DNA of 64,000 bases, taken from NCBI RefSeq assembly GCF_000243335.1, contig NZ_JH597773.1:2323728-2387727 (forward strand). The letters run 5' to 3'. The notes beneath the pieces were generated by a model. The model searched no databases. It was not told the origin of the DNA and was given only the letters and a program-made list of their open reading frames with translations. Source of the DNA: Leptonema illini DSM 21528 (GTDB lineage Bacteria; Spirochaetota; Leptospiria; Leptospirales; Leptonemataceae). The position numbers were made by a program, and so were the translations under genes. This document shows, piece after piece, positions 1 through 64,000 of this stretch; position 1 is the stretch's first letter, and every line of letters starts with the position of its first letter.

Positions 1-1
1 C

Positions 2-193
2 GGTGCCGATCTCGGTGATCTCGGCGGCTCAGATCTTGGTGATCTCGGCGGAGCCGATCTCGGTGATCTCGGCGGTGCGGATCTCGGTGATCTTGGCGGT
101 GCCGATCTCGGGGATCTCGGCGGGGCCGATCTTGGCGATCTTGGCGGTGCCGATCTCGGGGATCTTGGTGGTGCCGATCTCGGTGATCTCGGC
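2..193 (+). repeat. 24-bp tandem repeat, eight in-frame copies
   Basis: Eight head-to-tail 24-bp units encode GADLGDLG (the second unit has GSDLGDLG). Most differences are at third codon positions (ctc/ctt, ggc/ggt/ggg), so the peptide is better conserved than the DNA. The array may continue left of the window. Every unit is a multiple of three, so copy-number change would lengthen or shorten the protein without a frameshift. Confidence 0.95.
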
Positions 194-2743
194 GGGGCCG
201 ATGATAGTGCAGGGTTAGTACCCGATGATTCCTTTCCGGGACTTGACGCTGGCCTTGATAACGACAGCTTCGACACAGGCGGATTCGAATCGGCGGGATT
301 CGATACCGGTGATTTCGGCGGAGACGGACTCGGTCTCGATACATCGGACCTTGCCGACATGTCGCAAACGGCGATGATGAGCACCGGCATCGGCGATGAA
401 TTCACCGACGAAGAGCTGGCAAAACTGCGCACCCAGCTTCTCGATTACTCTCCCGGTGTGCGCAAAGCCGTTATCGACGCCATTGTTAACGAAAAGATCA
501 GTTCGGCCGATCAGCGCCGGCTCACGCATATGCTCGTCGAGCAGGCAAACGATGACGCCGTTGCCTCATTCATCGAACAGCACCTCGGTTACAGACCCGA
601 TACGGCCTTGCCGGACCGCACCCGCGACGGCGTCCCCATCCTCTACACCGAAGACGTCACGCCCGAAGCCCTGCAACGCCGACGACGCCGAGCCTATGTC
701 GTGGCCGGAACGGTCGCCGCATCTATTCTGGCCGCCATCAGCATTTTTGGGGGCATGTATCTCTGGCGAGCCCATAGCATTTCAGGCATCTATGAGATGG
801 GCCTCGAAGAGCTGCGAGAGGCCGAAAAAGAAAGCGGCGAGCAGCGCCTCAAGCGCCGGGAAGCGGCGGAATCATACTACAAGCGAGCGCTTGAGGCCGA
901 CGACGGAAATTTCAATGTCGAATACATGAACAAATACGGCATCGGCTACATGAAGGCCGGCTTTTATGAAGAGGCCTTTACAAAGCTTTTCGGCAAGGTC
1001 GAGCCGCCCTATGACTGGAGCGGCGATATGCGCGCTCCGCTCATCCGCACGGCAGACGGTTCGCGATGGTTCAGCGAAACCGAACAGCGAAACGGCTCGC
1101 GTACGCGACTTCTATCCGCCGACAATCGCATTCGAGAACTCATCGAGCCCGGAGCCTATACCGTATCGCGACTGCGCGACGGACAGATGGATCGCGAGAA
1201 CCTCATTGCGCTGGCGAGGTTCCATTCGGGTATCACTTACTCCTTCGTGAATTCCGATGAAGGAAAGAAATACAAGAACGACTCTCTTGCCGTCGACTAC
1301 TACCGATTGATCCTCACGTTGCTCGGCAGGCCCGCCGATGCCGAGGCGATGGCCGGTATCGGACGCATCTATTATAACCGCGGCGAATACGGAACGGCAG
1401 CACGCGAGTATCAGAAGATCCTTGACCAGAACCCGGCAGAGGTCGCGGGCCATGCGGGATTGCTTGAAACATATATCGAGATCTGGCGCCAGAACGGCGA
1501 TCCGCGCTTCGTCATCGAGAAGCACCGGCAGATCCAGCGACTCGGCCTTGAATCCGACATGCCCATCTTTGTTCTGAGCAAGCTCGCCGGCTTTTATGTC
1601 GATCTCGACAGCGACGATCTGCGCATTCGCTACCAGATCGACCCCGTCGATACTATGAGCGGACTCGATCTTGACGATAATGCGGTCAATTTGCTCGGAA
1701 TCGTATTCGACGCCTCAGAAGCGCGCGATGGGCAGACGATTGAGGGAACCAGCTACGCGGCTGGCTATTACCAGCGCGGACGATACCTGAACGTTCGCAA
1801 AGAACACAAGCGTGCGGTGAAACAGTTTCAGAACGCCTATCAATATGACGCTCGCTTTTACCCGGCGCTGAACGAGATCGGCGACTACTATGCCGATATC
1901 CTCGATTTCGATCGCGCAAAAGAGTATTATTTAAAGGCGATTGAGTCCTACGAACAGAACTATCGTTCTTATGGCATGCACCCCGAAGATGAGATCTTCG
2001 TTCAATACGATCGAGGAATCATCTATTATAATCTGGCATCGCTTGTCTTTATGCGCTATGCAGGCATCGAACACCGCGACCTTCCTGTAACGAATCGCAT
2101 CTATCCAGAATCCGGACTGCATGACGAACCCGACGACGATCGACGCTCTCGACTCTACGAGGCCGGAAGCTATCTTGAGAAAGGCCTGGAGATCGGTCTT
2201 AAAAACGCCGAGGCGAGACGCGAATCCCTGTTCTGGCTGGGCTGGATTCCCTATATTCAGGGAGATTTTAAAGAAGCGATGCGGCGATGGAGCGAACTCG
2301 ATCGCGAATACGAGGAGAGTCCGGCCAACGCAAACCTGAACTTCGGGAAGGCGAACGCCGCCTTCCATACCGATCAGTATCGCACCGCTCTCGGATACTA
2401 TCTGAAGCTGCGTGATGAACTGGAGCCGTCGTTAAAAGATGGCTCTCCTCAGGATGAGCGGCAGAAGATGTCTTATTATCTTCTCTATTCGGTGTATAAC
2501 AACCTCGGTGCCGTCTATGAAGCGGAGTTTCTTGAAAAGCGCGATCGCGGCGCTCCGCGGCGGGAGCTCGATAAGCTCGAAACGAAAGGGCTGACCCATT
2601 ACATGAAGGCGATCGAGATCGCACGCGAAGCCGGCTTTGTTCCAGAAAAGGCCATGGCCAACAAAGAGCTTGCCTTTCGCGATATGACCGACCGTAAGCC
2701 GCTGATCGAAGACTGGCTGAACCCCGTCGTATCAGAGAAGTGA
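2..2743 (+). CDS. TPR protein with one membrane segment, possible FlcA-like flagellar collar protein (5' end outside window)
   Basis: The reading frame is already open at the first bases, so the gene starts to the left of the window; the ATG at 359 is only an internal Met. Seen in order: eight copies of an octapeptide G(A/S)DLGDLG, an acidic Gly/Phe-rich linker, a small helical domain (about bases 390-600), an Arg-rich stop-transfer stretch and one hydrophobic segment (about 690-765), then about 650 residues of helical repeats with TPR character (for example at 1330-1450 and 1790-1950) ending at a TGA. The topology suggests a cytoplasmic N-terminus and a periplasmic TPR array. Spirochaetal FlcA (Borrelia BB0326) is a TPR protein of this general plan, but I cannot align it here, so the name is inference. 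A generic TPR scaffold is the alternative. Confidence 0.8.
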   Translation, partial: GADLGDLGGSDLGDLGGADLGDLGGADLGDLGGADLGDLGGADLGDLGGADLGDLGGADLGDLGGADDSAGLVPDDSFPGLDAGLDNDSFDTGGFESAGFDTGDFGGDGLGLDTSDLADMSQTAMMSTGIGDEFTDEELAKLRTQLLDYSPGVRKAVIDAIVNEKISSADQRRLTHMLVEQANDDAVASFIEQHLGYRPDTALPDRTRDGVPILYTEDVTPEALQRRRRRAYVVAGTVAASILAAISIFGGMYLWRAHSISGIYEMGLEELREAEKESGEQRLKRREAAESYYKRALEADDGNFNVEYMNKYGIGYMKAGFYEEAFTKLFGKVEPPYDWSGDMRAPLIRTADGSRWFSETEQRNGSRTRLLSADNRIRELIEPGAYTVSRLRDGQMDRENLIALARFHSGITYSFVNSDEGKKYKNDSLAVDYYRLILTLLGRPADAEAMAGIGRIYYNRGEYGTAAREYQKILDQNPAEVAGHAGLLETYIEIWRQNGDPRFVIEKHRQIQRLGLESDMPIFVLSKLAGFYVDLDSDDLRIRYQIDPVDTMSGLDLDDNAVNLLGIVFDASEARDGQTIEGTSYAAGYYQRGRYLNVRKEHKRAVKQFQNAYQYDARFYPALNEIGDYYADILDFDRAKEYYLKAIESYEQNYRSYGMHPEDEIFVQYDRGIIYYNLASLVFMRYAGIEHRDLPVTNRIYPESGLHDEPDDDRRSRLYEAGSYLEKGLEIGLKNAEARRESLFWLGWIPYIQGDFKEAMRRWSELDREYEESPANANLNFGKANAAFHTDQYRTALGYYLKLRDELEPSLKDGSPQDERQKMSYYLLYSVYNNLGAVYEAEFLEKRDRGAPRRELDKLETKGLTHYMKAIEIAREAGFVPEKAMANKELAFRDMTDRKPLIEDWLNPVVSEK

Positions 2744-2761
2744 TGCGCCGTCTGTTATAAG

Positions 2762-2781
2762 CGGCCGGAGTTTACCGGCCG
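2762..2781. terminator. Stem-loop between convergent genes
   Basis: CGGCCGG, a six-base loop and CCGGCCG form a strong GC hairpin exactly between the convergent TPR gene and the glycosyltransferase gene. There is no long T run on either side, so it is a probable bidirectional but not canonical terminator. Confidence 0.5.
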
Positions 2782-2787
2782 GAGTGT

Positions 2788-3612
2788 TCAGGCCGTTTTT
2801 CGGTTAATCCAGCGTTTGAACGAACGCCAGAGCACCGTCGAAAAAAAGGCAGTCGCATACCATACCTTATCAAGGCGGTACGGCCTTGCAAGGATTCGCC
2901 AGAACCAGACAAGCCCCTTGAGCTGAAGAGAATCCGGCGCTTTCTTCTTTTTGCCTGAAAGAACGTCGATCGCCCCATCAAGGCCGATCACGACGGCCTT
3001 TGTCAGGAACTCCTGATTCTCACGCATCCACAGCTCCTGCCGTGGAAAGCCCATTCCGATCAGAATAATGTCGGGTGATGATTTACGCATCGATTCTTTG
3101 ATCAGCTGCTCCCGGTCCGCGTTGAAATGACCGCTCTGACGACCGATGATGCGCAGGCCGGGAAGGCTTCGCGTCAGGTTCTGATAGACTCGCTCGATAT
3201 GTTCGGGAGCCGAGCCAAGCATATAGATCGTATAATCCTTTTTATGGGCCAGCCTGAAAAGATCCATCAGGAAGGCGATCATCGGCACCCTGCCCTTGAA
3301 CGGGATGTGCAGACGACGACAGGCCCACTCCAGCCCGCCACTCTCGCCGAGCATCAGATGCGAATCGGCAAGCTTCGCCAGCTTGCGACCCGGGCGCATG
3401 CGCATGAGCTTGAGAGGATCAAGGAACTGAACGAAATAGGGGCCGTCTTTCTTTTCGAGAAAATCAAAGACCCTGGCGACGGCCTCATCACGCGTCACGT
3501 TGTCAACGGGTACATCAAGCAGCTGCACCCGATTCAATCGGAGCAGATCGATGCTCTTGTACTCAAGCAGATAGTCCCGGTCTTCCCAGGCGGACGAGTA
3601 TTCCCGCGACAT
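2788..3612 (-). CDS. WecG/TagA/CpsF family glycosyltransferase
   Basis: The 274-residue product matches the WecG/TagA family, which adds N-acetylmannosamine-type sugars to lipid-linked intermediates in surface polysaccharide or teichoic acid synthesis. Visible marks are the N-terminal block around VPVDNVTRDEA, the central YMLGSAPE block, and the C-terminal GMGFPRQELWM and GLDGAIDVLSGKKKKAPD blocks typical of the family. No membrane segment is expected, and the C-terminus is basic and aromatic, suiting peripheral membrane association. It is followed downstream only by the convergent TPR gene. The substrate cannot be read from sequence, although a lipopolysaccharide or exopolysaccharide role is likely in a spirochaete. 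Confidence 0.88.
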   Translation of the reverse strand: MSREYSSAWEDRDYLLEYKSIDLLRLNRVQLLDVPVDNVTRDEAVARVFDFLEKKDGPYFVQFLDPLKLMRMRPGRKLAKLADSHLMLGESGGLEWACRRLHIPFKGRVPMIAFLMDLFRLAHKKDYTIYMLGSAPEHIERVYQNLTRSLPGLRIIGRQSGHFNADREQLIKESMRKSSPDIILIGMGFPRQELWMRENQEFLTKAVVIGLDGAIDVLSGKKKKAPDSLQLKGLVWFWRILARPYRLDKVWYATAFFSTVLWRSFKRWINRKTA

Positions 3613-3663
3613 AAAAGTTCCTGCATACCGAATCCGACTTTATGCCTGCTTCGTCAAGTCCGA

Positions 3664-4416
3664 TCAGGGCTTCCAGTTCGGAATCGAGCGGAAACGGCGG
3701 ATGTCGAGCGGATCAGAGAGGGCCCGAATCGAGGCCACAAAGATCGTGCGTTCTTCTTTCTTTTTCGTATTCGACAGGGTCTGCACGAGAACGGGCAGGT
3801 TATCGGGATCAATTCCGCCGATAAAGACCGCATCGGGAAGCTCTCCCTTCTTTCTCGCCTCATCGCGACGTCGCTCCAGTTCTTCGAAGGCCTCTTTCTG
3901 CAACTGCGGATGCAGGCCACTTTTCTTGGAGGTTGTCTTAAAGCAGGGACCAAAAGCGATATACGAAAGCGGAAGGACCCCGCTTCGATGCAGGGTCAGA
4001 GCCTCGGACCACTGATCGGGCGTATGCGTGGAAATGCCGCAGAGCGGAGTGGATTCAGCCTGGAGCGATTGGACGCCATTCAGCCGTCGCAATAGCGCCT
4101 GGCGACGCTCTTCGGGAAGCCCATGCCAGTCTTCCCAGCCAAGATGGATGCCATCGGCCACACCGTCGCAGAAAAGCTGATCATAATCATTCAGGATCCA
4201 GCGCAGCCGGCGACGACGGGCGTTCCTTTCGACCTCTTCAAGCCTGGCCTTCGTGGGCTTTTGCTTATTGCGATACTGAAAGATCGTAATGCCTTCGTCG
4301 GCCCAGAGATCGATCAGATCCATCGGCTGAAGACCGGCCATCTGCAAAAAATCCTCATCAAGGATGGGGTAAGCCCGAATACGCAACGATTCGCTGCTCG
4401 TTTCTTTTTTTGACAT
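3664..4416 (-). CDS. thiE: Thiamine phosphate synthase
   Basis: TIM-barrel enzyme joining hydroxymethylpyrimidine diphosphate and thiazole phosphate to thiamine phosphate. Motifs seen in order: ITIFQYRNK (the QxR(x)K substrate block), the N-D-Y pair in ILNDYDQLF, GIHLGWEDW (HLGQxD variant), FGPCFKTTSKK (GPxFxTxTK) and the C-terminal FIGGIDPDN phosphate loop. The 250-residue length is somewhat longer than usual, owing to charged insertions near residues 185-195 and 215-225. The ATG at 4416 shares one base with the TGA of thiS (TGATG), so the pair is translationally coupled; a TTG one codon upstream is possible but less likely. Confidence 0.88.
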   Translation of the reverse strand: MSKKETSSESLRIRAYPILDEDFLQMAGLQPMDLIDLWADEGITIFQYRNKQKPTKARLEEVERNARRRRLRWILNDYDQLFCDGVADGIHLGWEDWHGLPEERRQALLRRLNGVQSLQAESTPLCGISTHTPDQWSEALTLHRSGVLPLSYIAFGPCFKTTSKKSGLHPQLQKEAFEELERRRDEARKKGELPDAVFIGGIDPDNLPVLVQTLSNTKKKEERTIFVASIRALSDPLDIRRFRSIPNWKP

Positions 4417-4619
4417 CAACCGCCGCCTACAAATCGGATGAGCTCGATCCGATCTTCACCGTTCAATTTTACATCGGTCCATTTCTGTCGGGGGATAACC
4501 TGTCCGTTGATCTCGATAGCGACCCCGGCAGGCTTGATCCCGTAAAGCTCCAGAAGCGAGCCAATATCGGGGGATTTCAGATCGGCAAGCGACCGTTCCT
4601 CTCCATTGACCTTCATCAT
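4416..4619 (-). CDS. thiS: Sulfur carrier protein ThiS
   Basis: Ubiquitin-fold sulfur carrier of about 66 residues ending in GGG, the C-terminal Gly pair that is adenylated and thiocarboxylated to donate sulfur to the thiazole ring. The protein starts at one of two consecutive ATGs (4619 or 4616); MKVNGEERSL matches the beta-strand start of the family. The open frame extends further upstream to 4733, but that part has no ThiS character and overlaps the divergent exbB leader. It is translationally coupled to thiE. ThiG, ThiF and ThiH are not in the window. Confidence 0.85.
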   Translation of the reverse strand: MMKVNGEERSLADLKSPDIGSLLELYGIKPAGVAIEINGQVIPRQKWTDVKLNGEDRIELIRFVGGG

Positions 4620-4649
4620 CTCAATTGTTATCACAACGCAACTGTCGAC

Positions 4650-4667
4650 AAACGTTTTTTTACGTTT
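4650..4667. promoter_or_regulatory. Inverted repeat in the thiS/exbB divergent spacer
   Basis: AAACGT and ACGTTT flank six T residues in the middle of the 110-bp spacer between divergent thiS and exbB. It could be an operator or a small stem. No TPP-riboswitch core is visible upstream of thiS and no clear Fur box is visible upstream of exbB. Confidence 0.3.
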
Positions 4668-4731
4668 CCCGACTGTCCGGTCCGGATCAGGAATGGTTGA
4701 CCGGAATGCCCGCACCGTACAATTCGTGCAC

Positions 4732-5481
4732 ATGAAAAATAAAAATCTTCTGGCAATCTACCTGCTGGCCGGCCTTCTTATCTTCAGTTATCTGCCACCA
4801 CTGCTTTCGCAGAGCCCCGCCCCCGAGGCCGAAAAAACCGAGCAGGCAGCTCCCGCCGAAGAGATCGTCACCGCCGAAGAAGAATCCATCTTTCAATGGA
4901 TCATCAAAGGCGGCAGCACGATGGCCTATCTCGGCATCATCGTCGTCATCATCATCGGATTCGCCCTGGAACGTTATTTTTACTTCAAGCGCAGCCGGGT
5001 GCAGACAAAAGGCTATTACGAAAAATTCCGCGCCGCTCTCGACCGGGGCATCCCCGATCTCGAGGCCTTCCTGAAAGAGGATGGTACGATCCTTTCGCGC
5101 ATCTTAAGCGAAGGCATGCGCAGTCGCTCGCGCGGAGTCGCCTCTGTTGAAAAAAGCATCGAGAATACGGCGACGGTAGAGATCGGTAAACTGGAACGGG
5201 GCCTTAACCTTCTGTCGAATCTTGGTAACCTCGCCCCTCTGCTCGGATTCTTCGGAACCGTTGTCGGTATGCGACACAGCTTCTTGCAATTCGTCGTCAA
5301 AGCGGCTCCGACGGCGAAGGATCTGGCCGGCGGCGTGGAAGAGGCCCTGATCACGACACAGGCAGGCCTGCTTATCGCCATCCCCACATACCTCGTTTAC
5401 AACCTTTTCCTGTATTCGATCGATACGGTTACGATCGAACTGGAACGCTGTGCGAACGAGCTCTCTGACAGGCTCTCCTGA
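4732..5481 (+). CDS. exbB: ExbB/TolQ-type proton channel subunit
   Basis: MotA/TolQ/ExbB family inner-membrane channel that couples proton flow to TonB. From the ATG at 4732 it has an N-terminal hydrophobic segment (residues 4-22) that could be a cleaved signal, an acidic Ala/Glu linker, a transmembrane segment near 60-80, a long cytoplasmic loop, and the paired C-terminal membrane segments with LLGFFGTVVGM and ALITTQAGLLIAIPTYLVYN, the conserved ExbB/TolQ signature. In-frame codons upstream to 4606 overlap the thiS promoter region, so the ATG at 4732 is preferred although no good ribosome site precedes it. First gene of a four-gene operon. Confidence 0.9.
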   Translation: MKNKNLLAIYLLAGLLIFSYLPPLLSQSPAPEAEKTEQAAPAEEIVTAEEESIFQWIIKGGSTMAYLGIIVVIIIGFALERYFYFKRSRVQTKGYYEKFRAALDRGIPDLEAFLKEDGTILSRILSEGMRSRSRGVASVEKSIENTATVEIGKLERGLNLLSNLGNLAPLLGFFGTVVGMRHSFLQFVVKAAPTAKDLAGGVEEALITTQAGLLIAIPTYLVYNLFLYSIDTVTIELERCANELSDRLS

Positions 5482-5488
5482 GGCATAC

Positions 5489-5911
5489 ATGGCCATTCGC
5501 GTAAAACGCAGAACGAGGCAGCCAGAGGAGATTCCGCTCGCAAGTACGTCGGATATCGCCTTTCTGCTGATCATCTTCTTTCTCGCCGCAAGCGCTCTGC
5601 TCGAGCTGCGCGGCGTGAAGGTACCGCTTCCTAAGAAGGACGCGCCTCCGATGCAGATTCAGAAAAAGGATCTTTTCAAGATCAAGATCGACGCCGAAGG
5701 GACCTATATCCATGAAGGTAAGGCCGCTCCGTTAAGCGAGCTGATGACGATCGTTGCCGAAGCCCTGCGTTCCAACCGAGATCTTGTAGTGGTTCTGCAG
5801 CCTTCTCCTGATGCGCCGGTCGAGACCGTGCCGCGCATCCTTGACGAATTGCAGAAGCGTAACGTGCAGCGTATCTCGCTCTCGATGGATAAAGCCGGAG
5901 GGCGTCGATGA
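5489..5911 (+). CDS. exbD: ExbD/TolR family protein, first copy
   Basis: 140-residue ExbD/TolR partner of the ExbB channel. A basic cytoplasmic N-terminus (MAIRVKRRTRQ) is followed by one membrane helix beginning STSDIAFLLIIFFLA, which contains the essential Asp of the family, then a small periplasmic domain. The start at 5489 is seven bases after the exbB stop; the frame is open further upstream, but that would overlap exbB and lacks ExbD features. It is translationally coupled to the next exbD through an ATGA overlap. Confidence 0.9.
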   Translation: MAIRVKRRTRQPEEIPLASTSDIAFLLIIFFLAASALLELRGVKVPLPKKDAPPMQIQKKDLFKIKIDAEGTYIHEGKAAPLSELMTIVAEALRSNRDLVVVLQPSPDAPVETVPRILDELQKRNVQRISLSMDKAGGRR

Positions 5912-6354
5912 AACTCCGTAAAAAACGAAAAAGTGACGCCATCCCCGTCGCCGCCATGGGCGATATCGCCTTCCTGCTGCTCATCTTCTACATGTCGACG
6001 ACGATGCTGACCGATCAGAAACCGCTCGATCTTCCTCTGCCGGCCGTCGAAGGCCAGGCGCAAACGTCGCCGTTTCCGCTGATCATCTATATGAACCGCG
6101 AACTTGCATCCAGCGAACAGGTCTATTTCTATAACGAACGACATCCCATCAATGGACTGGGGGCGCTCGTTCAGGCCCGAGCGGCCGAAAGCCCGGCCGC
6201 CGTGCGCGTCTATGTGAACATGGAAAAGGATCTTCCCTATCGCTACATGAACACGCTCATCCAGGAATTAAAAGAGGCCGGCATCCGCAGCATGATCATC
6301 ACAACGCGCGGCGCCGACGAAAAGATTCCCGGTCTCAAGGAGCCGTCTCCATGA
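5908..6354 (+). CDS. exbD: ExbD/TolR family protein, second copy
   Basis: Second, divergent ExbD paralogue of 148 residues with a basic N-terminus (MKLRKKRKSD), a membrane helix beginning AMGDIAFLLLIFYMS with the conserved Asp, and a periplasmic domain. It starts inside the stop of the first exbD (ATGA at 5908-5911) and ends overlapping the TonB-like gene (ATGATGG from 6351). Two unlike ExbD proteins with one ExbB imply a heteromeric ExbD pair in the complex, which is inference. Confidence 0.88.
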   Translation: MKLRKKRKSDAIPVAAMGDIAFLLLIFYMSTTMLTDQKPLDLPLPAVEGQAQTSPFPLIIYMNRELASSEQVYFYNERHPINGLGALVQARAAESPAAVRVYVNMEKDLPYRYMNTLIQELKEAGIRSMIITTRGADEKIPGLKEPSP

Positions 6355-6998
6355 TGGCGCTTCTGCGAAACGATCTGCTCTACTGGATCGCCCGCCGCAC
6401 CGAGCGCTGGTATGCACGCGAATGGCTTGCTGCCGGGGCCGTCGTCCTCGCCCTGCTCGTCGTCTTCGCGCAGCTGATCTTCATGCTTCTGCCCGGTAAA
6501 GATGATGGAACGGGCGAAGCGCCCGAGATCGTCGCCGAAATGAGCTTCGTTGAATTTCAGGAGCCGACCGAAACCGTTCAGTCCGAAACGCGCGATCTTT
6601 CAGACGAGATCATCGAAACCGATAAGCCCGCCGACGAAAAACCCGTGAACTGGGCCAATGCCGTTGATCCTACGATGGACTTCGATCAGCGCTTTACGGC
6701 GCGGCTTCAGGTAGAGAGCAGCGCCGACGATTACCCGGCCAGCGCACGGCGCTCCAATCTCGGCACCGTAACGGCTGCCGTAACGCTGTATATCTCGGCC
6801 GATGGCCGGATCCGCGATGTTCGCATTCGCAACCTGCGCACATCAAGCGGTAACATCGACGCCTTTCGCGGTGACTTCGTTCAGGCCGTGCGTAAGATCT
6901 TCTTAACAAAAAGCCGGCTCATCAGCTCCCCCTATAAATCAGGCGGAGAGGCAAAAGACTTCACCTGGGATACGACCATCACGTTCACGCTGCAATAG
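6351..6998 (+). CDS. TonB-like energy transducer
   Basis: 215 residues: a cytoplasmic basic start, one membrane helix (about residues 25-47), a Glu/Pro-rich spacer (about 55-105), and a C-terminal domain with the beta-alpha-beta layout of TonB_C, in which LGTVTAAVTLYISADGRIRDVRI matches the usual VxVxFxVxxDGxVxxVxV strand pair. The spacer is acidic rather than the usual Pro/Lys repeat and is short for spanning a periplasm. Last gene of the exbB-exbD-exbD operon, which makes the role convincing. The outer-membrane receptor is not in the window. Confidence 0.8.
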   Translation: MMALLRNDLLYWIARRTERWYAREWLAAGAVVLALLVVFAQLIFMLLPGKDDGTGEAPEIVAEMSFVEFQEPTETVQSETRDLSDEIIETDKPADEKPVNWANAVDPTMDFDQRFTARLQVESSADDYPASARRSNLGTVTAAVTLYISADGRIRDVRIRNLRTSSGNIDAFRGDFVQAVRKIFLTKSRLISSPYKSGGEAKDFTWDTTITFTLQ

Positions 6999-7102
6999 CT
7001 CTCCGTGATCGCAGCATCAAAGCACCTTCGCATGAATTACAGGGCGTCTCTGCGCCTGACCGGGCAGAGATGTGTTCGACCGATTGTTTTTCTGCTTGCC
7101 AG

Positions 7103-7120
7103 ATTGACACAAATGTCAAT
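7103..7120. promoter_or_regulatory. Palindromic operator overlapping a -35 box
   Basis: ATTGACA, four bases, then TGTCAAT form a perfect 7-bp-arm inverted repeat. The left arm contains a consensus -35 hexamer TTGACA. It sits 70 bp upstream of the acetoacetate decarboxylase-family ATG at 7190. The geometry suits a TetR-like dimer that would block polymerase. No such regulator is encoded nearby. Confidence 0.5.
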
Positions 7121-7189
7121 TATTTGAGATCTCACACAGGCACGAAACTGGCCACAATCGGGCCACATTCAGACCAAAAGGAATCAAAC

Positions 7190-7885
7190 ATGACGGCAAA
7201 ACAGAAACAAACTCGAACCAGCGTTCCGGAAGTACCCGCCCCCTGGAATCTGAAAGGGCGCGGCATCATGCTGCTCTATAAATTCTCAAAGGACTTTGCA
7301 CTGAAACACGGCTTCTTGAGCGAAGAAGAGAAGGCCCACTATGCCGGCGGGCTCGGCGCAACGATGATCGTCGATTACGAAAGCTCAGACTGCGGCCCCT
7401 ACGGCGAGCTATTGTTCATTCCCGGGCGCCTGCGCTCCGAAAAAGGAACGGCGAACATCATCTCGAAGATCTATGTATCGTCCGAGAGCAGCGTGGTCAA
7501 CGGACGCGCCAACTGGGGCATTCCCAAAGAGCTTGCTGACTTCAACTTCGAACGCAATAACAGAAGCGAATCCGTCATCGTAAAGCGCGATGGCAAAAGC
7601 TTCTTCGAAGCGAGCTTCTCATCGGGCGGACTGCGCTTTCCCGTACACACAGCGCTCATCCCCTTCCCGCTCTCACAGAACTTAGACGGAAAGCGGTTTC
7701 ACACGCGTTATTCGGGCCGCGGATGGGGACGCCTTGCCAGGATCGAATCTATGCACATCAATGCTGCGCTCTTTCCCGATCTTACACAGGCACGGCCGCT
7801 TGCCGTGATGACGATCGAAGACTTCCGCATCACCTTTCCGGTGGCGCGAATCGAGCCGATCACCGAAGGCGAGCGAATCGCCTGA
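7190..7885 (+). CDS. Acetoacetate decarboxylase-family protein
   Basis: 231-residue protein of the ADC-like fold. Diagnostic segments are GPYGELLFIPG, the NWGIPKELADF block corresponding to the WGFPKK active-site region, and the C-terminal strand region. The Schiff-base Lys position appears kept in PKE, but the usual second Lys is Glu, so activity on acetoacetate is uncertain; several family members act on other ketoacids or are uncharacterised. The ATG at 7190 follows AAAAGGA at good spacing. The frame is open 40 codons upstream, but that part covers the operator and has no family similarity. Confidence 0.75.
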   Translation: MTAKQKQTRTSVPEVPAPWNLKGRGIMLLYKFSKDFALKHGFLSEEEKAHYAGGLGATMIVDYESSDCGPYGELLFIPGRLRSEKGTANIISKIYVSSESSVVNGRANWGIPKELADFNFERNNRSESVIVKRDGKSFFEASFSSGGLRFPVHTALIPFPLSQNLDGKRFHTRYSGRGWGRLARIESMHINAALFPDLTQARPLAVMTIEDFRITFPVARIEPITEGERIA

Positions 7886-7964
7886 CTCAAGCAGATCAAC
7901 TGAGGTGATCGATTGGCGCGAAAAGAGCCGATCGCCGACGCCGGATTGATCGCTTACATGTAGC

Positions 7965-8417
7965 ATGAGCGTGCTTGCACATCCGGGGTGGCTGCGCCGG
8001 CGATTCCGGCGCTATCTTCTCTATCTGAGCGCAGGAGCAGCCTTCCAGATTCTCTGGGCTGCTCTGGTCTTTGCCTTTATACGCCATCATCCTCTGGCCG
8101 TTTCCCTGTGGCTGGAAGAAGGCGACAGCTGGACGTTCTCAAGCGTCGTTGTCGTCTACTCGATGGTCAGTCTGACGCAGGCTTTTTATATACTGTTGAC
8201 CGTGCTGATGGCCTTCTTCCTGAACAGCAGGGTCTGGTTTTATACGGGCCTTGTCTTCTCCATCATGCCGGGCCTGCTGCCCTCGCTTGTTCAGATACCT
8301 CTCGCTCTTTTCCTCTGGCTTGAGATTCGCCGTCAGGAGTGGGATCACTTTTTTTCGCGATTTGACGACGTAAGACGCATGAAAGGATTGACGGAGCAAC
8401 GTCGCAAACGACTCTGA
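7965..8417 (+). CDS. Small multi-pass membrane protein, unknown function
   Basis: 150 residues with a basic N-terminus (HPGWLRRRFRR), three hydrophobic stretches (about 17-39, 61-86, 89-118) and a basic C-terminal tail of about 30 residues. I do not recognise a family. It lies between the ADC-family gene and tRNA-Asp on the same strand, 80 bp after the former. Codon use is like its neighbours, which supports a real gene. Confidence 0.65.
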   Translation: MSVLAHPGWLRRRFRRYLLYLSAGAAFQILWAALVFAFIRHHPLAVSLWLEEGDSWTFSSVVVVYSMVSLTQAFYILLTVLMAFFLNSRVWFYTGLVFSIMPGLLPSLVQIPLALFLWLEIRRQEWDHFFSRFDDVRRMKGLTEQRRKRL

Positions 8418-8429
8418 CAAAAGAGTCTC

Positions 8430-8506
8430 GGGGTAGTAGCTCAGTCGGTTAGAGTGCTGGTCTGTCACACCGGAGGTCGCGGGTTCAAGTCCCGTCTGCC
8501 CCGCCA
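8430..8506 (+). tRNA. tRNA-Asp (GTC)
   Basis: Complete cloverleaf: acceptor GGGGTAG pairs with CTGCCCC, D-arm GCTCAGTCGGTTAGAGT, anticodon loop CTGTCAC with anticodon GTC, T-loop GGTTCAAGTCC, discriminator G and encoded CCA (8504-8506). An intrinsic terminator follows. Confidence 0.96.
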
Positions 8507-8522
8507 ACTCGTTCATCTGATC

Positions 8523-8546
8523 AAGGGACCATCGGTCCCTTTTTTA
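8523..8546 (+). terminator. Intrinsic terminator after tRNA-Asp
   Basis: AAGGGACC, a three-base loop and GGTCCCTT are followed by a run of T, 17 bp beyond the tRNA 3' end. Confidence 0.9.
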
Positions 8547-8657
8547 TTTTCTTCTCTCGATTCCTTTCTCATACTTCATTCAGCGAATAGAAGGAAGCGA
8601 GCCCTGCTTTGAAAATCATGCAGGCCTGTGACCGGTGTACTGTTATATTAAAACATC

Positions 8658-9377
8658 ATGCTGATTCCCGATAAAGCCATTCTCTATGCAGGCGATCCGA
8701 TGTGTTCCTCGTGCTACGGCTTCTCCCCCGCCCTCGAACAGGCCATGCACGAATACGAAGTTCCCTTTATTCCCGTTATGGGAGGGCTTCGACCTGGAGC
8801 AAACTCCGAAGCGATGGACGATCGACTGAGTCGATTCCTTGAGCATCACTGGAAGCAGGTAGAAAGGCTTACGGGAAGACCGTTTGACTACAGCATCCTT
8901 TCGCGAAGAGACTTTCGTTACGACACTGAGCCTTCCTGCCGTGCCGTCGTCGCTGTTCGCGAGATGAGGACCGATCTTGCCTTTCCATTCTACTTCGCTT
9001 TGCAGAGCGCTTTCTACGCCAGGGCCGAAAACCCCACCGATGAGCAGACCTTTATCAGAATTGCACAGGAACTCGGCATCGACGCAGATGCCTTCGTACA
9101 GGCATATCACTCTGAAGAAAACGCCTATGAAACGAAGCAGGACTTTCAGCTCTGCCACGCTCTGCAGATCACCGGATTTCCAGCGCTCATGTATATAGAA
9201 AACCGCGTCGCCTGGCCCATTGCAAAAGGCTATAGAGATCTTGATGATCTTCGCGCGGCAATCGACCATACTCTCAAGGCTGCTGCAGAGAATGCCGCTG
9301 AGAAACGTGAAGCAAATACCGTAAAGAACACCGGTGTAGCAGGCGAAAGCTGCGCGACGGACGGCTCTGGTTGTTAA
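8658..9377 (+). CDS. DsbA-family (FrnE/2-hydroxychromene isomerase-like) thioredoxin-fold protein
   Basis: 239 residues without a signal peptide, so probably cytoplasmic. The N-terminal strand runs into DPMCSSCYGF, a CxxC redox site (Cys16, Cys19) in the context of the DsbA-like family found in FrnE and related oxidoreductases (DPMCxWCWGF). A helical insertion follows, and the cis-Pro region is ITGFPALMYIENR. A Ser replaces the aromatic residue inside the CxxC. The C-terminal tail carries further Cys (GESCATDGSGC), which could form a second redox or metal site. It stands alone between tRNA genes; the partner is unknown. Confidence 0.82.
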   Translation: MLIPDKAILYAGDPMCSSCYGFSPALEQAMHEYEVPFIPVMGGLRPGANSEAMDDRLSRFLEHHWKQVERLTGRPFDYSILSRRDFRYDTEPSCRAVVAVREMRTDLAFPFYFALQSAFYARAENPTDEQTFIRIAQELGIDADAFVQAYHSEENAYETKQDFQLCHALQITGFPALMYIENRVAWPIAKGYRDLDDLRAAIDHTLKAAAENAAEKREANTVKNTGVAGESCATDGSGC

Positions 9378-9510
9378 CTACCTGCACGCCCGGTCACACT
9401 ATCGACGCGAACCTGTGAGCTTGGGTTAACGCCTGAGGCAGCGAGATGGCGCAGGCATGCTTGAAGCTCAGAGCTTCGCATTCTTCTTTCAAAAAGGAAA
9501 ACACAAAATA

Positions 9511-9532
9511 AAAAAAGGCCCGAAGGCCTTTT
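9511..9532. terminator. Bidirectional intrinsic terminator
   Basis: AAAAAAGGCC, a short loop and GGCCTTTT lie between the DsbA-family gene (plus) and the Glu/Lys tRNA genes (minus), with A and T runs on both flanks. Confidence 0.85.
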
Positions 9533-9553
9533 CGTTTGTATCAAAATTTCCAG

Positions 9554-9625
9554 TACCCCGTAGGGGAATCGAACCCCTGTTGCTGGAATGAAAATCCAGA
9601 GTCCTGACCTCTAGACGAACGGGGC
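9554..9625 (-). tRNA. tRNA-Glu (TTC)
   Basis: Minus-strand cloverleaf: GCCCCGT pairs with ACGGGGT (the first pair is a G-T wobble), the anticodon stem-loop is CTGGA-TTTTCAT-TCCAG giving TTC, and the T-arm is GGGGTTCGATTCCCC. CCA is not encoded. It is ten bases downstream of tRNA-Lys on the same strand, so the two are likely cotranscribed. Confidence 0.93.
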
Positions 9626-9635
9626 ATTAACTGCC

Positions 9636-9708
9636 TGAGTCGACCGGGGCTCGAACCCGGGACCCTCTCCTTAAAAGGGAGATGCTCTACCGACTGAGCT
9701 ATCGACTC
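9636..9708 (-). tRNA. tRNA-Lys (TTT)
   Basis: Minus-strand cloverleaf: GAGTCGA pairs with TCGACTC, D-arm AGCTCAGTCGGTAGAGCA, anticodon loop CTTTTAA giving TTT, T-arm CGGGTTCGAGCCCCG, discriminator A. CCA is not encoded. Confidence 0.94.
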
Positions 9709-9755
9709 TTACCGAAAGCAAGGATTCTCTGGCCTTGCCTCCGGTCAAACCAAAT

Positions 9756-10250
9756 TCACATTTTTCCTACTCGCTGCTGTGAAAAAAGTTCGCTGAGTTC
9801 TTCTCCCGAGAAGAGATGATCAAGGTTCATAAGAACGATGAAGCGTTCCTTCAACTTACCGATACCTGAGATATATCTCGTATGCACGGACTTCACTGCA
9901 GGCGGTCCCTGATCGATATCTTCGGGACGAAACTGCACCACGCTCGATACGCGATCGACGGCAAGACCTATACGACGCTTTTCCACTTCGATGATGATGG
10001 CACGATCGGGATTTCCCGTCCCACCTTCATCAAGCTCAAGCTTGCCTTTCAGGTCGATGATGGGAATAACCTTCCCGCGAATATCCATCATTCCGAGGAA
10101 ATAGGGACGCGAATGAGGCACGGGAATGATACTCTCAATGCGCACAATCTCGTGCACCTTGAGAACCTCAAGACCGTACTCTTCATCCTTCATCATGAAG
10201 ATGACGTATTTGTTGTCGGGCTGCGCCCCTCTCGAAACAGGTTGGGCCAT
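9756..10250 (-). CDS. cheW: Chemotaxis coupling protein CheW
   Basis: 164-residue CheW-fold protein that couples methyl-accepting chemoreceptors to the CheA kinase. Seen: KYVIFMMKDEEYGLEVLKVHEIV at the N-terminus, the core block PYFLGMMDIRGKVIPIIDLKGKL (the R-G-x-V-(I/V)-P-(I/V)-(I/V)-D-L signature), and the second lobe with IGLAVDRVSSVV. It is a stand-alone CheW, with no CheA, receptor or other che gene in the window. Upstream of the tRNA pair on the same strand, 45 bp away. Confidence 0.93.
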   Translation of the reverse strand: MAQPVSRGAQPDNKYVIFMMKDEEYGLEVLKVHEIVRIESIIPVPHSRPYFLGMMDIRGKVIPIIDLKGKLELDEGGTGNPDRAIIIEVEKRRIGLAVDRVSSVVQFRPEDIDQGPPAVKSVHTRYISGIGKLKERFIVLMNLDHLFSGEELSELFSQQRVGKM

Positions 10251-10432
10251 TTCTCATTCCCTGCAGAGATCGAACGCCGGTAAAGTTTTTTTCATCGGCC
10301 TTCGGAAATTCGGCAAACTCCTTAAGGGGCCCGCCGTTTTATAAGACGGAATCCATCTCAAGAAATCGAATCAGAAAGACCCGGAAAGCCTGTTAAAGGC
10401 CTGGTCAGAAACGAGATCAGCCTGAAAGCATT

Positions 10433-11497
10433 TCAGGCCGACTGCCTCACGCTATCAGAGCGCACTGCTTTCCCTCTGTTTTTCGGCTGCTGGCCGGCCT
10501 TTCGCTGCTTTCCCTCTATTGCAGACGGTGCAGATGGCCGGGTAGCCTTCGTGGCCTTCGTGCCCTTTTTGGAGTTGCGAGCGCTCTTCTTTTGCTGTCC
10601 GTTAAAATGCTCGAGCAGCATCTTCGCAGCGCGCTCACCTGCCTGTACACCCATAGCGACGGTCTCTTCAAGCTTCGCCTGATCTGTCGTCACCAGACCC
10701 ACGGGCAGAAACTGTTCAGGCGCGATCGTGTGGATGGTAATGCCTTCCGGAGGCGCCGAGGCTACCGAACGGGCAAGGTTGAAATGATGATGATGCCAGC
10801 GACGCATCAGCTTTGCCATCTTCCAATCACGTGGAAAAGAAAGCATGCCCGTCAGAAAATTGAAGGGAGCTGAAGTTCTCCATGAAGGGGAATTCATTAC
10901 GACCGTGATGTCGGTGTATCCACATTCGATCAGATCGTTAACCGGAAGCGGATTCAACAGCGCTGCATCCGAGCAGAGCCTGCCCTCGACATCGTGCCGT
11001 CCGCGCGTGGCGATGGGCAGAGCCGTCGCCGCCTTCAGAAGCGGAAATATATTCGATTCGGTCGCCCGAACATACTCAATCGATCGAGAACGCAGATTCG
11101 TGACGGCGACGCGAAACTCCGGAAGGCCATACTGCTCAAAGTTCTCAGCCTGCAACGGATACTTCTTCGCAAACAGGAAATCGATCAGAAACTCCTGATC
11201 AAGCAGGGTCTTCTTCCTGAGCGGATTGAAGATGGATATCAGCCTGTGACCGGCCAGCTCATGACGCCATATCGATAGCGTATGATCGCCGATCTCGGGC
11301 TCGGGATCGGGCGTCGACGCATAATAGGCGGCGCAACAGGCCCCTGACGATACGGCGACGACAAGATCATAATGCTGCGCCGGCAGATAACAGTTCAAAG
11401 CATGCAGAACTCCGCCGGCGAAGGCGCCCTTCATGCCGCCACCTTCGACGAGCAATGCTCGTTTGCGGCCTTTCGCTTCAGGAAGACGACGGTTCAT
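10433..11497 (-). CDS. Patatin-like phospholipase
   Basis: 354 residues. The N-terminal oxyanion loop is LLVEGGGMKGAFAGGVL, the nucleophile elbow is VAVSSGACCA (G-x-S-x-G becomes V-S-S-G), and the catalytic-Asp region reads CSDAALLNPLP, where the usual D-G-(G/A) is D-A-A. This is the YjjU/RssA-type bacterial patatin group acting on acyl esters or phospholipids. The last 60 residues are a Lys/Arg/Ser/Ala-rich tail with no fold, possibly membrane or nucleic-acid binding. The start overlaps the acyltransferase stop (ATGA), so deacylation and acylation functions are coupled in one operon. Active-site changes make catalysis probable but unproven. Confidence 0.82.
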   Translation of the reverse strand: MNRRLPEAKGRKRALLVEGGGMKGAFAGGVLHALNCYLPAQHYDLVVAVSSGACCAAYYASTPDPEPEIGDHTLSIWRHELAGHRLISIFNPLRKKTLLDQEFLIDFLFAKKYPLQAENFEQYGLPEFRVAVTNLRSRSIEYVRATESNIFPLLKAATALPIATRGRHDVEGRLCSDAALLNPLPVNDLIECGYTDITVVMNSPSWRTSAPFNFLTGMLSFPRDWKMAKLMRRWHHHHFNLARSVASAPPEGITIHTIAPEQFLPVGLVTTDQAKLEETVAMGVQAGERAAKMLLEHFNGQQKKSARNSKKGTKATKATRPSAPSAIEGKQRKAGQQPKNRGKAVRSDSVRQSA

Positions 11498-12252
11498 ACG
11501 GAAGGCTCACCTTTTTCAAACGGATAGGTCAGGTTGGTCAGGCTTGCAATCTCATGCATACACTCATGCAAGAACTGCTCGGGATCATGGTCGGCCGTGA
11601 AATGCTTCAGCTCACCGGCCCGCACGACATATTTTGTGCGACGGAACCATCCGCGCGGCTGGTATTCCATACCAAGACAGAGCACGGGAAGCGGTTTCTC
11701 GGGCTTTCCGGCGACGAACCGAAAAGCGCCCGCTCTACCGCGGCCCATCGCATAAGGAACGGTCGTCTGCTCGGGAAAGATCACAAGCATATTGCCCTGA
11801 TGAAGCACCTTGCGTCCGTGCAGCAGATGCTTCTTGCTTTTGCGCGGCTCGTCTCTATTCAGAGGAATGCCGCCGCATTTCAGGAAGTAGTTAAAGAAGA
11901 TGGGATGCGCAAGACTGTCCTTCATCACGCACCAGACATTCCAGCGACGTCGAAAGAGCGCATTGGCCAGGCCAAGCGGAATATCATCCACGCGCTGATG
12001 CTTCGCCAGCACAAGCACACTGCCATCAGTGGGGATGTTTTCAAGGCCGTATGCCTCTGCTTTGTAGAAGAGTTTGCTGTACAGCCGACCGAACCAGTCA
12101 AGTGACCGACGCACAAGTTGCGAAGATCCTGGATGAAGACCCGGTTCAGCATCATGCCGGATGTGCTTTTTCTTTGCCAGACGGTGAATCTTTGCCGGCG
12201 TCTCTCCGCGCTCCCCTGCACGGTCTATTGTAGATGATTGAATGGAGTTCAT
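11494..12252 (-). CDS. PlsC-like lysophospholipid acyltransferase
   Basis: 1-acyl-glycerol-3-phosphate acyltransferase family. Motif I is HQRVDD (HX4D), motif II is around GGIPLNRDEP, motif III is VIFPEQTT (FPEGT variant with Gln for Gly), and motif IV is the PVLCLGMEY region. The ATG at 12252 is chosen; a TTG eight codons upstream also opens the frame. A basic N-terminal region of about 60 residues precedes the domain. The substitution in motif III suggests a substrate different from that of canonical PlsC. First gene of a two-gene operon with the patatin, implying phospholipid acyl-chain remodelling (inference). Confidence 0.83.
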   Translation of the reverse strand: MNSIQSSTIDRAGERGETPAKIHRLAKKKHIRHDAEPGLHPGSSQLVRRSLDWFGRLYSKLFYKAEAYGLENIPTDGSVLVLAKHQRVDDIPLGLANALFRRRWNVWCVMKDSLAHPIFFNYFLKCGGIPLNRDEPRKSKKHLLHGRKVLHQGNMLVIFPEQTTVPYAMGRGRAGAFRFVAGKPEKPLPVLCLGMEYQPRGWFRRTKYVVRAGELKHFTADHDPEQFLHECMHEIASLTNLTYPFEKGEPSV

Positions 12253-12291
12253 TAACGGATGCGACTCCCATTGCAATCGTCGGTTGCAAAA

Positions 12292-12315
12292 AAAAGAGGC
12301 CCGCAGGCCTCTTTT
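12292..12315 (-). terminator. Intrinsic terminator after the DegT aminotransferase gene
   Basis: AAAAGAGGCC, CGCA and GGCCTCTTTT form a hairpin with flanking A and T runs, located between the aminotransferase gene and the acyltransferase gene on the minus strand. Confidence 0.85.
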
Positions 12316-12392
12316 TCATGGAAATGCGCGATCAGTCCCAACACCGTCCCCGGAATTCCGGAGTAAGTAAGGTATCGCCGTAAGTCACACGC

Positions 12393-13502
12393 TCAACGAG
12401 CGGTTCGACAGTGCTCCAGAACCTCTGCAAACTCAGCATCGGTCATATAAGGGAAGAGCGGAAGGTTCAGCACCGAGGCGCTGATGCGTCGGGCTACATC
12501 CCCTCCGACCTTGCCTTTCAGGAAAGCCTCCGCTCCTTTTTGATCCGAAACGGCGCCAGGATAGACGATTCCGAATCCGATGCCTTTTGCCTTCAGATGG
12601 GCCTCGATGGCCGGGCGAGCGGCGGGGTCATGCAGAGTGACGTTCAGGTATCCGTTCTCGACGATACCGGCCGGCGGCAGCACGCAGTTCCAGCCCAGTT
12701 TCGGCAGCTCTTCCTGGTAGCGACGGGCGATGGCCTGTCTGCTTTTCAGCCGTGCGGCAAAATGCGGATGGCTGAGATTCAAGAAGGCCGCCTGAAAGGA
12801 ATCCATGCGGGAGTTCCAACCCACGCTACCATGCGCATAGTGCTGCTCCCGGCCGTGGTTGCCAAGCGAACGGATTTTCTCGGCCAGCCTTTCGTCGTCG
12901 GTAAGAACGGCTCCACCGTCGCCCGCAGCGCCAAAGGTCTTTGCCGGGTAAAAGCTGATCGTAGAGATCTGAGCGCCGGAATAGATCGACGTTCCATTCG
13001 CCTGAACGCCATAGCACTGCGCTCCGTCTTCGATCAGCGCAATACTCCGCTCCAGACAGAAGCTACGAAAGTCGTTCAAGCGTGCGCTGGCCCATCCATA
13101 GAGATGAACAAGCATAGCGGCCTTCGGTTTATACTGCTCGACGGCCTTCACAAAAAGATCGTAATCCATTTGCAGATCGGTACTCGAAACATCGACCGTC
13201 ACAGGATCGGCGCCGACATTCACGACCGCCTCGAAGGTAGCCCAGAATGTCAGGTCGGGAAGAAGTACCGTGTCGCCAGGACCGACGCCGGCCGCGCGCA
13301 GTGCAAGTTGCAGAGCATCGGTGCCGTTAGCGCAGGCAATGGCATAACGGACGTTATTCTCCATGCAGAGAGTTTCTTCAAGCTTCTGCACTTCGGCTCC
13401 ACCCACAAAGGAGGTGTTGGAGGTAAGATTGCGCACCTTTTCGGTGAAAGTGTCGACAAAGCCGTCTTCAAATCGCTTCAGATCGATAAAAGGAACTGTC
13501 AT
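12393..13502 (-). CDS. DegT/DnrJ/EryC1/StrS family PLP aminotransferase
   Basis: 369-residue sugar aminotransferase of the type that makes amino sugars for surface polysaccharides. Seen: the substrate-entry block SNTSFVGGAEV, the GTDALQLALRA glycine turn, IEDGAQ (Asp159 pairs with the PLP pyridine nitrogen), SFYPAKTFGAAGDGG with Lys188 as the PLP Schiff-base residue, and GWNSRMDSFQAAFL near the C-terminal domain. It is a single-gene unit bounded by a terminator downstream and long hairpins upstream. The specific nucleotide sugar cannot be told. Confidence 0.9.
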   Translation of the reverse strand: MTVPFIDLKRFEDGFVDTFTEKVRNLTSNTSFVGGAEVQKLEETLCMENNVRYAIACANGTDALQLALRAAGVGPGDTVLLPDLTFWATFEAVVNVGADPVTVDVSSTDLQMDYDLFVKAVEQYKPKAAMLVHLYGWASARLNDFRSFCLERSIALIEDGAQCYGVQANGTSIYSGAQISTISFYPAKTFGAAGDGGAVLTDDERLAEKIRSLGNHGREQHYAHGSVGWNSRMDSFQAAFLNLSHPHFAARLKSRQAIARRYQEELPKLGWNCVLPPAGIVENGYLNVTLHDPAARPAIEAHLKAKGIGFGIVYPGAVSDQKGAEAFLKGKVGGDVARRISASVLNLPLFPYMTDAEFAEVLEHCRTAR

Positions 13503-13544
13503 ATAAGACGAAAAACCGTGTCACACGCCCCCGGCAAGCCAATT

Positions 13545-13630
13545 CCCGCACGCATCTCATTCCTCACCCCGCGGGTGGCACTTTGTTGATTGGTTGAGTG
13601 CCAGGCGGGGTTCGGATGGATGCGTGCGGG
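13545..13630. repeat. Long nested inverted repeat A
   Basis: The outer arms are perfect over 12 bp (CCCGCACGCATC at 13545-13556 and its complement at 13619-13630). Inside are CCCCGC/GCGGGG (13567-13572, 13605-13610) and TGGCACT/AGTGCCA (13576-13582, 13597-13603) around a 14-base loop. The whole 86-bp unit can fold into one long imperfect hairpin. It lies in the 283-bp gap upstream of the DegT gene. Confidence 0.75.
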
Positions 13631-13681
13631 ATGCAGTCGGTTAGACGAGACTTGAATTTGCTCCATATGCACAGAGTCCAG

Positions 13682-13778
13682 CCCGCCCGCTCCCCCTGTG
13701 TAGCGAAGCAGGAGTGCGGAGCGTGCGGCGATTGACGCAGGACGCGTCATTTCGACGCACACAGGGGGTGCGGGCGGG
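13682..13778. repeat. Long inverted repeat B
   Basis: Twenty-base arms (13682-13701, beginning CCCGCCCGC, and 13759-13778, ending GCGGGCGGG) are complementary at 19 of 20 positions and enclose 57 bases that contain a palindromic GACGCGTC. It begins eight bases beyond the DUF937 stop. Both A and B start with CCCGC(A/C)CGC, but otherwise share little sequence. Confidence 0.75.
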
Positions 13779-13785
13779 CCCTGGT

Positions 13786-14382
13786 TTATTTGAAAAGATT
13801 GGAGAGAAGCGCTGAGCCCATCTGAACGACGCGGTCGTCGATCTTGCCGTCGCCGTCGGCATCCATAAGTCCTTTCATCACTCCCATCAGGCCAGGAACC
13901 TTTGCTTCGGCCATCTCTCTTGCCGAATCAAGGACGCCAGGCAACGAAGAGGCGTCAAATTCTCCGCCCGACTGCATCTTGCCAAGGGCGCCCAGAACAA
14001 CAGGAGCAGCCATTCCAAGCACCTGCTTGGCTACCTTCGGATCAACGCCAGAAAGCTCGGCAAGCTGATCGGCCATCGGATCGGTCTGCGCCCCGAGCAC
14101 ATGCTTTAATATGCCCGTTCCCTGCTTCAGATTCGGATTCTCGAGAAAATCGTCGGCCTTATCAAGAACGGAGCCGTCATGATCGCTCGACACCGCCTTA
14201 AATAAAGACTCTGCCCCCGATTTGGTTTCGGCATTCTTTGAGAGGGCCTGGATCAGTAGCGGAACTGCGATGACGAGGATCTTCTGCACCTGGTCCTCAC
14301 TGATATTCAGCTTTTTTGCCATGCCCCCGAGCAGTTCGTCATTCTTCAAAAATCCAAGGGCCAGCGTTAATAATGAACTCAT
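13786..14382 (-). CDS. DUF937-type protein with a C-terminal EF-hand-like loop
   Basis: 198-residue protein with the repeated helical layout of DUF937 (LLTLALGFL..., VLIQALSKNAETKSGAESLFKAV, VLGMAAPVVLGALGKM). No signal peptide is visible. Near the C-terminus DADGDGKIDD matches a calcium-binding D-x-D-x-D-G loop, which is not a standard part of the family. The function of DUF937 proteins is not established. It is divergent from the DUF4189 gene across about 300 bp and followed immediately by inverted repeat B, which may act as its terminator. Confidence 0.72.
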   Translation of the reverse strand: MSSLLTLALGFLKNDELLGGMAKKLNISEDQVQKILVIAVPLLIQALSKNAETKSGAESLFKAVSSDHDGSVLDKADDFLENPNLKQGTGILKHVLGAQTDPMADQLAELSGVDPKVAKQVLGMAAPVVLGALGKMQSGGEFDASSLPGVLDSAREMAEAKVPGLMGVMKGLMDADGDGKIDDRVVQMGSALLSNLFK

Positions 14383-14683
14383 ACGTTCCTCCGTGTTTTA
14401 AAGCGCTTCGAGCAGGTCTGCCTTTAAGGCAGCGGCTCAGAAGTACATGGTTCAGGAGACGTAACAGCAGATAATAAATCCGATAAAAAAGCCTGCCTGC
14501 GCCTCTGCATTTGCGATGACCGGCGACTGCCGGACACTCATTACCCGTCCTTTCTCAGGATCAGACCTTTCCCGATACCCTGTCAGCGATTTTTTTTCTG
14601 CTCTCATTTTTTTGTTGAGCTTTTACGAACTCTTACGCTTCTAATGCATCGAACAGGGAGATAGAATCCCGAATGAGGTACCT
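14383..14683. other. Gene-free divergent spacer
   Basis: 301 bp between the divergent DUF937 and DUF4189 genes. It holds two T-rich runs (near 14588-14612) and presumably both promoters. I see no clear promoter pair, repeat or RNA structure. A GAGG ribosome site is present just upstream of 14684. Confidence 0.5.
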
Positions 14684-15049
14684 ATGAAAACAAAAACGAA
14701 GATGATTCTGGCCATGGCTGGAATGGTAGCTTTTCCCCTTGCATTGTTTGCCGATTCTGCAATCTATTTCTGCGAAGAAACCGGTTCTTACGGCGCCTCC
14801 TGGGGTGGAAGCATGGCTTCTGTAACTCAGACTGCCATCGACAACTGTCAGAGCCAGGGCGGAACGAACTGCCAGGAACTCGTTTCCTGCGAAGGCACCG
14901 GATACGGAGCTATCGCCATCAGCAACAACGAGGTCATCGGCGCATCCTGCGGCTACAACACTCAGAAAGAAGCCAATAAGGCTGCCCTTGAATCGTGCGT
15001 TCAATCGGATGGCGACGGCTGCACCGTAAAGCATACCTGGAACGGCTGA
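14684..15049 (+). CDS. Secreted DUF4189-like protein
   Basis: 121 residues with a good Sec signal peptide (MKTKTKMILAMAG... cleaved near ALFADS). The mature part is small and Cys-rich, with an internal duplication of a pattern A-x(4)-C-x(7)-C. The segment GYGAIAISNNEVIGASCGYNTQKEA is the typical core of DUF4189 (secreted, often in pairs of about 45-residue units). Eight Cys in the mature protein suggest disulfide bonds in the periplasm or outside. Strong terminator downstream; single-gene unit. Confidence 0.82.
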   Translation: MKTKTKMILAMAGMVAFPLALFADSAIYFCEETGSYGASWGGSMASVTQTAIDNCQSQGGTNCQELVSCEGTGYGAIAISNNEVIGASCGYNTQKEANKAALESCVQSDGDGCTVKHTWNG

Positions 15050-15070
15050 TTTCAGGCTCATGCCTGAATC

Positions 15071-15124
15071 GCCTGTTTTACGACAGGCTACTACCAAAAA
15101 AAGCCCGGTCTCCCGGGCTTTTTT
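15071..15124. terminator. Tandem hairpins, bidirectional terminator
   Basis: A weak hairpin GCCTGT/ACAGGC (15071-15088) is followed by a strong one, AAAAAAGCCCGG-TCTC-CCGGGCTTTTTT (15097-15124). It serves the DUF4189 gene on plus and the convergent STAS gene on minus. Confidence 0.9.
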
Positions 15125-15159
15125 CTTATCTTTGCAGCGTCGGCGGGTACCTTATCGAT

Positions 15160-15522
15160 TCAATACGAAGCCAGGGCCGCTTCAATGTCAGTGTAAACGA
15201 CCAGGCCCTCGGGCAGCTCCATCAGCGAAAAGACCTTCGTCAGAAATGGATGCAAACCGCCGATACACACCCTGCCACTCTTTTCGGCCGCTTTATAAAA
15301 AAGCGTGAAGATGATCGCAACGCCGGTTGAGTTCACGTAATCAAGCTTCGAGAGATCGATGACGACGTTAAAAAGGCCGTCGTCGAATACCTGTAAGAAA
15401 CGACGGTTCAGCTCATAAGAATTGGAGTTCGTGATTTTTCCCTCAAAGGAAACAACCTTCACGTCGGGCTTCTTTGAGCTCAGCTCCTGAATCTTCAGAT
15501 CCTTCAGTTCGATTGTTTCCAT
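15160..15522 (-). CDS. STAS-domain anti-sigma factor antagonist
   Basis: 120-residue SpoIIAA/RsbV-type STAS domain. The phosphorylation site lies in LDYVNSTGVAIIF, where the Ser of N-S-T-G is the residue phosphorylated by a partner kinase. FEGKITNSNSYELNRR is the N-terminal strand/helix block. It probably takes part in a partner-switching pathway; no RsbW-like kinase or PP2C phosphatase is in the window. It is nine bases downstream of the next gene and so in the hom operon. Confidence 0.87.
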   Translation of the reverse strand: METIELKDLKIQELSSKKPDVKVVSFEGKITNSNSYELNRRFLQVFDDGLFNVVIDLSKLDYVNSTGVAIIFTLFYKAAEKSGRVCIGGLHPFLTKVFSLMELPEGLVVYTDIEAALASY

Positions 15523-15531
15523 AAACGGGCC

Positions 15532-15957
15532 TCAGCGATCCACGACGATCAGCGCGTCTTCAGAGCCGAAGACAAAGCCGTCGATACGTCCGCGCAGGAA
15601 TTCTTCGAGAACGCCGCGCGTTTCGACACGGCCCGAGTAGCTCATATACATCTTGCGATGATCGGCCTTCCGTTTCAGGGGTACCTTGCGCATAGAAACG
15701 GCCGAACAGCTCGCCATGACGGCCTCAACTGAATCGAAAACCTCAAACTGAGAACGCAGCTCGGATTCAAGCCCTCGATCGGCAAGCATGAGATACACGC
15801 GATCGACGTCTTTCTTGATCAGATCAAGCAAAACTCCGTTCAATTCATAGGTCAGCAGGCGCTCGTGGCCGGGCAGTTCTATGAACAGATCGCCATGCCT
15901 CTGATAATCGGGCAGCGTATGAGCGGCGATTCTGAACGACGGTTTAGAGAGAAGCAT
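15532..15957 (-). CDS. Conserved-looking protein of unknown function, cotranscribed with STAS gene
   Basis: 141 residues, no signal peptide or membrane segment, alternating strands and helices (LLTYELNGVLLDLIKKDVDRVYLMLADRGLESELRSQF) followed by a basic middle (RKVPLKRKADHRK). I do not recognise a family. It overlaps the 3' end of hom by 14 bp and precedes the STAS gene by nine bases, so it is translated from the same message. A role with the STAS protein is possible but only suggested by position. Confidence 0.65.
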   Translation of the reverse strand: MLLSKPSFRIAAHTLPDYQRHGDLFIELPGHERLLTYELNGVLLDLIKKDVDRVYLMLADRGLESELRSQFEVFDSVEAVMASCSAVSMRKVPLKRKADHRKMYMSYSGRVETRGVLEEFLRGRIDGFVFGSEDALIVVDR

Positions 15958-17230
15958 CTGGGTTATCCTCCATACGTATAACTACTGTGGGAGCGAGGAT
16001 GATTTCGCCCCCGTCAATCTTTGAAACGGCTGAACGCACGGCGCTCTCGCTTGCCTCATGCGTTACGATGACGACATCGACGGGCTCGCGGCCCTCTTCC
16101 TGATGCATCGTCGCAATGGAGATGTCATGCTCGGCCAGAACGCCGGCGATGCGCGCCAGAACGCCCGGACGATCGACCGTCCGAAAACGAAAATAAAAAC
16201 GATACCGCGCATCTTCAAGCGATTTCAGGGGCTGTAGATCGCCGACCCAGCGGTTTGCCGAGCCGCTGCCGATGGCGACAAGATCAGAGAGCACCGCCGC
16301 TGCCGTTGGAAGGGCCCCCGCTCCGCGGCCGACGATGAGCGACGGGCCGGCGTAACGTTCTTCGATAAAGAGGGCGTTAAATTCGTCGCGCACGTCGGCA
16401 AGAAGATGATTGGCCGGAATCATCGCCGGATGCACGCGCAAAAGCAGTCGATCGTCGACGCGACGGGCGATGGCAAGCAGACGGATCACACGTCCCATCT
16501 TTCGCGCAAGCTCATGGTCGACGCGATGAAAGCTCTCTATGCCCTCGACGACGATATCGCTATCGCGCACGGAGACGTCAAAGGCAAGCATCGATAAGAT
16601 GGCAAGCTTCTGTGCCGCATCTTTGCCCGAAACGTCGAAGCTCGGGTCGGCCTCGGCGAATCCCTTCTGCTGCGCCAGTTTCAACGCCTCGGCATATTCC
16701 ATGCCGTCATCCTGCATTCTTGTAATGATAAAATTGCATGTACCGTTCAGAATACCGACCATGCGCTGCATACCGCCGGCCGACCAGATAAGACGCATGT
16801 TGCGCACCAGCGGCAGAGCACCGCCCACAGCGGCCTCGAAGCCGATCGTCGTTGCCGGATTTTTCTTGCGTCCCTCGGCGATGGCCTCAAAGATCTCGGC
16901 CGATCTCGCCGCGATCAACGCCTTATTCGCCGTCACCACGCTCTTCCCGGCTCGCAGCGCCTTGAGAATCGCTGTGCCGGCCGGATCAAGGCCTCCCATC
17001 AGCTCGACGACAAGCTCGACCGAGGGATCGTCAATGACCTCGTCGATCGACGCCGTCGGAGCATAGGCAGAAAGCACAGGCTTCTTTTGAAAACTGCGGT
17101 CGGCAACACGACGCAGTACCGGACGCACTCCCGTTCGCGAGGCAATACGCTCGCCCTCGGTTTCCAGAATCTCGATCAATCCGCGCCCGACCGTGCCCGC
17201 ACCAAGAAGTCCTATACCAATTTCTTTCAT
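15944..17230 (-). CDS. hom: Homoserine dehydrogenase with ACT domain
   Basis: 428 residues, monofunctional form. The NAD(P) fold starts GIGLLGAGTVGRGLIEIL; the central catalytic part shows TANKALIAA, GFEAAVGGALPLVRNMR, GILNGTCNFI and the DVSGKDAAQKLAIL block with the catalytic Lys. The C-terminal ACT domain (about 350-420, starting RTVDRPGVLARIAGVLAEHDISI) would bind a pathway amino acid for feedback control. It converts aspartate semialdehyde to homoserine for Thr/Met synthesis; homoserine kinase lies 11 kb away at 27683. No leader peptide or attenuator is visible upstream. Confidence 0.95.
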   Translation of the reverse strand: MKEIGIGLLGAGTVGRGLIEILETEGERIASRTGVRPVLRRVADRSFQKKPVLSAYAPTASIDEVIDDPSVELVVELMGGLDPAGTAILKALRAGKSVVTANKALIAARSAEIFEAIAEGRKKNPATTIGFEAAVGGALPLVRNMRLIWSAGGMQRMVGILNGTCNFIITRMQDDGMEYAEALKLAQQKGFAEADPSFDVSGKDAAQKLAILSMLAFDVSVRDSDIVVEGIESFHRVDHELARKMGRVIRLLAIARRVDDRLLLRVHPAMIPANHLLADVRDEFNALFIEERYAGPSLIVGRGAGALPTAAAVLSDLVAIGSGSANRWVGDLQPLKSLEDARYRFYFRFRTVDRPGVLARIAGVLAEHDISIATMHQEEGREPVDVVIVTHEASESAVRSAVSKIDGGEIILAPTVVIRMEDNPDASL

Positions 17231-17350
17231 AATGACAGAGTTACCGTATTCCCGCTGCTATGAGCACACAGAGCGTGCTCGCACGACCCGACGGGCCGAC
17301 ATCCCAACTTTACGTTTCTTGATCTGAAGTCGATACTAATTCGCCATCGG

Positions 17351-18049
17351 TCAGTGTCGCCCGGCCTGCAACTGCCGCGCGAAGCGATCGATGTTCGCCG
17401 TGTCTGATTTCCAGACCCGACGGTAATCATGCCAGACGATCAATCCCGAAAGCAACGTGCCGAGGCCGATGACGGCAGCCGTCTGCGGGCCATCGAGCGC
17501 TGTGGGCAGCCCCTGTGACTGCCTGTAGCCGGCCATCAGGGCATACGAGAGGCCAAACGTAAAGGGGGATGAGAGAAGAAAGATATTGCGACCCCGTTCA
17601 AAACGGGTTTCGGTAAACTCCGGCTCGCCGTAAAACGGGTTGTGTGAGTCGGGGTCGATGCGCCATCCGAACTGAGGCAGATACGTTCGTTCGAGGTAGA
17701 TGCGATCCTGCTGTCTCTGGAACTCGGCCTCAAGACGGGCCTCTTCGAGCGCATGCCTCGACTTCGGACGCTCGACGTCGACGGCCCGTGCCGGATCATC
17801 GGCGGGGCGGCCCTCGGGGTTACGAAAGAAACGCTGTGCCGGCGATTCCTGCTGCACACGATTGCGAAGATACGGCGGAATCATGGCGGGCCTGTATGCC
17901 GGATCTCTGGGCGTGGCGCGCTTCTCTTCAGTAGAGGACGGCACGGACTGTGCCTGCACCGGCACAGAGAGCGTCGCAAGAATGAGAACAGAGACGAGCG
18001 ATCCTATCCTGTTCTTTATCGTCCTTTTACAGATCAACTTACGGATCAA
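17351..18049 (-). CDS. Exported protein of unknown function with C-terminal membrane segments
   Basis: 232 residues. A basic N-terminus and hydrophobic segment (SLVSVLILATLSVPVQAQS) look like a Sec signal. A Pro/Arg/Glu-rich, likely unstructured region (about 35-125) is followed by two hydrophobic segments (NIFLLSSPFTFGLSYALMAGY and AAVIGLGTLLSGLIVW). The layout of a signal, a low-complexity linker and a small membrane domain recalls spirochaete envelope proteins, but I do not recognise it. It lies between hom and mtnP on the same strand, 15 bp after mtnP, and so is possibly an operon partner of it. Confidence 0.65.
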   Translation of the reverse strand: MIRKLICKRTIKNRIGSLVSVLILATLSVPVQAQSVPSSTEEKRATPRDPAYRPAMIPPYLRNRVQQESPAQRFFRNPEGRPADDPARAVDVERPKSRHALEEARLEAEFQRQQDRIYLERTYLPQFGWRIDPDSHNPFYGEPEFTETRFERGRNIFLLSSPFTFGLSYALMAGYRQSQGLPTALDGPQTAAVIGLGTLLSGLIVWHDYRRVWKSDTANIDRFARQLQAGRH

Positions 18050-18064
18050 CGCCTCACCTGCCCT

Positions 18065-18928
18065 TTACCGAAACGAATCGGGGAATAGATACTCCAGCTT
18101 CTTAAGCGCCTGTGCATTCCGGCTGCCGGGAGACGTAATGACTGCCGCCGACGACGTCCCTTTAAACGGATTCGGCAGCTGCGACGCCGGACCGATCAGC
18201 TCTTTCACCAGTTTACGGGCATTCTCTGCATTGGCATGCAGATTTCCGATGACCATCTCAACCGTAACGGGCTCTTCTTCCACCTTCCAGCAGTCGTAGT
18301 CCGTCGACATGCAGACCATCTGATACGAGATCTCGGCCTCACGGGCAAGCTTCGCCTCGGGCAGAACGCTCATGTTGATAATGTCAGCGCCCCACTGCCT
18401 GTACATCAGCGATTCGGCGCGTGTCGAGAAGGCCGGGCCTTCCATGCAGATGAGTGTGCGATCGCGATGAAAGGGCACCTCAATCGTCGCATGCTTCGAC
18501 CAGATCAGATCGGCAAGAATCGACGAGAACGGATCGGCAAACATAACGTGTACGACGACGCCTTCTTCAAAGAACGTAGATGGGCGGGCCTTTGTGCGAT
18601 CGATAATCTGCGACGGTAAAACAAAATGACGGGGAGCGATCTCTTCGCGCAGCGATCCGACTGCCGAGAAGGCAATGATCTGCTCGACACCGAGCGACTT
18701 CAGGGCGGCGATATTCGCCCGTGCCGGCACCTCAGACGGATTGAGAAAATGTCCGCGACCATGACGCGCAAGAAAGGCCACCGGAGTTCCGTCGTACTTA
18801 CCGACGATGATGCTGTCGGAGGGCTTACCCCATGGGGTTTCGGGAAAATATTCCTCTTCAATCTCAAGGCCGTCGATCTCATAGAGGCCCGATCCGCCGA
18901 TGATGGCTACCTTAACATCTTTTCGCAT
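18065..18928 (-). CDS. mtnP: S-methyl-5'-thioadenosine phosphorylase
   Basis: 287-residue PNP/MTAP-family enzyme that phosphorolyses methylthioadenosine to adenine and methylthioribose-1-phosphate in methionine salvage. Seen: VAIIGGSGLYEIDGLE at the phosphate site, ARHGRGHFLNPSEVPARANI, the central block AFSAVGSLREEIAPRHFVLPSQIIDRT, CMEGPAFSTRAES, and the base-binding segment SVLPEAKLAREAEISYQMVCMSTDYDCW with the D-x-D pair of MTAP. Length and motifs fit MtnP better than purine nucleoside phosphorylase. Confidence 0.92.
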   Translation of the reverse strand: MRKDVKVAIIGGSGLYEIDGLEIEEEYFPETPWGKPSDSIIVGKYDGTPVAFLARHGRGHFLNPSEVPARANIAALKSLGVEQIIAFSAVGSLREEIAPRHFVLPSQIIDRTKARPSTFFEEGVVVHVMFADPFSSILADLIWSKHATIEVPFHRDRTLICMEGPAFSTRAESLMYRQWGADIINMSVLPEAKLAREAEISYQMVCMSTDYDCWKVEEEPVTVEMVIGNLHANAENARKLVKELIGPASQLPNPFKGTSSAAVITSPGSRNAQALKKLEYLFPDSFR

Positions 18929-19243
18929 TGCGGAGGAAAGGTTTTTCTGAGCGGCGCGGAGGGCGAGAAGAAAATCGAGCGCACTTGCTTACCTTTGAGT
19001 GCGGAAAAAGAACGATAGGCTACCGCGGGATAAGAGTTCAGAGGGATGAACCTCAGAGGCCGAGGAATTGCAGAGAAAGAAGAGAGGAGATCGACCTGTC
19101 CGGCAATCGCCTGATGGCCCTCTCTACGCAAGAAAGCGGATATACGCTACTGCTTAAAGTAGTATGGGAACGAGGCTACGCTAAAGTCATAAAGGAGTAA
19201 TTCTCTCACATCTCAAAGCCCACGGATCGATTTCGCAACTCGA
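18929..19243. other. Gene-free spacer with purine-rich degenerate repeat
   Basis: 315 bp between mtnP and the SH3 lipoprotein gene, both on minus. An open plus-strand frame here has no protein-like composition. The stretch near 19046-19095 is rich in CAGAG/GAGG units like those at 30674 and 41048. A small inverted repeat TACTGCTTAAAGTAGTA lies at about 19150. No convincing promoter was found. Confidence 0.4.
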
Positions 19244-20704
19244 CTAATAGGGTGCCTGAGCCTCCTGCCGAAAGGGCCGGGCCGCATCCCATTCTGCGCG
19301 ATAGCTCTCAGGTACGCCCTCGTCAAAGACGCGATCGATCTGTGGCTCGGATTGCATATCGTTGAAATGCATGCGCACGAAGAGCTCTGATACGAATTCT
19401 TCTGATTGAACGACTCCCATCTCCATAACGGACGGGGGTCCCTCCAGGGCACAGGACGGATACTTCAAATGCATATAGAAGGTACGGCCGTCCGTGCTGC
19501 GACGCATCTCCTGGCCGAAGTGAACCGAATAGACGGGCCCGAAGTCGCAGCTTCCTGCACCGGCATGGCTTTCAGGTTGATACGGATAGGATAGAAGGCG
19601 ACCTGGAAGAAGGACGAGCAACGCCTCGGTTATATGCGGGCAGCAGCACCGACAGTGGCTGAGCCTCGCAAATAGCATATTATCAAGAGGTCCGGAACTG
19701 ACGGAAACGTTATCCTCCGCCTGAATCGTATACTGTTTCTGCGACATCGGCTCTCTGAGAAAGACCGTTGTGCGAAGATCAGCGCTGCAACCGTCATCGG
19801 GCGGCTTTTCTCTGCTCGTATAGATCTCGTAACCGCTCTGCTCACGTCTCTCTGCCGTCACGGGAATCGGAGCCTGCGTTGAATCCCATTCATAGGCTCT
19901 GTTATAAAGATTCTCGAAATATTCCAGTGTTGCCAGTTCAAAGCTTCGCGTGAAATCGGGATCGGTCCCGATAAGTGCGAAGCCCGAGAAGACCCAGCCC
20001 TGCTTTCCGTTGTACTCCACCTTCATCCAGGAGCCTTTGCGATTCTCGATGCGAAAGGTATCGCGCTGACGAAGAAGGACACGCCCCGATTCTTTATAGG
20101 GGATCAGGCCCGAAATCGAAGAATCAAGGGAAGGCCCCGAACGCAGATTCAGTCCGGATCGCGCAATAGATGCAAAATAGAATTCGACAGGCGAACTGGA
20201 CAGCTGCTGCTCGTCAACCCATCCCGTTGCATTCGGCGTCGACACCTTGATCCAGAATTCCAGATAAGTCGAATTCAAGCGCTTCACCGTACGCGTTAGC
20301 CCACCCGTGCCGATAACCTCGGTTGCGTTGGCCAGGTGAGTGATGATCGTGCCTCCGGGACTACGATATAAAGGAACGCCTTCAATACCTCTCGTGTACC
20401 GAATCGTTTTCAGAGGTTGATCGGCTATTTCCAGATACCAGCGGCCGATCGTGCCCGTCCGGCCTTCATAGGTTACCCTGTAGTCGTCTCCTGTGGCGCC
20501 GGTGACGGTCAGCTCGGTGTTGTAAGGAACATGCAGCGAATCCTGCTCGCTGCCGTCCAGATTCAGATGAGCTCCGGTTAAAACGGAAACCCTGGCCTTC
20601 TGCGGATACCGGTCTTTTGAACAGCCGAGGAAAACGGGAAAAAAGACCGACATGATGGAAAGAAAAGGAAGCAAGAATAACCCTTTTTTAAAGCTGTGAC
20701 TCAC
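19244..20704 (-). CDS. Lipoprotein with bacterial SH3 domains
   Basis: About 486 residues from a GTG at 20704 that follows AGAGGA at proper spacing; the frame is open 22 codons further, but that part lies before the signal sequence. Signal peptide SFKKGLFLLPFLSIMSVFFPVFLGC, with a relaxed spirochaete-type lipobox ending LGC. At least two SH3b-like units follow, the clearest with LNLRSGPSLDSSISGLIP...GSWMKVEYNGKQGWVFSGFAL. The C-terminal 220 residues, with Cys clusters (SHCRCCCPH), are unrecognised. Probably a periplasmic or surface protein binding peptidoglycan or glycans. Confidence 0.75.
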   Translation of the reverse strand: MSHSFKKGLFLLPFLSIMSVFFPVFLGCSKDRYPQKARVSVLTGAHLNLDGSEQDSLHVPYNTELTVTGATGDDYRVTYEGRTGTIGRWYLEIADQPLKTIRYTRGIEGVPLYRSPGGTIITHLANATEVIGTGGLTRTVKRLNSTYLEFWIKVSTPNATGWVDEQQLSSSPVEFYFASIARSGLNLRSGPSLDSSISGLIPYKESGRVLLRQRDTFRIENRKGSWMKVEYNGKQGWVFSGFALIGTDPDFTRSFELATLEYFENLYNRAYEWDSTQAPIPVTAERREQSGYEIYTSREKPPDDGCSADLRTTVFLREPMSQKQYTIQAEDNVSVSSGPLDNMLFARLSHCRCCCPHITEALLVLLPGRLLSYPYQPESHAGAGSCDFGPVYSVHFGQEMRRSTDGRTFYMHLKYPSCALEGPPSVMEMGVVQSEEFVSELFVRMHFNDMQSEPQIDRVFDEGVPESYRAEWDAARPFRQEAQAPY

Positions 20705-20744
20705 AGGTACGTCCTCTCTTGCATTAGATGAAAATTCAATCGAT

Positions 20745-20947
20745 TTATGGACTGGCAGATGCAAAGTCATTCAGATCCTGAAGAATCGGCAACAGCTGTC
20801 TTCCTCGTTCCGTCAGACTGTATCCACCTTCGACGAGTTCGACGTAACCGGCCGCTCGCAGATCTTTCATGCGTCCGTTCAGCACCGTAGGCGATAGATT
20901 GCCACAGCGAGCCTTGAAACAGACGACCGTAGAAGGAACGCATGCAA
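20745..20947 (-). pseudogene. Remnant of an HxlR-type winged-helix regulator
   Basis: The minus strand encodes LSPTVLNGRMKDLRAAGY and, further on, GGYSLTERGRQLLPILQDL, the recognition helix, wing and C-terminal helix of an HxlR-family MarR-like repressor, ending at TAA (20745-20747). The N-terminal half, including the start, is missing: the frame is closed by a TGA about 15 codons before the domain, and the DNA there belongs to the end of the neighbouring frameshifted gene. No in-frame ATG precedes the domain. It appears to be a decayed or deletion-truncated gene. A longer frame elsewhere in this interval is a shadow. Confidence 0.65.
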
Positions 20948-21600
20948 CTACTTCGCCGTTTCAACCGGCGTGGGGTTAGACGGAAAAACCACAACGCTAT
21001 GAGCAGAGGCAATCATCGCCTCTCTTTCAGCATCGATCTGCAAATCAAGTGGCGCCCGCATGGCAATCAACGCAGTTCGATTAGCAAGCAGTTGTGTCCA
21101 GAGATCAAGCCGATACCAGCGGCCTGACGGATCGCCGCCCTCTTTCTTCCTGTAACGGAAGGCGATATGCTCTGCATCCTGGCCCCCAGTTTAATCTTCG
21201 TTGGTCTTACAATCATCTGCCCTTCAGGCAAACGATGCAGGAACGCAGTAATCAATTTTTCAGGATGCTGCGTTATGATTGCATCCATGGGATATTCACA
21301 GAGAACAAACAGCGGTTCCGGTGCGTTCGGAATAGAAATCTGGGCGCTCTTCGCTGTCATAGTGTAATCGAAAAGCCGATTCAGAACCGTGGAGGGAGGA
21401 GTAGTTTGATCCTTGTCTGTTTCCTGTTTGTCTACAAGTGCCCGGGAAACGTTGCGATCGTTAACATGCCAGGTAGAAGGAATCTCCATAGATAGATGGA
21501 GGCAAAGGTCGATCCGCTTCGTCGACTGAGCCTGTGCAGGCGATGATGTTAACAGAATGGTGGCCAGAAGGCCGGCTTGAATCAGAAGTGATCTCTTCAC
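20948..21600 (-). pseudogene. Exported protein gene interrupted by a one-base frameshift
   Basis: From a GTG at 21600 (GAGGTG site upstream) the product begins with a clear signal peptide (KRSLLIQAGLLATILLTSSPAQAQS) and an alpha/beta domain with IPSTWHVNDRNVS. Near 21183-21187 the coding strand has a run of five G; downstream, the protein-like frame shifts: GQDAEHIAFRYRKKEGGDP, RWYRLDLWTQLLANRTALI and so on to TAG at 20948-20950. A sixth G would give one continuous protein of about 216 residues. Uncorrected, the product changes frame and stops at 21067. This is either a sequencing error, a true mutation or slippage at the G tract. Family not recognised; the layout recalls small PsbP/DUF1795-type exported proteins. 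Confidence 0.7.
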
Positions 21601-21630
21601 TTGCTCACCTCGTGCCTGCCGACGGGCCCC

Positions 21631-22557
21631 TTAAAGCTCTTTCGACGCCTTATCGAGAAAGGTCTTCTCCTTGCGCGAAAGCGAGTCCATGCCTTCTCTT
21701 GAGATCTTCTCAAGCAGACGATCGACCTCTTCTTTCATCTCGATGCGGCGCTCGATCTCTTTGCGCTTCTTATCGAGCCGCTTCTTTTTCTTCTGTTCTT
21801 CGAGCCGGGCCTTGAAGCGGGCGACCATGCCCATCTTTTCGGTATCGGCGCCGGCGGCGAAACGCGAGGCGGGCTGGCTCGATGAACGCGTCGAATAATA
21901 CGGATTGCCGGAATAGCTATCCTGATAGAGCCGGCCGCTGCGGGACTTCAAGAAAAGAAAGAGGACGCCGGAGGCCGCGCTGGCCAGCTGCATGACAAGC
22001 GTGTCGGTCCGTCCCATAAGTAAAAAGATAAACAGGATGAGCACGATCCACTTCATGCGCAGCGGGAAGATAAACATAAAAAGGGCCTGGCGGTTCGGCC
22101 AGAGCACGCCATAGGCGACCATCATAGCGGCCAGGCCGCCGCCGAAGCCATAGGCGATAAAGGGCTGCCCGAGAGCCATACCGAGTGCGACGGTAAAGAG
22201 GCCGCCAAGCATCTGCGACAGGAAGAAAAAGCTGTAGAAATTGCGGCTGCCCCAGAGGCGGTCGAGTTCAGAGCCGAAGCTCCAGAGGATGAGCATCTCA
22301 AAAAGCAGCGAAATGCCATCCGAAAACCCAAATCCGAAGGGAGAGATCGCTCCTCTGACGACAAAAAAATGTGTGATCAGGGAGAGGGGTTGGAAATCCT
22401 GACTCGCAGAGAGGACGAGCGGAGCCAGCTGCGCCGGTCCCACCTGAAAAAACAGCGTGGCGACCAGCTGAACGGCAAAGGCCAGGACAAAAAGAACCAT
22501 CAGCCTGAGAATCCCGTCTGAAGTGACCGGATATTGGATTTCGTATCCCTGCTGCAT
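21631..22557 (-). CDS. Rhomboid-like membrane protein lacking the catalytic dyad
   Basis: 308 residues from the ATG at 22557 (GGAGGAT site upstream); longer starts are unlikely. Six hydrophobic segments span about residues 15-215, with the rhomboid landmarks of a W-G-S-R-N loop and a TM4-like GFGGGLAAMMVAYG. Where an active rhomboid has G-x-S-G this has G-G-G, and the TM6 His is absent (LASAASGVLFLF), so it should be a pseudoprotease. The tail is Lys/Glu-rich coiled coil (EEQKKKKRLDKKRKEIERR), ending in a short helical unit with SLSRKEKTFLDKAS. Such proteins may bind membrane substrates without cleaving them. Confidence 0.75.
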   Translation of the reverse strand: MQQGYEIQYPVTSDGILRLMVLFVLAFAVQLVATLFFQVGPAQLAPLVLSASQDFQPLSLITHFFVVRGAISPFGFGFSDGISLLFEMLILWSFGSELDRLWGSRNFYSFFFLSQMLGGLFTVALGMALGQPFIAYGFGGGLAAMMVAYGVLWPNRQALFMFIFPLRMKWIVLILFIFLLMGRTDTLVMQLASAASGVLFLFLKSRSGRLYQDSYSGNPYYSTRSSSQPASRFAAGADTEKMGMVARFKARLEEQKKKKRLDKKRKEIERRIEMKEEVDRLLEKISREGMDSLSRKEKTFLDKASKEL

Positions 22558-22613
22558 GAGCTTAGATCCTCCGCGTACCCTGCCAGGCAAGTAGAACCAG
22601 GAAGAAACCAGGT

Positions 22614-25058
22614 ATGGAAGAAAAAAAAGTTCGAGAACTGCGATTTTACAAGTATTTCGTTGTGCTTCTGATGTCGGCAGCGGTCGTCGGCGGCCTGGCG
22701 TTTGGCGCACTCATCGGTGTCGTCGCCGACGGAGACCTCTCGCTGCTTGCCGGGTATCGCCCCTCTCGCCCCACTCGCCTCTATGATATTCGTGGCCGGC
22801 TCTTTGCCGAGATCTACCGACACCGCCAGGATCTGACACGTTACGATCGCATCCCGCCCGAGGTGCTGCAGGCATTTTTATCGGTTGAAGACGATCACTT
22901 CTATCATCACCATGGCTTTGACGTTCCGGGTATCTTTCGCGCCGCCATCAAGAACGTTCTCGCCGGTCGCATCGTCCAGGGCGGATCAACGCTGACACAG
23001 CAGGTTGCCAAACAGATCTATCTGAACGCCGAGAAGAAGCGTCCGAAAACCTTCACACAGAAGATTCGCGAAACCGTACTCGCACTCAAAATGGAAGAGG
23101 CTCTCTCTAAAGAAGAGATTCTCGAGCTCTATTTTAACGTCATCTATCTGGGCCACGGCTGCGAAGGCCTGAACTGCGCCACGGCCGTCTATTTCGACAA
23201 ACGCGTCGAAGACCTCACGCTGGGCGAGGCGGCGCTGATGGCCCGACTTCCTAAGTCGCCCGTCGAGTACTCCCCCTATAAGTATCCTGAAAACGCGAAA
23301 AGCCAGCATAAGTTCGTGCTCGAACGCATGGTCGACGCCGGTTATATTGCCGGCGAACAGGCCGAGAAGATCCACACGGATTTCTGGAACGAATACTGGG
23401 GCTACTTCATCGTTCGTTCGCCATCAAAGAACATCCGCTCTGAGCGTCTGGACATGGCCCCCTACTTCACCGAATACGTGCGTAACGTGCTCGAACAGAG
23501 TCCCGAGGTCGGCGACGAGCTGCTCTACAGCGGAGGCCTTCGCGTCTACACCACGCTCGATCTTGACGAACAGCGCATCGCTCAAGATGAGATGGACAGG
23601 GCGCTTGAAAACGCCAACCGCATCGGCCGTAACTACGCGAAAAGCTCGGGCAAGGCCGGCGTCGATATGAGCCTGTTCGGCATCCATCGCCTGCTGGCAA
23701 GCATCGTTCCCGTCGGCGGCCCCGTCGTTACAGGGCTAACGCCAGGACAGCAGCTTCAGAAGTATATGGAAGAGGGCCTGCTTGATAGCGCGCAGATCCT
23801 CACGTATTTTAATCCGGCCGATCGCGAAGCTGCAGGATTCGAAGAGCTGCGTAAGGTTACCCGTGACTTCACCGAGAACCTGAACGTCGAAGGCGCCTTC
23901 ATCAGTCTGAACCATGCCACCGGCGGCATCACGGCCATGATCGGCGGACGAGAATTCTCGCCGCAGAACCAGTTTAACCGAGCGCTTTTCGCCCGACGTC
24001 AGCCCGGCTCGGCCTTCAAGATCTTCGTATATGGGGCGGGCCTTGAGCGTCGCGTCATCAACTCGATGAGTCCGCTGAACGATGCTCCGCTGTACAACAT
24101 CGCCGACGACGGCAGCTCCTGGGCGCCGGCGAACTACGACGAAGGCTTTATGGGACTTGTTCCGGCGACGATGGCAATGGCATACTCGCTCAATACCTGC
24201 TCGGTACAGACCTACTACAAGGTCGGCCCGACGCCGATCGTTAACCTTGCGATGCGCATGATGAAGATCACAAGCCCGCGTCGCTTCAACTACGACCCCG
24301 CTCTCTCGCTCGGTTCGAGCGAGATCACTCCGATGGAACTGGCGACGGCGACGGCCATCATCGCCAACGATGGAAAAAACGTCATCCCCTACGCCATTCG
24401 TTCGGTACGCACATCGGGCGGTGATCCGATCTACAGCCAGGAACGCACCGTACGCGATGCCATCCATACGATGACGAAGAACAACTCCATTCAGGTGATC
24501 GAACCCGGTCTTGCCTTTATTCTGCGTCAGATGATGATCCGCACAGCCGATTCGGGCACCGTCACTCGCGGCCTGCGCACGCCCGGCGAAGGCGGATTCT
24601 CGGGCGATATGGCCGCGAAAACAGGAACGACGTCGAGCTGGTCCGATGCCTGGGTAACCTCGTTTAATCCGCAGTTCTCGACCGTGATCTGGTTCGGCTT
24701 CGATAAGTCTTCGGTCACGCTCGGCCCCGGACAGGCAGGCGGCGCCATCGCCACGCCCGTTCTCGGTTCGGTGATGCGACGCTATTACAATACGATCGGA
24801 ACTCCCGCTCCTTCGTTCAAGGATCGGTCGGATGGGAACCGTCCGCCGCATGACGTGGTGCCCGTAAGCTGCGATGGCTGGGCGCTTGCGTCGACTGAGA
24901 TCAAAGGTCAGACGCTGAAACCTCCTATGGATGCGATCTGCGGCATCAGCGAAGAGACGCGCATCTACGACCAGCGCGAGCTTCTGATGAAAGAACTGGG
25001 CATCACACCCGAAGAGATCGGCGGACAGAAAGGCGTGCGCGTTCGCTTCCGCGATTAA
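22614..25058 (+). CDS. mrcA: Penicillin-binding protein 1A, bifunctional class A
   Basis: 814 residues. A cytoplasmic start and signal anchor (about 10-40) precede the GT51 glycosyltransferase domain with VEDDHFYHHHGFD (catalytic Glu92) and GGSTLTQQVAKQIYL, then the transpeptidase with RQPGSAFKIF (Ser466, Lys469), AYSLNTC (Ser525-x-Asn527) and AKTGTTSSW (Lys669). It polymerises lipid II and cross-links the peptides in the periplasm. An insertion near residues 330-400 separates the two domains. It is divergent from the rhomboid-like gene with 56 bp between the starts; hairpins at 25066 and 25097 follow. Confidence 0.96.
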   Translation: MEEKKVRELRFYKYFVVLLMSAAVVGGLAFGALIGVVADGDLSLLAGYRPSRPTRLYDIRGRLFAEIYRHRQDLTRYDRIPPEVLQAFLSVEDDHFYHHHGFDVPGIFRAAIKNVLAGRIVQGGSTLTQQVAKQIYLNAEKKRPKTFTQKIRETVLALKMEEALSKEEILELYFNVIYLGHGCEGLNCATAVYFDKRVEDLTLGEAALMARLPKSPVEYSPYKYPENAKSQHKFVLERMVDAGYIAGEQAEKIHTDFWNEYWGYFIVRSPSKNIRSERLDMAPYFTEYVRNVLEQSPEVGDELLYSGGLRVYTTLDLDEQRIAQDEMDRALENANRIGRNYAKSSGKAGVDMSLFGIHRLLASIVPVGGPVVTGLTPGQQLQKYMEEGLLDSAQILTYFNPADREAAGFEELRKVTRDFTENLNVEGAFISLNHATGGITAMIGGREFSPQNQFNRALFARRQPGSAFKIFVYGAGLERRVINSMSPLNDAPLYNIADDGSSWAPANYDEGFMGLVPATMAMAYSLNTCSVQTYYKVGPTPIVNLAMRMMKITSPRRFNYDPALSLGSSEITPMELATATAIIANDGKNVIPYAIRSVRTSGGDPIYSQERTVRDAIHTMTKNNSIQVIEPGLAFILRQMMIRTADSGTVTRGLRTPGEGGFSGDMAAKTGTTSSWSDAWVTSFNPQFSTVIWFGFDKSSVTLGPGQAGGAIATPVLGSVMRRYYNTIGTPAPSFKDRSDGNRPPHDVVPVSCDGWALASTEIKGQTLKPPMDAICGISEETRIYDQRELLMKELGITPEEIGGQKGVRVRFRD

Positions 25059-25065
25059 AATTTAC

Positions 25066-25112
25066 CCGCCTCAAGGCGGATTCGGGAATACGGGACGGGT
25101 CGCATGCGACCC
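25066..25112 (+). terminator. Two palindromic hairpins after PBP1A
   Basis: CCGCCT-CA-AGGCGG (25066-25079) and a perfect 16-bp palindrome GGGTCGCATGCGACCC (25097-25112) lie just after the stop. Neither is followed by a T run, so factor-independent termination is uncertain; a protein-binding site upstream of the S1-domain gene is another reading. Confidence 0.4.
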
Positions 25113-25169
25113 CGACCGTTCCGGCTATTATGACTTCAAGGTCGACGACCAACACATTTCGAGGATGAT

Positions 25170-26336
25170 ATGAAAAGCAAACACGTAGGACGAGATAAGT
25201 TAAATTCACAGATGGGCAAACTGTACCTGAGCTCCATCGATAAAAAAAGAGGGGCCGAGCCGGGCGAAAGCGTCACACTGCGTGTAACCGATATCCAGGA
25301 TCCGGAATTCATCTTCGTTAACTCCGCCTTTGGAGCCGGTGTGATTCCCCGCGTTCAACTGATCGACGCCGAAGGCGCCGTAACGGTGAACCCAGGCGAA
25401 CAGATCGAGGCCTTCTTTCTTGAAGAGAAGAACGGCGAACGCATCTTTACCATCTTCCCGGTGGGAGCGATTGCGCGTACCATTCTTCGCAGAGCCTTTG
25501 AAAACCGCACCGTGATGACCGGTAAGGTGCTCAAGCCGATTAAAGGCGGCTATGAGATTCAGATCGGCGACGAAACGGCCTTCTGCCCCGCCTCGCAGAT
25601 GGAAGGCGAGCCCGAGAAGAACGCTCAGCTGAAATTCCTCATCATCGAAGCGCCTGACCGCAACATCGTCGTATCTCACAAGCAGTATCTGGAAACCGAA
25701 AGACAGCGTCATAAAGAGACGATGATCTCGAACCTCGAAGAAGGATCGGTCGTGCAGGGCACCGTAACTTCGCTTCGCGATTTCGGCGCCTTCGTCGACA
25801 TCGGCGGCGGCGTCGAGGGTTTGATTCCGTTATCCGAACTGTCTTACAAGCGCGTCAATCATCCGTCTGAGATGCTGAAAAGCGGCGAAGAGATTCGCGT
25901 GAAGGTCATGTCGGTAAACTGGAAAGAGGACCGTATCACTCTTTCGCTGAAAGAGCTGCAGCAGAACCCCTGGCAGGGAGCGCTTCCCTTTCAACCGGGC
26001 GAGCTGCTTGCCGTCACCGTCGAGAGCATCCGTCCGTTCGGCGTATTTGTGAAGCTTCCCGACGGGTTCCGCGGCCTGATCCCCGCCTCTGAGACGGGCG
26101 TTCCGCGCGGCACGCCTTTTGATAAAGAGTTCCAGCGCGGCCAGCAACTGAAGGCCGTCATCATGGAGATCAACAGAGAACAGCAGAAGATCTCGCTTTC
26201 CGTTAACCGTGCGAAAGAAATGCAGGATCGCGCCGAATTCGAACAGTACATGGCCGACGGCGCTCCGAAGCAGGAAGAAGAGAACATCTCAAGCTTTGGC
26301 CGCATCCTGATGCAGTCTCTGGATAAGAAGAAATAA
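25170..26336 (+). CDS. S1 RNA-binding domain protein, RpsA-like
   Basis: 388 residues with about four OB/S1 units: two degenerate ones (about 20-95 and 108-172), then two clear ones (about 190-264, starting EEGSVVQGTVTSLRDFGAFVDIG, and about 276-355, with RPFGVFVKLPDGFRGLIP). It is shorter than a six-domain ribosomal protein S1, so it may be a second S1-like RNA-binding protein rather than the ribosomal one. CGAGGATGAT provides a ribosome site before the ATG at 25170. It likely binds RNA in the cytoplasm and could act in translation or mRNA protection. Confidence 0.85.
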   Translation: MKSKHVGRDKLNSQMGKLYLSSIDKKRGAEPGESVTLRVTDIQDPEFIFVNSAFGAGVIPRVQLIDAEGAVTVNPGEQIEAFFLEEKNGERIFTIFPVGAIARTILRRAFENRTVMTGKVLKPIKGGYEIQIGDETAFCPASQMEGEPEKNAQLKFLIIEAPDRNIVVSHKQYLETERQRHKETMISNLEEGSVVQGTVTSLRDFGAFVDIGGGVEGLIPLSELSYKRVNHPSEMLKSGEEIRVKVMSVNWKEDRITLSLKELQQNPWQGALPFQPGELLAVTVESIRPFGVFVKLPDGFRGLIPASETGVPRGTPFDKEFQRGQQLKAVIMEINREQQKISLSVNRAKEMQDRAEFEQYMADGAPKQEEENISSFGRILMQSLDKKK

Positions 26337-26353
26337 GAGATTATGACGCTGAA

Positions 26354-26384
26354 TCGTTCCCGGAAGCACAGGCAGCGGGAACGA
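26354..26384 (+). terminator. Stem-loop after the S1-domain gene
   Basis: TCGTTCCCG and CGGGAACGA pair across 13 bases, 17 bp beyond the stop. No long T run, but a canonical terminator follows at 26405. Confidence 0.6.
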
Positions 26385-26404
26385 TTTCATAACTCCTTCT
26401 CGCA

Positions 26405-26435
26405 AAAAAAGCGGCCTTTTTCTGGCCGCTTTTTT
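26405..26435. terminator. Bidirectional intrinsic terminator
   Basis: AAAAAAGCGGCC, a seven-base loop and GGCCGCTTTTTT lie between the convergent S1-domain gene and the unknown membrane protein gene. Confidence 0.93.
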
Positions 26436-26466
26436 ATTTCCGGAGCGCCTCCCCGTCGCGGACGCC

Positions 26467-27279
26467 CTACACGTAGCTGCTCAGGACGGCCTTGATATAC
26501 GTGAGAATAAAATCGGGCATCGGATCAAAGATCGCCCACTGCTCGAGCTGAATCTTCAGCCACAGTATAGCCGAGGCCGGGAAAAGAAAAAACAGGGCCT
26601 TGAATACAAGCGGGCTGCGCTGACGCCAGACTGCATCCATCCCACCTGTTAAAAAGCCAAGCGTACCCAGGGCGAAGGCCAGGCCTTCGGGGCTGAGCTC
26701 TCTCTTGAAGAAGAGCGAGACGGGAATAAAGGCCATGCCCAGATCAAAGAGATCGGCAGGCAGGCGTCGTAAAAGGCGACGATGATAGGGGCGCTTTTTG
26801 TTTTCGTCGATGCGCTTCGCCCTCAAATAATCGCGAAGCAGATCCTTTACCGTCTTATGCCTGATGTTCTGCCAGGTAAAAAGATCGCGGGTGCGCGTGC
26901 TTTCGGGGATGGCGGATTGTGTCGGCAGGCCATAGATCCCATCCAGCGATCGCAGCACGTGATTGTCGGGAAAATACTGAAAGAACTTTGCAAGCGGACG
27001 CATGCGCCGGTGCAGATCGACGACGCGGTTCGTGGCAAAATCCCTTTCCTGTAAAAGGACGCCTTTTTTGACGACGGCGATGTAGATGCGTTCGCCATCC
27101 TCGCTCGGATGATATTCAATGCGCACAAGCTCCCGCGCAAAGTTATAGTCCAGCTCGACGCTGCTGCCGTCGGGGAACTCCCCCACGTAGGTTTTATTAT
27201 AGCCTTCACGCCGGCAGGGACGCACCCGCCAGACCCGTCTGTAATCCACGCCGGGTTCTTTCAATTCTGCCTGCATCAT
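26467..27279 (-). CDS. Membrane protein of unknown function
   Basis: 270 residues. The soluble N-terminal 150 residues are mixed strands and helices (VGEFPDGSSVELDYNFARELVRIEYHPSEDGERIYIAV), followed by a basic linker and three hydrophobic segments (about 180-197, 202-220, 224-245) before a short periplasmic or cytoplasmic end. Two ATGs in tandem at the start. No family recognised. It is divergent from the bactofilin gene (87 bp between) and convergent with the S1-domain gene, so it is transcribed alone. Confidence 0.65.
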   Translation of the reverse strand: MMQAELKEPGVDYRRVWRVRPCRREGYNKTYVGEFPDGSSVELDYNFARELVRIEYHPSEDGERIYIAVVKKGVLLQERDFATNRVVDLHRRMRPLAKFFQYFPDNHVLRSLDGIYGLPTQSAIPESTRTRDLFTWQNIRHKTVKDLLRDYLRAKRIDENKKRPYHRRLLRRLPADLFDLGMAFIPVSLFFKRELSPEGLAFALGTLGFLTGGMDAVWRQRSPLVFKALFFLFPASAILWLKIQLEQWAIFDPMPDFILTYIKAVLSSYV

Positions 27280-27365
27280 ATAGAGGAACGGCGGCCCGCT
27301 GCGATCCTTGAGTTTTTTTCGGAAAGAGTTGACGGAGAGCGTCCGGAGCCGATTTTCACGATATT

Positions 27366-27686
27366 ATGCAGCTCACCACCATTCTGAGCGAAGATATCCG
27401 CTTTCGCGGCAATCTGAAATTCGACCACACCCTGCGCATCAACGGATCCTTTCAGGGCACCATCCAGTCCACAGGAGAATTGATCATCGGCGCAGACGGA
27501 AAGGTGGAAGCCGATATCAAAACCGAATCGATGCAGTTAGAAGGCGACCTGACGGGCAACGTCATCGCCGGAAAGCGCATCTCCCTGCGCCGCACCGCAC
27601 GCATGCACGGAGATCTGCGCTGCCAGGAACTTGAGATCGAAGCCGGCTCGAAGTTCACCGGCAGCTGTATCATGGACAATCCATGA
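27366..27686 (+). CDS. Bactofilin
   Basis: 106-residue polymer-forming cytoskeletal protein made almost wholly of the bactofilin beta-helix: short repeats with hydrophobic/Gly alternation (LRINGSFQGTIQSTGELIIGADGKVEADIKTE and onward to GNVIAGKRISLRRTARMHGDL). Bactofilins form membrane-associated filaments without nucleotide and shape cells; in Leptospira a bactofilin is linked to helical form, so a similar role is a reasonable inference. The stop overlaps the thrB start (ATGA), an unexpected operon partner. Confidence 0.88.
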   Translation: MQLTTILSEDIRFRGNLKFDHTLRINGSFQGTIQSTGELIIGADGKVEADIKTESMQLEGDLTGNVIAGKRISLRRTARMHGDLRCQELEIEAGSKFTGSCIMDNP

Positions 27687-28669
27687 ATCCCTCTTTGATT
27701 CTGCGCATACCTGCTACGACAGCAAACCTGGGCCCGGGCTTCGATCTTTTCGGCCTGGCCCTTTCGCTTTATAACACCATAGGATTTGATTTCGATGCAG
27801 GCGCCGATTTCCGCCTTGTCGATACGGAAGGCCGAGATCTGCCCATCGCCCCCGAAGATAATCTGATCCGCACCGCCTACGAGCATATGTATCGCAAGCT
27901 GGGCGGAGGCAAGGCCCCTGCCTGGAACGCCGTCGTAGATGCGGCCACCGCTCCAGGAAAAGGCTTCGGTTCGTCGGCGATGGCCGTCGTCGCCGGCGTT
28001 CATCTCGCCTGGGCGATGCTGCGTTCGGGCGGCATCGATTCGCTTGTCTCGTCGGTTGAAGAGGGCTTTCGCCCCGAAACACACAGCGACGAGATCGCCG
28101 GCTTTCTTGATCTTGAGCCGCATCCCGATAACGTCGTGCCGGCTCGCGTCGGCGGATGGGTGTTCTGTAGCGATACACGCACCGTGCTGCGCCACAGTCT
28201 GCCCGATTCGCTCGGCCTTGCTATTCTTATTCCCGACTATTCCATCTCCACCGAGAAGAGCCGTCAGTCGTTACCCCTGCAGATCAGCAGAGAAGATACG
28301 CTGGCCAACATGCGCGGATGTCTGCTCTGGCTTGAGTATATCCATTCCGGTCGTATCGATCTGCTCGAACAGGCTCTTGCTTCTGACCGGCTGCATGAGC
28401 CCTATCGCACGCCTTCTCTACCGGGTTATCAGGCGATGAAGCAGGCCGTTCTTCGTGAAGGCTGCGTCGGCATGACGCTCTCAGGATCGGGCCCCGGCAT
28501 CATCGTTTACTTCGATCGCACAAGACAGGAACAGCTTGAATCGCGACTGCGCGCTCTTGCTCTCGAACATATCGGTCCGGCGACGATCGTTCATTTCTGC
28601 ACTCCGGACCCCGACGGCCTTGTATATCTGAAGGCAATGCCCGGAGCGACCGCTCCTTTACAGGCGTAA
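27683..28669 (+). CDS. thrB: Homoserine kinase
   Basis: 328-residue GHMP kinase phosphorylating homoserine in threonine synthesis. Motifs: IPATTANLGPGFDLFGLALSLYN (motif 1), APGKGFGSSAMAVVAGVHLAW (ATP-binding P-x3-G-L/F-G-S-S-A) and MTLSGSGPGIIVYFD (motif 3). The 12-residue stretch after motif 2 is longer than in E. coli ThrB. It starts within the bactofilin stop codon, so it is translationally coupled. ThrC is not in the window; homoserine dehydrogenase is at 15944. Confidence 0.92.
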   Translation: MNPSLILRIPATTANLGPGFDLFGLALSLYNTIGFDFDAGADFRLVDTEGRDLPIAPEDNLIRTAYEHMYRKLGGGKAPAWNAVVDAATAPGKGFGSSAMAVVAGVHLAWAMLRSGGIDSLVSSVEEGFRPETHSDEIAGFLDLEPHPDNVVPARVGGWVFCSDTRTVLRHSLPDSLGLAILIPDYSISTEKSRQSLPLQISREDTLANMRGCLLWLEYIHSGRIDLLEQALASDRLHEPYRTPSLPGYQAMKQAVLREGCVGMTLSGSGPGIIVYFDRTRQEQLESRLRALALEHIGPATIVHFCTPDPDGLVYLKAMPGATAPLQA

Positions 28670-28734
28670 CCGGCCCTTCGCCCGGAACGAAATGAACTGC
28701 GAAGCCTCTCTATCGTCTATCAAATCAAATCAGG

Positions 28735-29757
28735 ATGAATCAGAAGATGAAAAAACTCGGAACCTTGCTTTCCCTCCTGCTGCTTGTATCGCTTGCAGCC
28801 TGCGGAAACAAACCCTATATCGAACTCGACGGTCGTAAAATCACGGAAAGCGATCTCAAAAAAGACGAGAATCTCAAGGCGCGTCTCGAACAGCTTAAGG
28901 CCTCGATCGACAAGCAGTATAAGGCTCAGGTAGAGCAGATGCTTCAGGAACTGGCGCATAAGCGCATGATCGAGAAAGAAGCGAAGGAAAAGGGCATGGA
29001 CGTTCAGGCCTACATGGACTCCATTCAGCAAACGGCGGCCCGCCCCACTCAAGAAGAGGTGGATAACTTCTATAACGATCTGAAAAAGAACGGTCAGCTC
29101 CAGGGCGCCGGCGAAGGCATTAAAAACGACATCGCCAACTATCTGGCTCAACAGAATCGCGAAGCGGCCATCCAGACCGAGATCGGTCGCCTGAAAAAGA
29201 AATATGGCTATAAGGTTCCGATGGACCGCGTCGAAGTATCGACGGTGGGCGAGCCCCTGCGCGGAAGCAAGAATGCAAAAGTAACGATCGTGGAATTCAC
29301 CGACTTCGAATGCCCCTTCTGCATGAGAGCTCAGAAGTCTACGAAAGAGCTCCGTGACCGTTATGGCGACCGCATCAGCTTCGTATTCAAGGACTTCCCT
29401 CTGGACTTTCATCAAGACGCCATGGGCGCCCATATTGCGGCAAACTGCGTGCAACGCGAGAAGCCCGAGGCATTCTGGGATTTTTTCGACGGTCTTTTTG
29501 ATCCGGCGCGCGACAAAGCGACGCTACAGATGGATTCGCTGCGAACCCGCGCCCTTTCGCTCGGCGTCGATGCAGGTAAGTTTGAAGCGTGCATGAACGA
29601 TCCGTCCATCATGAAAGAGATTGAAGACGACATCAAAGAAGGAAGCGCCATCGGCGTATCGGGCACTCCGGCCTTCTTCATCAACGGCCGTCTGATCTCG
29701 GGCGCCCAGCCTGCCGAGGCCTTCATCGAGATCATCGAAGAAGAACTGGCGAACTGA
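28735..29757 (+). CDS. Lipoprotein with helical N-domain and DsbA-like thioredoxin domain
   Basis: 340 residues. Signal peptide with lipobox LAAC (Cys23). The N-terminal 150 residues are charged helices (LKKDENLKARLEQLKASIDKQYKAQVEQMLQELAHKRMIEKEAKEKG) like the SurA/PrsA chaperone N-domain. A DsbA fold then has FTDFECPFCMRAQ (Cys193, Cys196) and the cis-Pro loop GVSGTPAFFINGRLISG. Likely a membrane-anchored periplasmic thiol oxidoreductase or isomerase fused to a chaperone-like arm. The start is either 28735 or 28747. A hairpin at 29770 follows. Confidence 0.88.
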   Translation: MNQKMKKLGTLLSLLLLVSLAACGNKPYIELDGRKITESDLKKDENLKARLEQLKASIDKQYKAQVEQMLQELAHKRMIEKEAKEKGMDVQAYMDSIQQTAARPTQEEVDNFYNDLKKNGQLQGAGEGIKNDIANYLAQQNREAAIQTEIGRLKKKYGYKVPMDRVEVSTVGEPLRGSKNAKVTIVEFTDFECPFCMRAQKSTKELRDRYGDRISFVFKDFPLDFHQDAMGAHIAANCVQREKPEAFWDFFDGLFDPARDKATLQMDSLRTRALSLGVDAGKFEACMNDPSIMKEIEDDIKEGSAIGVSGTPAFFINGRLISGAQPAEAFIEIIEEELAN

Positions 29758-29769
29758 CGTTTTCTCAGG

Positions 29770-29792
29770 CCTGCTCCGGCAATCGGAGCAGG
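29770..29792 (+). terminator. Stem-loop after the DsbA-domain lipoprotein gene
   Basis: CCTGCTCCG, GCAAT and CGGAGCAGG form a perfect 9-bp stem 13 bp beyond the stop. There is no T run, so termination efficiency is uncertain. Confidence 0.55.
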
Positions 29793-29827
29793 TTATGCGC
29801 CGCATACGAAGACCACATATTTAGAGA

Positions 29828-30649
29828 ATGACCGAAGCGCATCCATTGCAGAGGGCTTCCCGTGCTGCTCTGTTCTTTATCCTGCTTCTAACGATTTTTC
29901 CCTTTAGCTGTCTGCCTTTCGCTGCCGACCGCCAGACAACTCCGGAATCTCCAGGATCCCTGCCAGGATCCCTGATTGAGGTTATCCGCGGAGAGGCTGC
30001 TCTGCTGATTTCTGTTCCTCATGACGGATCGCTGGATGCATCTTTACCGAAAAGAGAGAGCGGAGCGGATTTCTCGCTCGACCGAGATGTGAACAGCGCC
30101 CTTCTTGCGCGCGACATCGCTGCCAGCTACGCCGGCATTCAGGGAAGCCATCCGACACTTATCATCAATCGCCTGCACCGCATCTACCTTGATGTGAACC
30201 GCCCCCGGAGCGAGGCGGCCACAGACAGCAATGCCCTGCAGATATATGACCTGTACCATCAGACCATTCAAGCAGAGACGCACCGGCTGAAGGCGCTTCA
30301 TGGCAGCGTCCTGTTCGTCGATCTGCATGCGCAGGCGACGTATCCGGCCGACTTGATGACGGATCGCGAAAGCACGGCTCTTCTCGCTTTGCAGAAGATC
30401 GCTCATCGGTATTCCGTTTACGGAATCTCTGCTATTGCGAGGGCCGATCTGTTCGAACACACCTGCCTCCTGCCCTGCTCTCTTGTGATCGCCCCTGTGC
30501 CCGATGGCTTTCTTGACGGCTACACGGCGAAAAGCGTTCGGCAGAGCGGCATACAGAGCCTGCAACTCGAGGTACACGCCCGCCAGCTACGCAACGAAAC
30601 GCGACGCAGGCAACTTGCCGATGCACTGGCACGGCTGCTGGTGCGGTAG
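29828..30649 (+). CDS. Exported N-formylglutamate amidohydrolase-like protein
   Basis: 273 residues with a Sec signal (FFILLLTIFPFSCLPFAAD). The FGase-like metallohydrolase motifs are present: LISVPHDGSL (SxPHxG), FSLDRDVNSALLARDI, INRLHRIYLDVNRPRSE, FVDLHAQA and the C-terminal LQLEVHARQLRNE (Q-x-E-x-H/N-R-x2-R). Known family members are mostly cytoplasmic histidine or Asp/Glu N-acyl hydrolases; the signal peptide points to a periplasmic or surface amidase here. The same two-repeat signal region contains a direct 12-bp duplication (29951-29974). Confidence 0.72.
   Translation: MTEAHPLQRASRAALFFILLLTIFPFSCLPFAADRQTTPESPGSLPGSLIEVIRGEAALLISVPHDGSLDASLPKRESGADFSLDRDVNSALLARDIAASYAGIQGSHPTLIINRLHRIYLDVNRPRSEAATDSNALQIYDLYHQTIQAETHRLKALHGSVLFVDLHAQATYPADLMTDRESTALLALQKIAHRYSVYGISAIARADLFEHTCLLPCSLVIAPVPDGFLDGYTAKSVRQSGIQSLQLEVHARQLRNETRRRQLADALARLLVR
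29951..29974 (+). repeat. 12-bp direct duplication inside the coding region
   Basis: CCAGGATCCCTG occurs twice head to tail, adding four codons just after the signal peptide. In frame, so probably neutral length variation. Confidence 0.9.
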
Positions 30650-30673
30650 GGCCGCTGCGAGCGTAAAATCAGA

Positions 30674-30720
30674 TTAACCGCTGAGGGCTCTGAGGGCGCG
30701 GAGACACAGATCGCAAGGGA
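30674..30720 (+). repeat. Degenerate CACAGAG/GGAGACACAG intergenic repeat
   Basis: Short purine-rich units (CTGAGGGCTCTGAGGGCGCGGA, GAGACACAG) similar to a tract at 41048-41150 and, less well, 19046-19095. All lie outside genes. The rest of the spacer (30721-30914) shows nothing further that I can identify. Confidence 0.4.
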
Positions 30721-30914
30721 AATTGGGAGAAGAGAGATAGCCCGGATAATTGTGGCTGCGTTTCCTCAGGGAAACCTCATAGCATTGAGTTATTCCTTTG
30801 ATGTGTTCACTTTGTCCTGTACGAGTCACACCCCCAAGGCAATGCTACGATGATATAATTTCATAAGACCACACGATTCGGAGATTATAAAAAAAGTCAC
30901 TTTCACCAGTTAGC

Positions 30915-31682
30915 TCAGTAATAAGGCACTTTATCCCTTTTAATGGCTGTCATCACATCGGATTTTTGTGCATTGGGTGCTGATACCAGGCGAAAGAGCT
31001 CCTGAGAAGGAGCATCGACAATATCATTCACCGCTTCAATTTCTTCCTGAGATAAAGGACCAAACTTCTCTTCAAGAAGAGAAACAAACAGATTACGCCG
31101 CTGTTCAATGATAAGGATAAATGAATTGATACGCCGAATATCACTTTCCCATCGTTGACGCATATAGCGCGCATAATCCTGTCGGCCTCCCGGCCACAGC
31201 TGAACGCTTTCGAGCTGCAAATCCCCTGTGTCAAACCGTCCGACGACCCAATTCTGACCGGATTGGCGACCATCTATGCGATGCCGTATAGTAAAGTCCT
31301 GCACAACCCCTTTGTACAAAAATACATAGTACAGGATGCTTTCCATATTTACGTAACTGCGGAACTCACCTCGCTCCTCATAACGATCGTACGTAAACCC
31401 AATGATGCGGTCCACGAGAAAGACGCGGTCATGAATACGCTTCTTAAAAGGGACAAGATATGTAAACCTGAGATTCGGGCCTTTCGGATAGACACTCAGG
31501 ATTTCTTCTTCTGTGGTTACTCCTTTCACTGGCATTCTGTCCTCACGAAACTCGAAAGACCACCCAAACGGTGCTTTCAGAATGTCACCACGGAAGCGCT
31601 GATCAAACGTCCAATTGTCGCTCAAAAAGATCGAACATCCACTGAAGAAAATTACCCCAAAAACACTTATTCCAAGACGCAT
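30915..31682 (-). CDS. Lipoprotein of unknown function
   Basis: 255 residues with an N-terminal hydrophobic stretch and lipobox FFSGC (Cys16). The mature part is beta-rich (FTYLVPFKKRIHDRVFLVDRIIGFTYDRY, YYVFLYKGVVQDFTIRHRID) and ends in helices (IRRINSFILIIEQRRNLFVSLLEEKFGPLSQEEIEAVNDIV). Four PEST-like or domain signatures were sought and none seen. AT content is higher than in neighbouring housekeeping genes, common for surface lipoproteins. Transcribed alone, divergent from the acetolactate synthase leader region. Confidence 0.7.
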   Translation of the reverse strand: MRLGISVFGVIFFSGCSIFLSDNWTFDQRFRGDILKAPFGWSFEFREDRMPVKGVTTEEEILSVYPKGPNLRFTYLVPFKKRIHDRVFLVDRIIGFTYDRYEERGEFRSYVNMESILYYVFLYKGVVQDFTIRHRIDGRQSGQNWVVGRFDTGDLQLESVQLWPGGRQDYARYMRQRWESDIRRINSFILIIEQRRNLFVSLLEEKFGPLSQEEIEAVNDIVDAPSQELFRLVSAPNAQKSDVMTAIKRDKVPYY

Positions 31683-31944
31683 AGTTCTCTCCTTCAGACG
31701 CTGACTCTATACACCCTGACGTGAGAAAACTATTCCTGCAAGTCCTTATACGCTCAGTAAACCGAATGAGCTGCATCAGCGCCTCCGCCCGTTGCATGAA
31801 ATCCATGGTCCAGGGCGGAACACACAGGCGAACCCCTGCTTTTGGCTCCCTCCGCGGTTGCAAAGAAGGCGGGCGCTCTCCAAAGGTTGTCCCCCGAAAA
31901 AAAACTGGACGCCAGAAAGATCTGTCGCTACTTCGGATCTGTAA
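31683..31944. other. Gene-free spacer between lipoprotein and acetolactate synthase leader
   Basis: Open minus-strand frames here have no protein-like features. Both promoters must lie in this stretch, but I see no strong hexamer pair. The attenuator begins at 31945. Confidence 0.4.
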
Positions 31945-32031
31945 ATGCGTTCTCTCGTCGTAAACGTAATGCTTCTTGTCTCTGTGGTGGTGCTCCAGCG
32001 CAGACATAGATGCTTTACGCCCGAGAGATAA
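31945..32031 (+). CDS. Leader peptide for acetolactate synthase attenuation
   Basis: 28-codon ORF (ATG 31945, TAA 32029) starting MRSLVVNVMLLVSVVVL. Eleven of residues 4-17 are Leu or Val, then an unremarkable basic tail (QRRHRCFTPER). A partial Shine-Dalgarno GGA lies seven bases before the ATG; an internal ATG at 31969 would give 20 codons. Density of Leu and Val codons immediately before alternative RNA hairpins and an ilv gene is the hallmark of enterobacterial ilv/leu leader peptides. Ile codons are absent, so Leu and Val would be the sensed amino acids. I infer ribosome stalling here when Leu- or Val-tRNA is uncharged. Confidence 0.8.
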   Translation: MRSLVVNVMLLVSVVVLQRRHRCFTPER

Positions 32032-32077
32032 AGCCAGCCGGTTACCGGACTCAAAAAGGCCCTCGTCAGCGTAAAGC
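32012..32077 (+). promoter_or_regulatory. Antiterminator pairing of the ilv attenuator
   Basis: GCTTTACGC (32012-32020, inside the leader ORF) is perfectly complementary to GCGTAAAGC (32069-32077). This helix encloses the left arm of the terminator while its right partner sits in the terminator loop, so it and the terminator helix cannot form together. A ribosome at the leader stop codon would cover 32012-32020 and permit termination; one stalled in the Leu/Val block (31969-31995) would leave it free. A smaller competing pair is GCTTTA with TAAAGC (32029-32034). Confidence 0.7.
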
Positions 32078-32098
32078 AGGCGGGGGCCTTTTTGTTTT
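32053..32098 (+). terminator. Attenuator terminator upstream of acetolactate synthase
   Basis: AAAAAGGCCC (32053-32062) pairs with GGGCCTTTTT (32084-32093), followed by GTTTTT. It lies 40 bp upstream of the synthase ATG and downstream of the leader stop, which is the right place for regulated premature termination. Confidence 0.88.
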
Positions 32099-32137
32099 TC
32101 GGGCCGGCCAGGCGAATAAAAAGCAAAGGAGCAGACT

Positions 32138-33922
32138 ATGAAGAACGAAATGACCGGAGCGGAATTTATCATCGATTTTCTTGTGAAGAAGGGAGTGCAT
32201 ACGATCAGCGGCATTCCAGGCGGGGCGAATCTACCCCTTTATGACGCCCTGCAGCGCAGTCCCATTAGACATGTACTGGCCCGGCATGAACAGGGAGCGG
32301 GCTTTATCGCACAGGGTATGGCGCGGGCCACCGGAGAACCGGGCGTCTGCTTCGCATCGTCAGGGCCAGGCGTTACCAACCTGGCCACCGCCATCGCCGA
32401 TGCCATGATGGATTCCATTCCCGTTCTCGCCATCACAGGTCAGGTTCCGACGTCGCTGATCGGCACCGACGCCTTTCAGGAGGTGGATGCCGTCGGTATC
32501 ATGACGCCGATCACAAAGGCAGCCTTTATGATTCGCAACATTGACGAGCTTCAGGAAAGGCTTGAAGAGGCCTATCATATCATGCTCGACGGGCGTCCGG
32601 GGCCGGTTCTTGTCGATGTTCCGAAAGACATACAGTTCGCAAAGATGCCGGCCGCAAGTCGATCGTTTCAGGCTCCCTCAAAGCCTGCCACGTTCAACAG
32701 GGCCCCGTCGAATCCCACGCTTTCGGACTCAGATATTAAAACGAAAGATGCAGAGGCATCGCTGCCTTCACTGCCATCAACGAATTCGTTTCACGATAAG
32801 GTCAAAGCCATCGTCGCCATGTTGCAGGAGTCGAAACGTCCGTTGATCTATGCCGGTGGCGGCATCGTCTATGCCGGAGCCGCTGACGAATTCAGAGCCT
32901 TGATCGACGCCTTGCAGATACCGGCCGCCTTAACGCTGATGGGCCTTGGTACTCTGCCTGAAACGCATCCGTTGAACCTCGGCATGCTTGGCATGCACGG
33001 CAACAGATCGACGAACCATGCCATTGAAGAGGCCGATCTGATTCTCGCTCTGGGAGTGCGTTTCGACGACAGGGCGACCGGAAACGTACATACGTTCGCG
33101 CAGAATGCAAAGATCGTTCATATCGATATCGACGCCTCTGAGATCGGCAAGAATCGCTCCGTCGAAATCGGTCTGTGCGCCGATCTGAAAGAGGCGCTGA
33201 CGGCACTTTTGCATGCGCTTCACGGTTATGAGAAGCCGATCGGTCAATCGTCCTGGCTTGATCACATCGAGTTATTACGAAAAGAGGATTACCTTCCCGA
33301 AGAATGGCTGGATAACCCCTTTCATCCCGTCGCCCTGCTGCGACATCTGGGCGAGATCGCTCCGGCCGATGCGATCTTTACGACAGACGTCGGTCAACAT
33401 CAGATGTGGGCGGCGCAGCATCTGTCATTGCGAGGTCCGCGAAGCTTTCTCACGTCAGGCGGAGCAGGCACGATGGGATTCGGCCTGCCTGCCGCGATTG
33501 GCGCCGCCCTTGCCTACCCTGAGCGTCCCGTCATCTGTATAACGGGGGATGGATCGCTCTTTATGAACCTGGCCGAGCTTTCGACGGCGGCTGAGCTGAA
33601 TCTGAATATCAAGGTCCTTGTTTTCAACAACAATCACCTCGGACTTGTCCGTCAGCAGCAGGATCTCTTTTATCAGAAGAACTTCTTCGCCATCCGGTAT
33701 GATCGCCCGACCGATTATGCGATGGTGGCTCGCGGGATGGGCTTTGAGGCGCGAAACATCCTGCACGAGCAGAACGTCGGCGAGATCCTTGAAGCGGCGC
33801 TTTCAGAGAATGGGCCCGTTCTTCTGAACATCCCCATCGACGAAGAGCAGCATGTACTGCCCATGGTACCGCCCGGTAAGGCGAATATCCAGGCGATCAC
33901 TCCGGTTGCATCGACCCGATAG
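32138..33922 (+). CDS. ilvB: Acetolactate synthase, catalytic subunit
   Basis: 594-residue ThDP enzyme making acetolactate or acetohydroxybutyrate, the first step of Val/Leu/Ile synthesis. Seen: GIPGGANLPLYDAL, RHEQGAGFIAQGMARATG with catalytic Glu51, the FAD/oxyanion middle domain, and the ThDP-Mg site ITGDGSLFMNLAELSTAAELNLNIKVLVFNNN. A Ser/Pro-rich insertion of about 45 residues (about 172-215) lies between the PYR and middle domains, where most homologues have a short linker. An AAAGGAG site precedes the ATG. No regulatory subunit gene follows; the gene ends in a terminator. Control by the leader described at 31945. Confidence 0.95.
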   Translation: MKNEMTGAEFIIDFLVKKGVHTISGIPGGANLPLYDALQRSPIRHVLARHEQGAGFIAQGMARATGEPGVCFASSGPGVTNLATAIADAMMDSIPVLAITGQVPTSLIGTDAFQEVDAVGIMTPITKAAFMIRNIDELQERLEEAYHIMLDGRPGPVLVDVPKDIQFAKMPAASRSFQAPSKPATFNRAPSNPTLSDSDIKTKDAEASLPSLPSTNSFHDKVKAIVAMLQESKRPLIYAGGGIVYAGAADEFRALIDALQIPAALTLMGLGTLPETHPLNLGMLGMHGNRSTNHAIEEADLILALGVRFDDRATGNVHTFAQNAKIVHIDIDASEIGKNRSVEIGLCADLKEALTALLHALHGYEKPIGQSSWLDHIELLRKEDYLPEEWLDNPFHPVALLRHLGEIAPADAIFTTDVGQHQMWAAQHLSLRGPRSFLTSGGAGTMGFGLPAAIGAALAYPERPVICITGDGSLFMNLAELSTAAELNLNIKVLVFNNNHLGLVRQQQDLFYQKNFFAIRYDRPTDYAMVARGMGFEARNILHEQNVGEILEAALSENGPVLLNIPIDEEQHVLPMVPPGKANIQAITPVASTR

Positions 33923-33938
33923 CCGACCGTATAACGCA

Positions 33939-33964
33939 AAAAGGGAGGCACTGGCCTCCCTTTT
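33939..33964 (+). terminator. Intrinsic terminator after acetolactate synthase
   Basis: AAAAGGGAGGC, a four-base loop and GCCTCCCTTTT. It ends the single-gene unit and would also serve the convergent mdh gene. Confidence 0.92.
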
Positions 33965-34025
33965 ATCCATGCATACAGGACCGCTCTTCAGTTGCCCTGT
34001 ATGCTCTTTTTAAAGCCGAAACGAA

Positions 34026-34994
<969 letters not shown>

Positions 34995-35023
34995 TTATCA
35001 TCCTCTGCACTGGAGGAAAAATT

Positions 35024-35050
35024 AGTATACTTTTCTTAGAATTTTTTCAA
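35024..35050 (-). promoter_or_regulatory. Probable mdh promoter
   Basis: On the minus strand TTGAAA (35045-35050) and TATACT (35024-35029) are separated by 15 bases, about 50 bp upstream of the mdh ATG. The spacer is two bases shorter than ideal. Confidence 0.45.
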
Positions 35051-35096
35051 GGCCGATGCGGTCAAGGAATTTCAACCCCTGAGAGCAACGCGCCGA

Positions 35097-35450
35097 TCAA
35101 CGCGCATACTTGCGCACGATATCGATGAATTCCTGCAGCGAACGCTTGCTCTCGTCGGGGTCGACGGTCTCCTGAAAACACTGGTAGGCCTGCTTTTCGA
35201 GAATGGCCATCGCCACCCCGTCAAGGGCCGACTTCACGGCGCTGATCTGGTTCAGAATATCCACACAGGTGCGCTGGTCTTCGATCATCTTTCCGATGCC
35301 GACGACCTGCCCCTGAATGCGATTCATTCGCCGCCCGAGAGCGGCGATGGGATTCTCTTCCGAGCCTTCCAGCTCCTCTTCTATTCCCGGAGCCGGATCG
35401 CCAGCCTTCCGGGGAGTTTTCTCTTTGCGCTCGGACTTTTTAACGGCCAT
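35097..35450 (-). CDS. CsoR/FrmR/CstR-family repressor with Cys-Gln-Cys sensor site
   Basis: 117-residue DUF156 helical repressor preceded by a 35-residue charged N-terminal extension. Core: RRMNRIQGQVVGIGKMIEDQRTCVDILNQISAVKSAL. Aligning on the two Cys (62 and 91, the 29-residue spacing of CsoR), the metal-ligand His of copper sensors is replaced by Gln87. A two-Cys, no-His site is the pattern of persulfide-sensing CstR-type members, so sulfur-species sensing is more likely than copper (inference). The ATG directly follows the SPFH stop (TAAATG), in an operon with two SPFH genes. Confidence 0.85.
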   Translation of the reverse strand: MAVKKSERKEKTPRKAGDPAPGIEEELEGSEENPIAALGRRMNRIQGQVVGIGKMIEDQRTCVDILNQISAVKSALDGVAMAILEKQAYQCFQETVDPDESKRSLQEFIDIVRKYAR

Positions 35451-36386
35451 TTATCCTCGATGTTTATCACCGGCGAAATGATCAAGCCCTTTCATAATAT
35501 CGTCCAGGCTTCCTATATCCATCGGCAGGATGACCGTATTCTCAGGACGGGCGATTCCGCCGATTTTTTGCAGATATTCCTGAGCCAGGCTGAGGTACAC
35601 GGCCTGGCGTCCGCCCGTCATCTCGATGGATGCGGCGATTTTCTCAATACCGGCCGCCGTCGCCCGTGCGATTGCAAGCACCTCCTGTGCCTGTCCTTCG
35701 GCCTCATTGATCAGCTTCTGTTTCTCACCTTCTGACTTGTTAATGAGTTCCTGCTTCAAGCCCTCGGATCGGTTGATCATCGAACGCATATCGCCTTCGG
35801 ACCTGGCAATCACGGCTCGCTTATCTCGCTCGGCCGTCATCTGCTTCTCCATCGAAGCCAGAACCGTCTGCGGAGGCGTGATGTTCTGAATCTCATAACG
35901 CAGGATGTTGATGCCCCAGTTATCGGCGGCCTCGTCTACCACGCGCACAATCTGAGCGTTGATCGACTCACGTTCTTCAAAGGTACGATCGAGTTCGAGC
36001 GAGCCGAAGGCGGCGCGCATGGTCGTCTGCGCAAGCTGAATCAGCGCATAACGATAGTCGGCGACGTGATAGGCTGCCTTGTAAGGATCGATGACCTTCA
36101 TGTAGATGATGCCATCCACGCGAATCAAAACGTTATCTTTCGTAATGCAGTTCTGCGACGGAACGTCAATGGCCTCTTCTTTTAACGTGAGAATATATTC
36201 TACGTTATCAAAAAACGGAATCAGCGGATGAAAGCCTGCATAGAGACTTGTGCGGTATTTGCCCAATCGCTCGACGATGTAAACGTCCTGCGCCGGTACG
36301 ATGCGGATGGCCCGCGCGAACTTGAAGGCAACATAAATGAAGAGAATAACGTAAAAAATCAAGCCTATTGTATCTAACATACCCAT
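35451..36386 (-). CDS. SPFH/band 7 (stomatin/paraslipin) membrane protein, copy 1
   Basis: 311 residues: one N-terminal membrane helix (about 5-27), the SPFH/PHB domain (VPAQDVYIVERLGKYRTSLYAGFHPLIPFFDNV ... DNWGINILRYEIQNITPPQTV), then a long Glu/Lys coiled coil with the NRSEGLKQELINKSEGEKQKLINEAEGQAQEV repeats. Such proteins oligomerise into membrane microdomain cages and often partner with NfeD-type proteases, absent here. It is 17 bp after its paralogue and abuts the CsoR-family gene. Confidence 0.93.
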   Translation of the reverse strand: MGMLDTIGLIFYVILFIYVAFKFARAIRIVPAQDVYIVERLGKYRTSLYAGFHPLIPFFDNVEYILTLKEEAIDVPSQNCITKDNVLIRVDGIIYMKVIDPYKAAYHVADYRYALIQLAQTTMRAAFGSLELDRTFEERESINAQIVRVVDEAADNWGINILRYEIQNITPPQTVLASMEKQMTAERDKRAVIARSEGDMRSMINRSEGLKQELINKSEGEKQKLINEAEGQAQEVLAIARATAAGIEKIAASIEMTGGRQAVYLSLAQEYLQKIGGIARPENTVILPMDIGSLDDIMKGLDHFAGDKHRG

Positions 36387-36403
36387 TGTAATTCTCCTGC
36401 GCC

Positions 36404-37357
36404 TTATTGCTTCGGCGTCTTCGGCGGTCGCGGAAACTGTCCGCTGTCGGTTTTCATGGCCTCGGTAATACCTGACACGCCCTGAAAGAAGCTCTGAATG
36501 ACAGCCGGGCCAAGAGGAATGACCTGCGTCTTCGAGGTTTCGACGACGTCGCCGAATTCACGAATAAACTCTTCGGCAATACGCAGCTTCATCGCATCAT
36601 CGCCGCCCGGTCGCGCAATAGCGGCGGCCACAAGGCGGATCGATTCTGCCGTAGCCTCGGCCACAAGCTCGATCTGCCGGGCACGGCCTTCAGCCTCGTT
36701 GATGCGTCGCATCTTCTCGCCTTCAGAGACGTTGATCGACTCGACCTTATCGCCTTCGGATCTGTTGATCGTCGCCGAACGCTCTCCCTCAGAATGAAAG
36801 ATCTCGGCTCGTTTATCGCGCTCCGCCGTCATCTGCTTTTCCATCGTTGCAAGCACGGTTTTCGGCGGCATGATATTCTTGATCTCGTAACGGGTAACCT
36901 TCACGCCCCACGGATCGCTGGCAAGGTCAAGGGCTCGAATGATGTTATCGTTGATCGTTTCGCGCTCCATCAGCGTATGATCGAGATCAAGCTTACCGAT
37001 CTCTGAACGCATGTTCGTTTGCGCAAGCTGAATCGAGGCAAAGCGATAGTCGCTGATGCCATACGAGGCCAGCTTCGGATCGACGACCTTGATATAGAGG
37101 ATTCCGTCCACCTCTACCTGAACGTTATCTTTGGTAATACATATCTGAGGGGGAACATCGATGCTCTCTTCCTTCAGAGTATGCCTGTAGGCGACACGAT
37201 CGACGATCGGAATCAGGAAATGGAAGCCAGACCCGAGGGTGGCGCTGTAATTCCCCAGCCTTTCTTTAATGAAAGCATGCTGGTGAGGAACGATGATAAA
37301 GGTCTTCCAGATGACAAAAAGCACCAGAAGAAGCAGAACGGCGGGAATACCAAACAT
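36404..37357 (-). CDS. SPFH/band 7 membrane protein, copy 2
   Basis: 317 residues, paralogous to the following gene: N-terminal membrane helix, SPFH domain (VPHQHAFIKERLGNYSATLGSGFHFLIPIVDRV ... DPWGVKVTRYEIKNIMPPKTV), coiled coil with SEGERSATINRSEGDKVESINVSEGEKM, then a Pro/Lys-ended tail. First gene of the three-gene operon. The two copies have kept the same plan but differ in the tail, suggesting hetero-oligomers, as for HflK/HflC (inference). Confidence 0.92.
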   Translation of the reverse strand: MFGIPAVLLLLVLFVIWKTFIIVPHQHAFIKERLGNYSATLGSGFHFLIPIVDRVAYRHTLKEESIDVPPQICITKDNVQVEVDGILYIKVVDPKLASYGISDYRFASIQLAQTNMRSEIGKLDLDHTLMERETINDNIIRALDLASDPWGVKVTRYEIKNIMPPKTVLATMEKQMTAERDKRAEIFHSEGERSATINRSEGDKVESINVSEGEKMRRINEAEGRARQIELVAEATAESIRLVAAAIARPGGDDAMKLRIAEEFIREFGDVVETSKTQVIPLGPAVIQSFFQGVSGITEAMKTDSGQFPRPPKTPKQ

Positions 37358-37469
37358 GGCTGCACTGTAATCACGGCAAAGCTGCCGTCACCCATTTTTT
37401 TGAATTCTTGCTCGCATCTCGCAGACAATGCAATTGACTGATTCAAGCGAATCAGACATCTGCTTTTCT

Positions 37470-38381
37470 ATGGACAACGTGTACCAACCTCCTCAAGCAA
37501 ATCTGCAGCCGGACGATGATTTCGGAGCGGGCACATTCAGCATCAGCCGGGCCTTCAGCCTGGCAACGTCGACGTTCGGAAAGAAGTTCGGCCTGGCACT
37601 CGGTATTCTTTTACTGATGGTCATTATTTCGTTCGTCATTGTTTTTGCCGTCACGCTGCTCGGAGTGATTTTTCGCCTGACCGAGATCGTGCTGGGTCTG
37701 TGGATCATCTTAACTATCATGGTTTTTCCGGTATTTTTTGCCTCCTACACAGTCATCGGCTATCGCTTAATACGCCGGGAGGCTTCGGTTGGCGACCTGT
37801 TCTTAGGATTTCGGTCTTATGGATCGACCCTTGTCACGGCCATCAGCCTCTTCATACTCTATTATCTTATCACAATCCCTTTTAGCCTTCCGCAAATGCT
37901 CTACCTGTTTGAGGGTTTTCCAACAGAGAACGTCATGGAAAACATGTCCTCCTATATGGCCGGACTGAAGGCAAAGCAAGAGCAGATATACGATGCAGAA
38001 AATATCTGGCGCGTTTTCCTGGGCTACGCAGGATACCCTTTTGCCCTCTATTTTTGGGGAAGGGTGCAGATGGTTCTGCCGCTTGTAATACTACGCGAAA
38101 GCGGCATCGGGCAGGCCTTTAAGTCGAGCTGGCAATTGACGGGGCCGCATCATCTCAAGCTCGCCCTGTATCTATTCCTGATAACTATTGTTATGATTAT
38201 CGGCTTCGCCATCCTTGCTTTTGGCATCGCCCTTTCTGCCTTAACGGGATCCCTTGCAATCATTCTGATCCCGGCCTGCGTCTTCCTGCTTCTCTTTGTT
38301 TTCGCCTACGGCCTTATTCTTTACGGAGCGGCGACCTATCAGCTTTTCGGCGACGACACGCAGCAGCCGGCGCCACAATAG
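37470..38381 (+). CDS. Multi-pass membrane protein, unknown function
   Basis: About 303 residues from the ATG at 37470; the frame is open 14 codons upstream, but MDNVYQPPQANL is a typical start of YxPPxA-headed membrane proteins. Six or so hydrophobic segments (for example GLALGILLLMVIISFVIVFAVTLLGVI and ALYLFLITIVMIIGFAILAFGIAL). The layout and GFRSYGSTLVTAI block recall DUF975/GlpM-like integral membrane families without a firm match. No ribosome site is visible. Divergent from the SPFH operon, convergent with the oxidoreductase gene. Confidence 0.7.
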   Translation: MDNVYQPPQANLQPDDDFGAGTFSISRAFSLATSTFGKKFGLALGILLLMVIISFVIVFAVTLLGVIFRLTEIVLGLWIILTIMVFPVFFASYTVIGYRLIRREASVGDLFLGFRSYGSTLVTAISLFILYYLITIPFSLPQMLYLFEGFPTENVMENMSSYMAGLKAKQEQIYDAENIWRVFLGYAGYPFALYFWGRVQMVLPLVILRESGIGQAFKSSWQLTGPHHLKLALYLFLITIVMIIGFAILAFGIALSALTGSLAIILIPACVFLLLFVFAYGLILYGAATYQLFGDDTQQPAPQ

Positions 38382-38382
38382 G

Positions 38383-39384
38383 CTACGGATTGCAGTTAAT
38401 CAGCACCTTACCGCCGCTCATCTGACGGCTGTAGTCTTCAATCGCCGCATGGATCTCTGCAAGGGGATAAATGCGGCGCACCTCGGTCTTGAGCTCGCCT
38501 GCAAGATGCTTCTGCACCGACCATCCGAGCCGCATCAGACTGAGAGCGGACTGCTTCTGTAACCAGAGCGAAAGCCAGAATCCGCGAATCTGCGCCTCTT
38601 TAAAGATCAGAAGACCCGGCGAAAGAGCACAGGCCTCGCCGGATAACCCACCGTACACGAGAACCGTCGAGAAGGCCGGCATACAACCGACAAGCTGCTG
38701 TGTGAGCGCTCCACCGACGGCATCGACGGCCATCGTCGCCTGAAGCTTACGCGCAAGAACGGCAAGCTTTCGCTCAAAATCGGGAGCAGTGCTGTTTAAT
38801 ACGTACTGCGCTCCCTGCTCTTCAAGCGTATTCACCTGCTCGTCGCGCCGCACGATATTGATCACAGGCCGACCGTTTACCGCGGCCAGCTTCCGGATCA
38901 TTCCGCCCAGGGCGCTTGCCGCCGCCGTCTGGATCAGGGCGCCATGACGTCCTTTCTCGAAGATGTTATACATCGCCACCGCCGTCATCGGATTCACGAT
39001 GAGCGACGATCCCTGTTCCAGACTAACGCTGCGACGCAACGGAATACATCCCTTCGCATCGGCGACCATGTATTGCGCCCAGGTGCCGTCTCCCGAACTG
39101 GAGGCGCAGGCCACGCGACGTCCCACAAGAAAACGACTCCACCCTCCACCATAGGCGACGACGGTTCCGCTGCCCTCAAAGCCCGGCACCGCAGGCAGCT
39201 TTTTCTTAATACCGTACTGCCCTGATAAAAAGGCAAGGTCGGATGGATTGATGGACGCATAGGCCATGCGAATCAAGACCTGCCCCGGTTGCAGAGCGGG
39301 TAACTCGACCTCCTGCACCGGCATATCGGCAGGCGTTCCATAACGGAGCAGCCGCGCTCCCTGCATCGTCGTAACAGGAATCAT
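38383..39384 (-). CDS. Zinc-less medium-chain dehydrogenase/reductase (quinone oxidoreductase-like)
   Basis: 333-residue MDR enzyme with GroES-like N-domain (PALQPGQVLIRMAYASINPSDLAFLSGQYG, PAVPGFEGSGTVVAYGGG) and Rossmann domain (GALIQTAAASALGGMIRKLAAVNG, an AxxSxxG variant of the NADPH loop). The usual structural and catalytic zinc ligands are absent, so it should act like a quinone or enone reductase using NADPH. One base separates it from the aldehyde dehydrogenase stop region, so the two form an operon. Confidence 0.88.
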   Translation of the reverse strand: MIPVTTMQGARLLRYGTPADMPVQEVELPALQPGQVLIRMAYASINPSDLAFLSGQYGIKKKLPAVPGFEGSGTVVAYGGGWSRFLVGRRVACASSSGDGTWAQYMVADAKGCIPLRRSVSLEQGSSLIVNPMTAVAMYNIFEKGRHGALIQTAAASALGGMIRKLAAVNGRPVINIVRRDEQVNTLEEQGAQYVLNSTAPDFERKLAVLARKLQATMAVDAVGGALTQQLVGCMPAFSTVLVYGGLSGEACALSPGLLIFKEAQIRGFWLSLWLQKQSALSLMRLGWSVQKHLAGELKTEVRRIYPLAEIHAAIEDYSRQMSGGKVLINCNP

Positions 39385-39385
39385 A

Positions 39386-40966
39386 TCATACTCTCCAGGG
39401 ACTGAACATCTTACGAACCATGAAGCCCGTAAGCTTCAGACCGTTACCCATCCGCGCAAAGAGAGAGGGCGACATGACGAAACGAAGGGCCTGAAGCAGC
39501 GCTGTATACGTGCGTTCATCAAACGGGAACCACCACAGATTACGACTGGGCGAGAGAAAATCCCAGTTCACCAGTTTCGCATGCGTCATCTCATCGAGGC
39601 CGAGATGCGAATGCGTGCGCCCGAGTCCTGACTCCTTCCAGCCGCCCCATGGCGTCTCGGACTGTCCGTGCGTGTAAAGATGGTCGTTGATCGTCGTCAC
39701 TCCGCTATGCAGCTTTGCGGCGATCCTGCGTCCCTCAGAGAGGTTGCGCGTCCATACCGATGAGGTTAACGCCATCGTCGAGTCGTTCGCCAGCCGGATC
39801 GCCTCTTCGATATCACGGAACTTCATAACGGGCAACACCGGACCGAACGTCTCTTCGCGCATGATCTCCATTGAATGATTCACGCCGGTCATCAAAGTCG
39901 CCGGATAAAACCATCCTTTATCGGCCCCTGCAGGCTGCGACTGCGCGACGATCTTCGCACCGGCTGAAAGGGCGGCCTCAACCTGAGAGCGCACCGTTTC
40001 AAGCTGCTCTTTCGTCGTCATCGCCCCCATATCGACGCCATGCCCGGTATCAGGGCCGTGGCGCATCGCCTTCGTTTTCGCAGCGAGCATATCCACAAAG
40101 CGATCATAGACCGATTCATGCACGTAGATGCGCTCCACGCCGCCGCAGCTCTGTCCGGCGTTTTGATATCCGGCCCAGGCGGCGCCGCTTGTCGCTCGCT
40201 CAAGATCGGCGTCGGGTAGCACGATCATCGGATCCTTTCCGCCCAGCTCCAGCGAAAGCGGCGTTAGAGTCGCCGCCGCCTCGGCCATCAATCTTTTACC
40301 GGTCGGAACAGAGCCCGTAAAAAAGATCTTATCGATACCGTTGTCGAAGAATCCCCGGCTAACCTCGGCGCCCGATCCGACGATATGAGAGAAGAGGCCT
40401 TCAGGCAGCTCGCCGGCAGCGACGATCTTATCGATGGCCTCGCCCACAAGAACCGTAGCGGCGGCGACCTTCAGCATGACGGCGTTACCCGCCATGAGGG
40501 CCATCACCACCTCGCCAAACGGAATGGAGAGCGGATAATTCCAGGGGCTGATGATGCCGACGATGCCGACCGGCACACGAATGATCTGATTCCTCTTGTT
40601 AAAGAAGAGCAGCGAAGATCCGGGAAGCATCTTCGGCTTCAGGTGCGACGCCGCATGCTTGCCGTACCAGTTCGCCGCAAGGGCGCAGGGAATGACCTCG
40701 GTGGCAAGGGCGTCGATACGCGACTTGCCGTTATCGCGGCTGACGATGGCGGCCAGCTCTTCGGCGTTCGCGACGATGTAGTCGCGCATCTTCAGAATAT
40801 GACGTTTGCGAACGGAGAACGGCGTCGCCTCCCATGCCTTCTGCGCCTCGCGGGCCTTCGCAAAAAGCGCCGGCAGCCGGCTCATATCGGTATGAACGAC
40901 TCGCCCGACCTCTTCCATCGTGGCCGGATTCACAGAGACGGTTTCTCTTGTTGCAGTAACGGACAT
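39386..40966 (-). CDS. Aldehyde dehydrogenase
   Basis: 526 residues, NAD(P)-dependent aldehyde dehydrogenase superfamily. Seen: VPVGIVGIISPWNYPLSIPFGEV, FTGSVPTGKRLM, the Glu of LELGGKDPMIV and the catalytic Cys of YQNAGQSCGGVERIYVH. A C-terminal extension of about 50 basic/hydrophobic residues (LLQALRFVMSPSLFARMGNGLKLTGFMVRKMF) resembles the membrane-binding tail of fatty-aldehyde dehydrogenases, so a long-chain aldehyde substrate is likely (inference). First gene of the unit with the reductase. Confidence 0.92.
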   Translation of the reverse strand: MSVTATRETVSVNPATMEEVGRVVHTDMSRLPALFAKAREAQKAWEATPFSVRKRHILKMRDYIVANAEELAAIVSRDNGKSRIDALATEVIPCALAANWYGKHAASHLKPKMLPGSSLLFFNKRNQIIRVPVGIVGIISPWNYPLSIPFGEVVMALMAGNAVMLKVAAATVLVGEAIDKIVAAGELPEGLFSHIVGSGAEVSRGFFDNGIDKIFFTGSVPTGKRLMAEAAATLTPLSLELGGKDPMIVLPDADLERATSGAAWAGYQNAGQSCGGVERIYVHESVYDRFVDMLAAKTKAMRHGPDTGHGVDMGAMTTKEQLETVRSQVEAALSAGAKIVAQSQPAGADKGWFYPATLMTGVNHSMEIMREETFGPVLPVMKFRDIEEAIRLANDSTMALTSSVWTRNLSEGRRIAAKLHSGVTTINDHLYTHGQSETPWGGWKESGLGRTHSHLGLDEMTHAKLVNWDFLSPSRNLWWFPFDERTYTALLQALRFVMSPSLFARMGNGLKLTGFMVRKMFSPWRV

Positions 40967-41220
40967 CTTTCCCCCCTGCTGAATTCAGTTCAGCTAATTC
41001 CAGTTGAATGCCTGTCCGAAAAAAAGCGATCAAAAAAAGGGCGGTTATACCACGGTGATCACAGAGGTATAGACGGGGATTCCATGCAGGAGCGAAGGCG
41101 ACGAGAGAAGAGCAGAGTAGACCACGGAGGCACGAAGAATACACAAGGAAGTTATTCGCAATTCGAGAACTCAAGAATTCCCTGTAACAGCGAAAGGCTC
41201 GGGAAGCACGAAAACCGTAT
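40967..41220. repeat. Gene-free spacer with CACGGAGG/CACAGAGG repeats
   Basis: The stretch 41048-41150 holds ACCACGGTGATCACAGAGG, GGAGCGAAGGCGACGAGAGAAGAGCAG and ACCACGGAGGCACGAAG, related purine-rich units of the type seen at 30674. No ORF. This may be a degenerate intergenic repeat family. The lipoprotein promoter begins at 41221. Confidence 0.45.
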
Positions 41221-41248
41221 TTGACAGAAAGTCAGATCAGAGTATACT
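41221..41248 (+). promoter_or_regulatory. Consensus-like sigma-70 promoter
   Basis: TTGACA (41221-41226), 16 bases, TATACT (41243-41248), followed by a GAGGAGG ribosome site and the lipoprotein ATG at 41285. It is the best promoter visible in the window. Confidence 0.8.
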
Positions 41249-41284
41249 GACAGTATTAAACTCGCAAGAGGAGGATCGGCCTGG

Positions 41285-41569
41285 ATGAAAAGACTCTGGA
41301 AATCCATTCTCTTTTCTGTAATAAGCGCCGCGCCTCTTGCCATGACCGGGTGTTACAATCCGGAGTATACAGAAGAGGATTGTGAGGGAATGCTGCTCGG
41401 GTTAGCAGTAAACGAATTGCTCCCGGGACCTCCGAATGCAACAGAGGCAGAGAAGGCCGCCCTCACCGCTCAAGGCCGTGAGATGTTTTCTACCTTCTAT
41501 CTCTATTGTAGAGCTCAAATCCCTCCACAAGATCCTCTCGATCGGGCCACAGAGATCAATATTTTTTAA
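41285..41569 (+). CDS. Small lipoprotein, unknown function
   Basis: 94 residues with a basic start, hydrophobic core and lipobox AMTGC (Cys23). The mature part begins YNPEYTEEDCEGM and carries three more Cys-like positions. Strong promoter at 41221 and GAGGAGG ribosome site. The next lipoprotein gene begins 13 bp later, so the two share a message. Not recognised. Confidence 0.75.
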   Translation: MKRLWKSILFSVISAAPLAMTGCYNPEYTEEDCEGMLLGLAVNELLPGPPNATEAEKAALTAQGREMFSTFYLYCRAQIPPQDPLDRATEINIF

Positions 41570-41582
41570 CTGATGTATAACT

Positions 41583-42062
41583 ATGAAAAAAACGGGCAGA
41601 AACAGGTTCGCCTTAATTAACGCTTTTGCGGCAACAATTCTTCCTTTAATGTTGCTTTCTTCATGCGCCGGTGCAAACGGTGACGAAGTTGTAACCAGAG
41701 CGGAGTTTGAGGACAGGCGCTTCCTCGCCATTTTCGCGACGTTTGAGCGATGCTCATACGATCTTGATCCAACAACGCGGCAACAGAATTCGTGGGTTCT
41801 TTTCGTCGAGAGCCTCCGCTCAGGCAATAATGCCTTCCTTTCGTTGCAATTCCCGAAAGACCTGGCTGAGTCCTATGTTACGGAAAAAGACGCGAATCTT
41901 TGCGTGATCTCCCTTCTTTCAATACCATGCAACGATGAACTAATAGAAGGCCTGGCCCTGGCCGATACGCTTCATTGCAATCCTGCACGAGCTTCGCTCT
42001 GGCAGAACCAGCATCTCGGACAGGGGGAGTGGTCGTTGCCCGAAGGCGGTCCAACTTTCTGA
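41583..42062 (+). CDS. Small Cys-patterned lipoprotein, paralogue of the protein at 49382
   Basis: 159 residues, signal peptide with lipobox LLSSC (Cys28). The mature domain has SYVTEKDANLCVISLLSIPCNDEL. The same pattern Y-x(2)-(E/K)-x(3)-C-x(4)-LL-x(2)-PC-x(3)-EL recurs in the lipoprotein at 49382-49759, so the two are paralogues of one family of unknown role. The C-terminal tail (QNQHLGQGEWSLPEGGPTF) is extra. Surface or periplasmic lipoproteins of this type are common in Leptospirales. Confidence 0.8.
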   Translation: MKKTGRNRFALINAFAATILPLMLLSSCAGANGDEVVTRAEFEDRRFLAIFATFERCSYDLDPTTRQQNSWVLFVESLRSGNNAFLSLQFPKDLAESYVTEKDANLCVISLLSIPCNDELIEGLALADTLHCNPARASLWQNQHLGQGEWSLPEGGPTF

Positions 42063-42106
42063 TTGGAACTATAAGTGAAGTACTATTGTAAGTCTATACC
42101 TATTGT

Positions 42107-42138
42107 CTTTGGTTTAAAAAAATAATCTACAACCAAAG
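42107..42138. promoter_or_regulatory. AT-rich stem-loop in lipoprotein spacer
   Basis: CTTTGGTT (42107-42114) and AACCAAAG (42131-42138) pair across 16 bases, with a further outer CTATT/AATAG match. It follows the lipoprotein gene by 45 bp and may be a weak terminator. Local AT content is clearly above average. Confidence 0.4.
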
Positions 42139-42255
42139 AATAGTCAGGGACAGTCGCCTGCGGATAAGGCCTCGTTTTCTCAAGATATCGCGTCGCCTGG
42201 AAGGCTCGTCAGAGACGAGAAGACGTGGCAAGCCGTTGAGTTTGACTGGAGTCTA

Positions 42256-42864
42256 ATGCGTGCAGTAGCTGCCGGGATTGATTGGCTCAGGATATTGATT
42301 AAGGCACAGGTTGTGCTTTGGAAAAAATCAGCAAGGCCGTTTTTCTCTTTAATCATCATGCCTGTGTTGATAGGTGCCTGTGTTGAGAAGGGCCATGTGG
42401 TAGCGAAAGAAAATCGTTCCTGTAGACTGGTTATTCTTCCACCTCAGGGTCAATCCGTCTTCTTTGTAGGTCCACACGCTGAAGATACGATTGAACTGAT
42501 CGATGAAATGAGAATGGAATTGGCGAAGCGTTGCAAATGTTCCTTAGAAGAAGTCGTATTCCGTTCCGACGAGACGTTTTTTCCTGATGGTGCGTCTTCT
42601 GAAAAAGGGGGGGTGACTATAAAGGTCTTTTATCGACCCAAAAGTACCTGCTCTGCTGTTTTTGGGTTACTCCTGGGGGCAACTGACACGGGTCTTTTAA
42701 CTCTTCATTTTTCGACTTACTCCCCGCCATCGTCGGTTTTGGGGTTACCACCTAATCAACGCTATGTTAATGCATTTACGTGGAAACGGAGGTATCTGCA
42801 TTCCAGTATATCGACCATCAAACCGATTGTAAGAGGGACCCCCTGGGCCTGTCCAGCCGAATAG
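42256..42864 (+). CDS. Putative lipoprotein, unknown function
   Basis: 202 residues from the ATG at 42256, preceded by TGGAG at five bases. A hydrophobic segment preceded by Lys/Arg ends in PVLIGAC (Cys42), a plausible lipobox although the n-region is unusually long (about 25 residues), so a shorter translation cannot be excluded. The mature part begins VEKGHVVAKENRSC and has a mixed alpha/beta pattern (RLVILPPQGQSVFFVGPHAEDTIELIDEMRMELAKRCKC). Base composition is lower in GC than in flanking genes, suggesting faster change or transfer. Not recognised. Confidence 0.6.
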   Translation: MRAVAAGIDWLRILIKAQVVLWKKSARPFFSLIIMPVLIGACVEKGHVVAKENRSCRLVILPPQGQSVFFVGPHAEDTIELIDEMRMELAKRCKCSLEEVVFRSDETFFPDGASSEKGGVTIKVFYRPKSTCSAVFGLLLGATDTGLLTLHFSTYSPPSSVLGLPPNQRYVNAFTWKRRYLHSSISTIKPIVRGTPWACPAE

Positions 42865-43080
42865 ACGATCTGCGGCCTGTCCTGTCCCGTATCATCTGCA
42901 ATGTTGCGTACTGAAATAGACAGGAATCCCTCGGGAAATGATATTCTGGACGCGAAACCAGAGAGGAATCAGGGAAGATCCGGCAACATCAGAAGTCTGT
43001 ATCGTTCGAGAAAGGCTTTTGGAATACGTTCTGAATCAGCGAATCTCACGGTCCGTCGCGCCAGCTCGTCCATGTACCCA

Positions 43081-43986
43081 TTACAGCCGAACATGCAAGC
43101 CGAGCGAGTAGGAGCTGATCCGCTCCCGCAGCATGCCCGTGGCGAACGCATATTGGTCATACAGATAAACCGCCGGAGGGTTATTCGCAGAGAGATACAG
43201 ACTCACGAACGGATCATTCCAGAGATGCCGGTAATCCTGCGTGACTCCGTAGCCAAGGGAGAGGCTGACGTGTTCGTTCAGAGCATAGTGGAACGCTGCA
43301 TTCCATTCATAGCCCGACGCCTGTCCTGTTCGCTCATCGGATAGTCGAACCCACGCATACTGCCAGTCCGACGAGATATGGGCAAGCGGTGCCGGCCTGA
43401 ACCGGCCTTCGCCGATGTAGCCCGCACCATCCAGTTGCAGAGAGAACGAGGCCGGCAATGGAATCTCAAGGCGCAACGCTCCCTGAAGCATAAGGGCGTT
43501 CATGTCTTCATGCACGACGCTCGATGCGGATCGAAACGATACCTGTCGCCTTTGATGACGCAGGCCGATGCCCGGTGAAAGACGCATCCCGAAAACGTTA
43601 TACGAACGAAGCAGTTGAAGCGTTTCCTGTGAGCGGTCGATGGTATTAATGCCCGTCGTCCATTCAAAGACGCCGGCCGGAAAGATGCCGACGGTTTTAT
43701 AATGCCCGTCGGTGATCTGAAATTTCGATGCGGTGAACTCCAGACGCAGGCGATTGGAGAACTCATACCAGAAAAGAAAGGGATAATGGGTTTCCGTCGT
43801 GCCGCTCAGCTTCTCCTTATTATAGAACGGAAAAGAAATGTCATACTCATAGGGCCGCATGACCGAGGTCTGACGGAAAACAGAGAGCCCGTACGACGGC
43901 TTCGTTCCATTCTCGGACTGTGCTAAAAGCCCGCCAGTTGAGGACAGAAAAGCCAGTACAAGAGTAAAATAACGAAATCCGTTCAT
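43081..43986 (-). CDS. Outer-membrane beta-barrel protein, unknown function
   Basis: 301 residues from ATG 43986 (signal peptide MNGFRYFTLVLAFLSSTGGLLAQS); an upstream in-frame ATG exists at 44010. The mature part alternates hydrophobic and polar residues with aromatic girdles (RLRLEFTASKFQITDG, LRLEIPLPASFSLQLDGAGYIG, EHVSLSLGYGVTQDYRHLW) and ends RISSYSLGLHVRL, a typical beta-signal. About 10-12 strands are plausible. It is divergent from the Lon-like gene. Function not recognised. Confidence 0.72.
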   Translation of the reverse strand: MNGFRYFTLVLAFLSSTGGLLAQSENGTKPSYGLSVFRQTSVMRPYEYDISFPFYNKEKLSGTTETHYPFLFWYEFSNRLRLEFTASKFQITDGHYKTVGIFPAGVFEWTTGINTIDRSQETLQLLRSYNVFGMRLSPGIGLRHQRRQVSFRSASSVVHEDMNALMLQGALRLEIPLPASFSLQLDGAGYIGEGRFRPAPLAHISSDWQYAWVRLSDERTGQASGYEWNAAFHYALNEHVSLSLGYGVTQDYRHLWNDPFVSLYLSANNPPAVYLYDQYAFATGMLRERISSYSLGLHVRL

Positions 43987-44087
43987 GCGTCCATTCTCCT
44001 GCATTCCCATCAGGAAGTCGAGTCGAATGTGACCGAGCTCCCGACAAAAACGATTGCGAATTCCGTCGATTCGCGTAGCATGAGCCC

Positions 44088-46514
44088 GTGAATTCGCTTC
44101 CCGTTGAAAAGCTCATCCGGCGCTGTATGCCAGATTCCCTTCCCTTTGAAACGACGGCCGATCTTGCCGACCTGCCCGGCGGACTCGGTCAGGAGCGCGC
44201 CGAAGAGGCGGCCGATTTTGCGCTGTCGATGCGATCACCGGGGTATAACGTATTCGTGCTCGGCCCGACGGGCAGCGGACGGCGCAAGCTGATCTTTCAA
44301 CTTCTCGAGCGAAGAGCGCCCGACGAGAAAACGCCCGACGACTGGTGCTACGTGCATAACTTTGCAAAACCGCACCGTCCTCTTGCTCTGCGCCTTCCGG
44401 CAGGAATGGGCGTGCGGCTACGCGAAGACATGAGCCATCTGCTTGAAGATCTGAAAACGGGCATACCGGCCGCCTTTGAAAGCGACGAGTTTCGCATGCG
44501 ACTCTCACAGATTGAAGATCAGTTCAACGAGAAGCAGAATAAAACACTGGAAGAGATCGGTAAAGATGCGGCCTCACAGAAGATAGCCCTTCTACGGACG
44601 CCGGGCGGATTCTCGCTTGCTCCGCTGAATCCCGACAAACTCGACGACGTTCTCTCACCCGAGCAGTACATGAGCCTGCCCGAAGATCATCGCCGCCATC
44701 TTGAAGCCGAAGTGGAACGCCTGCAGCAGAGGCTTCAGGAGGCCATCCGGCAGTTTCACGTCTGGCGACGCGAAAGGGCCGATCGGCTGCGTGCGTTAAG
44801 CGAAGAGGCCGTCCAATTCGCCGTCGGTCATAGCATGAGCGATCTGCGCACGTCCTGGGCGCAGTACCCTGACGTGCTCACATATCTTGAAGCGGTGAAG
44901 AAAGACGCCGTCGAGCACATGCAGGATTTCAGACCGCCCGAGGCAGGCGTTCCGCAAGAAACCGATTTCACACGCTACAGCGTTAACCTTGTCGTCGATC
45001 ATGCCTCCAACGGAGGGGCTCCCGTTATTTATGAAGAGTCGCCGACGCATCCGAATCTGATCGGGCGAGTCGAACATATCGCCCAGCTTGGCGCCCTGAT
45101 CACGAACTTTACGCTGATCAAAGCAGGCGCTCTACATCGAGCGGCCGGCGGCTATCTGATCCTCGACGCTCAGAAGCTGCTGATGCAGCCCTTTGCCTAT
45201 GAGGCTTTAAAACGCACGCTCTCTACGGGCGAGATACGTATCGAATCTCCGGGTCAGATCTATGGCATGGTCAGCACGGTGTCGCTTGAGCCCGAGCCCA
45301 TTCCCTTCGCCGGCCGCGTGATCCTCGTCGGCGATCGTTCGCTTTATTATCTGCTCTCGGCCTATGATCCGGAATTCCGGGAGCTTTTCAAGATCGCCGC
45401 CGACCTTGAAGACGAGATTCCGCGCACCGACGATAACCATCTGCTGATGTGCCGCTTTATCGCCTCGCTCTGCCGGCGTGAGAATCTTCTGCCCTTTGAT
45501 CGCAGCGGAGCGGCCCGTATTATAGAGGCTTCGGGACGCATGGCCGACGATCAGCAAAAGCTTTATACACACGCCGAATCGCTCTGCGATCTGATTCGCG
45601 AAGCCGATCATTTCGCACGCAAGAACGGACATGCACACGTCCTGGCCGATGATGTCGATCTTGCGCGCAATGCCCGCGAAAGGCGTCTCGGTCGCATTCG
45701 CGAAATGCTCATTGAGCAGATTCTGCGCGGAACAATGCGTATCGATTCCGATGGAGCGGTCATCGGTCAGGTGAACGGCCTTTCCGTTCTTTCGACGGGC
45801 GACACCTCGTTCGGCACGCCTACGCGCATTACGGCGACGGTGCGTCCGGGTGAAGGCGAGGTGCTTGATATACAACGCGAGGTCAAGCTCGGCGGAGCGC
45901 TGCACTCTAAAGGGGTATTAATACTCAGCTCTTTTCTCGGCAGACGCTACGGGCTTCAGGGCTCGCTCTCCCTTTCGGCCAGCCTGGTCTTCGAACAGAC
46001 CTACGGCATGGTCGACGGAGACAGCGCCTCAACGGCCGAGCTCTGCGCCATCCTTTCGGCGACGGCCGGTATTCCCATTCTACAGCGTTATGCAATCACC
46101 GGCTCGGTCGATCAGTTCGGGAACGTTCAGGCGATCGGCGGCGTGAACGAAAAGATCGAGGGATTCTTCACCATCTGCTCCAAACGAGGGTTAACCGGAA
46201 GCCAGGGAGTCGTCATCCCCGAGACGAACGTGCCTCATCTCATGCTGCGGGACGAAGTCGTCGAGGCGGTGAAAGACGGACGTTTTCATATTTACGCCGT
46301 AAGAACGGTCGACGAGGCGCTTGAGATCCTGACGGGAGAGTCGGCCGGCGTGGCCGATGAACAGGGGGCCTTTCCCGAAAGCTCGATCAACGGCCGGGTC
46401 TTTCAAAGACTGAAAGAGTTCGCAGATCTGCGAAAGCGCCTGCGTGAAGAGCAGAAACCCGGCGTTTCTCCGTCCGAAGAGTCGACCACGCCCTCCGAGG
46501 CGGGAGAGGCATGA
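44088..46514 (+). CDS. Lon-like ATP-dependent protease (YcbZ/LonB-type)
   Basis: 808 residues. The N-terminal AAA+ part starts with a degenerate Walker A, VLGPTGSGRRKLIFQLL (Arg for Lys), and a long coiled coil (about 130-245: KQNKTLEEIG ... RLQQRLQEAIRQFHVWRRERADRLR). The second ATPase block has NLIGRVEHIAQLGALITNFTLIKAGALHRAAGGYLILDAQKLL. The C-terminal Lon protease domain has MVDGDSASTAELCAILSA (catalytic Ser) and IGGVNEKIEGFFTIC (catalytic Lys). It overlaps the following Usp-like gene by four bases. It degrades unknown substrates in the cytoplasm; it is not the main Lon. Confidence 0.9.
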   Translation: MNSLPVEKLIRRCMPDSLPFETTADLADLPGGLGQERAEEAADFALSMRSPGYNVFVLGPTGSGRRKLIFQLLERRAPDEKTPDDWCYVHNFAKPHRPLALRLPAGMGVRLREDMSHLLEDLKTGIPAAFESDEFRMRLSQIEDQFNEKQNKTLEEIGKDAASQKIALLRTPGGFSLAPLNPDKLDDVLSPEQYMSLPEDHRRHLEAEVERLQQRLQEAIRQFHVWRRERADRLRALSEEAVQFAVGHSMSDLRTSWAQYPDVLTYLEAVKKDAVEHMQDFRPPEAGVPQETDFTRYSVNLVVDHASNGGAPVIYEESPTHPNLIGRVEHIAQLGALITNFTLIKAGALHRAAGGYLILDAQKLLMQPFAYEALKRTLSTGEIRIESPGQIYGMVSTVSLEPEPIPFAGRVILVGDRSLYYLLSAYDPEFRELFKIAADLEDEIPRTDDNHLLMCRFIASLCRRENLLPFDRSGAARIIEASGRMADDQQKLYTHAESLCDLIREADHFARKNGHAHVLADDVDLARNARERRLGRIREMLIEQILRGTMRIDSDGAVIGQVNGLSVLSTGDTSFGTPTRITATVRPGEGEVLDIQREVKLGGALHSKGVLILSSFLGRRYGLQGSLSLSASLVFEQTYGMVDGDSASTAELCAILSATAGIPILQRYAITGSVDQFGNVQAIGGVNEKIEGFFTICSKRGLTGSQGVVIPETNVPHLMLRDEVVEAVKDGRFHIYAVRTVDEALEILTGESAGVADEQGAFPESSINGRVFQRLKEFADLRKRLREEQKPGVSPSEESTTPSEAGEA

Positions 46515-47242
46515 GACGCCGTATCGTTCTTTCGATCGATAGCTCGTCGCGCGGACGAAAAGCCGTGCACTGGGCCGTGCGCGCCGCCTCTACTCTACAA
46601 CTTGACCTCACCGGGCTATTTCTTGAAGACGAACGTATACTGCGTATGGCATCGCTTCCGCTCACGAAGGAGCTCGGTCTCCTGGCGGGCGATGTGCGAG
46701 CCTTTGAAACCACCGATGTCGAACGCCATCTGCGCCGTGAGGCGAGAGAACTGGAAATTCTTCTCAAGCGGTTAACGCAGCAGTACCGACTCTCGTTCAG
46801 CTTTGAAACGGTTCGCGGAGATCCCTTTCAGGCCATGCACAGCCGCCGCCAGGGTGATGATATGCTGCTTCTGGGATTCTTCGACACGCGAGTGCATTCT
46901 ATCGACTGGGCCCGGCAAAAATCTTCGGGCCCCATCGCAGTCTTTATCGACGACGAAACGCATTCAAAACAAACGCTGGCCGTCGCCGAAAGACTGGCAA
47001 AACAGGAACGGCGACCGCTGCTGATTCTGCATCCGACCGCTTTATCGGCCGACGCGCTGACGAAACTGGTCGGCACGCTACAGGTGCCGATCCAAACGCA
47101 GTCCGTTTCGGGAATCGAGCAGCTTGTGCAAAGGGCCCGCCTCTTTCATGCCGACCTGCTTGTTTTGCCCGACGGCGGCCGGCTCGGTGATCCGACCTAT
47201 TTGCAATTGCTTGCCGGCGAGATCCCGGTGCTGCTTGTTTAA
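46511..47242 (+). CDS. Universal stress protein-like protein
   Basis: 243 residues with two Usp-like halves: the first starts RIVLSIDSSSRGRKAVHWAVRAASTLQLDLTGLFLED and ends near MLLLGFFD, the second runs through PIAVFIDDETHSKQTLAVAERLAKQERRPLLILHP to the LLVLPDGGRLGDPTYLQLLAGEIPVLLV strand. The usual ATP-binding G-x2-G-x9-G-(S/T) is not clear, so nucleotide binding is doubtful. ATGA overlap with the Lon-like gene indicates coupled translation, suggesting an adaptor or regulator of that protease (inference). Confidence 0.68.
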   Translation: MRRRIVLSIDSSSRGRKAVHWAVRAASTLQLDLTGLFLEDERILRMASLPLTKELGLLAGDVRAFETTDVERHLRREARELEILLKRLTQQYRLSFSFETVRGDPFQAMHSRRQGDDMLLLGFFDTRVHSIDWARQKSSGPIAVFIDDETHSKQTLAVAERLAKQERRPLLILHPTALSADALTKLVGTLQVPIQTQSVSGIEQLVQRARLFHADLLVLPDGGRLGDPTYLQLLAGEIPVLLV

Positions 47243-47251
47243 CCGTATCGA

Positions 47252-47794
47252 TTACAGAACTTCAAGCGTCAGGTTATTATTCGTAAAGACGCAGATGTCG
47301 GCGGCGATTTTCATCGAGCACTCGACGACGGTCTTTGCGTCCATATCAGTGTTGTGAACGAGAGCACGGGCGGCGGCAAGCGCATAGTTTCCGCCCGAGC
47401 CGATGGCGAGGATGCCGTCATCGGGAGCGATCACATCGCCCGTTCCCGAGATCAAAAAGGACTCTTCGGAATCGGCGACGATAAGCAGCGCCTCAAGCCG
47501 ACGCAGCATGCGATCGGTGCGCCATTCGCGGGCAAGCTCGACGGCGGCCCGACTGAGCTGCGAACGATACTGATCGACCTTCTTCTCGAAAAGCTCGAAA
47601 AGCGTAAAGGCGTCGGCAGCGCTACCGGCGAATCCGGCGATGATGTTCTTCCCTTCAAGGCGACGCACCTTTCGCGCACCGGCCTTCATGATGGTGTTGC
47701 CGAGGCTTACCTGGCCGTCGCCGCCCATGGCCGTCTGGCCGTTTTTACGCACACAGAGGATGGTCGTTGCATGAAAAACAGGAAGCTCGCTCAT
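47252..47794 (-). CDS. hslV: ATP-dependent protease proteolytic subunit HslV
   Basis: 180-residue proteasome-like peptidase. The start MSELPVFHA is followed by [10 protein letters not shown], in which Thr10 should be the N-terminal nucleophile after removal of a nine-residue propeptide. [43 protein letters not shown] and [16 protein letters not shown] are typical HslV blocks. The frame is open 60 codons further upstream across the divergent DinB gene, but only the ATG at 47794 makes sense. HslU is not next to it, unlike in most bacteria. Confidence 0.93.
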
Positions 47795-47924
47795 GCGGAC
47801 AGATTGCTTTCTCGGCGATGCCCGCAAAGCAAAATTGTGTAAAAAGGCTTGCCGGAATGGACGGCCCGGCATAAAGTAGAACGATCGGTCTACCACATCA
47901 ACAAAAAAAAGAAGGAGAGTGTAT

Positions 47925-48488
47925 ATGTCGTTAGAAGAACAATTCCCGTCTGAGATCCCCCTGCCCGACGCCATTCAGAATCCCGAAGAGCTGTTAGCGG
48001 CCTGGAAGAATGTTCGCTCCACGATAGAACAGATATTAAAAAGCATCGAAGACAGGGGCTTCGTCGAAGCCTCGCCGCAAGGAGGCTGGAATGCCGGCCA
48101 GAATGCCGAGCATCTGTATAAAACGCAGTATGGCTATGCGCGTATGATTCCGGCGACACTGAAAGGTCGTATCGGTATGGATGCATCGGAGCTAAAAAAG
48201 CTCTCGTATAAATCGCTCTTTCGTCGCGCATCGGAACCTGGCAAAGCAAAGAATCCGGAAAGCGTTTCGCCGACAGAAACATGGAGCAAGGAACGTTCGC
48301 TTAAAGAGCTTCCGAAAGCCATGCAGATACTGGAAGAGAATTTTCGCGGCCGAACGGTTGAAGAGCTTCGCAGCCGGGGATTCCCGCATCCGCTTTTCGG
48401 GCCCGTATCGCTTCTTGACTGGACCTACATCCTGACGGCGCACGAAATCGCCCACGGGCGTTCCCTGGCGCGCAAATACGGCCTTTAG
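47925..48488 (+). CDS. DinB-like domain protein
   Basis: 187 residues from the ATG at 47925 (GAAGGAG site upstream). The DinB/YfiT four-helix layout is indicated by [22 protein letters not shown] and the C-terminal [20 protein letters not shown], with His residues at the metal-binding positions (W-x2-x-x-H and H-x3-H). Such proteins can be thiol S-transferases or of unknown role. It is divergent from hslV with about 130 bp between the starts and otherwise alone. Confidence 0.75.
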
Positions 48489-48533
48489 AGCTTGAGCCGG
48501 TGGAAAATCACCGGCCCATCGGCGCGTACGGCG

Positions 48534-49253
48534 TCAGAGGTTGATCTGCCACTCGTTCCGCTTGTTACGACGATCGTAGTAGGCGGCGATGAGCATATCC
48601 ATCGAATACAGGGCGGTGCGCAGGTTCTGGAATACAAGGCGGAGCGCCTTCAGCTGCACTTCCGGGCTGGTATTTTCGAGGCTTTCGAGCATACGCAGGT
48701 TATGCGTTCTTGTTTCGAGCTGCAGCGTTTGAATGCTCGGATAATAGAGGCGCATGATCTTGCGCGTCCATAGCTCATATTTATTCACGCCGCGGATCAT
48801 CGAATCGAGAACAATACAATCTATTTCGCCCGTTTCGGCATAGTGCAGAGAAAGAACCTTCTTTGAGTTTACAAGCAGGCCGTCTCGCCAGGCGCCGGGA
48901 TTGTCTTCGAGTACGATTTCCTGATACCGTTTGAGTTCGGGATACAGCTTGATCAGTTCTTTGTGTTTGGAGACGACGTCGAGGATGGCCGTATTGACGT
49001 TCTGAATCTCAAGCTTCAGAAGCCGCTCCACCTCACGACGGTATTCGCCTTCTTGAGGGTTATTCCCCCAGGAGATGGCGGGCAGGATCAGCTCGTCGGC
49101 GCCGGCCTTACGAAACTCCTGATGATTCTTGCACTCCCGGGCCGAATCTTCGGGCTTTTTCAGGGGCCGCTCTTCGGTCTGGGCCACAACGCCGGTGACC
49201 GACAAAAGCAGGATAAGTGCTGAGACTGTACGAATACCTGGACGCATGACCAT
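48534..49253 (-). CDS. Secreted helical protein, unknown function
   Basis: 239 residues (or 237 from the second ATG). Signal peptide VSALILLLSVTGVVAQT. The mature part is predicted almost wholly helical and charged (EYRREVERLLKLEIQNVNTAILDVVSKHKELIKLYPELKRYQEIV and VQLKALRLVFQNLRTALYSMDMLIAAYYDRRNKRNEW). No domain recognised. Size, export and helical character fit the Leptospirales flagellar-sheath proteins of the FcpA/FcpB kind, but I cannot compare sequences, so that is only a guess. Confidence 0.68.
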   Translation of the reverse strand: MVMRPGIRTVSALILLLSVTGVVAQTEERPLKKPEDSARECKNHQEFRKAGADELILPAISWGNNPQEGEYRREVERLLKLEIQNVNTAILDVVSKHKELIKLYPELKRYQEIVLEDNPGAWRDGLLVNSKKVLSLHYAETGEIDCIVLDSMIRGVNKYELWTRKIMRLYYPSIQTLQLETRTHNLRMLESLENTSPEVQLKALRLVFQNLRTALYSMDMLIAAYYDRRNKRNEWQINL

Positions 49254-49381
49254 TTACCTCAATTCAGCTTCGGACGAATGAAGTCCTGAATTCAAAGGTA
49301 GAGATTCTTTTTTTCAGGTAAAGGAAAAAAGATGCAAGTTTTTCCCCGAAACTTCCGAAATTCGGGGATTTTCGGGTCTGA

Positions 49382-49759
49382 TTACAGCTCGTATGGACGC
49401 GGCTTGCAGGTATTCAACACGAAACGGTAGTAATTCATGGCATCGGTGTCAGACAGCTCCGCCGCCGGACACGGAACGAGCAGAAGGGCGACAAAGCAGG
49501 TATCCAGGCTCTCTTTATAGTAGAAAGGACGTGTCAGGATGCGATCGTAGCCTGCATCGAGCAAAAAGAGGGCCGGTTTATAAAGCGTGGTACAGTTGTT
49601 CGCATTGATCGTAATGGCGGTATTCAGGTATCCCCGCGCCTCCTCAGCTGAGAGCACCTCATCTCTCGCAAAAAGGGAGGCTGTATCGCTGCTCATCCAC
49701 AAACAGGAAGAAAGCATCGGAAGAAGCACAAGCGGCAGAAAACGTCGCAGATCGAACAT
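49382..49759 (-). CDS. Small Cys-patterned lipoprotein, paralogue of the protein at 41583
   Basis: 125 residues from ATG 49759: signal peptide FLPLVLLPMLSSC (Cys17). The longer open frame upstream (to 49885) is Arg-rich and lies in the alaS leader, so it is not used. The mature part has FYYKESLDTCFVALLLVPCPAAELSD, the Y-x-K-x(4)-C-x(4)-LL-x(2)-PC-x(3)-EL motif shared with the lipoprotein at 41583. A hairpin (CCCCGAA/TTCGGGG, 49345-49368) lies just after the stop. Confidence 0.75.
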   Translation of the reverse strand: MFDLRRFLPLVLLPMLSSCLWMSSDTASLFARDEVLSAEEARGYLNTAITINANNCTTLYKPALFLLDAGYDRILTRPFYYKESLDTCFVALLLVPCPAAELSDTDAMNYYRFVLNTCKPRPYEL

Positions 49760-49841
49760 GCCTGAGCAGATTTTCGATCCTTTGCCGTCCTGTCTACAAG
49801 AACGTACGTCTGTATGATAAAGGGTCGCTCGACGGAATCGC

Positions 49842-49904
49842 CTGCGGCAGGGCGGGCGTTTTTTTATTTTCCTGTAAGGGACCATTTCTATACAGGCATC
49901 GTCT
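49842..49904 (+). promoter_or_regulatory. alaS leader with terminator-like hairpin and ribosome-site hairpin
   Basis: A CCTG-CGG-CAGG stem followed by GGGCGTTTTTTTATTTT (49851-49870) looks like an intrinsic terminator inside the leader of alaS. It is followed by CCTGTA (49871-49876) pairing with TACAGG (49891-49896), whose right arm overlaps the AGG ribosome site eight bases before the alaS ATG. No upstream plus-strand gene needs that terminator, so leader control of alaS is plausible. Confidence 0.45.
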
Positions 49905-52712
49905 ATGAAAGCTCTGACCTGCGCCGAATTACGTAAACTCTGGATCGAATTCTTCGAGTCGAAAAAGCATCTTCAACTGCCCTCCGCAAGCCTGTTGCCG
50001 GCGGGCGATCCGACTTTGCTTTTTACGTCGGCGGGTATGGTTCCATTTAAGGCATATTTCGAAGGCGCAGAGACTCCTCCAAGCCCGCGCATCGCCACGA
50101 TTCAGAAATGCCTGCGCACCACGGACCTCGAAGTGGTGGGAAAAACGGCACGGCACTGCACCTTTTTTGAGATGCTCGGCAACTTCAGCTTTGGCGACTA
50201 CTTCAAAGAAGAGGCCATCGAATGGGCGTGGGAGTTCTCGGTCGACTGGCTGAAGCTCGACCCGAAAAAGATTCATATTACCGTTTACGAAGACGACGAC
50301 GAGGCCATTCAAATCTGGAATAAGAAGGCCGGCGTTCCGCTGGAGCGCATCACCCGACTCGGCAAAGATACGAACTGGTGGGGACCGGCCGGCGATTCCG
50401 GTCCGTGCGGCCCCTGTTCTGAGCTCTATCTCGATCGCGGCGCCCACATCTGCAAAGGGCCGACGGGCTGCGGCGATCCCGATACGTGTAAGCCCGGCTC
50501 GGACTGTGACCGCTACCTTGAATACTGGAATCTTGTCTTCAATCAGTTTAACCAGGATACGCGAGGACAGCTGCATCCGCTGCCGCGAACAGGCATCGAT
50601 ACGGGCGCCGGTCTCGAACGCATCGTCGCGCTTCTCGGTAACACCGATACCGTTTACGAAACCGACGAGCTGGTGCGCATCCGCACGAAGGTGCAGGAGC
50701 TTGTGAAAGAATCGACGGGCAAAATGCCCGAGATCAACGATACGACGCTGGCCGCCTTTCGCGTACTCACCGATCATGCGCGCTCGTCGACGTTCGCCCT
50801 CTCTGACGGGATTCTGCCCGATAACACCGGCCGCGGTTACGTCGTTCGCCGCATCATCCGGCGTGCGCTTCTTTTCGCACATCATCTGGGCGTGAACGAG
50901 CCTATCCTGCATCGCCTGCATCCCGAGGTCGTCTCGATTTACGGTTCTTTTTATCCGGAGCTTGTCGCCGAACAGAAGAAGGTTCATGACATCCTGCTCT
51001 CTGAAGAACAGCGCTTTCTCACGACGCTTGAAACGGGCGTTCGTAAATGGGATGAATACCTTGCCGAAGCGAAGGCGGCGAAGGCGAAGGTCTTCCCCGG
51101 CAAACAGGCCTTCACGCTCTATGACACGTTCGGATTCCCGCTTGAGATGACGATTGAGTTAGCCGAACGCAACGGCATGACGGTCGACCTGAAAGAATTC
51201 GAGCGACTGATGGAAGAGCAGCGCGAAAAGGCCCGCACGGGAGCGAACTGGAAGGACTTCAAGCTGCCGGCCGACTTTCCGATCAGCGACGAAACGCGCA
51301 CCGAGTTTGTCGGTTATGATACGCTTTCGGATGAAGGCGCCGTCATCGGCATGATCATCGGCGATCATACGACGTCACAGATGAAGGCCGGCGACGAAGG
51401 CATGATCGCGACATCTCGCAGTCCGTTTTATCCCGAAGGCGGCGGCCAGCAGGGCGATACGGGATTTCTTGTAGCTAAAGGCGGACGCTTTCGCGTCGAA
51501 GATACGCGTAAAAAAGGCGAGCTCATCTTTCATATCGGCCGTCTCGAAGAAGGGGCTCTGAAAACGGGCGATCGCATAGAACTCAAGGTCGATACGGATC
51601 GTCGTACGCTGCTCATCGGCCATCACAGCGCCACACATCTTCTGAACAGCGGATTGCGATCCGTTCTGGGCACGCACATCTTGCAAACCGGATCGCTCGT
51701 ATCGCCCGACTATCTGCGCTTTGACTTCTCGCATCCGAAACGCATGGAGCCTGACGAGATCGAACAGGTCGAGCGTTCGGTAATCAAAGCCATCATGGCA
51801 AAGGCAAAGGTCGAGGCGAAGATCCTTCCTATCGACGAAGCGAAGAAAACGGGCGCGATCGCCACGTTCGGCGAGAAATACGGCGAGCAGGTGCGCGTGA
51901 TCACGATGGGAGAGCGACAGGGCGAGAACGAGCCCTACTCCGTCGAGTTCTGCGGCGGATGCCACGTGAAAAACACGGGCGACATCGCCCTCTTTCATAT
52001 TCTGCGTGAATCCAGCCCCGGTGCCGGTAACCGTCGCATTGAGGCCGTCGCCGGCAAACGCGTCACGGCCTACTTCGATGAGCAGTTCTCTGAGCTTCGC
52101 GCCGAGCAGATGCGCCTGCTTGACGAGATCGCCACTCATAAGGTCGATCTGCAGGCGGAATCAAAAGATCTGAAAGCCCTGGCGTTACCCGACGTGAAGG
52201 CCATCGAGTCGTCGCTGGAAAAAGATCCCGAGCAGAGCATTGTCTTTGAAAAACGTATTCGCGATGCTCGCGAGGCTCTGAAGTCGATCGAGAAGCGTAT
52301 GCGAAAGGCACTCGCAAAAGGACCCGCCGACGGAGCAGAACTTGCGGAGTCCCTCCTTGCTTCGGCGAAATCGACGGGCGCCTTCAAGGTCGTCGTCGCA
52401 CGACCGGATTCTCTGGACGGCCAGGCATTGAAGGCCCTTGCCGACGTCTTACGAGAACGCGAGTCGAAGCTCATTCTTCTTGCCGGCTCGGCTACCGAGA
52501 AAGGCCCCGTCCTTGTTTACAGCTGCACGGCCGAAGCCGTAAAAGTCGGGCTTGACTGTTCTGACCTGATACGGCAGACTTCTGCTCATATCGGCGGCAA
52601 AGGCGGCGGAAAGAAAGACATGGCACAGGCCGGCGGCACGCTCGTCGAAGGGATCGAGAAGGCCCTTGCCGAGGCCACAGCGCTTGTCGAGGCCCGACTG
52701 GCGGGAAAATAA
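49905..52712 (+). CDS. alaS: Alanyl-tRNA synthetase
   Basis: 935-residue class II synthetase. Aminoacylation domain: LLFTSAGMVPFKAYF, the motif 2 region CLRTTDLEVVGKTARHCTFFEMLGNFSFGDYF, GPAGDSGPCGPCSELYLDRG and GRGYVVRRIIRRALLFAHHLG. A Zn-Cys insert (CKGPTGCGDPDTCKPGSDC) precedes motif 3. The editing domain has the GHHSATHLL (HxxxH) and FCGGCHVKNTGDI (CxxxH) metal site that clears Ser/Gly mischarges. Coiled-coil and C-Ala domain (residues 700-935) end with GGKGGGKKDMAQAGG. An AGG site eight bases upstream supports the ATG at 49905. Confidence 0.97.
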   Translation: MKALTCAELRKLWIEFFESKKHLQLPSASLLPAGDPTLLFTSAGMVPFKAYFEGAETPPSPRIATIQKCLRTTDLEVVGKTARHCTFFEMLGNFSFGDYFKEEAIEWAWEFSVDWLKLDPKKIHITVYEDDDEAIQIWNKKAGVPLERITRLGKDTNWWGPAGDSGPCGPCSELYLDRGAHICKGPTGCGDPDTCKPGSDCDRYLEYWNLVFNQFNQDTRGQLHPLPRTGIDTGAGLERIVALLGNTDTVYETDELVRIRTKVQELVKESTGKMPEINDTTLAAFRVLTDHARSSTFALSDGILPDNTGRGYVVRRIIRRALLFAHHLGVNEPILHRLHPEVVSIYGSFYPELVAEQKKVHDILLSEEQRFLTTLETGVRKWDEYLAEAKAAKAKVFPGKQAFTLYDTFGFPLEMTIELAERNGMTVDLKEFERLMEEQREKARTGANWKDFKLPADFPISDETRTEFVGYDTLSDEGAVIGMIIGDHTTSQMKAGDEGMIATSRSPFYPEGGGQQGDTGFLVAKGGRFRVEDTRKKGELIFHIGRLEEGALKTGDRIELKVDTDRRTLLIGHHSATHLLNSGLRSVLGTHILQTGSLVSPDYLRFDFSHPKRMEPDEIEQVERSVIKAIMAKAKVEAKILPIDEAKKTGAIATFGEKYGEQVRVITMGERQGENEPYSVEFCGGCHVKNTGDIALFHILRESSPGAGNRRIEAVAGKRVTAYFDEQFSELRAEQMRLLDEIATHKVDLQAESKDLKALALPDVKAIESSLEKDPEQSIVFEKRIRDAREALKSIEKRMRKALAKGPADGAELAESLLASAKSTGAFKVVVARPDSLDGQALKALADVLRERESKLILLAGSATEKGPVLVYSCTAEAVKVGLDCSDLIRQTSAHIGGKGGGKKDMAQAGGTLVEGIEKALAEATALVEARLAGK

Positions 52713-52760
52713 AACCGGGCGGCTTCATCGCCGAAGCGAAAACCCTGAAAAGGAGCGAAC

Positions 52761-53249
52761 ATGGCAGAGTATTCATTTGACGTCGTTTATAAAGTCGACG
52801 AGCAGGAGTTATCCAACGCCATCAATCAGACGCTGAAAGAAGCAAGTACTCGCTTCGACTTTCGCGGAGCGACCATCGAGATCGAACGCGAGAAAGACGG
52901 CATTCACATGGCTTCGTCCGACGAGATGAAGCTGAACCAGCTCATCGATATGCTTCAGAGCAAGCTCGTGAAACGCGAGATCAGCCTGAAGGCCTTTAAG
53001 TTCGGGGAGTTCGAGAAGAACATCTCGGGCAGGGTGAAATGCAAGGTGACGACGCAGAACGGCCTGTCCACCGAGCAGTGCAAGACGGTGACGAAGCTGA
53101 TCAAAGACTCCGCTCTGAAAGTGACGACGCGACAGCAGGGTGATGCGGTGCGCGTAACGGGAAAGAGCAAGGATGATCTACAAGCAGTCATGAAGATGCT
53201 GCGTCAGAGCGAGATCGATTTCGCCGTCACCTTCGACAACTACCGTTAA
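52761..53249 (+). CDS. YajQ-family nucleotide-binding protein
   Basis: 162-residue YajQ/UPF0234 protein: begins YSFDVVYKVDEQELSNAINQTLKEASTRFDFRGATIEIEREK and ends DDLQAVMKMLRQSEIDFAVTFDNYR, the full-length family pattern. Homologues bind cyclic di-GMP or RNA in other bacteria. AAGGAG precedes the ATG by seven bases. It lies 48 bp after alaS and only one base before the next gene, so all three probably form an operon. Confidence 0.93.
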   Translation: MAEYSFDVVYKVDEQELSNAINQTLKEASTRFDFRGATIEIEREKDGIHMASSDEMKLNQLIDMLQSKLVKREISLKAFKFGEFEKNISGRVKCKVTTQNGLSTEQCKTVTKLIKDSALKVTTRQQGDAVRVTGKSKDDLQAVMKMLRQSEIDFAVTFDNYR

Positions 53250-53250
53250 C

Positions 53251-54213
53251 ATGGGAAGCCTCGACGAAGCGCGATCGTTGCTCGAATCAGGAGACTTTGC
53301 CGGCGCCGTTCAGGCGATAGGCGAGCTGCTCGAACGACATCCTGAGAACTCCGATCTGATGTCGGGGTTCTATGCCGCTTCGTACTGGGAACACCGACAG
53401 GCGCTGTTAACGCAGGCTCCGGCAGGCAAGCTGTCCGGCGCCTATCTGCTCGACGAATGGAACGCCTTTGAATCCCTGCTTCGCGATAAAAAGCTCGACC
53501 TGACGCCGTCCGTCGACTCGGCGATGAGAGCCGTGCTCAATCATGCGGCCCGTCAGTTTCGCCACCGCTTCAAAGAAGGATCGGTGGGTACTGAAGACAT
53601 GGCGGCGCTGCTGCAGCTCTCGCGTAACATGATGCGTCTGCGCGATTACCGCAACGCTCGCGATCTGCTCGGCTTCGCCCTTCAGCTTCAGCCGCATCGT
53701 CCCGAAACGATGATGCTTCTTGGCGAATGCAGGGCCCTTGTCGGCGACGAAGAAAAAGACGCTCTTGAATACGAGAAAGGGCTCGGAACGATGCGAGACG
53801 CCTTTCTTCTGAATAACGCTCCTCTTGATGTGCAGGCCTATCGCTCCTCGCCGGCCTCTGAAATCGTCGGTGAACTTAATTTTCGCTTCAGCGGCGAAGA
53901 GAAAGAACGCGTCGCCCTGTGGCTACCGGCCGAATGGATGACGGCCGTTCTTGATCATCCGCATCTGCGACGTCTGCAATCCGACGAGATTCTGCAAATC
54001 GAAGAGGAATGCATGCGCCTTGAGCGAGACCTGCCGACGCTTGACGATCGTTATCGCGAGAAGGCGGCGGCCCGTCTCTGTTTTTATTCGCTCGTTCTGC
54101 TGCACTCGCTCTATCATCATTATGACAACGAAGCGAGACGCGATGAGCTGATCACATTGATCGGCCGCCTTCGCCCCGGCCTTCTGAACCGCAGCCGCCT
54201 TTCTGAAAACTGA
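53251..54213 (+). CDS. TPR-like helical-repeat protein, unknown function
   Basis: 320 residues, soluble, no signal. The N-terminal 35 residues (LDEARSLLESGDFAGAVQAIGELLERHPENSDL) are a clear TPR unit; a second lies near residues 135-170 (YRNARDLLGFALQLQPHRPETMMLLGECRALVG). The rest is helical. The start follows the YajQ stop by one base (TAACATGG), so translation is coupled. Likely a protein-interaction scaffold in the cytoplasm; partner unknown. Confidence 0.75.
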   Translation: MGSLDEARSLLESGDFAGAVQAIGELLERHPENSDLMSGFYAASYWEHRQALLTQAPAGKLSGAYLLDEWNAFESLLRDKKLDLTPSVDSAMRAVLNHAARQFRHRFKEGSVGTEDMAALLQLSRNMMRLRDYRNARDLLGFALQLQPHRPETMMLLGECRALVGDEEKDALEYEKGLGTMRDAFLLNNAPLDVQAYRSSPASEIVGELNFRFSGEEKERVALWLPAEWMTAVLDHPHLRRLQSDEILQIEEECMRLERDLPTLDDRYREKAAARLCFYSLVLLHSLYHHYDNEARRDELITLIGRLRPGLLNRSRLSEN

Positions 54214-54218
54214 TCGTT

Positions 54219-55301
54219 ATGGCTCCTTTCTTTCACGCCCTTCTGCCGGGCCTGCTCTGGATGGATATCGCCCTCGTCGGCGCGATTGCCGGTATCTTTT
54301 TGATCGCCTCGATGCGCACGTCGAAGAAGGATCTGCGGCCGCTTTTTGGTTTCTTCTTCTTGATCACGACCGAGATCTATCTGATCTACTGGCTGCTTCA
54401 TTATATCGCACCGCCCGAGCTGCTCTCCTCGTCGGCGGTACAGCTTGTTTTCGGTGCCGGCATCCTGCTTCTGCCGTATTGCTTCTGGATGTTCTCGCTT
54501 TCGGTCTTTGACGATGGGTTCCGTCCCGGTCGATTGCATCTTGCCGTTCTTCTCGGCCGTTTTCTACTTGTGGCCGTGACACTGCCGGGCCGCCTGCCCG
54601 AGCATCCCTTTCTCTTTCTTGAAAGCAGCGGTAAAAGCGACGACCTGCTCTATCTCTTTCCCAACATCCTCTACTCGCTTGCTCTTATCTTTCATTCGCT
54701 GCTTGTCGCCCATCGCGGTCAGCGCGATGATCTCGTCGAACTGCGTCTTGATCTGCGGCGCATCTTTGTTCTCCTGATCGGGCTTTTGATTGCCTGGATC
54801 ATCGCCTCGCTGTTTATTCTGCGACCGCTTCAGGCCGATCTTCCGGTAAGTCTCATCAACGCGACGATGACGCTTTTACTCTCGCTGGCCTTCCTGTGGC
54901 TTGCGATACGTCTGCATCCTGATATTCTTCCTCTTGAACTGAAAGAGAAGGTCGGGTATCGCCCCGATCCCGCCCTCAAAGAACGCCTGCTTGAAGCTCT
55001 GGAAAAAGATCACATCTACAGGCAGGAAGGCCTCACGATCGGCGAGCTGGCCCGCACGCTTTCCGTACAGGAGTACCGGCTCAGGCGCCTGATCAACGGC
55101 GAGATGGGATTCCGCAACTTCAACGATCTCCTGAATCGCTATCGCATACAGGAGGCCTGCGAGTTGCTTGATCGCCCCGATCTGCCGATCATCCGCATCG
55201 CCACCGATATCGGTTACCCTTCTCCTGGCCCCTTCAATCGGGTCTTCCGAACTCTGACCGGACAGACTCCGACCGAGTACCGCCAGCGCAAAAAAGAATA
55301 A
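54219..55301 (+). CDS. Membrane-anchored AraC-family regulator
   Basis: 360 residues: six to seven membrane segments over the first 230 residues (LLWMDIALVGAIAGIFLIASM, LFGFFFLITTEIYLIYWLLHYI, and so on), then a C-terminal AraC DNA-binding domain with two helix-turn-helix units: GLTIGELARTLSVQEYRLRRLINGEMGFRNFNDLLNRYRIQEACELL and IIRIATDIGYPSPGPFNRVFRTLTGQTPTEYRQ. This architecture, a sensor in the membrane wired to AraC, occurs in Leptospira and related groups. It is five bases after the TPR-like gene. Confidence 0.9.
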   Translation: MAPFFHALLPGLLWMDIALVGAIAGIFLIASMRTSKKDLRPLFGFFFLITTEIYLIYWLLHYIAPPELLSSSAVQLVFGAGILLLPYCFWMFSLSVFDDGFRPGRLHLAVLLGRFLLVAVTLPGRLPEHPFLFLESSGKSDDLLYLFPNILYSLALIFHSLLVAHRGQRDDLVELRLDLRRIFVLLIGLLIAWIIASLFILRPLQADLPVSLINATMTLLLSLAFLWLAIRLHPDILPLELKEKVGYRPDPALKERLLEALEKDHIYRQEGLTIGELARTLSVQEYRLRRLINGEMGFRNFNDLLNRYRIQEACELLDRPDLPIIRIATDIGYPSPGPFNRVFRTLTGQTPTEYRQRKKE

Positions 55302-55324
55302 GGCCATCTCAAGAATTACTTAGC

Positions 55325-55348
55325 AGGCTGCTGAAAAAGCAGCCTGTT
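55325..55348 (+). terminator. Hairpin after the AraC regulator gene
   Basis: AGGCTGCT and AGCAGCCT pair around GAAAA about 25 bp after the stop, with no T run. A probable transcription end point for the operon, moderate confidence only. Confidence 0.5.
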
Positions 55349-55387
55349 ATGCGCGCGGCAGGGTTCCTCCGGGCATAGGTCTTCGAT

Positions 55388-55486
55388 CGATTTCAGGAAA
55401 TCGGCCTGTAAGGATTCTGGTGCTCAGGATTTCGATGCCGACGCCGCGAAATCCTTCACAATTTCGAAATTGTGAAGCTTATTTCG
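55388..55486. repeat. Cluster of overlapping palindromes
   Basis: Three inverted repeats share the GATTTC/GAAATC theme: CGATTTC-AG-GAAATCG (55388-55403); AGGATTTCG (55426-55434) with CGAAATCCT (55447-55455); and a perfect 24-bp palindrome with arm CTTCACAATTTC (55454-55477), flanked by CGAAAT and ATTTCG (55447-55486). The second and third overlap, so they are alternative folds or operators. They occupy the 250-bp gap upstream of the sterol desaturase gene. Confidence 0.75.
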
Positions 55487-55551
55487 GCATTGAGAAGACG
55501 GCTCCGGCGAAAAGGGGTAAGCTACGGTCATCAAACCATGCGAGGATTTCC

Positions 55552-56376
55552 ATGACGTCCGTCTTTGACCGCCCTCTCTCTGACGTATTCCTGATTATCA
55601 GCGGCACAACGCTATTGCGCTACCTATTTTTTGCCGGCTTCGCCTACGTCGCCGTCTGGATCGTTCTGCGTAGCAGGCTGCTTCACCGTCGCATTCAGAA
55701 GTCGTTTCCAAAAGCGAAGCATCTGCGCCGTGAGATCGGCTACTCTCTGCTCACCGTATTGATCTTCGCCTCCGTAGGCGTCGGCATGCATATGGCGCAG
55801 AAGGCCGGGTACACTCTCATGTACAGCGACTTTCACGAATACGGATGGGGCTACTTTTTCTTCTCGCTTGCCGCCCTCATCGTTTTGCATGACGCTTATT
55901 TCTACTGGGCCCACCGACTGATGCATCATCCGAAGATCTTTGCCCGCGTTCATCTCGTACATCATAAGTCGACCGACCCCTCGCCGTGGGCCGCTCTTGC
56001 CTTTCACCCTTTTGAAGCGGTGCTTGAGGCGGGCATCCTCCCGATGGCCGTTATGCTCTTCCCGCTGCATGTGTACACGTTGCTTGCTTTTCTCGGCTTT
56101 ATGATGTTCCTGAACGTGCTCGGCCATCTCGGATTCGAGCTGTATCCGAAGGGCTTCACAAAAAGCCCTCTGATGGGCTGGAACAACACGGCGACGCATC
56201 ATAACATGCATCACCGTTACTTCAACTATAATTACGGGTTATACTTCAACTGGTGGGATCGTATCATGGGTACCAATCATCCGAAGTACCATGAAACGTT
56301 CGAACGCATCACATCGACTCCGTTGATCGGTTCAGGGAGAACCGGCTCCATTGAAGTGGCCGAAGAAGGGGCTTGA
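55552..56376 (+). CDS. Sterol desaturase/fatty-acid hydroxylase family membrane enzyme
   Basis: 274 residues from the ATG at 55552 (GAGG site upstream); the longer upstream frame crosses the palindrome cluster. Four to five membrane segments. The di-iron histidine boxes are HDAYFYWAHRLMHH, HLVHHKS and HHNMHHRY, typical of C-4/C-5 sterol desaturase and lipid hydroxylase enzymes. The substrate is unknown: a carotenoid, fatty acid or other lipid is more likely than a sterol in a spirochaete. Single gene. Confidence 0.9.
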   Translation: MTSVFDRPLSDVFLIISGTTLLRYLFFAGFAYVAVWIVLRSRLLHRRIQKSFPKAKHLRREIGYSLLTVLIFASVGVGMHMAQKAGYTLMYSDFHEYGWGYFFFSLAALIVLHDAYFYWAHRLMHHPKIFARVHLVHHKSTDPSPWAALAFHPFEAVLEAGILPMAVMLFPLHVYTLLAFLGFMMFLNVLGHLGFELYPKGFTKSPLMGWNNTATHHNMHHRYFNYNYGLYFNWWDRIMGTNHPKYHETFERITSTPLIGSGRTGSIEVAEEGA

Positions 56377-56457
56377 ATCAACGAAGGATGCTCGACACAT
56401 AACGGACAGGCCACCGCTGAATGCTCAAGCCCTCTTTATTGGAATGTGTTTGAGGGC

Positions 56458-57147
56458 TCAGTTAACGGCGTTTTTGATCGCCTTCTCTTTCTGATCTTCG
56501 AGATTCTGAATCTGCTTCTTATTTCCTTCGAGGACGGCGCTGTATTTCGACTTCATATCGTCGTCCATCTCATCGCCCATCTTTTCAAGAACGTATTCAA
56601 GCAGCTCGGCTCGATCCTTCATGCCCTTCATCTGAAAATCATAGAAGGTCGTAATATCGTCGGCCGAAGCCTTTCGCGAGGTGATGCGCTGCTGGATGTC
56701 GACGATGCGGCGTCGCTCTTCTTCAAGCTGCTGCTGTCGCTCGGGCGTTACGCGCTGCGGAATAATGGAGTTACCCGGAAATCGCTTACGCAGCGTGTCG
56801 AACTGCGACATCTGCTCGTCCGTATAAGGCATGCCCGTTTGCGGGTTGGTCGGATTGCCCTCACTTGCCTTTTCGAGAATCTCGGGTTCTTCTTCCAGCG
56901 GAGCCGGTCCGCCTTCGTCGGGGATGGCGCTTTCGCCGACGCCCGTTCCCCAGAACTTCGAATCAAAGACCGATGTTGGAGCGCCGGCATCGGAGCTCGA
57001 TCGTGACGATCCGCCCCCGAAAATGGCGGCCATCGCCTCTTTCTCGCCATCGACCTCGCCCGGGCGTGTATCGTCCGGCGCCGTCCATACAACGATAGCG
57101 GCAAAGATCACAGCGATGATAAGAAAAGTAATGCGCGATTTCGACAT
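56458..57147 (-). CDS. Membrane-anchored protein with coiled coil, unknown function
   Basis: 229 residues: one N-terminal hydrophobic segment (about 6-22), a Ser/Gly/Pro/Glu-rich linker, and a C-terminal helical part (RVTPERQQQLEEERRRIVDIQQRI ... SAVLEGNKKQIQNLEDQKEKAIKN). No Cys at the signal end, so it is a signal anchor or cleaved signal rather than a lipoprotein. Not recognised. It lies alone between the desaturase gene (convergent) and the FGGY kinase gene (same strand, 58 bp downstream of that gene's stop). Confidence 0.65.
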   Translation of the reverse strand: MSKSRITFLIIAVIFAAIVVWTAPDDTRPGEVDGEKEAMAAIFGGGSSRSSSDAGAPTSVFDSKFWGTGVGESAIPDEGGPAPLEEEPEILEKASEGNPTNPQTGMPYTDEQMSQFDTLRKRFPGNSIIPQRVTPERQQQLEEERRRIVDIQQRITSRKASADDITTFYDFQMKGMKDRAELLEYVLEKMGDEMDDDMKSKYSAVLEGNKKQIQNLEDQKEKAIKNAVN

Positions 57148-57205
57148 GGTTCCTCTATTTTAGAGACGAACCATGCCGCAACTCTGTTTCTTTTTTTCTC
57201 AGCTC

Positions 57206-58747
57206 TCAAGTATGGTCGGAGTGCAGCTCTTTGTAAAAATCTTTAAGCCGATCATACATCTTTAAATAAACGTTGCGATAGATGCGCTCATACGTTCGAT
57301 GCACGGTCGGATTCGGCTCGAATCGGCGCGGAGCTCCACTCATACGCTTGATGGCCGTCTGCACATCGGGAGCAAGGCCTAAAGCGGCCGCGGCGATCAT
57401 CGCCGCTCCCAGCCCTGACGCCTCATAGATCGCCGGACGTTCGACCGGCATGCCAAAGATGTCGGCCGTCATCTGCATGATGACGTCGCTCTGCGATCCG
57501 CCGCCCGCAGCCACGATTCTGCGAATGCGCTTCGCTCCCGATTTCTCGATACGCTCCTTGCCTTCGCGCAAAGAGTACAGCAGGCCTTCAAGAATCGCTC
57601 TGTAAATATGGTAGCGGTTATGCCAGTCCGTAAAGCCGATGACGGCGCCGCGAGCCTCGGGACCGGGCACCTTCAGGCCAGGCGACCAGAACGGCTGCAG
57701 CACAAGGCCTTCAGAGCCGGGCGGAATATCGCGGATGCGCTCTTCAAGGATCTGCTCGGCGCTTTTGCCGAGCTTCGCCGCCTGCGCCTCATCCTCAAAG
57801 CCGAACTGCTTTTTGAACCAGCTCACCATCCAGAAGCCGCGAAAGATCTGAATCTCGTTGCTGTACTGGCCGGGAAGCGCCGCGGGGTAAGGCGGAATAA
57901 AGCGCACCGCCTCTCTGTATTTCGCCGAGAGAACGTTTACCGTCGCCGTCGTTCCAAAGCTCAGATGGGCGGTCTCTTCATCGCTGACGCCGCTGCCGAG
58001 CACCTCGCAGGCCTTATCGGCGCCGGCGGCGACGATGGGTAACCCTTCGGGGATGCCGGTGACCCGTGCAGCCTCTGCGCTGACGTGGCCGATGATCTGG
58101 CCCGGCACGACCAGCTCGGGCAGCTGTTCGGGACGAAGACGCGTTACCTGCCACTTCCAGTCCGATGGAGAGGCCCAGGCATGCTTCTTGTAATCGAAGG
58201 GAATATAGGCGACCTGTGAGGCGACGGAATCGCGATACTGTCCGGTCAGGCGATAGATGAGATATCCCGAGAGCAGAATATACTTCGAAGTTCGCTTCCA
58301 GATATCGGGCTCGTTATGCTCGATCCAGGTGCTCTCGGCCATGCTCTGAAAATAGCGGATGGCGTCGGTCATACCGATCAGACGAAAGGCCAGGGCCCAG
58401 AGCCCCTGCACCGGACGAAAATTAAAACATCTTCGTTTGTCGAACCACAGGATCACCCGGCGAAGCGGCTTTCCATTCTCGTCCAGGTTAACGACGCTGC
58501 CACGCTGCGATGTCAGCGCCATACCGGCGATGCGTGCGACGACATCGGGACGCTTTGAAAATAATTCCTGCGTCGCCTGCCCCAGGGCTTGCCAGAAGAC
58601 CTCGGCATCCTGCTCCCCCCACCCGGGTTGTTCGGCTACATAGTCGAGTGCGACCTGCGATTTATCAAGCAGCTGTCCGTCGGCGTCAAAAAGCAGGGCG
58701 CGCAGGCTCTGCGTTCCACAGTCAATGGAAAGAATCAGATTTTTCAT
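57206..58747 (-). CDS. FGGY-family carbohydrate kinase
   Basis: About 513 residues from the ATG at 58747 (a second ATG two codons upstream). The ASKHA fold starts NLILSIDCGTQSLRALLFDADG; family signatures are ALTSQRGSVVNLDENGKPLRRVILWFDKR and RIRRIVAAGGGSQSDVIMQMTADIFGMPVERP. The substrate is not fixed: the DxGTxSxR segment is not the exact glycerol-kinase form. It follows glpD by 86 bp and so may phosphorylate glycerol or a related polyol (inference). Third gene of the GntR-controlled set. Confidence 0.85.
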   Translation of the reverse strand: MKNLILSIDCGTQSLRALLFDADGQLLDKSQVALDYVAEQPGWGEQDAEVFWQALGQATQELFSKRPDVVARIAGMALTSQRGSVVNLDENGKPLRRVILWFDKRRCFNFRPVQGLWALAFRLIGMTDAIRYFQSMAESTWIEHNEPDIWKRTSKYILLSGYLIYRLTGQYRDSVASQVAYIPFDYKKHAWASPSDWKWQVTRLRPEQLPELVVPGQIIGHVSAEAARVTGIPEGLPIVAAGADKACEVLGSGVSDEETAHLSFGTTATVNVLSAKYREAVRFIPPYPAALPGQYSNEIQIFRGFWMVSWFKKQFGFEDEAQAAKLGKSAEQILEERIRDIPPGSEGLVLQPFWSPGLKVPGPEARGAVIGFTDWHNRYHIYRAILEGLLYSLREGKERIEKSGAKRIRRIVAAGGGSQSDVIMQMTADIFGMPVERPAIYEASGLGAAMIAAAALGLAPDVQTAIKRMSGAPRRFEPNPTVHRTYERIYRNVYLKMYDRLKDFYKELHSDHT

Positions 58748-58833
58748 AAACACTCCTCAACATTCTTTTTTTATATCAAGAACACGTCCCGAACCCCCTC
58801 CTGAGTTTCAGAACCAGCTCAAGCGCCTGCACG

Positions 58834-60372
58834 TTATGAATAGCTTTTCGCTATCAGATCCTTGTAGCGCTGTTCTTCCTGCGCATAATAATCCTCGCTC
58901 CAGCCGGCCTTCAGACACATCGTACGGATCTCGCCAAGCACGGCCTTCCCGCCTTCGGGTAACAGGATGCCCAGTCGCAGTCGTCGAATCATCAGATCGT
59001 CAAGATGCACGACCCACTCCTTCTCAAGGGCATAGCGCGCCGCCTCTCTCAAAATCTGCGTACCGGCGAAAAAAGGAGAGGGCTCCTGCTCGAGCCTCGA
59101 TTCAAGGCCGGCAGCGTCGGCTCCATAGGCCGCCGATAGATAACGCGAAAGCTCAGTATTCTGTTTCATGGCCGGATTCGCAAAAGGACGCGGACGCAAT
59201 CCTTTCAGAGTCGGGAATATGCCATCCAGTTTGGTTAACGCATGAATCGCCTCGTTGCGAAAGGTCGTCAGCTTGCCGCCCGTTACCGTCAGCAACCCTC
59301 GATCGAGGTCGATGAACATGTCACGGGATTCTTTCGACGGATCCTTTGCACCGCTTGAAACGACGGGCCGCACGCCCGACCACGTCGAGATGACGTCGGC
59401 CCCGGTGATCTTCGCCTCGGGAAACATAGCGTTCACCGCCTCAAGCAAATACCTGCGCTCCGCATCGCTGATGACGGGCAGCGTATCGGCCGGAGCGTCG
59501 TGATCAAGATCGGTCGTTCCGACAAAGGTCACGCCCAACCAGGGCAAGAGAAAGACGTTGCGCCGATCGACGGGATGCGAAAAGGCAAGCGCCTTTGTAA
59601 CAGGAAGCCTTTCGTTCTTGAAAACAAGGTGGCTTCCGCGAAGAGGCCGTATCAGTTTCGGAAGGCCAAGCGTCTTACGAAGCTGGTCGACGTTCGCTCC
59701 CGTAGCGTTTACAAGCACGCTGCACGGAATAACATGTTCCGTGCCGTCGATGCGATCCTGGATCTTCACGCCTTTTACGCCTCCGCCTTCGAGCAGAGGC
59801 TCCACAAGAGGCGCATAGTTCATAATCGCAGCGCCCGCGTTCTCGGCATCATGCAGAATGCGCATCACAAGACGCATATCGTCGGTCTGCGCGTCATAGT
59901 AAACGTAGCCGCCCAGCAGATTGGCGGACTTCAGACCGACAAAGGCATCTTTCATCGCCTGCGCCGATACGGAATGATGATACGATTTACCCGCGAAAAT
60001 ATCGTATACCATCAATCCGACCTTGAAAAGCACTCTGTTCTTCGTTGAATAAACAGGAAGAACAAAATCGAGCGGACGTATCAGGCCGGGCAGTTCTTTC
60101 ATCAGCGCCTCTCGCTCGCGCACCGAACGATAGGTCACGCCGGGCTGACCGGATTGCAGATAACGCAGACCGCCATGTACGAGCTTTGAAGAGCAGCTCG
60201 AAGATCCCCATCCGAAATCCATCGATTCAACAAGCAACACCTTGAGGCCGGCAAGCGCCGCCTCGCGTGCGATGCCCGCTCCCGTCACGCCGCCGCCGGC
60301 GATCACAAGATCAGGCGGATGTTGCTTCATCTTTTCAAAGACGGCTCGTCTCTGCTCTTTCCATTCGTTCAT
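58834..60372 (-). CDS. glpD: FAD-dependent glycerol-3-phosphate dehydrogenase
   Basis: 512 residues. The FAD fold begins DLVIAGGGVTGAGIAREAALAGLKVLLVES, followed by SSKLVHGGLRYLQSG, LRGSHLVFKN, the GTTDLDHDAP block, GVRPVVSSGAKDPSKESRD and GLLTVTGGKLTTFR. The C-terminal DAO_C-type domain closes the protein. It oxidises glycerol-3-phosphate to DHAP at the membrane with quinone. It lies between the FAD-oxidoreductase and kinase genes on one strand, 90 bp from the former. Confidence 0.93.
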   Translation of the reverse strand: MNEWKEQRRAVFEKMKQHPPDLVIAGGGVTGAGIAREAALAGLKVLLVESMDFGWGSSSCSSKLVHGGLRYLQSGQPGVTYRSVREREALMKELPGLIRPLDFVLPVYSTKNRVLFKVGLMVYDIFAGKSYHHSVSAQAMKDAFVGLKSANLLGGYVYYDAQTDDMRLVMRILHDAENAGAAIMNYAPLVEPLLEGGGVKGVKIQDRIDGTEHVIPCSVLVNATGANVDQLRKTLGLPKLIRPLRGSHLVFKNERLPVTKALAFSHPVDRRNVFLLPWLGVTFVGTTDLDHDAPADTLPVISDAERRYLLEAVNAMFPEAKITGADVISTWSGVRPVVSSGAKDPSKESRDMFIDLDRGLLTVTGGKLTTFRNEAIHALTKLDGIFPTLKGLRPRPFANPAMKQNTELSRYLSAAYGADAAGLESRLEQEPSPFFAGTQILREAARYALEKEWVVHLDDLMIRRLRLGILLPEGGKAVLGEIRTMCLKAGWSEDYYAQEEQRYKDLIAKSYS

Positions 60373-60462
60373 ATAGATCTCCTTCTCTCGGATCAGCTCT
60401 TTCGGATCTGTCCGCTCTGACCCCTATCAGATCGGTTCCGTACCAATCGCCTAATATTCCGG

Positions 60463-62073
60463 TTAACGCTGCGTCAGATTACCCGTATCAAATAATCCCT
60501 TCGGATCAGCCGTTTTGATCATCGACTCAAGCCACTTCATGCCTACCTCGCCTTTTTCAGCGGGCAGGTACGGAGAATGATCGCGGCCGACTCCGTGCTG
60601 ATGACTGATCGTGCCGCCCATCTCCACAATCGCGCGACTGGCCGCATCTTTCATACGTTTCCAGAGCTGCAGCGTCTTTTCAGGCGTCGCCTGTGCGCGA
60701 AAGACGTAGGTCGTATAGATCGCCGATCCCGATCCGTAAAGATGCGATAGATGCGTATACACCAGCAATCGCTCGCCTGCTTCATCCATGGCCGCTTTCT
60801 GCAACGCCTCTTCGATGCGACTCACACCATCGGTCACCTTATCCCACGGAACGGCCGTTTCAAGCGTGTCGACGGCCCAGCCCATCTCCCACAGCGAATT
60901 GCGCATATAGGGCCCGCGAAAGCGATTCTTCTTCCAGGCCGAACCGAGCTTCTGACCGAGAGAGACACCGTTATATTTCGAGGCAAGATGCATCGTAATC
61001 TTCTTCGTATGGCTAACATGCGCCTTCGTTCCCGTAAAACCGACGATAAGAAGGCACTTGCCCTCGCCCACTCCGCGAAGAGCAAGATAACGCTCCATCC
61101 ATTTAATCAACGAAGCATGACCGGCCAGCGACAGCGTAACGAACGTTTCGCGCGCAGAGCTCAGACGCATCATGGATAACGGCAGGCGATTCTGAACGGC
61201 TGCCCGTGCAAAGGCCTCGGCTCTTTTCCAGTCAGGGAAGAATACGCCGTGAAACTCCTCGGCCTCGGGAATAGGCCGGGCACGCACCGTCACCTCGGTG
61301 ATAACGCCCATACGCCCTTCTGAGCCAAGAAGCACCTGACGCAGGTCAGGCCCGGCCGCACTCGCCGGATGCAGCGGCAGATTAATCTCTGCATCGGCAG
61401 TAATGACGCGACCGCCGGCAAACTGATCTTCGATACGGCCATAATAGAGGCTCTGCTGACCGCTGGAACGAGCAGCCACCCATCCGCCAAGTGTGCTGTA
61501 TTCGTAAGACTGTGGAAAATGCCCGAGCATCATTCCGTGCGGCGCAAGCTGGCGCTCGACGTCGGGGCCTGCAACGCCGGCCTGAAAACGAGCCAGTCGA
61601 CTGACCGGATCAAAATGTAGAAGGCGGTTCATGCGGCTGAGATCAAGCACAAGCACGGCCCGATCCCCTTTCGGACGATTGATATGCCCGACGACGCTTG
61701 TGCCTCCGCCGTAGATCATCACGACGGCGTTTTTTTCGGCGGCCAGCGTTAACAGCCGGCGCACATCCTCTTCGCTTTCAGGAAAAGCGACGGCGTCGGG
61801 AAAGTCCAGGCCGATGCCCTGGCGCAGAGAAAGCCAGTCGGGTAACGATTGCCCGCGTGCATGCCACAGTCGGGCCTCAGCCGACGTATCGACGCCCGGC
61901 ATACCTTCGAGTCGTGACGGTCCTACAAGGCGCAGCGCCTCTTCGTAGGTAATATCTCTTGTCGCCTTCTCAGGAGGCGTCGGCTCTCCCGTAATCTCTT
62001 TTAAAAAGCGGATTCCATCTTCGGGTAACCCCACATTGATCGAATCATCTCCCCATCCGTTCCAGCGTTTCAT
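60463..62073 (-). CDS. FAD-binding oxidoreductase, alkyl-DHAP synthase-like
   Basis: 536 residues from the ATG at 62073, inside the stop of the GntR gene (ATGA). PCMH-type FAD domain: FPESEEDVRRLLTLAAEKNAVVMIYGGGTSVVGHI, then GHFPQSYEYSTLGGWVAARSSGQQSLYYG, and the C-terminal ISHQHGVGRDHSPYL with the double His seen in alkyldihydroxyacetonephosphate synthases and glycolate-oxidase relatives. With glpD and a kinase next to it, ether-lipid synthesis or turnover, or glycerol-derived oxidation, is likely; the substrate is unresolved. Confidence 0.85.
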   Translation of the reverse strand: MKRWNGWGDDSINVGLPEDGIRFLKEITGEPTPPEKATRDITYEEALRLVGPSRLEGMPGVDTSAEARLWHARGQSLPDWLSLRQGIGLDFPDAVAFPESEEDVRRLLTLAAEKNAVVMIYGGGTSVVGHINRPKGDRAVLVLDLSRMNRLLHFDPVSRLARFQAGVAGPDVERQLAPHGMMLGHFPQSYEYSTLGGWVAARSSGQQSLYYGRIEDQFAGGRVITADAEINLPLHPASAAGPDLRQVLLGSEGRMGVITEVTVRARPIPEAEEFHGVFFPDWKRAEAFARAAVQNRLPLSMMRLSSARETFVTLSLAGHASLIKWMERYLALRGVGEGKCLLIVGFTGTKAHVSHTKKITMHLASKYNGVSLGQKLGSAWKKNRFRGPYMRNSLWEMGWAVDTLETAVPWDKVTDGVSRIEEALQKAAMDEAGERLLVYTHLSHLYGSGSAIYTTYVFRAQATPEKTLQLWKRMKDAASRAIVEMGGTISHQHGVGRDHSPYLPAEKGEVGMKWLESMIKTADPKGLFDTGNLTQR

Positions 62074-62837
62074 CGTCTCCCCCTTTTCTTCGATTTTGTT
62101 GATGCCTGTTCGCTTCCTGCCGCCCCACCGGAGGCGGCAAGCCATATATCGATGCTGCGCCTCATCACGATGCGCACCTCTTCGGCGGCTCGCTCCGCAT
62201 CGGGCAGAGCGGCCATAAGATCGGAATAAAACATACGTGACGATTCGCGGGCGCCGGGCAGCGAGAAATACAGCTCACCTGCCTGCCTGTAGACCGATGA
62301 GAAGCTATTGAGAAGCATCGGATACACAGGATTGCCCGACTCGATACAGAGAAGGCGATGCAGCTGCCAGTCATAGATAGCAAAGGCATCGGCGGCGTCG
62401 GTTAACAATGTCGAGCGTTGCAGATAGGCCTCGATTCCGGCTGCGTTGCGCCTCACGGCGGCGTAGCCATAGGCCGGCGCAAGGGCCAGGCGCACATCAA
62501 GCAGCGACGAAATCCAGCCTGCATCAAGAAGCTCCTGCCGGGCCAGCGTATCGAGAATCGTCAGGCCGCCCTCTTCTCGATAGTTGCGAATGACGGTCGG
62601 CTTGCCGTGCCGTATCTCAATCCAGCCGTCGCGGCTCAGCCGCTGCAACGCCTCGCGCAGAGGCTGACGATTCACGCCCAGCGCCAGAGCAAGCTCTCGC
62701 TCTGAAGGCAACGCATCGCCCGGAACGCCTGCCATGATACGATCCAGCAACGCCTTCTCGATATAATCCGAAGGCCGAAGAGCGCCCGGCTCCGGTTCTG
62801 TTTTCTCATGAGTTCTTTGCTGTGTCGAAAACGTCAT
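62070..62837 (-). CDS. GntR/FadR-family transcriptional regulator
   Basis: 256 residues from the ATG at 62837 (AAGG site upstream). Winged helix: PSDYIEKALLDRIMAGVPGDALPSERELALALGVNRQPLREALQRLSRDGWIEIRHGKPTVI; the C-terminal FCD/FadR-type helical ligand domain (about 75-230) has no obvious metal His triad. Translationally coupled to the FAD-oxidoreductase gene. A perfect 9-bp-arm palindrome 65 bp upstream (62902) is the likely autoregulatory operator. Confidence 0.92.
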   Translation of the reverse strand: MTFSTQQRTHEKTEPEPGALRPSDYIEKALLDRIMAGVPGDALPSERELALALGVNRQPLREALQRLSRDGWIEIRHGKPTVIRNYREEGGLTILDTLARQELLDAGWISSLLDVRLALAPAYGYAAVRRNAAGIEAYLQRSTLLTDAADAFAIYDWQLHRLLCIESGNPVYPMLLNSFSSVYRQAGELYFSLPGARESSRMFYSDLMAALPDAERAAEEVRIVMRRSIDIWLAASGGAAGSEQASTKSKKRGRR

Positions 62838-62901
62838 TGTATCGCCTTTTCTTTTTCGAGAGCCGGCAGCCCTCACCATTTCGGCATTCAGATCACCCGC
62901 T

Positions 62902-62921
62902 CTGGTCGGAGGTCCGACCAG
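62902..62921. promoter_or_regulatory. GntR operator
   Basis: CTGGTCGGA-GG-TCCGACCAG, perfect arms of nine bases, 65 bp upstream of the gntR start. It matches the TGGTC-N(x)-GACCA form bound by FadR-type GntR proteins. It probably controls the gntR-FAD-glpD-kinase series. Confidence 0.78.
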
Positions 62922-63150
62922 TTCAAATCTGTGAGATTCCAGAAATCCTGTCAAACAAAAAAAAGCGGCTACTGGGGGTGGCCGGGGCGTGGGGGCAAAA
63001 AGGCAGATTGTCCTACTCGCAACTTCCATCGACATATTCGCATCCACTCGACTTTCTGCACTTTGTTTGTCGAAAAAACAGTTGAAACAGAAGCCCCGCA
63101 ATACACTGTTTTCAGTGCCAGGACCTCACAGTCCGATATCGCCAGGGAAT
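62922..63150. other. Gene-free part of divergent spacer
   Basis: Between the GntR operator and the start of the Asp-box protein gene. A plus-strand frame begins near 62989, but it has no protein-like character. A G-rich run is at 62971-62985. No second promoter recognised. Confidence 0.4.
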
Positions 63151-64000
63151 ATGAAGCACACACACACCTTCTTTATATCCTTTCAGCTCTCATGCTTCTG
63201 GGGCCTTGCTATACGGGAGCTGAAACACCATCCGGTTTATGGAAGGTCGCCGGTAAGATCACTGTGCCCGATAACAAAGGACGACTACACGCCTGCTCAG
63301 CGAACGGAGTATCCTACATCGCCAATAATGTATCCCTATTATCATCGAGAGATAACGGTTCCACATGGAAGGAAGAGCGATTCCCCGTAGAAACGGTAAC
63401 CATTGTATTCTGCAACCAGCATATTCTCATCGCCGGGAATATTTCTGACCTCAGAGTCAGTCGAGATGGAGGCCTCACCTGGTTGCAAACAACAGGCATT
63501 GACACTCCTCAATGGACGATGGACCCCGTTTTCGCCCGATGTGGCGAGAAGACCTTTGCCGGCATTAGCCAGATCGGCGATATGATAAACACTCCTGACA
63601 GCGGTGTTCTCTATTTACTCAGAGAGCAAACCTGGATACCATACGCCGACTGGAAACGAGGACCCGTCTATCAACTGCATTGCAGTGAACACGGACTCTT
63701 TCTGGGGGACGATACAAATATTGAAATCGTCAAACTGGACGATAGTCCAGTAAGCTGGCAGGTCACACTGAATGATGGCCTTCGGGTCCCCTGTCCGATG
63801 TACCGCTTTGGTTGCGATATCGGTCGCAGTGAACCCTTCCTGACAACGCCCGACGGGATTTTTCTTTTCACAGGCTGGGCTATTTTCAAATTTCGTAAGA
63901 ATTTGACTGGCTGGGATAACACAGGTACGACCATTCCCGATTCTTTCTACGCCGATGAGGTTATACACTGCAAAAATCAGATCTACCTGACCGGGAAAAA
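63151..64000 (+). CDS. Partial Asp-box (BNR) propeller lipoprotein with out-of-frame start
   Basis: A frame without stop runs from before 63192 to the window end. It encodes LLYILSALMLLGPC (signal/lipobox-like), TGAETPSGLWKVAGKIT, and two exact Asp-box motifs, SRDNGSTW (63345-63368) and SRDGGLTW (63459-63482), as in sialidase and Ycf48-type propellers. The natural start ATGAAG at 63151, behind AGGGA, is in a different frame; the stretch between is (CA)5-CC. One CA unit fewer joins MKHTH to the LLYILSALM signal. So the gene is either phase-switched off, mutated or misread. The 3' end is outside the window. Confidence 0.7.
63157..63167 (+). repeat. CA dinucleotide tract in the signal-peptide coding region
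   Basis: CACACACACAC directly follows the ATGAAG start of the propeller lipoprotein gene. Loss of one unit would restore the frame. Confidence 0.85.

Follow-up and report, generated by a model that had tools for sequence, protein, structure and literature searches.

The region upstream of the ilvB-type gene

The window, by which we mean the whole 64,000-nucleotide stretch of Leptonema illini DSM 21528 that was analysed, contains a gene for an ilvB-type acetolactate synthase (ALS) large subunit, preceded by a short leader ORF and a hairpin with a U-tract (Table 1). The first-pass annotation of this DNA described the ORF as having 28 codons and 11 Leu/Val among residues 4-17, and a base-by-base check agrees: these residues comprise 7 Val, 4 Leu and no Ile. 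Among the 759 short ORFs of the window (12-50 codons, both strands), the leader alone reaches a Leu/Val/Ile content of at least 9 in 14 residues (its own count being 11), and we regard it as no chance frame. Its ribosome-binding match is a weak GGA, and no sigma-70-like promoter was found near it. A 20-nt spacer separates its stop codon from the terminator stem, and a further 39 nt lie between the terminator and the start of ilvB. Because the gene upstream of the leader (30915-31682) is on the opposite strand and points away, what lies here is the 5' leader of ilvB, not the 3' end of some other transcript.

Table 1. Positions of the leader, the pairing segments and the ilvB-type gene in the window
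Feature	Position	Strand	Basis or remark
Leader ORF, 28 codons, MRSLVVNVMLLVSVVVLQRRHRCFTPER followed by stop	31945..32031	+	Val/Leu codons at residues 4-17 predicted to be regulatory; Val-run leaders in the same place in ilvB-clade relatives
Segment 1, TCTCTCG	31951..31957	+	Predicted by folding to pair with CGAGAGA (32022-32028) when the leader is free of ribosomes (protector helix)
Segment 2, TGCTTTACGC (32011-32020) and CGAG (32022-32025)	32011..32028	+	Lies in the final leader codons and forms the antiterminator 5' strand; register kept, with covariation, in relatives
Intrinsic terminator	32052..32099	+	16-bp stem 32052-32094, U-tract 32089-32099 (TTTTTGTTTTT); covariation in relatives
Segment 3, CTCG (32062-32065) and GCGTAAAGCA (32069-32078)	32062..32078	+	5' arm and loop of the terminator; 3' strand of the antiterminator
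Shine-Dalgarno-like AAGGAG of ilvB	32126..32131	+	Sequence; outside the terminator hairpin
ilvB-type ALS large subunit, 594 aa	32138..33922	+	TIGR00118, 653.8 bits (cut-off 538)

The best model for the encoded ALS is PRK08155, at 699.6 bits, which is below the equivalog cut-off of that model (870). In a tree of 69 proteins, it groups with E. coli IlvB (isozyme I; SH-aLRT 99) in a clade of 41 rows that leaves out both IlvG and the housekeeping ALS. Enterobacterial IlvB was placed among the spirochaete rows of this tree, with low internal support. Because of that low support, and because the AU test does not reject grouping all spirochaete rows in one clade (p 0.384), we claim no direction of transfer, and a transfer from spirochaetes to enterobacteria is unsupported. 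The same genome encodes a second ALS (G000:C1:2495601-2497250), of a kind present in all near relatives. No ilvN follows the window ilvB, the next gene being an mdh-like ORF on the minus strand; in six relatives (L010, L064, L065, L067, L068 and L071) ilvN does follow ilvB, as in E. coli, and its absence here is a feature of the operon that lies outside the attenuator proper. The window ALS also carries, at about codons 172-215, a Ser/Pro-rich insert of some 40 residues that is absent from most members of the clade.

Alternative pairings between leader and terminator

The terminator folds at -30.9 kcal/mol (z -7.15), and none of 200 shuffled sequences was equally stable. A perfect terminator had been annotated at 32053-32098; the terminator itself stands, but those coordinates mix stem and U-tract, the stem being 32052-32094. 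Perfect complementarity within 31945-32098 is longest in the terminator stem (11 bp), followed by TGCTTTACGC/GCGTAAAGCA (10 bp, 32011-32020 with 32069-32078). The latter is the helix between leader and terminator loop that the first reading had proposed as excluding the terminator: it is present, it is one base pair longer than was thought, and computation shows that it and the terminator are mutually exclusive. The protector helix, of 7 bp, forms a third pairing.

Which of these structures is predicted depends on how much of the RNA is available. When the start of the leader is masked, as under a ribosome held up at the Leu/Val codons, and the RNA extends only to the terminator loop (31990-32082), the minimum free energy structure is the antiterminator, 32011-32020 with 32069-32078 plus CGAG/CTCG; when the RNA is masked beyond the leader stop (32044-32100), the terminator alone forms; and in the unmasked RNA the helix between segments 1 and 2 forms together with the terminator. 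For the stalled RNA at full length, the terminator remains the thermodynamically favored fold, and antitermination in the window would therefore have to be kinetic. Antitermination is kinetic in other attenuators too.

For the window as a single locus, the duplex between leader and terminator, evaluated with a uniform loop cut, did not differ significantly from shuffles (-14.9 vs -12.9, p 0.22), and we therefore relied on a permutation test across loci. Leader tails paired with their own terminators at a mean of -16.8 kcal/mol as against -12.8 kcal/mol for permuted partners (0 of 20,000 permutations); for this test the window loop was extended manually to the complete 5 nt plus 2, and the window's top rank was obtained with that loop. 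As controls, segments displaced upstream by 30-90 nt, or drawn from beyond the terminator, showed no such preference, so that base composition does not explain it.

Alignment of the leader codons and both helices with those of relatives, a comparison that the first-pass annotation had proposed, revealed conserved Val runs as well as compensatory changes in the antiterminator and in the terminator. In a typical relative, the last leader codons and stop, CGGTTTACACCGTAGGG (ending ...YRFTP), lie opposite CCCTGCCGGTGTAAACCG in the terminator; the window has its pairing in the same position but in other letters, TGCTTTACGCCCGAG opposite CTCGTCAGCGTAAAGCA. In an 18-sequence alignment, both sides have changed in 7 of the 14 pairs that make up the antiterminator and in 7 of the 11 that make up the terminator; a one-base misalignment of the window row in the loop lowers the count of double changes. 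The covariation score of the antiterminator is 0.268, as against 0.197 in shuffled alignments (0 of 500) and at most 0.124 in slid ones, and that of the terminator (0.377) is likewise above its shuffled and slid controls.

A covariance model built from 17 relatives with the window left out (R2) found 31997-32097 as its best match in the 64 kb, at 24.3 bits and a rough E-value of 7e-4. Applied to 40 other loci, R2 matched several further members of the clade, and no housekeeping ALS or IlvG locus among them was matched at E up to 0.1. With a model that includes the window (R1), strong matches across 247 spirochaete genomes lay almost all before ilvB. The window element was also the sole significant match of R1 in its own genome, a match that is not independent because R1 contains this element. 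No Rfam family matched the leader-terminator region of the window or any of ten examples of the element, not even the E. coli copy; a family model is now provided.

Distribution of Val-rich leaders among ALS genes

We scanned the 350 nt upstream of each ALS gene for ORFs with at least 7 Leu/Val/Ile in 10 residues, a scan that dinucleotide-matched random sequence passes at 4.6%. Leaders precede 34 of 38 non-treponemal IlvB-clade genes vs 12 of 102 other ALS genes. In spirochaetes alone the figures are 21 of 24 vs 3 of 54, for which the Fisher p of 6e-13 ignores shared ancestry and thus overstates the independence of the genes. IlvG-group genes have ilvL-type leaders of their own (14 of 16). Four more members of the window's family (L276-L279) have the leader as well, and the eight genomes of a neighbouring family have housekeeping-type ALS genes alone, with no Val leader where their upstream regions were read. 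Most genes in the treponemal branch of the ilvB clade are without a detected leader (11 of 35 have one). At one treponemal locus (L045) an ilvB with no detected leader directly follows another gene, which suggests that the attenuator was lost when ilvB joined an operon.

Per 14 residues, the leaders of relatives average 6.7 Val, 2.4 Leu and 0.5 Ile. Because the Val runs are the part conserved across relatives, valine is the likelier main signal. Seven close relatives (L012, L013, L016 and L276-L279) have the Val leader and the hairpin but no U-tract; in these, control may be exerted through Rho or translation, or the terminator may have decayed.

The element occurs upstream of ilvB in numerous spirochaete families and in beta- and gammaproteobacteria; Bacteroidota and Fibrobacterota each contribute one genome (L156, an isolate, and L135, a metagenome-assembled genome, respectively). 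Tandem pairs of attenuators precede a single ilvB in a spirochaete (G081:C55:50132-50229 and 50336-50425) and in Breznakibacter (L156, 2698-2784 and 2841-2942). Similar arrangements were also seen before other genes: a Val leader, MSLVRAHRQLSISIAIPAVVVAVCALPGFAPTGLG, with the same terminator precedes an apparent PLP aminotransferase, with no ilvB (L231, G187:C45:18528-18636); another, MTVLSVVVSVLYNNGLRLLP, precedes with its terminator a divergent ALS-like gene of 34% identity to the window ALS (L230, G104:C22:52906-53002); and the same antiterminator/terminator pattern, with a leader that has no Val run (MKLRRTTIIHLKDAGKNTGVIFVWIGGIFAP), precedes an apparent DUF362-type gene (L221, G158:C59:2724-2821).

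Proposed attenuation and its relation to known systems

We consider it very probable that the element is an ivbL-type ribosome-mediated transcription attenuator of the ilvB-type gene. We infer that the leader is translated, that ribosomes can stall within it and that transcription terminates in vivo, as follows. With ample charged Val-tRNA and Leu-tRNA, the ribosome would reach the stop codon and cover segment 2, allowing the terminator to form and RNA polymerase to stop before ilvB. When valine (probably first) or leucine runs short, the ribosome would stall in codons 4-17 and leave segment 2 free to pair with segment 3, so that the terminator would not form and ilvB would be transcribed. If the leader is not translated, segment 1 would pair with segment 2, giving termination by default. 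Attenuation by a translated Leu/Val leader, as the first-pass annotation had it, finds strong comparative support: the leader is tied to one gene clade, the antiterminator keeps its register, both helices show compensatory changes, and the element is detected by a model from which it was left out.

Four other explanations bear on the same features. Control that depends on the leader might act through Rho, RNA decay or translation of ilvB and not through the intrinsic terminator, and the relatives that have leader and hairpin but lack a U-tract indicate that another output may exist in the clade. However, the window's own terminator is complete with its U-tract, and the Shine-Dalgarno sequence of ilvB is outside the hairpin, making such a route improbable here. 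A normal terminator also consists of a strong hairpin and a U-tract, and the one here could be constitutive, ending stray upstream transcription next to a frame that is Leu/Val-rich by chance. This we regard as very improbable: the upstream gene points away, leaving no plus-strand transcript to end, and the leader, the terminator and their mutual pairing are all conserved with the gene clade. Although ilvB can elsewhere be under ppGpp riboswitches (PMC10272879) and amino-acid genes of Firmicutes under T-boxes (PMC2965389), we give very little credence to a metabolite riboswitch, T-box or ppGpp aptamer that controls the terminator and makes the ORF incidental, since no such Rfam family reached its gathering score in the window, none was credible at E up to 5, and what relatives conserve is the run of Val codons together with the pairing of the leader tail. 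Finally, that the hydrophobic product of the ORF acts as a small membrane peptide in its own right is scarcely credible, because relatives conserve the Val runs and not general hydrophobicity, and the C-terminal codons covary as RNA with the terminator loop, a pairing that a functional peptide does not need.

For ribosome-mediated attenuation of ilvB, the first reading took enteric ilvL as its comparator. The ilvL-ilvGMEDA system does resemble the window in placing a branched-chain amino acid (BCAA) leader before an acetolactate synthase, but its leader contains Ile (e.g., VVISVVVIII), its gene belongs to the IlvG clade, and it is unmatched by model R2. The closest system is instead ivbL-ilvBN of E. 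coli and other enterobacteria; in E. coli, its Val and Leu leader ends at UAG and reporter expression falls when valine or leucine is fed (PMC11187965). As in the window, the ivbL leader stands before ilvB, its tail pairs with the 5' arm and loop of the terminator, and the ALS proteins fall in one clade. None of the ivbL copies compared here has an Ile codon. The absence of Ile codons from the window leader thus holds, but it seemed odd because the comparison was with ilvL, and against ivbL-ilvBN it is to be expected. The window differs from ivbL-ilvBN in its stop codon, which is TAA and sits a few codons beyond where UAG-GG usually falls, in having 7 Val per 14 leader residues where ivbL has 9, in lacking ilvN, and in the letters of the pairing. 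By gene clade and element model, the window element and E. coli ivbL belong to the same family, and they would share the same working principle.

The first-pass annotation was aware of no such attenuator in Leptospirales, which is outdated. The Leptospira ilvB motif (WRC-14-1) first appeared in PMC8632094 and was re-read by Narunsky et al. in 2023 as a BCAA-rich uORF consistent with attenuation (PMC10272879), so that for Leptospira the proposal of a uORF attenuator at ilvB predates this analysis. The motif, of which seven Leptospira sequences are known and which is likened to the window by description alone, shares with it a spirochaete host, the ilvB gene, a BCAA-rich uORF, at least three consecutive Val codons and proposed attenuation. 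In Corynebacterium, the ilvB-II motif, or ilvBNC attenuator, likewise places a BCAA-rich uORF, a terminator and an antiterminator upstream of ilvB (PMC10272879), but it belongs to another lineage and was compared by description only.

What is new is a homologous leader-ilvB(-ilvN) cassette in Spirochaetota, Pseudomonadota, Bacteroidota and Fibrobacterota. On balance, and with sampling that was centred on spirochaetes, we favor the reading that leader, antiterminator and terminator form one homologous element, inherited or transferred with ilvB(-ilvN) in four phyla or more; most of the diversity sampled would then lie in Spirochaetota, and E. coli ivbL would be one branch. Coding-leader attenuators have been described mostly in Proteobacteria and Actinobacteria; in 2010 the authors of one study knew of none outside these groups, and the sensing parts of attenuators have been described as rapidly evolving (PMC2965389). 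An ivbL-like element that accompanies one ilvB clade in several phyla suggests that certain attenuators can be tracked by homology, being either of sufficient age or sufficiently mobile together with their genes, and it directly predicts control by valine and leucine in spirochaetes.

Among the other BCAA genes of the L. illini genome, neither ilvD nor two HMGL-like genes have a convincing leader. Upstream of a leuA-like gene (G000:C1:3139276) there is a 39-codon Leu-rich ORF, MKGSTSAFTIESAKSLALSLRSALLVLSLLLILPLLLGL (L205, 1173-1292), whose end forms a hairpin, CGGGCTC TGA GCCCG, some 100 nt ahead of the gene, with no U-tract terminator; it is possibly a leucine leader of another type.

Follow-up and report, generated by a model that had tools for sequence, protein, structure and literature searches.

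In Escherichia coli, AraC recognizes 17-bp half-sites at araBAD that are spaced 21 bp apart, with I2 overlapping the −35 region. AraC itself carries a soluble, cupin-like N-terminal ligand domain, which is not found in all members of the AraC/XylS family. I1 and I2 adjoin the site of RNA polymerase, and O2, which lies far from them, is engaged by DNA looping (PMC8151288, PMC4486848). GliR (PA3027) of Pseudomonas aeruginosa is an AraC-type activator of glycerolipid genes with one motif upstream and one overlapping the −35 region; the motifs show partial reverse-complement likeness, and partial palindromes lie nearby (PMC8151288). MSMEG_0307 of Mycobacterium smegmatis, also AraC-type, adjoins its target operon, and gel shifts showed that it binds one of two palindromic motifs that are conserved (PMC4266540). 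CdhR of P. aeruginosa is an AraC-type regulator that binds direct repeats, and extra half-sites have been proposed for looping or oligomerization (PMC5806209). Membrane-anchored one-component regulators have been described as TTRs; Leptospirae were named as enriched, with at least three transmembrane regions on average (PMC10269533).

Here, a control region was analyzed in the window, i.e., the whole 64,000-nucleotide stretch of the Leptonema illini DSM 21528 genome under study. Positions 55383–55523 very probably constitute the operator–promoter of the gene at 55552, which would be recognized by the membrane AraC-type regulator encoded upstream, with a dimer on two half-sites, R1 and R2, acting by class II activation.

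Inverted repeats and genes of the locus

The control region lies between two genes and contains three inverted repeats that can be seen in the sequence, as follows:

54219..55301, + strand, AraC-type regulator of 360 aa (Pfam PF12833, E = 2.6e-18; also PF00165)
55552..56376, + strand, target gene, membrane fatty acid hydroxylase superfamily protein of 274 aa (PF04116, E = 6.2e-30)
55388–55403, inverted repeat 1, CGATTTC-AG-GAAATCG
55426–55434/55447–55455, inverted repeat 2, AGGATTTCG/CGAAATCCT
55454–55477, inverted repeat 3, perfect 24-bp palindrome with the arms CTTCACAATTTC and GAAATTGTGAAG

All three repeats, including the perfect one, were found where the preliminary description had placed them. 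Repeats 2 and 3 do overlap, by 2 nt (55454–55455), but its claim that only one of them can form is not strictly correct: the predicted RNA fold of 55380–55560 forms both at a cost of two base pairs. The 24-bp palindrome is the longest perfect palindrome of the window, followed by two of 16 bp; in 40 first-order surrogates of the window, the maximum was 22 bp. From base composition, approximately 0.004 perfect 24-bp palindromes are expected per 64 kb and approximately 0.3 per whole 4.52-Mb genome. Palindromy alone is therefore moderate evidence and no proof of function. The words GATTTC and GAAATC occur four times within 99 bp (55388–55486), against 0.08 expected, and this number is not reached in any other 99-bp stretch of the window.

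The exact 24-mer was single-copy in a genome-wide search, a check that had been suggested earlier, and no second copy was detected in the genome at up to three mismatches. A 19-nt near match at C1:2632947 is located inside an sdhA-like CDS, as judged by translation, and was taken as chance. The loose pattern TTCACAATN6ATTGTGAA was found at 18 genome places including that of the window, compared to four for the reversed control; the other 17 places carry three mismatches.

The product of the downstream gene contains the histidine clusters HRLMHH, HLVHH, and HHNMHH. It had been called a lipid desaturase; according to PF04116, it is a fatty acid hydroxylase superfamily member and not a proven desaturase. 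The sole NCBIfam model that it touched was OlsE, an ornithine lipid hydroxylase (24.3 bits against a cut-off of 475). Pairs of this kind, with a fatty acid hydroxylase gene behind an AraC-type gene, recur in the order.

Other repeats were also observed in the window. A 29-nt imperfect palindrome (TAGCAGGCTGCTGAAAAAGCAGCCTGTTA) at 55320–55349, approximately 100 bp upstream of the 24-bp palindrome, occurs at about 25 genome places. At L005, L007, L009, L010, L011, and L012, it forms one end of a unit of approximately 150 bp with related sequence at the other end, and this unit resembles a small non-autonomous element. The start of the 29-nt repeat, TAGCAGGCTGCT, recurs exactly inside the hydroxylase gene (55671–55682). 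Tandem 24-nt repeats (CGGTGCCGATCTCGGTGATCTCGG and variants) occupy the left edge of the window (1–210).

Half-sites, spacing, and promoter-side features

The sequences themselves show the site, how it is spaced, that it is conserved, and that it goes with one regulator clade. The half-sites and promoter-side features of the window are as follows:

55383..55394, − strand, distal extra half-site GAAATCGATCGA (half-site matrix 14.57, top 0.002% of window positions)
55448..55459, + strand, extra half-site GAAATCCTTCAC, overlapping the left palindrome arm (half-site matrix 12.09, top 0.008% of window positions)
55454..55465, − strand, left arm L of the palindrome, a half-site in reverse orientation (from sequence and site alignment)
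55466..55477, + strand, right arm R1, which forms the 24-bp palindrome with L (17-bp unit, 55461–55477)
55481..55497, + strand, direct repeat R2 on the promoter side (ATTTCGGCATTGAGAAG), offset by 20 bp from the R1 unit, to which it is 82% identical
55518..55523, + strand, putative −10 hexamer TAAGCT, 20 nt after R2 (from the comparative offset)
55542..55546, + strand, Shine–Dalgarno-like GAGGA (from sequence)

Palindromes of equal length, core, and place were found behind related AraC genes in other genera, for example in G017 (arms CTGATGGATTTC and GAAATCCATCAG), G018 (CTGATAGATTTC and GAAATCCATCGG), the second locus of G004 (CCGATCGATTTC and GAAATCGATCAG), G009 (GCTACGGATTTC and GAAATTCGTAGC), and G013 (ATGATCAATTTT and AAAATTGATCAT). 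The left arm overlaps the AraC stop codon in several relatives. A 44-bp matrix comprising L, R1, the spacer, and R2 was built from 14 sites of other genomes. With this matrix, the window site scored 26.0 bits and ranked first of 127,914 positions, the next position reaching 6.7. When sites were left out one at a time, each of 15 sites ranked first in its own locus. Because the sites in other genomes had first been picked by eye as palindromes beside AraC genes, selection has partly shaped these conservation scores and the site label used on the tree below. It hardly involved the R2 offset and the −10 distance; R2 was visible when G001 was included, and G008 was added following a model hit.

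Column-by-column comparison demonstrated that the repeated unit spans approximately 17 bp and reads ATTTC-nn-AATCGATCAG in the clade and ATTTCGAAATTGTGAAG in the window. The identity between R1 and R2 peaked only at an offset of 20 (5.75/11 vs. 2.3–3.8 at offsets 14–19 and 21–26; n = 20), which also holds over 15 sites, and across sites the third half-site lies mostly 20–21 bp downstream of the right arm. R2 resembles its own R1 more than the R1 of other sites (p = 0.0002, 15 sites), and the palindrome arms covary. The spacer between R1 and R2 is T-rich (63% T over 20 sites). A mirror half-site upstream of L was not found (2.85 at offset 20, n = 20); the site is therefore polar and aimed at the target gene in most cases.

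The matrix behind the two extra half-sites was trained on other genomes. These half-sites contain the first GATTTC (55383–55394) and the last GAAATC (55448–55459) of the words noted earlier, and the remaining two words gave weak half-site scores of 3.2 and 3.4. The half-site at 55448 overlaps the left arm, and both can therefore hardly be occupied at once.

A hexamer of the form TANNNT starts 20 or 21 nt after R2 in 14 of the 20 sites and at 41 nt in three more, the mean for other offsets being 0.28/20. All three sites of the latter type precede mannosyltransferase-like genes, and no TANNNT was found at 20, 21, or 41 nt after R2 in G081, G135, and G200. For a reduced set of 15 sites, obtained by removing five (near-duplicates plus the two late additions G001 and G008), the hexamer was found at 20 or 21 nt in 11 sites, compared to a maximum of eight in 5000 shuffles. 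It was also observed that the −10-like hexamer 41 nt after R2 at L088, L089, and L090 (G017, G018, and G016) lies about two helical turns further on, perhaps with one more half-site between R2 and the −10 hexamer.

The end of R2 reaches the expected −35 position, where the sequences are near background (2.53/6 vs. 2.36/6 random, 17 sites). In the window, TAAGCT is a weak match to TATAAT (3/6 positions), and a sigma-70 scan of 55200–55700 returned no promoter; the −10 proposal draws on the comparative offset. Transcription would start near 55530, with the ATG at 55552, and the palindrome would therefore lie outside the mRNA of the hydroxylase gene. Two features of class II activators are present: a direct repeat of half-sites about two helical turns apart (55461/55481 in the window) and, as far as sequence alone can tell, an R2 that overlaps a weak −35 region at a fixed distance to the −10 hexamer. 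With R2 at −35, no −35 hexamer, and the −10 distance fixed, this is the arrangement of an activator standing on the −35 region.

Regulator clade and genes behind the sites

A palindrome like CTGATCGATTTC-GAAATCGATCAG adjoins 19 of the 23 regulators of one AraC-type clade, including the AraC-type regulator of the window, and none of the 21 regulators of the sister group. The comparison covered 36 distinct AraC-type regulators of the order out of 137 matches, with two duplicate rows uncounted. Fourteen of the 15 regulators whose HTH domain is at least 45% identical to that of the window had the site, starting −14 to +152 nt from the regulator stop codon. No regulator with 42.6% identity or less (n = 21) had a site scoring 15 or more, and the best score among them was 11.2. 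The exception in the first group, G020, has no site behind its regulator gene; a site was found in a fatty acid hydroxylase promoter on another contig, 114 nt before the matched start, in an assembly that is fragmented.

Eight clade regulators that were new from a search of 392 genomes of the phylum served as a held-out set. Three had strong rank-1 sites (37.8, 28.7, and 26.3), two had the palindrome, and three had no site. G135b and G200b gave forward scores of 7.9 and 8.9, below the best negative of 11.2, and reverse-strand fits of 16.0 and 30.2 for the same palindrome, so the polarity of their sites appears to be reversed or lost. At L188 and L189 (G135 and G200), the palindrome between the regulator and the next gene was seen to fit best in reverse, towards the regulator gene. 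No site was found beside the clade regulators G135a, G200a, and G081a; these three held-out members form their own subclade. A quick tree was drawn from 44 HTH domains. One branch of 23 members (SH-aLRT 96) held every one of the 19 regulators counted as having the site, and the other branch held 21 regulators without any site; the site label required three changes compared to 14.5 in shuffles. As the first site labels came from reading by eye, some of this clustering comes from the labeling; the clade link is tested more cleanly by the held-out set, whose outcome was mixed.

No second clear site was identified in the L. illini genome, and the regulon would thus consist of one gene. At E ≤ 1, the R1 model finds matches in all 30 genomes, so weak matches mean nothing. 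Of eight matches opened outside the training set, one adjoined an AraC gene (G008:C237, judged by ORF translations). In the stretches around G008:C272, G009:C18:109249, G028:C206, G013:C26, G013:C6, G004:C49, and G007:C107, no AraC gene was seen. Two of these stretches, L157 (2035–2082, G008:C272) and L158 (2050–2094, G009:C18), show site-like palindromes with a T-rich spacer and no AraC gene seen nearby, and these are either terminators or further target sites of the same kind of regulator.

Of 30 hydroxylase loci in the order, six show the site no more than 330 nt upstream (G000, G004, G009, G012, G013, and G020), and the remaining 24 score 13.6 or less; the site therefore follows the regulator and not the enzyme family. 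Among the 17 hydroxylase loci L110–L126, obtained by a scan of genome contigs, one (L111) has a strong site, which is identical to the G020 site, a training site.

Targets were taken as the genes directly behind the 20 sites. Eight encode a fatty acid hydroxylase (by Pfam in G000, G001, G004, and G081; by protein search in G009, G012, G013, and G020), four a PMT_2 mannosyltransferase (G017, G018, the second locus of G001, and G016), and two a beta-lactamase-family hydrolase (the second locus of G004, and G135; Pfam scan without G200). Single targets are a methyltransferase (G009:C17), an acyltransferase 3 (G008), and an Ig-like protein (G027), and no Pfam family was found for the targets at G009:C20 and G009:C10. 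Hydroxylases, PMT_2 transferases, and acyltransferases usually act on membrane lipids or the envelope. They make up 13 of the 20 targets, and the signal is therefore taken to be a property of the membrane or envelope. A different AraC–hydroxylase pair was observed at L058, L059, L060, and L063 (G016–G019, second hydroxylase locus). Between its two genes, an apparent repeat of TGTATA-nnn-CCGG and relatives, approximately 32 bp apart, was seen by eye; it is perhaps the operator of a second regulator group.

Several of these observations would also suit a palindrome that acts behind the AraC gene as an intrinsic terminator or transcription attenuator. The RNA of 55436–55500 is predicted to form a hairpin of −18.8 kcal/mol (z = −2.9), which is the only match of the terminator scan in 55200–55700, with 0.7 expected in shuffles. 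The arms of a hairpin would covary too, the spacer is 63% T over the 20 sites, and in G013 and G009c18 a long T-run follows the palindrome behind the AraC stop, and the two together would make a good terminator. The stem of the window, however, has 10 pairs of which three are G–C, with a weak T tail (CTTATTTC), and the G020 site precedes the target gene and is not behind the regulator gene. Termination also leaves unexplained why a direct repeat recurs at 20 bp, why the −10 distance is fixed, and why the arms share their sequence. We therefore consider a terminator or attenuator very unlikely as the explanation of the palindrome; in some relatives, an operator may double as a terminator.

Long perfect dyads are typical of the operators of TetR-like dimeric repressors, and the palindrome would accordingly fit an unlinked repressor of this or a similar type, next to an AraC gene by coincidence. 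This is less probable still, since the site accompanies one AraC clade through several genera and with different target genes, and a third half-site that is present on just one side, at 20 bp, fits AraC and not a symmetric dimer. The dispersed 29-nt repeat at 55320–55349, with its approximately 25 copies, could mark the repeats as debris or ends of a mobile element. We give such an origin the lowest probability, close to negligible, as the palindrome has no second copy at up to three mismatches and related palindromes occur at a defined position next to regulators of a single clade.

The preliminary description had listed a multi-site operator, an RNA switch, and element ends as candidates. 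The operator gains from the conserved site beside the same regulator clade in other genera, the direct repeat at a fixed 20 bp with a fixed distance to the −10-like hexamer, and the presence of extra half-sites where two of the GATTTC/GAAATC words lie. The suspicion that fell on the upstream AraC gene is borne out to the extent that the site appears to go with the AraC clade of the window's regulator. The RNA switch loses ground, as no Rfam family matched in 55200–55700 at E values up to 1 and the site lies upstream of the putative transcription start. Element ends are disfavored by the single copy of the palindrome in the genome. Lack of conservation, one of the refuting conditions set in that description, does not hold: the site recurs as a type, even though the exact 24-mer is found once.

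The regulator, its proposed action, and known systems

The regulator was predicted to consist of a seven-helix membrane domain (residues 2–232) and an HTH_18/HTH_AraC domain (251–359), with a mean AlphaFold pLDDT of 84.8 for the whole protein. The predicted helices span residues 2–33, 40–63, 72–97, 105–121, 140–166, 174–204, and 207–232, and all seven are hydrophobic (best 19-residue hydropathy 1.7–3.0). Transmembrane segments and a DNA-binding domain are thus predicted in one chain, as is characteristic of TTRs. The C-terminal domain belongs to the AraC/XylS family (PF12833, 66.5 bits vs. a cut-off of 33.6), and HTH_18 was matched by all 13 aligned clade members. The best structural match of residues 248–360 was the AraC-type domain 6swi (Z = 15.7, 110 residues, rmsd 2.3). 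No cupin-like N-terminal domain was recognized, as there was no Pfam match at the gathering score and seven hydrophobic helices are predicted there instead.

Modeled alone, the seven-helix domain reached a pLDDT of 86.0 and a pTM of 0.84. For this domain, encoded at 54219–54926 (residues 1–236), the 50 structural matches listed were all GPCRs except for a designed GPCR-like fold and a lysosomal protein that senses cholesterol, with Z from 16.7 to 13.8 over 209–232 residues and rmsd of 3.6–4.5. The best Foldseek E value of 0.01 is weak, and helical bundles can reach Z 13–14 by arrangement alone; the shape in common with GPCRs does not show kinship or function. A profile search of the domain against the sequences of solved structures gave no match, and the 7TMR-DISM Pfam family was not among the matches up to E = 1 for 13 members. 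Residues P148, D171, L172, and R180 of the domain are invariant in the 13 aligned members.

Binding, activation, the switch, and the signal are proposed to work as follows. One regulator subunit would occupy R1 inside the palindrome, and a second would occupy R2, which lies 20 bp further downstream and on the same helical face. With R2 at the −35 position and no −35 hexamer, the dimer, once bound, would bring in RNA polymerase in the manner of a class II activator. Alternative contacts could be made to L and to the extra half-sites at 55383 and 55448, for example in an upstream-facing state that competes with R1–R2, and the seven-helix domain would detect the signal in the membrane.

A broader idea, which we put forward tentatively and hold to be somewhat doubtful, is that regulators of this type are one-piece receptors composed of a GPCR-shaped seven-helix domain and an AraC domain. 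They would read a membrane or lipid signal, stay in the membrane, and activate the gene next to their own, which often encodes an enzyme of membrane lipids or the envelope. The operator would then act as an orientation switch, where the palindrome docks the upstream subunit either towards R2, for activation, or towards the upstream half-sites, in the off state. If the seven-helix domain is a true receptor, the protein would be a receptor with direct, one-step contact to DNA. That the regulators are repeatedly paired with fatty acid hydroxylases and other membrane enzymes suggests that envelope composition is under local feedback control. As one clade of membrane regulators comes with a predicted operator (24-bp palindrome, 20-bp direct repeat, and fixed −10 hexamer), binding, activation, and signal become testable on short DNA.

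Activator sites of the AraC type are a known kind, and a palindromic one has already been tested for MSMEG_0307. Like AraC at araBAD of E. coli, the locus combines an AraC-type DNA-binding domain with two half-sites near the promoter and a distant extra half-site, and this extra half-site together with the mutually exclusive contacts may recall AraC itself. Unlike araBAD, the upstream half-site of the window forms part of a 24-bp palindrome, and the repeats are mostly spaced 20 bp apart. The likeness to GliR consists of AraC-type activator sites, one upstream and one overlapping the −35 region; the GliR motif has another sequence, and the available part of the GliR text contains no fixed palindrome with a 20-bp repeat (PMC8151288). 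The NCBIfam GliR model matches the window protein only in the HTH (34 bits vs. a cut-off of 570). MSMEG_0307 is a precedent for a palindromic AraC-type operator, with a different motif and gene order, and the portion of its description consulted does not mention direct repeats (PMC4266540). CdhR shares direct repeats and extra half-sites with the present AraC-type regulator; it differs in belonging to the GATase-1-like subfamily and, in the sections available, in being described as a class I activator (PMC5806209). In the main text on TTRs, as far as it was accessible, neither the term AraC nor the operators of the window's clade appear (PMC10269533). Within the open-licence literature searched, no description of this operator or of the regulator clade was found. 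Like TTRs, the regulator of the window is predicted to be one-component and membrane-anchored, with a membrane domain as the sensor, unlike the soluble sugar-binding domain of AraC. Judging from the sequences, a palindrome that holds one unit of a polar 20-bp direct repeat and is paired with a seven-helix membrane regulator would be a design new to the literature searched.
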